21,042 bases of DNA, from positions 1-21,042 of the forward strand of contig QMUK01000010.1 of NCBI GenBank assembly GCA_003660555.1. The letters are read 5' to 3'. This DNA comes from Thermococci archaeon (lineage in GTDB: Archaea > Hadarchaeota > B88-G9). A program made the translations under genes and the position numbers. Numbering within the stretch: the stretch's first letter is position 1; each line of letters opens with the position of its first letter. The notes below the pieces were generated by a model. That model ran no database searches. It worked only from the letters and a program-made list of their open reading frames with translations, and had not been told where the DNA came from. Positions 1 to 21,042 of this stretch are shown here, piece by piece.

Positions 1-894
1 AGTGAAAGGACTTCTCCTTATCACATCTCTGTACCATCCTTCCGACTTTATCCACAGGAATGGGTCCTCTAGACCCTCTATGGAGACGTATATTGGATCT
101 ATTTCCATTTCCTCTATTACGTATTCTACTGGACTGGGGCCTTTCCTAATCTCAACTCTGAACTTGAACTTCTTTTCCTCCGGGAAGACACCGTCTTCGT
201 TTCTCTTAAGTCTATTTGACGTCTGGTCATATGGTTCGTCTGAGTCGTCTGGATTGGCGTATATGTAGAACCCCCATGGATCTATTTGTAGAATGCCTAT
301 TTTCCCTTGGGCTATTGGATTGGTATCTGGATCGATCTCCGAGTTCGGATCGACTGCCTGCTCACACTTTACTGTTATCTCCATTCCCGTTTTCTCCTCG
401 AAGTCCTCAGTTATTCTCTCTAGGATTTCCCTAGTGACCTCTTTCCTCAACCCCGGTATTTCCACTACGGAGTAAGTTCCGTTCTCCTCGTTGTATAGGT
501 AGAAGGATCCCCCCTCCAACATGAACTCAACTGACTTCCATTTCTCGTTGCTTTCCCCCTTGAAGAACAGTCTGTGGTCTGGATAAGACGAAGGAGGACC
601 TATTAAGTATTGAGATGCACTCGGACTGTTGTTCCAGAATTCATCCGGATTCTCTTGGTAGTCCGTCAATATTTTCAAAGTCAGGGAGGCGTACCATCTC
701 CCAGTTATTTGGAAGGCATCCACTATGGAGTTCCTAATGTCTTCCCCCTTTACTCCGATTTTAGTTAGCTCCATCGATATAGCAGATCCTTTGGCCTCGT
801 ATTCGTATACGTGTATGAGAGAAGCCGTGAGTACTAGGGCTGGTATTACTAAGAGGAAGACGAGGCCACTATATACCATTCCACTGGAGTTCAA
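1..894 (-). CDS. Surface protein with N-terminal pilin-like anchor (3' end beyond window)
   Basis: Open frame of 298 codons with no stop down to position 1, so the C-terminus lies outside the window. I take TTG at 894 as the start because GGAGG lies about 10 nt upstream and the preceding gene stops 4 nt away; ATG at 879 is the alternative. The N-terminus is MNSSGMVYSGLVFLL followed by a hydrophobic stretch to about residue 28 and then charged sequence (HVYEYE). This is the topology of a type IV pilin-like N-terminal helix, but without the Q+1/E+5 of a class III signal. The rest is hydrophilic and Asp/Asn rich, with one clear sequon (NGT), a second NNS followed by Pro, and Asp-rich loops (DPNSEIDPDTNP). 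It is the last visible gene of the seven-gene operon. No specific family recognised; a minor pilin or pilus-associated surface protein is inferred from position and topology. Confidence 0.75.
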   Translation of the reverse strand, partial: MNSSGMVYSGLVFLLVIPALVLTASLIHVYEYEAKGSAISMELTKIGVKGEDIRNSIVDAFQITGRWYASLTLKILTDYQENPDEFWNNSPSASQYLIGPPSSYPDHRLFFKGESNEKWKSVEFMLEGGSFYLYNEENGTYSVVEIPGLRKEVTREILERITEDFEEKTGMEITVKCEQAVDPNSEIDPDTNPIAQGKIGILQIDPWGFYIYANPDDSDEPYDQTSNRLKRNEDGVFPEEKKFKFRVEIRKGPSPVEYVIEEMEIDPIYVSIEGLEDPFLWIKSEGWYRDVIRRSPFT

Positions 895-898
895 TTTC

Positions 899-3223
899 TC
901 ACATCCTCCTCCACAAGTACAAGTAAACAAACCCTGTTTTGGGCTCACTAGACGTGTATGAAGCCTGTTCCATTACTCTCATTATTATAGAGTTGTTTTC
1001 TCTTTCATCTAGGTAGTCTATACAGGCCTGAGCAAACGAGTCCTGATCATCGTAATCTTCCGGTTTAGGAGGCTCTCCATCTAAGTCCGATGGATCAACT
1101 ACTCCTTCACTTATCATCCTGTTGAGGAGGAAGACCACAGCCATCGCTTTCGCCTTGGTGGGAGAGTCGGAGTAGGCCATCGCCCAAACGTTCCTTATGA
1201 ACTCGGGGTAAAGCACCACTACTCTACTCCCGGAATAGACTTCAGCATTTCTGTTCCAATCTCCGGACTCCCACTCCTCATTTGGACCGTAAACGGCAAT
1301 CTTTGCCTCGTAGGTTCCAGGACAGAGCACCCACTCTCCAGACTGAGGGTCATACTCAGTCATTATGTGAGGAGAACTCTCTGTGTCCACATTCTTCAAG
1401 TTTATGAATTGACCTGGGCTCACTCTTTCGTCATAGAAGAGTTTCCAGGAAGAGGAACTAGAATCACAAGCTGATGATATTCTCCTCACCCAAACCTTTG
1501 CTTTTCTGGTGTCGGATCCAACTCCGAAGAAGAAGTAAACTAATTCGGCATCTCTTCCTATTTTGAATTTCCTCTTTTTAACTACTGAGTTACCTCCGGA
1601 TTGGTAGTTTTGGAATTCGAAAGTCTGCCAGTCTATTGGTAAACTGGAATAGCTCACCGATATGTACGAATCTACAATTCCAACCCAGTCCCAGTCCGTG
1701 CTAGGGACGAAGTCCCATATGGTGACTCTCACCTTGTTCTTCCCAGGCCTTATCAGCTCAGTTGGCATGTGATCAGGATCGTTTGGATTTATGTTCTTCG
1801 GATCTACCCTTATGCTCACTACTGTGGGCAAATTACCGTAACCATCTCCTCTGGCGCTGTATGACACTCCTTCCAAATTGAAGGAGTTGAAGACAGTGAC
1901 CCATTCGTCCTTGGAGTAATCGTAGACTTCCACCCTAGCGTTGTCTGTAGCGCCTAATATGTTCAACACAATCACAGCGTCGAATATCTTCACGTTATCT
2001 GGCAGCTCGAATTCCTTCACAACAGTTATTGCAGATCCCCCATCGCCATCTGGCAATCCGGAGTTCTGACTTATCCCGAATGGAATTCCACTCCTGCTGT
2101 TTGGATCAGATGGATATTCAGTTTCCCTATGAGTCGAGGCTAAGTCTCCTATCCATCTGTTCCATCTCACACTATCAGCTGCACTACAGTCTAGTATTTC
2201 ATCGGTGTTGCCATCTCCATCTCTGTCCATGGTATCTTTGTACTTACAACTGGATCCAGCTACAGCAAACCCTTCAGCATCTGGCAATCTTATAATCCTA
2301 TGCACTAGACCTACAGGAACAAGCATAGTGTGATTGTACGTGACTATGAGAGAAAACCAAGGCATGTTGTTGTAATACATATAGTCGTAGTCCCCAGGGT
2401 TTCTGAAATCTAGAAACAACTCATTCCTTCCACTTCTCAAGAGATTTTCTGGTACGTCTTCGAAGTCTATCCACATCATTCTTCCGTAGTATCCTCCTCC
2501 TATCGTGTAAAGGTAAGTCCAATCGCCCCGATTTACTCTACCCCAGTATTGACCGTTTATTTGGACATCTACCTCATATGGGGACCCCAAATTATACCTG
2601 AATTCCCCACATCCAAGTATCATTTTGCTAGACAATATCTCGTCGGAGGGTATGTAAAATCCAATTACCTCTCCAGGCCCCCATTCAGTTGGCCCGTTGT
2701 AGAAGTTACTCAACCAATTGTGGAAGTTCACTGCTGTGGTAGTCACAGTCCTTTCTTGTTCCATGAAAGCTGCTTCTTCTACCTTAAACCAAGCTCTTCC
2801 TACCCATCCAGTACCTTTTTCCGCAGTAGTGACGTGTCTAACAGCTGAAGCGTAGTTTGGAATTCCTGAGAGTAACGATTCCAATTCGGACATACTAGAC
2901 ACAGTGTCAGATGCTACAAGCTCTTTTTCTCCCTCTATTTCTATTACCATGGCATAGCCGAATTCAATAGGGACGTTTCTATCTAGATATTCCTCGATGT
3001 ACTCCCTAGTGGCGCTTTTCCTAGGTTCAAGGGCTATTACCTTCAGGGTGCCATCCTGTTCGAGTTTACTCAGAATGTTCTCCGCTATGTCGTTGGCCTC
3101 CAACTCCATTGGCTCAGATTTCGGCGGAACTGAGACTTGGGCAACTGTGACCACCACTATCATTAACGGTATGAGGGCCAATATGGAATCCGTGGTGAAC
3201 AGGAAACCCCTCTCATCAGCCAA
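899..3223 (-). CDS. Large secreted surface protein with pilin-type signal and beta-sandwich modules
   Basis: About 774 aa. TTG at 3223 is preferred because AGGTGAT lies just upstream; GTG at 3232 (777 aa) has no ribosome site. Residue numbers below are from 3232. The N-terminus has ERG followed by FLFTTDSILALIPLMIVVV, a pilin-like hydrophobic helix with Asp at +6 of the presumed cut after Gly. Residues about 187-305 and 400-530 look like galactose-binding-like sandwiches, each with an L-[LI]-R-x-G-x-N strand signature (264-270 and 493-499). Residues 336-348 form a DxDGDGxxD calcium-type loop. There are two sequons (N300, N746). No enzyme motif was seen. It overlaps the upstream gene by 8 nt and ends 4 nt before the next, so it is cotranscribed. 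The size and domains suggest an adhesive or filament-capping subunit (inference). Confidence 0.85.
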   Translation of the reverse strand: MADERGFLFTTDSILALIPLMIVVVTVAQVSVPPKSEPMELEANDIAENILSKLEQDGTLKVIALEPRKSATREYIEEYLDRNVPIEFGYAMVIEIEGEKELVASDTVSSMSELESLLSGIPNYASAVRHVTTAEKGTGWVGRAWFKVEEAAFMEQERTVTTTAVNFHNWLSNFYNGPTEWGPGEVIGFYIPSDEILSSKMILGCGEFRYNLGSPYEVDVQINGQYWGRVNRGDWTYLYTIGGGYYGRMMWIDFEDVPENLLRSGRNELFLDFRNPGDYDYMYYNNMPWFSLIVTYNHTMLVPVGLVHRIIRLPDAEGFAVAGSSCKYKDTMDRDGDGNTDEILDCSAADSVRWNRWIGDLASTHRETEYPSDPNSRSGIPFGISQNSGLPDGDGGSAITVVKEFELPDNVKIFDAVIVLNILGATDNARVEVYDYSKDEWVTVFNSFNLEGVSYSARGDGYGNLPTVVSIRVDPKNINPNDPDHMPTELIRPGKNKVRVTIWDFVPSTDWDWVGIVDSYISVSYSSLPIDWQTFEFQNYQSGGNSVVKKRKFKIGRDAELVYFFFGVGSDTRKAKVWVRRISSACDSSSSSWKLFYDERVSPGQFINLKNVDTESSPHIMTEYDPQSGEWVLCPGTYEAKIAVYGPNEEWESGDWNRNAEVYSGSRVVVLYPEFIRNVWAMAYSDSPTKAKAMAVVFLLNRMISEGVVDPSDLDGEPPKPEDYDDQDSFAQACIDYLDERENNSIIMRVMEQASYTSSEPKTGFVYLYLWRRM

Positions 3224-4319
3224 TCCTATCACCTATTTTGATCAATAATTCCCCTGGCATATATAAGTTATACCAAATTTCTACCCTCTCTTCTCCTTGC
3301 GACTCCCCCCAGTCATATATGCACTCTAGGGCATCCCCAGTGCAACCTGGTGGTAGTGAGACACCTATGGTTAGTATGGCATTCCTCATAGGTCCTTGGA
3401 GAGATATGTAGTTCCATCCAGGTCTTAGTAAATCCCTTATGTCCACGAAATACTCGAAATTCCCTAGTGGTCTTGGAATATCCTCTCCAATCCAAGTGGA
3501 AGTTATGTGACCATTAACGTTCACGTATCCTGTCGCTACGGGAAATCCACCTGGGCCTGTTTCCATTTCCTCTATGTAAATCCCGGTCCATCCTGGTACT
3601 AAGCCGAAATGCGAGAACAAATACTCGGGTATGAATAGTAAAATTACCACGGGAGCTTTGAAGTCTTCGACGTTCGATACATCTTCTAGTATACCATTGC
3701 AACTTCCTCCGTACTCTAATTCTAGTTTATTGTCCCATTCTGAGGGGGAAGCGCAAGAGAAATCACCATTCATTGGAATAGCATAAACGTAAGTTGAAGA
3801 CACACCATCTATGTGTATTCTCTTTTCCGGGCATATCCATCCTCTCAGGACTTCTATTTGTACAGATCTCCTCTCAGTCAAGATTTCTTTAGACTCGCCG
3901 AAGTCAGATATTTCTAGGCACAGACGATTTCGCCCAGTACAGTAATCTCTAGAGATTACAGTTACGTTATAGTAGTAGTCAAGTTCTCCATCTCTGTTCA
4001 CGTCGAGATACTCCTCTATCTCACTACTTATGAGCGAGAGTTTGGACATATTTATGAAGGTGGGGAATTCCTCTCTGAAGTTCGTGACATTTTCATCCTT
4101 CACAGACCAAATAGATCCTAGGAATCCCGTGTGTGAAACCCTAATTATGCTCTCGGCCATATCAGAAACAATTCTCTGCTTCTCAGAATACTTGGTCCTC
4201 TCAACTAGTTTGTAGCTCGCTTCTTCTATCAAGTTCGAGGAAAGCCCAAGTATGACAGTTATTATTATCAGGGAAAGCATGGCATCTAGCGTGAACACCT
4301 GCCCTCTCTCTCCACTCAT
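3216..4319 (-). CDS. Exported surface protein with class III-like signal peptide
   Basis: 367 aa. ATG at 4319 overlaps the stop of the upstream gene as ATGA, so translation is likely coupled. Residues 4-30 read ERGQVFTLDAMLSLIIITV..., with the RG/Q junction of an archaeal class III signal peptide, but the acidic residue sits at +6 (Asp) instead of Glu at +5. The mature part has a calcium-type loop DVNRDGELD (106-114), sequons at N77, N90 and N118, several Cys that could form disulfides, and near the C-terminus a galactose-binding-like segment: VNVNG at 266-270, then the strand signature LLRPGWN at 297-303. The same signature occurs twice in the next gene. Probably exported, cleaved by a prepilin peptidase and assembled in or on a type IV-like filament. 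No named family recognised. Confidence 0.85.
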   Translation of the reverse strand: MSGERGQVFTLDAMLSLIIITVILGLSSNLIEEASYKLVERTKYSEKQRIVSDMAESIIRVSHTGFLGSIWSVKDENVTNFREEFPTFINMSKLSLISSEIEEYLDVNRDGELDYYYNVTVISRDYCTGRNRLCLEISDFGESKEILTERRSVQIEVLRGWICPEKRIHIDGVSSTYVYAIPMNGDFSCASPSEWDNKLELEYGGSCNGILEDVSNVEDFKAPVVILLFIPEYLFSHFGLVPGWTGIYIEEMETGPGGFPVATGYVNVNGHITSTWIGEDIPRPLGNFEYFVDIRDLLRPGWNYISLQGPMRNAILTIGVSLPPGCTGDALECIYDWGESQGEERVEIWYNLYMPGELLIKIGDRIG

Positions 4320-4744
4320 GGAGGCAACACCTCCAATTCTATATCATTCTTTCTCAGCGCGTAATACCTGCACACCATCATATCACCTTGTCTCTCACAC
4401 CCAATCCTAGACAAACTGTCTAGTGCCTCCTCCTTTATCAGATCCTCTGCATCCGTTATGTCGAGCTCTCCCTTGAAGTAAAGCGTTATGGTTATCTCTT
4501 CTTTATCACCGAATTGTCTCAAACTGTACTCCAAGTGGTGAAATCTTCCGTTACCTCGCACCTCTCCGCTTAGCGTGAGTTCGTTCATTTCGGAAATACA
4601 AGACTCCCTAATGGAGACCAATATGTCGTTGAGCTCGCTTTCCCTCATGTACGATGGAATGAACCAGCTGAGGGTAGTTAGCACGATTGCAACTATTATC
4701 ACTCCCTCAACTGAGGCTTGCCCTCTAATTGACATGTACATCAT
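4316..4744 (-). CDS. Small class III signal peptide (pilin-like) protein
   Basis: 142 aa from ATG at 4744. ATG codons at 4741 and 4735 are also possible; 4735 gives the compact N-terminus MSIRGQASVEG. The motif IRG/QASVEG followed by about 20 hydrophobic residues is a textbook archaeal class III signal (Q+1, S+3, E+5), cut between Gly and Gln by EppA/FlaK-type peptidases. Behind the helix comes a short globular domain with three Cys (around 49, 116 and 124), two of which could form a disulfide. No N-x-S/T sequon is present. The 5' end overlaps the upstream gene by about 20 nt and the 3' end overlaps the next by 4 nt. Likely a minor or major pilin subunit; which one cannot be told from sequence alone. 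Confidence 0.87.
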   Translation of the reverse strand: MMYMSIRGQASVEGVIIVAIVLTTLSWFIPSYMRESELNDILVSIRESCISEMNELTLSGEVRGNGRFHHLEYSLRQFGDKEEITITLYFKGELDITDAEDLIKEEALDSLSRIGCERQGDMMVCRYYALRKNDIELEVLPP

Positions 4745-5315
4745 CTCGGTTCGTTGTTATTCTCACACCAACTCTCTTCTTTCCATTTATCTCATCTTGG
4801 GAAGTGACAAATGATATGGCTATGTTCTCCTCAAGCCCATCTGAATTCGGGTCGTTTCTTGGATCGACCGAATTGTCTACTTCGACGTACTCTGCTAGGA
4901 TAGGAGCCTTCAGAAACTTATACCAATTCGGATTACTACAATTCGGCCGACAAACCTTCACTACTACGCTCATTGAGTCTGAGGACCCATCTCCATCTAT
5001 ATCCAAGTTTATCACTCCGGCTTGATCATATTTGCCAACTATGAAGACTTCGTACTGTGTGTTCCTGTGTATGTTCAGTTGAGAATAAGTGCCGTACTTG
5101 TCGGGCAATTCTAAGTATACTTTAGATCCCTCTCCAGATGACACAGTCCTGTCTATTGCTCTCGCTATGTATTCTGCAATCCCTTTTCCTTCTGATACGG
5201 CAGATAGCTCATTAGCACTCTCAAATCTCTCATTCGCTAGATTGACAATCATAGCTATTCCGATTAGAACTACGGCTAAGGCTACTAATACATCTAGGGA
5301 GAGGAAACCCCTCAT
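4725..5315 (-). CDS. Pilin-like exported protein with calcium-type loop
   Basis: 196 aa. A longer frame from TTG at 5372 is open, but ATG at 5315 is the better start: AGGTGA lies upstream at good spacing, it forms an ATGA overlap with the preceding stop, and it puts the signal at the N-terminus. MRGFLSLDVLVALAVVLIGIA is a pilin-type helix with Ser+3 and Asp+5 after the presumed RG/F cut; the usual Gln+1 is replaced by Phe. The mature part holds DIDGDGSSD (105-113), a calcium-binding type loop, a second Asp-rich stretch DPNSDG (155-160), a CxxxC pair (122/126) and a sequon at N125. It is the third gene of the surface operon. Probable minor pilin; family not recognised. Confidence 0.85.
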   Translation of the reverse strand: MRGFLSLDVLVALAVVLIGIAMIVNLANERFESANELSAVSEGKGIAEYIARAIDRTVSSGEGSKVYLELPDKYGTYSQLNIHRNTQYEVFIVGKYDQAGVINLDIDGDGSSDSMSVVVKVCRPNCSNPNWYKFLKAPILAEYVEVDNSVDPRNDPNSDGLEENIAISFVTSQDEINGKKRVGVRITTNRDDVHVN

Positions 5316-5779
5316 ACGTCCCTCACCTTTTCCCACGTTATGGATATCTCTCCCAAGTTTCCTGAACCACAATCTCCTGGGATGTACTCAACTGTCACTA
5401 GGTACACTCCAGGCGAGATCTGCCCAAGTCCAGACAGGGTAGGACAATCACTAGGAAGTATTGTCTCTATGGTTATCTCGTTTCCTTCGAAAGCTATTTT
5501 CATTTCTCTCTTTAAGTCATTGTCCGAATCTGTTTGAGATATGCTTATTTGACACGGTATCTTTACCAAGGCACCTCTCTTATTGTTTGGACCAGAGGCG
5601 AATACGTGATCTATCAGGGATACTATCTGCTGCCCACTAACTCTCACCTCTGAAATTAGATTGAGTTCTTCTGACTTCTCTTTGGACTGTGTGAAGAGTG
5701 GCACAGTTACTGCTGAGAGCACTGCAAGTATAGTGGCCACTATCAGGAGTAATTCGACGGATGATTGCCCCCTAGTCAC
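5312..5779 (-). CDS. Class III signal peptide pilin-like protein
   Basis: 155 aa from GTG at 5779, chosen because the strong site GAGGTGAT ends about 6 nt upstream. TTG codons at 5785 and 5782 are in frame but lie on top of or too near that site. TRG/QSSVELLLIVATILAVLSAVTV is a canonical class III signal (Q+1, S+3, E+5) plus hydrophobic helix. The remaining ~120 residues predict a small beta-rich domain with few Cys and no sequon. The start overlaps the upstream gene by 8 nt and the stop overlaps the next start as ATGA. A structural pilin subunit of an archaeal type IV-like pilus is the most likely role. Confidence 0.88.
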   Translation of the reverse strand: MTRGQSSVELLLIVATILAVLSAVTVPLFTQSKEKSEELNLISEVRVSGQQIVSLIDHVFASGPNNKRGALVKIPCQISISQTDSDNDLKREMKIAFEGNEITIETILPSDCPTLSGLGQISPGVYLVTVEYIPGDCGSGNLGEISITWEKVRDV

Positions 5780-6272
5780 CAACAATCACCTCTACTTTCT
5801 TAGAGGACTCACACACGTTAACAGATATTGACGTGCTATTACCAACTCTCCTAATGGTCAATTCCCAAATTCCCTCTCCCATGGAGAAACTGTCCATTGA
5901 ATATTCTCTACTCGAGAGGATAGAAGAAGTCATCCAACCAACGGGATTTCCATTCCTGGTTACAGTACAGTTTAATGTGAGCAGATATCCATGGGAGAGT
6001 TCTTGGCTTCTCATGGACAAATTCAGACTCACTCCCTTTCTCACATGGAGTGAGTAGGTCTTACTCTCACCAACCCTCCCGTTTATCGCCACGTCCAGAC
6101 CATTCCTTAGATATTCTAGTACAGCCCTCCCATGGGAAAGTGCCTCTACGTTCTTTACTTTCGCCTCGCTGTTTTGAAGAATTGGTATAGACACGCCTGC
6201 TATTACCGTGAGTAAAGCTGCTAAGGCTATTATGTATTCCACAGAGGATTGCCCCCTCCTATGCAAATTCAC
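5772..6272 (-). CDS. Class III signal peptide pilin, first gene of surface operon
   Basis: 166 aa from GTG at 6272; TTG at 6266 is also possible. RRG/QSSVEYIIALAALLTVIAGVS carries the full archaeal class III consensus including Tyr+6. Behind it is a ~130-residue domain with sequons NLS, NCT and NST and two Cys. A TATA box centred near 6300 lies about 27 bp upstream of the GTG, so the mRNA is probably leaderless or nearly so, and this gene opens the seven-gene transcription unit. Its canonical signal and first position fit a major pilin, but abundance cannot be read from sequence. Its three sequons and the neighbouring aglB suggest that it is N-glycosylated. Confidence 0.9.
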   Translation of the reverse strand: MNLHRRGQSSVEYIIALAALLTVIAGVSIPILQNSEAKVKNVEALSHGRAVLEYLRNGLDVAINGRVGESKTYSLHVRKGVSLNLSMRSQELSHGYLLTLNCTVTRNGNPVGWMTSSILSSREYSMDSFSMGEGIWELTIRRVGNSTSISVNVCESSKKVEVIVGD

Positions 6273-6294
6273 ACCATGGAAAATTAGTCCACAC

Positions 6295-6312
6295 TATTTA
6301 ATAAGGTTTGGG
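6295..6312 (-). promoter_or_regulatory. TATA box / BRE of the surface operon
   Basis: On the minus strand CAAACC is followed by TTATTAAATA. This is an archaeal BRE-TATA pair centred about 27 bp before the GTG at 6272. No ribosome site of its own lies between the expected start of transcription and the GTG. Confidence 0.6.
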
Positions 6313-6385
6313 GACTCACACAGCCCCTCCTAGCTCTGTAACCCATTCCATGCTTACACCATAGCAATGTAACATTCATAGGAGA

Positions 6386-6396
6386 AACCTATAATT
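6386..6396 (+). promoter_or_regulatory. Putative TATA box upstream of aglH
   Basis: AACCTATAATT lies about 26 bp before the GTGGGGGA ribosome site of aglH, giving a short leader. Position and composition fit an archaeal TATA box; no other support. Confidence 0.35.
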
Positions 6397-6427
6397 GGTC
6401 AATAAACCCCTCAGTGGGGGAACGCGA

Positions 6428-7363
6428 TTGAATCCACTTTACCTCATGATCTCGTTCTCATCATCCCTATTGCTGACTATGATCCTGACAAGGATTTGGA
6501 TAAAAAAAGTGAGAAACAAATACAAAGGAATAGACGTTCATAAAGAAGATAAGCCAGAAGTAGCAGAAATGGGTGGAATACCACTCCTGATTGGATTTTT
6601 GGCTCCTCTAATCTTTTTCAGCGATGCACAACTCATAGCGCTCACAGTGTTTTTGGTCTCGTTGGTGGGCATCGTAGACGACATCTCAGGCCTATCGCAT
6701 TCTGAGAAGATAGTACTTCCAATTCTAGCCTCAATACCATACTCGGTCTTTGGGGATTTGAGTCCGTGGATAGACTTCCCATTCCTACTTCCTGTTTACT
6801 TCGGAGTGTTTTACAAATTACTATTAGTTCCACTCTGGATTTCCGCTTCAGCCAATTCCATAAACGTCATGGCAGGATTCAATGGACTTGAGGCAGGAAT
6901 GTGTTTAATAGCATCTTTTTTCCTCATGCCCATAGCTATAGACACCGGGAATTTGACATCAGCACTAGTATTGTCTTCCTTCATGGGATCCTTGGTGGCC
7001 TTCCTCTACTACAACAGGTATCCCTCTAGGGTATTCCCAGGAGACGTCGGGACCTTCGGAATGGGTGCCACAATAGCTTTACTCTCAATAGAAATGAAAG
7101 TGGAATTCATAGCTTTCCTTTTACTTCTACCCCATTTTACCGATTTCTTCATGAAGTCTACTTCTCTCTTCAAAGGCAGGGAGAGACATGGACACGTAAT
7201 CCTAAAGGGGAAGTACTTAGTGCCTCCAAAGCATCTATCGATACTCCACGTACCATTGAGAATAACACCGATGACCGAGAGGTCCCTGGTTCTGCTAATG
7301 TACTCCGTAGAGGTGGAAATGGGAATACTAGCTCTGTTTACCTACTATTTCCTCTTTTCTTAG
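6428..7363 (+). CDS. aglH: Dolichyl-phosphate GlcNAc-1-phosphotransferase-type enzyme (GT4 family)
   Basis: 311 aa, multi-spanning membrane protein of the MraY/GPT family, which transfers a sugar-1-phosphate from a UDP-sugar to dolichyl phosphate on the cytoplasmic face: the first step of the N-glycan lipid carrier pathway. TTG at 6428 is chosen because GTGGGGGA lies 7 nt upstream; an upstream TTG at 6395 is open but lacks a ribosome site. Motifs seen: PEVAEMGGIP (43-52), IVDD (82-85), NVMAGFNGLEAG (146-157), FPGDVGT (203-209) and RERHGH (251-256), which are the conserved loops of the archaeal and eukaryotic GPT branch. Length is normal. Its 3' end overlaps convergent aglB by 36 nt. The sugar (GlcNAc or another HexNAc) is not determined by sequence. 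Confidence 0.92.
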   Translation: MNPLYLMISFSSSLLLTMILTRIWIKKVRNKYKGIDVHKEDKPEVAEMGGIPLLIGFLAPLIFFSDAQLIALTVFLVSLVGIVDDISGLSHSEKIVLPILASIPYSVFGDLSPWIDFPFLLPVYFGVFYKLLLVPLWISASANSINVMAGFNGLEAGMCLIASFFLMPIAIDTGNLTSALVLSSFMGSLVAFLYYNRYPSRVFPGDVGTFGMGATIALLSIEMKVEFIAFLLLLPHFTDFFMKSTSLFKGRERHGHVILKGKYLVPPKHLSILHVPLRITPMTERSLVLLMYSVEVEMGILALFTYYFLFS

Positions 7364-9211
7364 TCTGTAGAGGAGAACTCTTCCCTTCGAGTTACAAAAT
7401 TCCCATTCACCAAAGCTTCTCACCAATTCCAAGTACTCTGGATGAAATACTTCTGGACAAATCATTTTGATGTACAATAAGTCCTTTCCACTTTCCTTTA
7501 CGTTGAATTCTTCTCCTGTTATCTCGAAATACCTATAGAAGTCTACCCCTCCGACACTAGCTATTGGAGGACCCTTCCTGAGCTCCCAATATCTGTCTAT
7601 TAAGACGTAATCCGCCTCGTATTTTAAGAAGACCTCAATTCCTTCCTTTTCTGGACTGAACAGAGCCCTAGATATCTCTGCATTCCTCGAAGGCTTTAGG
7701 TTACTCGGGTCTATTACAGTTCTCCTATTAGCCAAAGTTTGGATCCAGTAGCCATAATCCCACCAAGCCAATATGACGGAATCCTCTGGCGTATTCCTCT
7801 TTATCCAATTCAAGGCCTCTATCCACTCTGAAGTTATTTCCGGAGTTCTGGTGTAGGATATCTGAAGGGCTATTATCGACGGGGGTAAGGTGAAACTGAC
7901 TAGCAGGAGGACTAAGATTATGTATCTTGCCATCTTCTCTTTCTTTATCCTCGATTTGTCCCCCTCCTTTACTCTAGATAAGTTGACTAATAGTTTCTCT
8001 AAGGCTATTGAGGAAACTACTGCAGCTGATGGAGCTAGAAGGAAGGATATCCTAGCTGTAGAAGCAGCTGAGTAAATGGTCAGGAGGAACCAAGTCAGAA
8101 GGAATAAGTCCTCACCACGTCTTCTTTTCATGAGCAGGAAAACACCCAGGGGGAAGAGGAAGCATATGGAAAAAGTCCTGACGTACCACTCTCTATAGGT
8201 TATTGGTTGATGTTCAGCAATAGACGAGAATAACGGAGATTCCTCTCTGGCCAGAGGGTTTATCATGTAATAGAATTTGCTTAGGTTCACGCCTATGAGC
8301 AACGAAACCAGACCAGCAGCGAATATCGAAACTAAGAAGAACAATCTGGAGTATTCCTTCCCATACTTCTTTCCTATTAAGTAAGCTAAAATCGATAGAT
8401 AGGAAATGAAAATAGAGGAGAACACCAATGGATCCGTGTAAACGTATCTCCACTTCTGAGAGGTTAGGGAGATCACTAGAGCTATAGTGAGGGAGGGAGT
8501 GACGGAGTAAACTCCTCTTTTATCTAATTTCTTCAGCAGTACCATCAGAGATAGAAAAGCAGAGAATATAAGGAACACAGATCTGAAAGCACCCCAAGTA
8601 AGAGCCATTCCTCCTAAGAATATGCCAGACAGTATGGAATACTTAATTGAACAATTCTTGTAGCTCTTAATCAATAAGTATACTGAAACAAGCATTAAGA
8701 GTCCGCCTAGACTCTCTTTGTCGTTGAATCCAGCAAGAGTCCTTATTAGATGCGGTGGAGATACTGCTAGAAAGAAAGAGGACAACAACCCAACTTCTCT
8801 ACTCCATATTTCCTTTCCTATTGAATACATCGGGAAAACGCAGAGAGCTCCTAGAATAGAAGGAAACAATATGAAGAATTCCTTCAGAGTGAAACCGAGC
8901 TTGGATCCTACTAAGAGGTAGGAGTAAGCTATCGTGTAGTGTAATAGTGGGGGAGAAGTGTAAGGAACTATCCTACCCTCTGGATGATAGGAGAGAACAT
9001 CTATTTCTGGCCTGTGCCCATTTCTCACGATTTCTTCGACCATTCTGAAGTGAAAATATGGATCCATCCCTATTATTTCCCCATAGTGCCTAGGTATCTG
9101 CCTGAGGTAGAACGCTAGACAGAATACCAGGAAGAGAAGTAGGACATATCCCAGTTTTCTCTTTTCTTCTTTTTCTTTTTTTCTTTTGTCACCACTTCCT
9201 TCCCTATTCAA
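7328..9211 (-). CDS. aglB: Oligosaccharyltransferase AglB (STT3 family), short form
   Basis: 627 aa, GT66 membrane enzyme that moves the lipid-linked glycan to Asn of N-x-S/T sequons outside the cell. TTG at 9211 follows GGTGAT and sits 1 nt after the fttA stop; an ATG at 9241 would overlap fttA by 29 nt. Seen from 9211: a Lys-rich cytoplasmic start (1-19), a first helix, the metal-site loop GMDPYFHFR (D50), FNDKES (162-167), the external loop with SIAEHQP (E333) that contacts the sequon, and the signature WWDYG (483-487) opening the soluble C-terminal part. The C-terminal domain is only about 145 residues after WWDYG, so this is the compact type, as in short Archaeoglobus AglB proteins. The Lys-rich start shows up as a pyrimidine run near 9160-9190 on the plus strand. 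Confidence 0.95.
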   Translation of the reverse strand: MNREGSGDKRKKEKEEKRKLGYVLLLFLVFCLAFYLRQIPRHYGEIIGMDPYFHFRMVEEIVRNGHRPEIDVLSYHPEGRIVPYTSPPLLHYTIAYSYLLVGSKLGFTLKEFFILFPSILGALCVFPMYSIGKEIWSREVGLLSSFFLAVSPPHLIRTLAGFNDKESLGGLLMLVSVYLLIKSYKNCSIKYSILSGIFLGGMALTWGAFRSVFLIFSAFLSLMVLLKKLDKRGVYSVTPSLTIALVISLTSQKWRYVYTDPLVFSSIFISYLSILAYLIGKKYGKEYSRLFFLVSIFAAGLVSLLIGVNLSKFYYMINPLAREESPLFSSIAEHQPITYREWYVRTFSICFLFPLGVFLLMKRRRGEDLFLLTWFLLTIYSAASTARISFLLAPSAAVVSSIALEKLLVNLSRVKEGDKSRIKKEKMARYIILVLLLVSFTLPPSIIALQISYTRTPEITSEWIEALNWIKRNTPEDSVILAWWDYGYWIQTLANRRTVIDPSNLKPSRNAEISRALFSPEKEGIEVFLKYEADYVLIDRYWELRKGPPIASVGGVDFYRYFEITGEEFNVKESGKDLLYIKMICPEVFHPEYLELVRSFGEWEFCNSKGRVLLYRLRKEEIVGKQS

Positions 9212-9212
9212 C

Positions 9213-10928
9213 TTAATCACCCAATACGTATGCATCCCCATTCCTTGGGGCTACGGCACTTAATCCAATCTTGTTTCTTATCTCAGATGCGAATTTCTCA
9301 CAGTGTCCTCTCTCTCCATGGACTGTAAATACCTTTGGTTTTCCACAGTTCTTCAAATACTCAAATAGTTCTGGCCTGTCGACGTGGGCTGAAAGAGTCA
9401 CCTCTACAACTTCCGCCTTGAGTTCAATGTTCTCATTGTCTACTCTTATTTTGCGCTCTCCATCGAGTATCTTTCTTCCTAGGGTACCTTCAGCTTGGTA
9501 ACCGGTTATTATGATCGAATTTCTTTCGTCACCACCCAGTTCCTTGAGATACCTAATAACTGGCCCTCCAGATAGCATTCCAGAGGTAGTGACTATTATT
9601 CCTCTCTCTGAGATTGCTTCCTCTCTGTGTTTTTCTCTCCAGATCCAACTTATGTTTTCAGTCCTGAGATCCCTAGCTAAGAACTCGGGATGGGACTGAA
9701 TTATCTTAGTGGCTTCCCTTATCATCCCATCCACGAAGATGGGTATGTCCACTCTGTAATCCTGCAAGATCAGGAGAATTTCTTGTCCTCTACCTACACC
9801 AAAACTGGGCACTATGGAGGATCCACCTCTCCTATAGGTTTCTAGTACAGCCTTTATTAACTTCTTCTCTTCCTTTTTCCTAGAAGGATGTGTTTCCATG
9901 GAATATGTACTCTCTATTGCTATGAAGTCCAACTCTGGATAACTTCGGTCAGCCCCCTCTAGCAACTTACTTCTCTTTGTGTTTATGTCTCCAGTGAACA
10001 GGAATCTCTTTTCCTTACCATTGGATTTGATCTTGAGTAGCACTGAGGAGCTACCAGGTATGTGTCCAGCATCAAATAACTCCACGCTTACATCTGGGGC
10101 AACGTCTATTTCCTCCCTGTACTCGATGGGTATGCTTTTCCTTATGGCCCGATCTATTTCTCTTTTCTCGAACCCAATTTTGTCTCTACCTATTTTATAC
10201 AGATCTAGGGCCAGAAGTCTCATTAGGGATATAGTGGCCTCAGTGGCGTAAATGGGTCCATCGTATCCCATGGAGTAGAGACGAAATACTCCACCAGCGT
10301 GATCTAGATGGGCGTGGGTGAGAATCAGAGCATCTATTTCTTCTAACTTCAATTCCGGGAGGTGATGAGGATACTTGTAATCAGAGGGAGAAATACCATA
10401 GTCCACCAATACACTACTTTCCTCTGTTTGAACTAGAGAGGAACTCCTTCCGACTTCTCTGCACCCACCTAGGAAACTGACTCTCGGCAACATGTCATAT
10501 CTCTTCGTCGAAGTTCTAATTCTCCTCCCAATCCTGAGCAAAAACGAGTACCTACCATTTTGCTCGTGTATTTCACTCCTAACCTTCCGGACTATTCCAG
10601 AATATGATGGATACTTGAATATGGGTCTCCATCCAGTCTTCAAGAAGAACTCCTCTCCCAAGAATTCCTTCTTGGACTCTATTATCACAGAACCAAGGGA
10701 TTCATCGAAGTACACTCTCACACTAAGCCCTCTCTTCTCGGCCTCTCTTCTTATTACTTCTAAGACCTCTTCTTCTCCCATTCTTGAACTACACTTAACG
10801 AATGAGAACTTCTCGATCCCATACCTTTCCTTAACTTTTTCCTTTAGGTCATTGCTTAAATCGCTCGGAGAGTCCAGTACTACTACTTTCCAAGGTCCAA
10901 GAAATTCGAGCATGATGACTCCACTCAT
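9213..10928 (-). CDS. Archaeal beta-CASP nuclease / termination factor FttA (aCPSF1) with reduced KH region
   Basis: 571 aa, metallo-beta-lactamase/beta-CASP protein of the CPSF73-like family. In archaea FttA cleaves nascent RNA and terminates transcription. Catalytic elements are complete: D176 (LVDYG), HAHLDH (205-210), AGH (H288), TGD (D314), then CASP motif A E339, motif B SAH (513-515) and motif C VHGE (536-539). REVGRSSSLVQT (157-168) is typical of this branch. Family members are usually near 630-650 aa with two KH domains at the N-terminus. Here the N-terminal part is about 145 aa and the GxxG (IGKGG-type) loop expected before the TGW segment (98-100) is missing. ATG at 10928 overlaps the upstream stop as ATGA; ATG at 10913 with GGAG in front is an alternative. 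Confidence 0.9.
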   Translation of the reverse strand: MSGVIMLEFLGPWKVVVLDSPSDLSNDLKEKVKERYGIEKFSFVKCSSRMGEEEVLEVIRREAEKRGLSVRVYFDESLGSVIIESKKEFLGEEFFLKTGWRPIFKYPSYSGIVRKVRSEIHEQNGRYSFLLRIGRRIRTSTKRYDMLPRVSFLGGCREVGRSSSLVQTEESSVLVDYGISPSDYKYPHHLPELKLEEIDALILTHAHLDHAGGVFRLYSMGYDGPIYATEATISLMRLLALDLYKIGRDKIGFEKREIDRAIRKSIPIEYREEIDVAPDVSVELFDAGHIPGSSSVLLKIKSNGKEKRFLFTGDINTKRSKLLEGADRSYPELDFIAIESTYSMETHPSRKKEEKKLIKAVLETYRRGGSSIVPSFGVGRGQEILLILQDYRVDIPIFVDGMIREATKIIQSHPEFLARDLRTENISWIWREKHREEAISERGIIVTTSGMLSGGPVIRYLKELGGDERNSIIITGYQAEGTLGRKILDGERKIRVDNENIELKAEVVEVTLSAHVDRPELFEYLKNCGKPKVFTVHGERGHCEKFASEIRNKIGLSAVAPRNGDAYVLGD

Positions 10929-11272
10929 TTACTAGCACTTCCGTAAGACTCTTCCTTCAAGATTTCGAGAAGAACTTCAGATATCTCGGTTTCATCTCTA
11001 TTCGTTTCCAATAACTGGAATTCTGCATATCCCTCTTTCCACTTCCCTTTTCTTTGCCTCAACTCTATGGCCCTTCTAGCGGGATGCGTCTTTATTGAGA
11101 CATAAGCCCTCACAAGTGCAGCTACCGTAGCTTCTTGGAGTACTATTCTCCCAGAGGACGTCTCCAGGACAAATCTCACGTGTTTATGTCCTCTAGGCAC
11201 TCCTGCTAGTATAGCCAAGACTTCCTCGTTTCGGAGCAACATATCCGCAAGTGTTTTAATCGAGTATTTCAA
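10925..11272 (-). CDS. Unknown archaeal protein upstream of the beta-CASP nuclease
   Basis: 115 aa. The frame is open upstream to 11380, but that part would lie antisense inside guaAA. TTG at 11272 with TGGGG just upstream gives the N-terminus MKYSIKTLADMLL and avoids the overlap; ATG at 11284 would overlap the guaAA ATG. The sequence is soluble, mixed alpha/beta, rich in basic residues in the middle (HPARRAIELRQRKGKWK), with an acidic C-terminus. It lacks Cys, transmembrane segments and known catalytic motifs. It is first in a tight three-gene run with the nuclease (4-nt overlap) and aglB. I do not recognise a named family; an RNA-linked role is only a guess from its neighbour. Confidence 0.8.
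   Translation of the reverse strand: MKYSIKTLADMLLRNEEVLAILAGVPRGHKHVRFVLETSSGRIVLQEATVAALVRAYVSIKTHPARRAIELRQRKGKWKEGYAEFQLLETNRDETEISEVLLEILKEESYGSASK
11253..11262 (+). promoter_or_regulatory. Putative TATA element for guaAA inside the divergent gene
   Basis: GTTTTAATCG lies 21-30 bp before the guaAA ATG at 11283, which has no ribosome site in front (TTTCCCCAC). This fits a leaderless guaAA mRNA with its promoter embedded in the coding sequence of the divergent gene. Confidence 0.4.
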
Positions 11273-11282
11273 ATTTCCCCAC

Positions 11283-11846
11283 ATGCTCATACTGGTGGTA
11301 GACAACAGAGGACAATACACCCACAGGATATACAGGACGTTGAGAAACCTAGGAGTGAAAGTCGAGATAGTCCCTAACACCTCTCCGCTAAGAGAAATAA
11401 AAAGAGCAGATGGGATAGTTCTAAGCGGAGGGGCACCTAGAATAAGCAGTGGAGACCTGGGAAGAAGTATTGAATATGTAAGGGAGTTTCAGGGACCAAT
11501 ATTGGGAATATGCCTAGGACATCAAGCCATAGCTATAGCACTAGGAGGAAAAGCCGGTCCAGCGGAAAAAGGTGAATACGGCCCAGTTGAAATATATATA
11601 GACAAGCCCGAGGGGATACTACATGGAATGGGAGGTAGAATGACCGTCTGGGAATCTCACTGGGACGAAGTCAAGGAACCTCCAAAGGGCTTCGAGATAT
11701 TGGCTCACTCAGAGAATTGCAGAATTCAAGCAATGGGAGATATGGACAGAATATATGGTGTCCAATTTCACCCAGAAGTGGTCCATACACCGAGAGGAAG
11801 AGAGATATTCGACAATTTCATCAAAATAGTCAAGGGTCTCATATAG
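11283..11846 (+). CDS. guaAA: GMP synthase glutaminase subunit A
   Basis: 187 aa, class I glutamine amidotransferase that hydrolyses Gln and passes ammonia to the separate ATP-pyrophosphatase subunit (GuaB-type partner) to turn XMP into GMP. The catalytic triad is visible: nucleophile C77 in GICLGHQ, H163 and E165 in GVQFHPE. The oxyanion segment LSGGAPR is at 48-54. The length is that of archaeal stand-alone subunits (about 188 aa). The partner subunit is not in this window. ATG at 11283 gives the typical start MLILVVDNRGQYTHRI. The GGPP synthase gene follows 18 nt later, so the two are probably cotranscribed. Confidence 0.96.
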   Translation: MLILVVDNRGQYTHRIYRTLRNLGVKVEIVPNTSPLREIKRADGIVLSGGAPRISSGDLGRSIEYVREFQGPILGICLGHQAIAIALGGKAGPAEKGEYGPVEIYIDKPEGILHGMGGRMTVWESHWDEVKEPPKGFEILAHSENCRIQAMGDMDRIYGVQFHPEVVHTPRGREIFDNFIKIVKGLI

Positions 11847-11864
11847 TCGTTGGAGGTGTTACAT

Positions 11865-12851
11865 TTGTGGACTTTCCTAGAGGACATGAAGAGGATTTCC
11901 AGTGTGATAGACTCCGAGATAGATAGGATCCTCTCTGAGATAGAAGACGAGAGACTCAGAGAGGCATCGGAACACATACTCAAGAGTGGTGGGAAGAGAC
12001 TTAGGCCGTTTCTCGTTGTGATCTCGTCTCAACTAGTTGGAGGAACGGTGAAAGATGCAATTCCTGGAGCTTTAGCTGTGGAACTAATTCATAATTTCTC
12101 TCTAGTTCACGATGACATAATGGATAGGTCTAAAATGAGGAGAGGGAAACCGACGGTTCACGAAGAGTTCGGAGAGGACATGGCCATATTAACTGGCGAT
12201 GCCATATTCTCCGAAGCTTTTTCAGTTCTTTCCAGTCCTGATGGTAATTCAGAGAGAGTACTCGAGGCTATAAAGATACTCTCTAGGACCTCTAAGATCC
12301 TATGCGAGGGACAGTCTATGGATATATCCTTTAAGAAGAGGGAGTCAGTCTCAGAGGAAGAGTATCTAGAAATGGTTAAAAAGAAGACTGGGGCTCTCAT
12401 AGCGTCTTCAGTCTACATAGGAGCTTTATTGGGAGGAGGGAATAAAACCGAGTGTGAATCCCTGTGGAAATATGGAGAAAACCTCGGGGTAGCATTTCAG
12501 ATAAGAGATGACTGGTTAGATCTCAAGGGTGATCCTGAGAAGTCCGGAAAGCCTAGGGGCTCAGATATCAGAGAGGGAAGCAAGACCATAATAACAATAC
12601 ATGCGCTGAGTTCTCTAAGAGGGGATGAGAGAGATAAACTCCTCAGAGCGTTAGGTAGAGAGGACATAAGTGAGAGTGAAATCCAAGAGGTAATTCGCAT
12701 ATTGGAGGAAGCTGGATCAATTTCTTATGCAGAGGAAAAGGCCAAGGAGTTCGCGGAGAAGGCTAAGAAATACTTGGAGCAGTTCGAGGAAAATAAATAC
12801 AGGAAATATCTGGAGGAGATAGCCGATTTCTCAGCAACTAGGGAGATGTAG
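11865..12851 (+). CDS. idsA: Geranylgeranyl diphosphate synthase (polyprenyl synthetase family)
   Basis: 328 aa, trans-prenyltransferase that builds the C20 (or C15/C20) diphosphate for archaeal membrane lipids from IPP and allylic primers. First Asp-rich motif DDIMD (83-87), second DDWLD (215-219), and the GGKRLRP substrate loop (42-48) are intact. Phe78 sits five residues before the first motif, a position known to limit chain length, which fits a C20 product (inference). TTG at 11865 is chosen since GGAGGTG lies 6 nt upstream; the frame opens at TTG 11850, which overlaps that site. The C-terminal ~70 residues are helical and charged. It follows guaAA in the same direction. Confidence 0.93.
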   Translation: MWTFLEDMKRISSVIDSEIDRILSEIEDERLREASEHILKSGGKRLRPFLVVISSQLVGGTVKDAIPGALAVELIHNFSLVHDDIMDRSKMRRGKPTVHEEFGEDMAILTGDAIFSEAFSVLSSPDGNSERVLEAIKILSRTSKILCEGQSMDISFKKRESVSEEEYLEMVKKKTGALIASSVYIGALLGGGNKTECESLWKYGENLGVAFQIRDDWLDLKGDPEKSGKPRGSDIREGSKTIITIHALSSLRGDERDKLLRALGREDISESEIQEVIRILEEAGSISYAEEKAKEFAEKAKKYLEQFEENKYRKYLEEIADFSATREM

Positions 12852-12874
12852 CTTTACTCATTTGAATTAGATAA

Positions 12875-13375
12875 TTATTTCACACCGAGTTTTTTCTCTA
12901 AATCAGTAGTAGTATTAGCTTCATTGAGTATGGCCTTTATTTTGCTCAGAATTTCCTCAGCATGAGATATCTGAGCAACTCTCTTCCTCTCTGGCTTATC
13001 TTCTACGACTTCAAGAGCGTATTTGACTAACCCCATAGCTTTGCTTTTCGACTCCATAGCTAATATTCTGACGATTTCACCTATTATCTCCTCTCGTTCA
13101 TCATCGGAGATTCTCTTTAACCCTCTAATTAAGGATATCACACCATAATATATATCTGAGGCACTCTCAATTTTTTCCAGTAGATTAGACAGGTTTACGT
13201 CACTTCTAAGGTCTTCCGGAATTTCCACAGCACATTTAAGTAGTTTCCAATCGCTTTTACTCAATTTAATGGATATCGGCTCTGAGACCATTTCGGAATC
13301 TTGTATCTCTAGTATTATTCTTTCATCCTCTCTTTTGACTTTTACCTCCATACCATCAAGCGGAATTCTATCCAA
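12875..13375 (-). CDS. Unknown soluble helical protein
   Basis: 166 aa from TTG at 13375, which has GTGGGGGG about 6 nt upstream; ATG at 13381 is in frame but directly abuts that run. No signal peptide, transmembrane segment, Cys cluster or catalytic motif is evident. The first ~45 residues look beta-stranded (EVKVKREDERIILEIQDSE), the rest strongly helical and charged, ending KKLGVK. It converges on the GGPP synthase gene with 23 bp between the stops. A good TATA sequence (CTATATAAG, near 13436) lies about 55 bp upstream, giving a leader of around 30 nt. I do not recognise the family, and the neighbours give no clear hint of function. Confidence 0.75.
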   Translation of the reverse strand: MDRIPLDGMEVKVKREDERIILEIQDSEMVSEPISIKLSKSDWKLLKCAVEIPEDLRSDVNLSNLLEKIESASDIYYGVISLIRGLKRISDDEREEIIGEIVRILAMESKSKAMGLVKYALEVVEDKPERKRVAQISHAEEILSKIKAILNEANTTTDLEKKLGVK

Positions 13376-13430
13376 GAGCATCCCCCCACTTTAATTTTGC
13401 AATTCTATCCTAAGCTTACCCAAACTCACG

Positions 13431-13441
13431 CTTATATAGGG
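13431..13441. promoter_or_regulatory. Symmetric TATA box, possibly bidirectional
   Basis: CTTATATAGGG on the plus strand reads CCCTATATAAG on the minus strand. On the minus strand it would serve the gene starting at 13375 with a ~30-nt leader. On the plus strand its centre lies about 24 bp before an ATG at 13459. Confidence 0.5.
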
Positions 13442-13458
13442 TGCGGTATTTCCATTCA

Positions 13459-13515
13459 ATGGGAAAAGTTCCAGGGCAATCTTACATCACTTCAAAATGG
13501 GAGGTACTTTCCTAA
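13459..13515 (+). other. Possible leaderless 18-codon small ORF
   Basis: ATG at 13459 opens an 18-codon frame, MGKVPGQSYITSKWEVLS, ending in TAA at 13513-13515. The ATG sits about 24 bp from a strong TATA box, where archaeal transcription would start, and there is no ribosome site. An open run of this length is expected by chance, so the promoter geometry is the only support. The rest of the 13382-13578 gap holds the promoters of the flanking genes and nothing else I can name. Confidence 0.25.
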
Positions 13516-13540
13516 TCATTTCATCTCGACTTGAGAAAAA

Positions 13541-13550
13541 CTTATTAACA
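13541..13550 (+). promoter_or_regulatory. TATA box of the small membrane protein gene
   Basis: ACTTATTAAC is centred about 33 bp before the TTG at 13579, giving a leader of only about 8 nt that includes GGGGGAT. Confidence 0.4.
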
Positions 13551-13578
13551 ATAGGGAAGATGGGAGTAGGGGGATAGA

Positions 13579-13902
13579 TTGGACAGGACTGAAAAAGCCC
13601 TCAAAGTCGTAATAACAATCAGTTTGGCCCTCTTCATAATTTACTTCGTGATAGCACCTATTAACCTCTGGCAAGTAATGGGAAAAGCTGGAGAAGATTG
13701 GTCGAATCTTCCGCTATACCAGAGAGTAATAGAGACAATACTCCGAATACCCATAGGGGCAATATTCTGGCTCTTGACTTTATTAGTCGCTCTAATATCT
13801 CTGGATATACACAGGTTAGTCTCCCATAGGATATCTAAACCAGAAGAGAAACCAAAAGCAGAGCAGGAAGCAGAGGAAAAAACAGAGGAACCATCAGATT
13901 AG
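13579..13902 (+). CDS. Unknown small membrane protein
   Basis: 107 aa. TTG at 13579 follows GGGGGAT at 13569-13575. Two hydrophobic helices, about residues 8-30 and 50-76, are separated by a short loop (GKAGEDWSNLPLYQRV). A basic stretch (HRLVSHRISK) follows, then a 22-residue tail made almost only of Glu, Lys, Ala and Pro (from about 84 to the end). By the positive-inside rule the C-terminal tail is probably cytoplasmic. There is no enzymatic or transport motif. It ends 8 bp before the convergent stop of endA. Family not recognised. Confidence 0.75.
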   Translation: MDRTEKALKVVITISLALFIIYFVIAPINLWQVMGKAGEDWSNLPLYQRVIETILRIPIGAIFWLLTLLVALISLDIHRLVSHRISKPEEKPKAEQEAEEKTEEPSD

Positions 13903-13910
13903 AGTAGAGG

Positions 13911-14438
13911 TCAGAGCTTCGTCCATTTGACGGAATAGTAAGTCACTTCTCCCTCCTCTCCGACTATGGCCAGTATCAATTTCTTCCTCACGCTGTGAGC
14001 AACTCTAGCTAATGCTAGCAAGTCGTACGCCTTCACACTTTCGACCTCCCCTATTACTCTCACTAGGTAGGACGAGTGCTCTTTGTCCGGATCATCTCCC
14101 TTCTCATAGACTCTGAAATCTGCACCGTATTTGTGTCCACTTTTCACCAGGTATCCTTTCTCCGTGAGGTCTTCGAAGACATGGTATCTCTTGAAATCGA
14201 CTTTTTGGAGCAATTGATCTACATTAATTTCCTTTCCCATATGAAAAGCCTTTATTTTACCTTTTTTCATGAGGTAGATCCCTTCCAATGGTGAGAGCTC
14301 TAGCACCCCATTCTTAATTGTCCCGATTTTCCGTTTACCTCTGAGAACATTTATTTCTCTATTCCCTCTGACGATGAGACACTCCCCAGACAATATGGCT
14401 TTTACACTCTTACTTCTCAATCTCAGAATCCCACCCAC
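13911..14438 (-). CDS. endA: tRNA-intron endonuclease EndA
   Basis: 175 aa, archaeal splicing endonuclease that cuts the bulge-helix-bulge at tRNA (and some rRNA) introns, leaving a 2',3'-cyclic phosphate. The catalytic triad is visible with the spacing of the well-known Methanocaldococcus enzyme: Y111 (FRVY), H121 (HSSYLVRV), K152 (VRKK). KYGADFRVY (103-111) is a family signature. The length matches the homotetrameric one-repeat type (about 180 aa). GTG at 14438 has no ribosome site, but a TATA-like TTCTTAACTC lies about 24 bp upstream, so a leaderless start is likely. It converges on the small membrane protein gene and is divergent from the btpA-like gene, 43 bp apart. Confidence 0.95.
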   Translation of the reverse strand: MGGILRLRSKSVKAILSGECLIVRGNREINVLRGKRKIGTIKNGVLELSPLEGIYLMKKGKIKAFHMGKEINVDQLLQKVDFKRYHVFEDLTEKGYLVKSGHKYGADFRVYEKGDDPDKEHSSYLVRVIGEVESVKAYDLLALARVAHSVRKKLILAIVGEEGEVTYYSVKWTKL

Positions 14439-14453
14439 GTTATCGTTATTAAG

Positions 14454-14467
14454 GAGTTAAGAACTTA
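14454..14467. promoter_or_regulatory. Shared near-symmetric TATA region between endA and btpA-like gene
   Basis: AGTTAAGAACTTAG is nearly palindromic and sits midway between the GTG of endA (14438) and the TTG of the divergent gene (14482), about 22 bp from each. Neither start has a ribosome site. One element could therefore place leaderless transcription starts at both genes. Confidence 0.4.
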
Positions 14468-14481
14468 GCATCCCTGGGCAC

Positions 14482-15243
14482 TTGATCTTCATTGGGACAT
14501 TACACCTTCCACCACTGCCAGGGAGTCCTTCCTGTTCTACTCCTCTAGAAGACATTCTCTGTTCCTCATTAGAAAATGCTGAGAGAATGGTTGAGGGAGG
14601 AGTGGATGCACTATTAATCGAAAACTATGGAGACAAACCGTACTTAGAGAGAGTATGTCCTGAAACAATCGTCTCAATGACAGTACTGGCCAGAGAGATA
14701 AAGAGAGAGATAAGCATTCCACTAGGAATAAACGTCCTCAGGAATGACTGGAGAGCTGGATTATCCATAGCTTCCATACTGAAACTGGACTTCGTTAGGA
14801 TAAACATAGTCTCTGGATTATATCTCACGGAAACTGGAGTAATCACGGGAGATCCGAGAGGAATAGCCGAGTTAAGAAGAAAATTGTCCTTTAGTGGAAC
14901 TCCAGAGATATACTCTGATGTTTTGGTGAAGCACTCACTTCCACTCTATCCTAGAGACCTAGAGGAGGCTATTTTGGATTTATCTGAGAGATGTGGATTT
15001 GTAGACGCTTTAATACTGACTGGAAGGAGGACTGGCGAACCACCTATGAAGGAGGAGTTAGCGAAAGCTCTTGAGATATCAGAATTACCCGTTTTCGTCG
15101 GAAGTGGTGTTACACCAGAGAGGGTGAAAGAGTTCAAGGACGCTGACGGAGTGATAGTAGGTACCTACTTGAAGGAAGGGGAAGAAGTCTCTATCGAAAG
15201 AGTTAGGGAAATTAGAAGAGCTATAGACTCACTTTCTAAGTGA
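14482..15243 (+). CDS. BtpA/SgcQ family TIM-barrel protein
   Basis: 253 aa. TTG at 14482 gives MIFIGTLHLPPLPGSP, the normal N-terminus of BtpA family proteins (IGxxHLPPLPGSP). Further signatures: LIENYGDKPY (about 45-54), GINVLRNDWRAGLSIA and FVRINIVSGLYLTETGVITG, with the phosphate-binding VGSGVTPERV and DGVIVGTYLK segments near the C-terminus expected of a (beta/alpha)8 phosphosugar-type barrel. The family includes cyanobacterial BtpA, needed for photosystem I stability. In archaea its reaction is unknown, so the product name says little about function here. The 3' end overlaps the convergent LOG-like gene by 15 nt. Confidence 0.9.
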   Translation: MIFIGTLHLPPLPGSPSCSTPLEDILCSSLENAERMVEGGVDALLIENYGDKPYLERVCPETIVSMTVLAREIKREISIPLGINVLRNDWRAGLSIASILKLDFVRINIVSGLYLTETGVITGDPRGIAELRRKLSFSGTPEIYSDVLVKHSLPLYPRDLEEAILDLSERCGFVDALILTGRRTGEPPMKEELAKALEISELPVFVGSGVTPERVKEFKDADGVIVGTYLKEGEEVSIERVREIRRAIDSLSK

Positions 15244-15687
15244 TCTAAGCAAATTCAGAACTTCATCGAAATTCAGAATTTTCGCTCCTAGCTTTTCTAT
15301 ACCCGGAAATTGGTTCACTTCCTCTACTACTAAGACCTCTTTCCCCGAATCTATTGCTAGCGCTATTTCCGAGAGAGTTCCAGCTCCACCACCTAGAGCT
15401 ATCACTATGTCGGAACTCCTCACGATTATACCATTCCTGAGGTTACCGATTCCAGTGACTATCTCTGCGTCAAGAAATTCGTTTCCTTCTCCCCTGTTCA
15501 TCCCTGGAATTATCCCCACGGTAGTTCCACCTTTCTTTTTGCATCCCATTGCAGAATATCTCATTACTCCTCCTAACCCTCCATTAACGAGTGTGAATCC
15601 TAGCTTCCCGATTTCCATGCCTAGTTCCAAGGACAAGCTCTTCACTAATTCGGGGCACTTCCTGCTACCCACTATTCCTATCTGCAA
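15229..15687 (-). CDS. TIGR00725-type Rossmann protein (LOG/DprA-like)
   Basis: 152 aa. TTG at 15687 has GAGGTGGT 6 nt upstream. IGIVGSR at the N-terminus, GGLGGVM (36-42), GGTTVGIIPG and SDIVIALGGGAGTLSEIALA are the glycine-rich loops of the possible lysine decarboxylase / LOG superfamily, in the shorter TIGR00725 subgroup. The cytokinin-activating LOG signature PGGxGTxxE appears here as GGGAGTLSE, so nucleotide or nucleotide-sugar binding is likely, but phosphoribohydrolase activity is not assured. It converges with the btpA-like gene, with a 15-nt overlap. Cytosolic; the biological role in archaea is not established. Confidence 0.88.
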   Translation of the reverse strand: MQIGIVGSRKCPELVKSLSLELGMEIGKLGFTLVNGGLGGVMRYSAMGCKKKGGTTVGIIPGMNRGEGNEFLDAEIVTGIGNLRNGIIVRSSDIVIALGGGAGTLSEIALAIDSGKEVLVVEEVNQFPGIEKLGAKILNFDEVLNLLRSLRK

Positions 15688-15749
15688 TGTGGCACCACCT
15701 CAGATAACTTTTTAGAGCCCCATTAGGATGTGAGTCACTGGGGCGAGAG

Positions 15750-15971
15750 ATGGACATCGGATTCAAGTTAGTCATCATCGGTCTAGTCCTAGTACTAATA
15801 GGCTTATTGGTGAGTATTCTGGGCGAGGGAGGTAGGACGAAGTTCGGAGGCGTAGTAATAATAGGACCCATTCCGATAGCGTTCGGAAATTCACCCATGA
15901 TAATTGCAATCTCGATTATACTGGCTTTCATCTTCGTTGTGTTAGTCTACACGTTCTTCAAGGGTGTTTGA
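15750..15971 (+). CDS. Small two-helix membrane protein, TIGR00304/DUF131 type
   Basis: 73 aa from ATG at 15750 with GGGGCGAGAG upstream. Two transmembrane helices (about 5-25 and 48-70) flank the loop GGRTKFGGVVIIGPIPIAFG. The GGVVIIGPIPIAFG segment is the hallmark of the archaeal TIGR00304 family of uncharacterised membrane proteins. Length is normal for the family. Its stop overlaps the upstream end of the thg1 frame (thg1 start at 15974, or 15968), so the two genes are almost certainly cotranscribed. Function unknown. Confidence 0.88.
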   Translation: MDIGFKLVIIGLVLVLIGLLVSILGEGGRTKFGGVVIIGPIPIAFGNSPMIIAISIILAFIFVVLVYTFFKGV

Positions 15972-15973
15972 GT

Positions 15974-16705
15974 TTGAAAGATTTCAAAGGAAGAGAGATG
16001 TATTCCAAAAATATAGTGGTTCCACCTTTCTTTTTGAGAGTGGATGGATGGAACTTCTCTAAAGTTCTATCTAGGATAGGCTTCGATAAACCGTACGATG
16101 AGAGGTTTGCCAAAGCTCTAGTCGAATCTGCTCAAAGGGTAATGGAAATGTTCTCACCAACGCTCTCTTATGTGTTTTCAGACGAAATAAACTTTCTCTT
16201 TATCAAATCCCCACCATTTAAAGGCAGACACGAGAAGCTAGTCTCTCTGATACCATCAATAGTCTCTGGAGAATTCGTGAGGAGAATTCGAGCTAAGAGG
16301 GACGAAAGTATAGGTTTTGATGCTAAATGCATTATTGTCCATCCCGAAGAGATAATAGATTACCTAATATGGAGGCAGAGAGAGGCTTGGAGAAATCACA
16401 TCAATTCGTATTCATACTGGGTATTAAGGAAAAAGGGACTGAGCCCTAGAGAGGCGCAGAAACACCTAAATGGGTTAAAGTCAAGTGAATTACATGAATT
16501 ACTTAGAAGTGAGGGAATAAATCCAACTAAAACTCCAGAGTGGCAGAGAAGAGGAATATTACTCCATAAAGTAGAGGTGGAGATAAAATCTAGGGTAGGA
16601 CACGTAAAGAGAAAGAGGATAGTTCAGAATTGGACTCCCCCCCTGTTCAATACTCAGAAGGGCATTGAACTAATAAAAAGGTTATTAAGAGAGGAAACTG
16701 GGTAA
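15974..16705 (+). CDS. thg1: tRNA(His) guanylyltransferase family protein (archaeal Thg1/TLP)
   Basis: 243 aa, nucleotidyltransferase that adds nucleotides in the 3'-5' direction to tRNA 5' ends: G-1 addition to tRNA-His or template-directed 5'-end repair. Seen from 15974: LRVDGWNF (21-28, metal Asp24), SDEINF (69-74, Asp70/Glu71) and WRQREAWRNHINSYSYW (133-149), all typical of the family. TTG at 15974 lies 7 nt after GGGTG; TTG at 15968 is open but too close to it. The C-terminal ~90 residues are charged and helical. Archaeal members usually need a template, unlike the eukaryotic enzyme; which activity this one has cannot be read directly. Cotranscribed with the TIGR00304 gene. Confidence 0.93.
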   Translation: MKDFKGREMYSKNIVVPPFFLRVDGWNFSKVLSRIGFDKPYDERFAKALVESAQRVMEMFSPTLSYVFSDEINFLFIKSPPFKGRHEKLVSLIPSIVSGEFVRRIRAKRDESIGFDAKCIIVHPEEIIDYLIWRQREAWRNHINSYSYWVLRKKGLSPREAQKHLNGLKSSELHELLRSEGINPTKTPEWQRRGILLHKVEVEIKSRVGHVKRKRIVQNWTPPLFNTQKGIELIKRLLREETG

Positions 16706-16717
16706 GCACTGCAAATA

Positions 16718-16945
16718 TCAGATGGAATTGGCGTGATACACGTAGAGTCTCTTTTTCATAGTTCTTCCTTTCCAATCCCTTATGCTTACTTCTTCCTTCT
16801 TTCTATAGACGTACCTCTTCTCTAAAAGTCTCCTTAGGGCAGTCCTAGTAGCTCTTTCACCAATTGGGAGAGACTGGAGTAGTTGAGTGAAGTGCATTGG
16901 GCTCCTTCTCAGAGCCTCATATACCATTCTCTCATAAGTGTACAA
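16718..16945 (-). CDS. Small winged-helix protein
   Basis: 75 aa from TTG at 16945 with GGGTGG 4 nt upstream. The fold looks like a single winged helix-turn-helix: helix YERMVYEALRRSP, helix HFTQLLQSLP, recognition helix ERATRTALRRLLEKRYV, then a basic wing around RKKEEVSIRDWKGRTMKKRLYVY. This resembles stand-alone archaeal transcription regulators and ArsR/MarR-like wHTH domains. No ligand domain is present. It converges on thg1 (12 bp between the stops) and lies downstream, in the same direction, of the ABC exporter genes, 206 bp away, with its own TATA-like sequence. Targets unknown. Confidence 0.8.
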   Translation of the reverse strand: MYTYERMVYEALRRSPMHFTQLLQSLPIGERATRTALRRLLEKRYVYRKKEEVSIRDWKGRTMKKRLYVYHANSI

Positions 16946-16975
16946 CTTTCCACCCGTAACCCCTGAGTTCGTAGG

Positions 16976-16985
16976 TTTTATCTAA
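16976..16985 (-). promoter_or_regulatory. TATA-like element of the winged-helix gene
   Basis: On the minus strand AGATAAAACC lies about 35 bp before the TTG at 16945, leaving room for a ~10-nt leader with GGGTGG. The rest of the 16946-17151 gap is AT-rich without any gene I can support. Confidence 0.35.
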
Positions 16986-17135
16986 TTTTCTTTTACGTGA
17001 TGCTGTAAATCCTTTTATTACTTGATGTAAACTAAATTTCACTGAAATTAGCTTGTTTTAGGCTTGAATCAAAAATGGATTTACCAATTGGAGTAAATAT
17101 ACTTAAAGACGACTGAAGTTAATTTACTTTTCAAG

Positions 17136-17153
17136 AATAAATTCGAATTAATT
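17136..17153. repeat. 18-bp imperfect palindrome at the end of the ABC permease gene
   Basis: AATAAATTCGAATTAATT is self-complementary apart from one symmetric mismatch pair and overlaps the first two bases of the permease stop codon triplet. It could be a protein-binding site or part of a transcript end; AT-rich palindromes also arise by chance. Confidence 0.3.
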
Positions 17154-18300
17154 ATTCCAATATCTTCTCTCTGGAGAAGATAACTAAGGACACGAGGTAC
17201 ACTAGAACATTTATTGTCAGAAGGAGCACTGTGGACATCCCATACATGTATATGTCTATCTTCTCGTTTGTTGCTACATTTATCGCAGATATTAGTGGAG
17301 ATATAGATACAACTTCTCTGAGTGCAGGAGAATCGCAGAAGAATTCAATTGCAAACGGTACAAATAACAGTAGGAAAACCGCAGAGAAGGCGAATGTGAA
17401 ATACGTGCCAGCCTCTCTGATGCTTTTAGATAACGAGGATATACCGACGCCGATACCAATTACCATTGTAGATACTAGGAGGAATAGGAACAGCAGTAGT
17501 AGTGGATTATATACCTTGAATCCTGCGATCATCATGAGTGCTACCCATAGTGAGATCTGAGACATTGATATCGCTAGTATTCCCAGAACTTTGCCTAGGA
17601 AGATATCAGTCCTGGTAACTGGAGCAGATAAGAGTAGTTCCAGAGTCTTCCTTTCTCTCTCACCAACTATGCTGTCTGATATCATGCTTATCGAAGAGAA
17701 TAGGGGGATCAACAGGAGAAACGGTATGAGCATACCGCCACCTAACTCCCTAGTGAACTGCGTAAAGTCCTCTTCCTTCCTAGGGGGAGCGAAGTAGGGC
17801 AAAGTTTCCACTCTAACAGGGTTGAGGATTTTGCTTGGATCTCCGCCCAATTTTCTAATCATTCTCTCTGATATCTCTCTTGATAGTGGTTTCAATGCAT
17901 CTTTAATCAGAAAGGCAGCCAATCCAGATTTAACGTTCGTTGGATCGTACACGAATTTCACTTCTACTCCTTCGTTATTTGCACTCGAGATGGTAACGAA
18001 TCCACAGATTTTTCTCTCCAATAAGAGTTTCTCTGCAGCGTCTACATCTTCAGTCAAGCGTACACTCAAATCCGGCACTCTTTTTAAGAAGGAGATGACT
18101 TCCTCTACGTTCTCTCCTTTTACTACAGCTATCGGAACAAATCCGGGAGTACCTGGCACTCCTCTGGGCGCAGATTCGATCAACTCTGGAAGTAAAACAG
18201 CTGCTGAGGCCACCATAAATGGTAGAAAAAAGCCAAATAGGTACCTCTTCTCTGAAAGAATTTCCCTTACTTCTTTCTTTGCAATGACTAAGCTCTTCAA
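17152..18300 (-). CDS. ABC-2 type transporter permease (NatB-like)
   Basis: 382 aa. TTG at 18300 follows GAGGTGAT by 3 nt and the ATPase gene stops 4 nt earlier. Topology: a short cytoplasmic start with the KEVREIL segment common to this family, one helix (about 21-39), an external domain of about 150 residues, then five to six helices from about 190 to the end. The cytoplasmic loop ERERKTLELLLSAPVTR (about 215-231) is the recognised coupling motif of ABC-2 permeases of the NatB/YhaP type. With the ATPase next door it would form an exporter with two identical membrane subunits. The substrate cannot be deduced; NatAB relatives export Na+, but others export lipids or drugs. Confidence 0.9.
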   Translation of the reverse strand: MKSLVIAKKEVREILSEKRYLFGFFLPFMVASAAVLLPELIESAPRGVPGTPGFVPIAVVKGENVEEVISFLKRVPDLSVRLTEDVDAAEKLLLERKICGFVTISSANNEGVEVKFVYDPTNVKSGLAAFLIKDALKPLSREISERMIRKLGGDPSKILNPVRVETLPYFAPPRKEEDFTQFTRELGGGMLIPFLLLIPLFSSISMISDSIVGERERKTLELLLSAPVTRTDIFLGKVLGILAISMSQISLWVALMMIAGFKVYNPLLLLFLFLLVSTMVIGIGVGISSLSKSIREAGTYFTFAFSAVFLLLFVPFAIEFFCDSPALREVVSISPLISAINVATNEKIDIYMYGMSTVLLLTINVLVYLVSLVIFSREKILE

Positions 18301-18304
18301 AGAA

Positions 18305-19024
18305 TCACCTCGTGTAGAACAAGTACGCCCCCTCTAGGTCGAGATCTCTCCCAGCGTCTTGACTCGCTCTCGATATCACGTCCTCTTTAGATCCACAAAC
18401 TACTATCTCCCCATCCTTCATTACCACTACCCTGCTGCAGAGCCTATCTACTTCCCCTACGTAGTGAGTACTCATTATTATGGTCTTTCCATCCATTTTG
18501 GAGATCAGTCCCCATATGTCCCTAGAGGTCCTCGGATCAAGTCCAGTGGTGGGCTCATCCAATAACAATATCTCCGGATCATTGAGGAGAGCTCTAGCTA
18601 TCGCAACCCTTCTCCTATTTCCTCTCGAGAGAGTGCCGATTTTCCTCTCCTTCAGACTTGATATCCCCAAAATTTCCATTACTTCGTAAATTTTACTTCT
18701 CTCCACGTCATATAAGTCAGAGAAGAATTGAAGGAAGTATTTCACTGTGAGTTTATCGTATAGATGAGTCTCCTCCGGAAGATAGCCCATTATTCTTCTA
18801 AGCTCTATTCCATGATCTAGGACACTTTTTCCTTTGACTAACACCTCTCCGGAGGTGGGAGAAATTAGTCCAAGGATAATCCTAAGCAAGGTCGTTTTCC
18901 CAGCACCATTTGGTCCTAGAAGCCCGACTTTTTCCCCTCTTTCTATTCTGAGGTTAACTCCTTTGAGAGCCTCGAGGGATCCAAACCTCTTCTTGACTCC
19001 CCTGAGTTCAACTTCATAGGTCAT
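18305..19024 (-). CDS. ABC transporter ATP-binding protein (NatA-like)
   Basis: 239 aa, ATPase of the exporter. Walker A GPNGAGKT (37-44), Q-loop position as YLPEET (81-86, Glu as in many NatA-type proteins), signature LSRGN (132-136, in place of LSGGQ), Walker B ILLLDEP (152-158), D-loop GLD and switch His in STHY (185-188) are all present. ATG at 19024 has a TATA box about 27 bp upstream, so a near-leaderless mRNA is likely, with this gene first in the two-gene operon. The spacing to the permease gene is 4 nt. Normal length for the family, no extra domain. Confidence 0.94.
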   Translation of the reverse strand: MTYEVELRGVKKRFGSLEALKGVNLRIERGEKVGLLGPNGAGKTTLLRIILGLISPTSGEVLVKGKSVLDHGIELRRIMGYLPEETHLYDKLTVKYFLQFFSDLYDVERSKIYEVMEILGISSLKERKIGTLSRGNRRRVAIARALLNDPEILLLDEPTTGLDPRTSRDIWGLISKMDGKTIIMSTHYVGEVDRLCSRVVVMKDGEIVVCGSKEDVISRASQDAGRDLDLEGAYLFYTR

Positions 19025-19044
19025 GACTTCTTATCCTCAGAGAA

Positions 19045-19058
19045 CCGAAATATTTATT
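19045..19058. promoter_or_regulatory. AT-rich TATA element between ABC operon and mscS-like gene
   Basis: On the minus strand AATAAATATTTCGG is centred about 27 bp before the ATPase ATG (19024). On the plus strand ATATTTATTA lies about 26 bp before position 19081, where the GAGGTGGTG ribosome site of the mscS-like gene begins. The 69-bp divergent gap must hold both promoters. Confidence 0.45.
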
Positions 19059-19093
19059 ACGTTAAAAATTTTCTCTTATATGAGGTGGTGTGA

Positions 19094-19930
19094 GTGGAGA
19101 CGGCCTTATTGACCATACTTGACGTAGTCAGGGACTGGACCTCTTGGCTAATCGAAAAGGGCATCCCAGCGTTGATAATCCTTATAGTGGGATTTCTGGT
19201 AGGAAGGATCGGCGGTAAATACATAGCTAAGTTTTTAGACAAAGTTGGACTCGACGATCTAATAGAAAAGACAGTACTCGGCGACATCATAAAGAAATCT
19301 GGCTATACTGTTGTACAGGTGATAGAAATACTGATAAGATGGTTCATATACCTGATATTCATAGTGTGGGCAGTCGACGTTTTAGCGGTAGAAGCTTTAA
19401 CCGAAGTAGTCAGTACCATATGGGCCTTCATACCTAGACTCATAGCGGCAGTGGTCATAGGCTTAGTGGGTATAATTGCCATAGACTTCTTCTCAGACAC
19501 TCTGACTAAGATCTCCGAGGAGAGAAAGATAGAAGGAGGAGTAATTCTCTCAACAGTACTCAGATACTTCCTATATTTGATATTGGTAGTCTTAGTTCTA
19601 GATCAGCTCAAGATAGAAACACTGATACTCAAGGACGTGATAGACAACCTGATACTTGGATTAGCCATAGGGGTTGGAGCAGGAGTAGCTGGATTCCTAA
19701 CAATTTCTGCTTGGGCATCTAGGGAGGAGATATCCTCGCTCGCATCAGGATTAATTCAGAAGGGAGATGGCATAATCTCAGAAGGGTCTAAGGTAAGGAT
19801 TGATGACTTAGAAGGAACAGTAGTAAGAGTTGGAAGGGCGCACACAGTATTAGAGACAGAAAAAGGAGAAAGGATAGCAATACCGAATAGAGAGCTAAGT
19901 AAGAAGAGAATCACAGTATTTCAGGGATAA
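19094..19930 (+). CDS. MscS-like channel protein with duplicated membrane unit
   Basis: 278 aa from GTG at 19094, preceded by GAGGTGGTG. About six hydrophobic helices precede a short MscS-type beta domain: SEGSKVRIDDLEGTV (229-243), then VGRAHTVLETEKGERIAIPNREL. The membrane part is an internal duplication: helix pairs 23-105 and 113-185 align, for example IRWFIYLIFIV (81-91) with LRYFLYLILVV (157-167), as in proteins with repeated conserved TM helices (PF05552). The large C-terminal alpha/beta vestibule of canonical MscS is missing; the protein stops just after the beta domain. Probably a small mechanosensitive or osmotic channel; gating cannot be judged. The frame stays open for 31 codons past its TAA (see findings). 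Confidence 0.88.
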   Translation: METALLTILDVVRDWTSWLIEKGIPALIILIVGFLVGRIGGKYIAKFLDKVGLDDLIEKTVLGDIIKKSGYTVVQVIEILIRWFIYLIFIVWAVDVLAVEALTEVVSTIWAFIPRLIAAVVIGLVGIIAIDFFSDTLTKISEERKIEGGVILSTVLRYFLYLILVVLVLDQLKIETLILKDVIDNLILGLAIGVGAGVAGFLTISAWASREEISSLASGLIQKGDGIISEGSKVRIDDLEGTVVRVGRAHTVLETEKGERIAIPNRELSKKRITVFQG

Positions 19931-19938
19931 CACCCTTC

Positions 19939-19957
19939 TGTTTTTTTCCTTTTTGTA
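19939..19957 (+). terminator. T-rich transcription terminator after the mscS-like gene
   Basis: CTGTTTTTTTCCTTTTTGT starts 9 bp after the TAA at 19930. Runs of T are the usual intrinsic termination signal in archaea. The rest of the 137-bp gap holds the thi4 promoter. Confidence 0.55.
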
Positions 19958-20028
19958 TTAGCACTTGTGGAGTTAGTGTCTAGAGAAGATCTCGACTTAG
20001 AGGAGAAGACCGATTTGGACAAATAGGC

Positions 20029-20041
20029 AATTCTTATATTG
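20029..20041 (+). promoter_or_regulatory. TATA box of thi4
   Basis: AATTCTTATATTG lies about 33 bp before the TTG at 20068, so the transcript would start close to the ribosome site GGGGAGGT (20058-20065). Confidence 0.45.
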
Positions 20042-20067
20042 AGTAACCATTCCTGCAGGGGAGGTCC

Positions 20068-20835
20068 TTGGAAGTAGATGTTTCCAGAATAATAATTGAG
20101 GACTACATGGAGGAGTTGTTGAACTCCTTGGAGACTAAAGTCGTGGTAGTGGGAGCAGGACCAAGTGGGCTAGTGGCCTCTTACTATTTAGCCAAACATG
20201 GAATAGACACAGTGGTACTAGAGAGAAATCTGAGCATAGGAGGAGGGATGTGGGGGGGAGGAATGATGTTTAACAGGATAGTAGTCCAAGAGGAAGCGAG
20301 ACCAATACTAGAGGAATTCTCAATAAACTTCAAGGAAATAAAGGGAAAGAGAAAAGAGGGAGAAAGATACTATTCCACTAGTTCAATAGAGGCAATATCA
20401 AAGATAGCAGCAAAGGCATTGGATCAAGGGGTGAAGATATTCAATTTGATCAGTGTGGAAGACCTAATAGTAGCGAACAACAGGGTTAGAGGAGTAGTCA
20501 TAAACTGGACTTCGGTTGAGCTCTCCAAGTTACACGTGGACCCACTGGTAATAAAATCAGAGTACGTGATAGACGCTACTGGACACGAATCCAGTGTTTG
20601 CAGAGTCATAGCAGAGAAAATAGGTGAACTGAGGATAAGGGGGGAAGGACCGATGTGGGCGGAGAAGGGAGAGAAGTTAGTAGTGGAAAACACTAGAGAA
20701 ATCTATCCTGGCTTAATAGTGACTGGTATGGCTGCAAATGCCGTATCTGGCTCTCCCAGAATGGGTCCCATATTCGGAGGAATGTTTCTCTCCGGAAAGA
20801 AGGCAGCGGAGATAGCAATTAATTCCCTAAGGTAA
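20068..20835 (+). CDS. thi4: Archaeal Thi4: thiamine thiazole synthase / ribose-1,5-bisphosphate isomerase family
   Basis: 255 aa flavin/NAD-fold protein. TTG at 20068 follows GGGGAGGT. The dinucleotide motif VGAGPSG (28-34), the acidic end of the second strand (E52) and GGGMWGGGMMFN (58-69) are typical of Thi4. In yeast Thi4 a Cys in a CMDP context gives up its sulfur; here the equivalent place reads LHVDPL with His156. This is the archaeal form, which in methanogens uses free sulfide and iron to make the ADP-thiazole from NAD and glycine. Such archaeal proteins were once annotated as ribose-1,5-bisphosphate isomerase. Length is normal. thrS follows after 5 nt, apparently in one transcript. 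Confidence 0.93.
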   Translation: MEVDVSRIIIEDYMEELLNSLETKVVVVGAGPSGLVASYYLAKHGIDTVVLERNLSIGGGMWGGGMMFNRIVVQEEARPILEEFSINFKEIKGKRKEGERYYSTSSIEAISKIAAKALDQGVKIFNLISVEDLIVANNRVRGVVINWTSVELSKLHVDPLVIKSEYVIDATGHESSVCRVIAEKIGELRIRGEGPMWAEKGEKLVVENTREIYPGLIVTGMAANAVSGSPRMGPIFGGMFLSGKKAAEIAINSLR

Positions 20836-20840
20836 TCAAA

Positions 20841-21042
20841 ATGAGAATGTTAGCAATACACGTAGACTACATCAAATGGAAAGCAAAAAAGAAGTCAAAG
20901 GGATTTCATGAGGAATTGGGTGAGAACAGAATTGGAGAAGTAGGGGATTCAGTGGTTTTCTTCGTTTGTGGGGAAAAAGGGGATCTAGGAAAGATAGATT
21001 TGATAGTGAGGGAAATGCTGGACATCGTTTCCAGACTGAAGG
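20841..21042 (+). CDS. thrS: Threonyl-tRNA synthetase, archaeal type (N-terminus; cut by window end)
   Basis: Only the first 67 codons are in the window. ATG at 20841 has AGGTAATC just upstream and lies 5 nt after the thi4 stop. The N-terminus MRMLAIHVDYIKWKAKKKSK, followed by a VVFFVCGEKGD strand, matches the start of the archaeal-specific ThrRS editing domain (IHxDY motif, D-aminoacyl-tRNA-deacylase-like fold), which removes serine from tRNA-Thr. The catalytic class II core is outside the window, so a stand-alone editing protein cannot be excluded. Confidence 0.85.
   Translation, partial: MRMLAIHVDYIKWKAKKKSKGFHEELGENRIGEVGDSVVFFVCGEKGDLGKIDLIVREMLDIVSRLK

Follow-up and report, generated by a model that had tools for sequence, protein, structure and literature searches.

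A seven-gene operon with prepilin-type N termini

The window, the whole stretch of 21,042 bases that was analysed, corresponds to an entire contig, C10, from a genome assembly (G000) of 1.295 Mb that is 91% complete and divided over 150 contigs. Reading of the open reading frames and their junctions confirmed the arrangement proposed in an earlier reading of the sequence alone, of seven consecutive minus-strand genes (1-6304) that overlap or touch, with 4-20 bases shared between successive genes or a gap of 4 bases, and a single TATA-like box, TTATTAAATA, for the entire run (Table 1). Gene 7 runs off the left end of the contig, and an overlap search found no other contig that overlaps this end. 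As the window is the whole contig and ends inside gene 7, the lack of further genes on its left side is not informative. The operon is flanked at window positions 6395-9241 by a family 4 glycosyl transferase gene (GlcNAc-phosphotransferase-like) and an AglB/STT3 oligosaccharyltransferase; an STT3-like gene is also located near the pilin module in two of the loci described below (L035 and L073), so a connection with N-glycosylation of the pilins is possible.

Table 1. Features of the operon (window coordinates) and of the assembly-gene contig C89 of the same genome (C89 coordinates).
Feature	Position	Strand	Description
TATA-like box TTATTAAATA	6304-6295	-	~25 bases upstream of the GTG start of gene 1
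Gene 1	5772-6272	-	class III pilin-like, 166 aa, RRG/QSSVEY, GTG start
Gene 2	5312-5782 (or 5785)	-	class III pilin-like, 156 aa, TRG/QSSVEL
Gene 3	4725-5315	-	pilin-like, 196 aa, MRG/FLSLDVLVAL
Gene 4	4316-4744	-	class III pilin-like, 142 aa, IRG/QASVEG
Gene 5	3216-4319	-	exported, 367 aa, pilin N terminus ERG/QVFTLDAML
Gene 6	899-3223	-	exported, 774 aa, pilin N terminus ERG/FLFTTDSIL and large exported body
Gene 7	1-894	-	open at contig end; weak pilin-like N terminus SSG/MVYSGLVFLL
TadC platform protein	C89 3276-4307		above PF00482 cut-off
TadC platform protein	C89 2337-3266		above PF00482 cut-off
Class III pilin	C89 1461-1652		63 aa, above PF04021 cut-off
Class III pilin	C89 1288-1464		58 aa

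The signal of genes 1-6 consists of an RG/Q junction (the four genes 1, 2, 4, and 5, as originally counted) or an RG/F junction (genes 3 and 6), followed at a short distance by an acidic residue and then by a hydrophobic helix. Gene 7, starting MNSSG/MVYSGLVFLLVIPAL, has a similar helix with no basic residue before the glycine. The claim that all seven proteins carry a pilin-type N-terminal helix therefore stands with a clear class III signal for genes 1-6, whereas the junction of gene 7 is non-canonical. A simple motif-plus-hydropathy test for class III signals, applied to window open reading frames of at least 55 aa, flagged 7 of 73; apart from an unrelated membrane channel these were genes 1-6, and the run is therefore not due to chance. 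The Pfam Class_IIIsignal family matched genes 1, 2, and 4, all below cut-off, and apart from this signal genes 1-7 gave only sub-cut-off matches of unrelated kinds in Pfam and NCBIfam. Judged by these sequences, the operon proteins would be cleaved by a class III signal peptidase.

The model of gene 2 (pLDDT 81.7) comprises a long N-terminal helix (6-63) followed by a seven-strand globular β-domain, and thus this protein, the only one of the seven to which the statement applies, is predicted to have the helix and β-domain expected of a type IV pilin. Fold searches with the model, which are weak, gave no significant match, its globular part corresponding to no solved structure, and listed no pilin.

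Assembly genes and conserved gene order

The sequence-only reading had found neither ATPase nor platform genes with the operon. This proved to be an edge effect, the assembly genes seeming to be missing owing to the contig break within gene 7: an ATPase, two TadC proteins (TadC1 and TadC2), and two short class III proteins are found together on another contig of the same genome (C89, 5,641 bases), and the corresponding genes are adjacent to the operon in a relative (locus L043). The C89 ATPase is of the PilB/FlaI/CpaF type (PF00437, E 3.5e-50) and is 65% identical to the ATPases of genomes G006 and G026, and 61-63% identical (about 530-540 bits) to the single ATPase match in each of the Methanobacteriales genomes G286, G131, and G201; for reference, it scores 261 bits against the archaeal GspE 2oap and 217 against FlaI. 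A second ATPase match in the window's genome, on contig C18, is weak and represents a distant relative, so that no protein of the assembly other than that of C89 is a plausible pilus ATPase. By sequence similarity, the C89 protein would belong to the clade 1 type, the sole kind of secretion ATPase in Methanobacteria.

Between TadC2 and the short pilins of C89, on the opposite strand (L007, 1697-2320), lies a gene for a 207-aa protein with a C-terminal helix-turn-helix, a candidate pilus regulator. A further contig of the genome, C121 (L008, 1-1812), encodes a TadC-like protein of at least 603 aa with two PF00482 domains in one frame and no ATPase in view; this protein could come from another system, or the contig from another organism.

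A search of archaeal genomes for the same gene order was successful. In a genome of the same phylum (G026, locus L043), seven pilin-type genes are arranged in the window's order, and the first six junctions (RG/Q, RG/Q, RG/F, RG/Q, RG/Q, and RG/F) are those of the window. Next comes a gene for a DUF2101-type membrane protein, a call based on the Pfam match of the counterpart in L042, and after it a convergent group of two short pilins, TadC, TadC, and the ATPase, the whole lying within a 20-kb stretch. Nearly the same set is found in genome G006 (L042), with the addition of an EppA-like peptidase that matches both PF01478 and PF06819. The Methanobacteriales loci (L035-L039, L048, L070, and L073) contain homologues of genes 2, 6, and 7, several of them also of genes 3 and 5, and in most an EppA-like peptidase and a DUF2101-type protein are located in the same gene run. 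Separation of the two loci is thus normal, as genome G286, assembled in a single contig, has its pilin module at about 363 kb and its ATPase at about 1,558 kb.

For genes 2, 3, 4, 6, and 7, homology persists when the N-terminal helix is removed. Gene 1 has relatives in gene 2 and in the pilin that heads the operons of the related genomes; relatives of gene 2 are found in L035, L048, and L070, those of gene 3 in L043, L046, L042, and L073, and that of gene 4, also after removal of the N terminus, in L046. The mature part of gene 7 has relatives in Methanobacteriales and a positional counterpart in L043.

Several irregular frames were encountered among the genomes compared. In G286 (L073, 6491-7375 and 7376-9379), the gene-5 counterpart is split into two open frames and the gene-6 counterpart breaks near its end into a 667-aa frame and a 38-aa piece in another frame; both are intact in sister species, and the breaks represent sequencing error or decay. 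A pilus-type ATPase match in genome G001 (contig C1, about 26854-32505) falls in three separated pieces within one 2026-aa frame, a pattern suggestive of inteins or other large insertions that preserve the frame. Frames of 1091-1168 aa in three other genomes (G110:C92:7778-10528, G090:C2:229084-231843, and G285:C63:2245-4983) each contain two tandem pilus ATPase copies, a double-ATPase fusion that occurs in two families.

Neither a prepilin peptidase (queries PF01478, PF06819, and the L042 peptidase) nor a DUF2101 gene was found in the window's 91% complete, 150-contig genome, and DUF2341 (PF10102), a large adhesin-like protein common in clade 1 loci, was not matched there, with a positive control in M. 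jannaschii. As counter-evidence these absences are weak, given the state of the assembly and its break at the operon. The relatives suggest that the peptidase and DUF2101 genes may lie just past the left end of contig C10.

The large exported proteins

Gene 6 has full-length relatives in Methanobacteriales; most of its sequence shows homology to proteins in Methanobrevibacter (L047) and a member of Methanobacteriaceae (L048), and residues 6-717 are 37-39% identical to proteins from genomes of one Methanobacteriales genus. Its body (residues 145-774) occurs in 13 of 394 archaeal genomes, the carriers being the window's genome, Methanobacteriales-type families and, in partial form, one other family. 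Among the genomes searched, no other member of the same phylum was found to carry it. An AlphaFold2 model of gene 6 from a three-row alignment had a mean pLDDT of 41.0, too poor for a fold claim or a fold search.

Even with the helix removed, the gene-5 proteins from other archaea group into a single family (E 1e-8 to 1e-23 between groups), and the gene 5 protein of the window falls outside it (best E 0.26); a scan of genome contigs found no relative of gene 5, the body of which has no detectable relatives. Searches of the PDB with the gene 6 body profile and the gene 5 sequence gave nothing relevant. An internal-repeat or sugar-binding jelly-roll organization of genes 5 and 6, considered for a recurring L-x-R-x-G-x-N motif, was rejected, with hhalign probabilities of 0.1-8%.

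Taken together, the phylum-type gene order, the presence of the gene 6 body in Methanobacteriales and one other lineage, and the unmatched body of gene 5 hint at module exchange or fast divergence, within the limits set by incomplete genomes and short alignments. We tentatively suggest, while thinking it rather doubtful, that a conserved pilus chassis carries exchangeable large tip proteins, with archaea swapping exported adhesion modules between phyla. Should the large bodies turn out to act as modules of the tip, this would explain how one conserved pilus serves different binding targets.

Probable minor pilins of a type IV pilus and comparison with known systems

The gene content of the operon, its conserved order, the assembly genes of the same genome, and the pilin-like model of gene 2 lead us to regard it, with high confidence, as encoding the minor pilins of one type IV pilus of the Methanococci/Methanobacteria type ("clade 1" of Makarova), driven by the machine encoded on C89. 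Points against this reading, besides the genes not found in the assembly, are the non-canonical junction of gene 7, the gene 5 body that matches none of its counterparts, and the absence of a contig overlap that would join C10 to C89. Clade 1 systems have two TadC proteins, short major pilins and, in most genomes, at least five minor pilins, and the only secretion ATPase of Methanothermobacteria is of this clade (Makarova, Koonin and Albers 2016, PMC4858521). Several class III minor pilins in one locus are represented here by six of the seven genes, in the order of L043, and the two TadC proteins and short (~60-70 aa) class III major pilins by the genes on C89. The initial proposal of one filament or surface complex gains support, as the unit is conserved in distant archaea, beside pilus assembly genes or sharing a genome with them. 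The small operon members, previously assigned to the shaft, are probably minor pilins instead, since the 58-63-aa class III proteins of C89 match the described major pilins in size and type.

Each operon protein would enter the membrane via its N-terminal helix, and a prepilin peptidase, expected to be of the EppA type, would cleave it behind the glycine. The ATPase/TadC1/TadC2 machine would then extract the cut pilins, with the ~60-aa major pilins from C89 building the shaft and the proteins of genes 1-4 forming an initiating or capping complex. The proteins of genes 5, 6, and probably 7 would co-assemble into the same complex and display their large exported domains either at the filament tip or along its length, where these might serve adhesion or, by analogy with M. 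maripaludis, DNA uptake. That the large members are located at the tip or function in adhesion is reasonable to infer.

The large proteins are also the basis for two other readings. The small genes may be pilins while genes 5-7 encode S-layer-like cell-wall or other surface proteins that share with them only the signal and the transcript; the absence of a usable fold for genes 5 and 6, of any Pfam or PDB match, and of a relationship between the gene 5 body and other gene-5 proteins would agree with this. We consider it unlikely, as genes 5, 6, and 7 co-occur with pilin genes across several archaeal families, and genes 5 and 6 retain the pilin-type junction (RG/Q or RG/F) and the acidic residue close behind it. 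Less probable still is that the type IV machinery builds a non-extended surface complex, such as a short pseudopilus or a bindosome-like substrate-binding assembly, in which the large proteins bind substrate. The Sulfolobus bindosome provides a precedent for large exported proteins that carry class III signals (mentioned in PMC3875500), and the large members account for over half of the coding length of the operon. However, no match to a solute-binding family was obtained with any of the seven proteins, and short class III proteins of the major pilin type adjoin TadC in the same genome, as they do in L042 and L043.

With this assignment, the range of the complex multi-pilin type IV pilus of methanogens comes to include a further archaeal phylum, and uncharacterised large exported proteins are attached to a pilus. 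It also carries a caution: where machinery appears to be missing at a contig edge, other contigs should be inspected first.

The large members had not been recognised as belonging to a described pilus system. That the system is undescribed is not supported, as the same architecture has been reported for M. maripaludis (PMC3875500) and for clade 1 (PMC4858521). In M. maripaludis, the epd operon encodes EppA and minor pilins and is needed for piliation, the genes for the ATPase and for two membrane proteins being located elsewhere (PMC3875500), and many of these pilus genes were struck in a transposon screen for transformation defects (PMC10133366). The likeness to this epd/eppA system is one of architecture, with an operon of multiple minor pilins apart from the ATPase locus, two platform proteins, and short major pilins elsewhere; unlike the window's assembly, in which neither was found, the M. 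maripaludis cluster has eppA and a DUF2341 protein. The Methanobacteriales clade 1 systems differ from the window in an unrelated gene 5 body and in eppA and DUF2101, which were not seen in the window's genome. In Methanothermobacter-like loci, gene 3 follows gene 7 and one pilin gene is reversed, whereas all seven genes of the window run one way in the order of L043. Methanobacteriales nevertheless share with the window an ATPase and a gene 6 protein at the levels of identity given above, the latter over most of its length, as well as two TadC proteins and counterparts of genes 2, 3, 5, and 7 in the same operons. A likeness in concept is found in PilB and PilC of Streptococcus sanguinis (PMC9934059), where a pilin N terminus is joined to a large module, encoded in an operon with small minor pilins, and proposed to be located at the tip.
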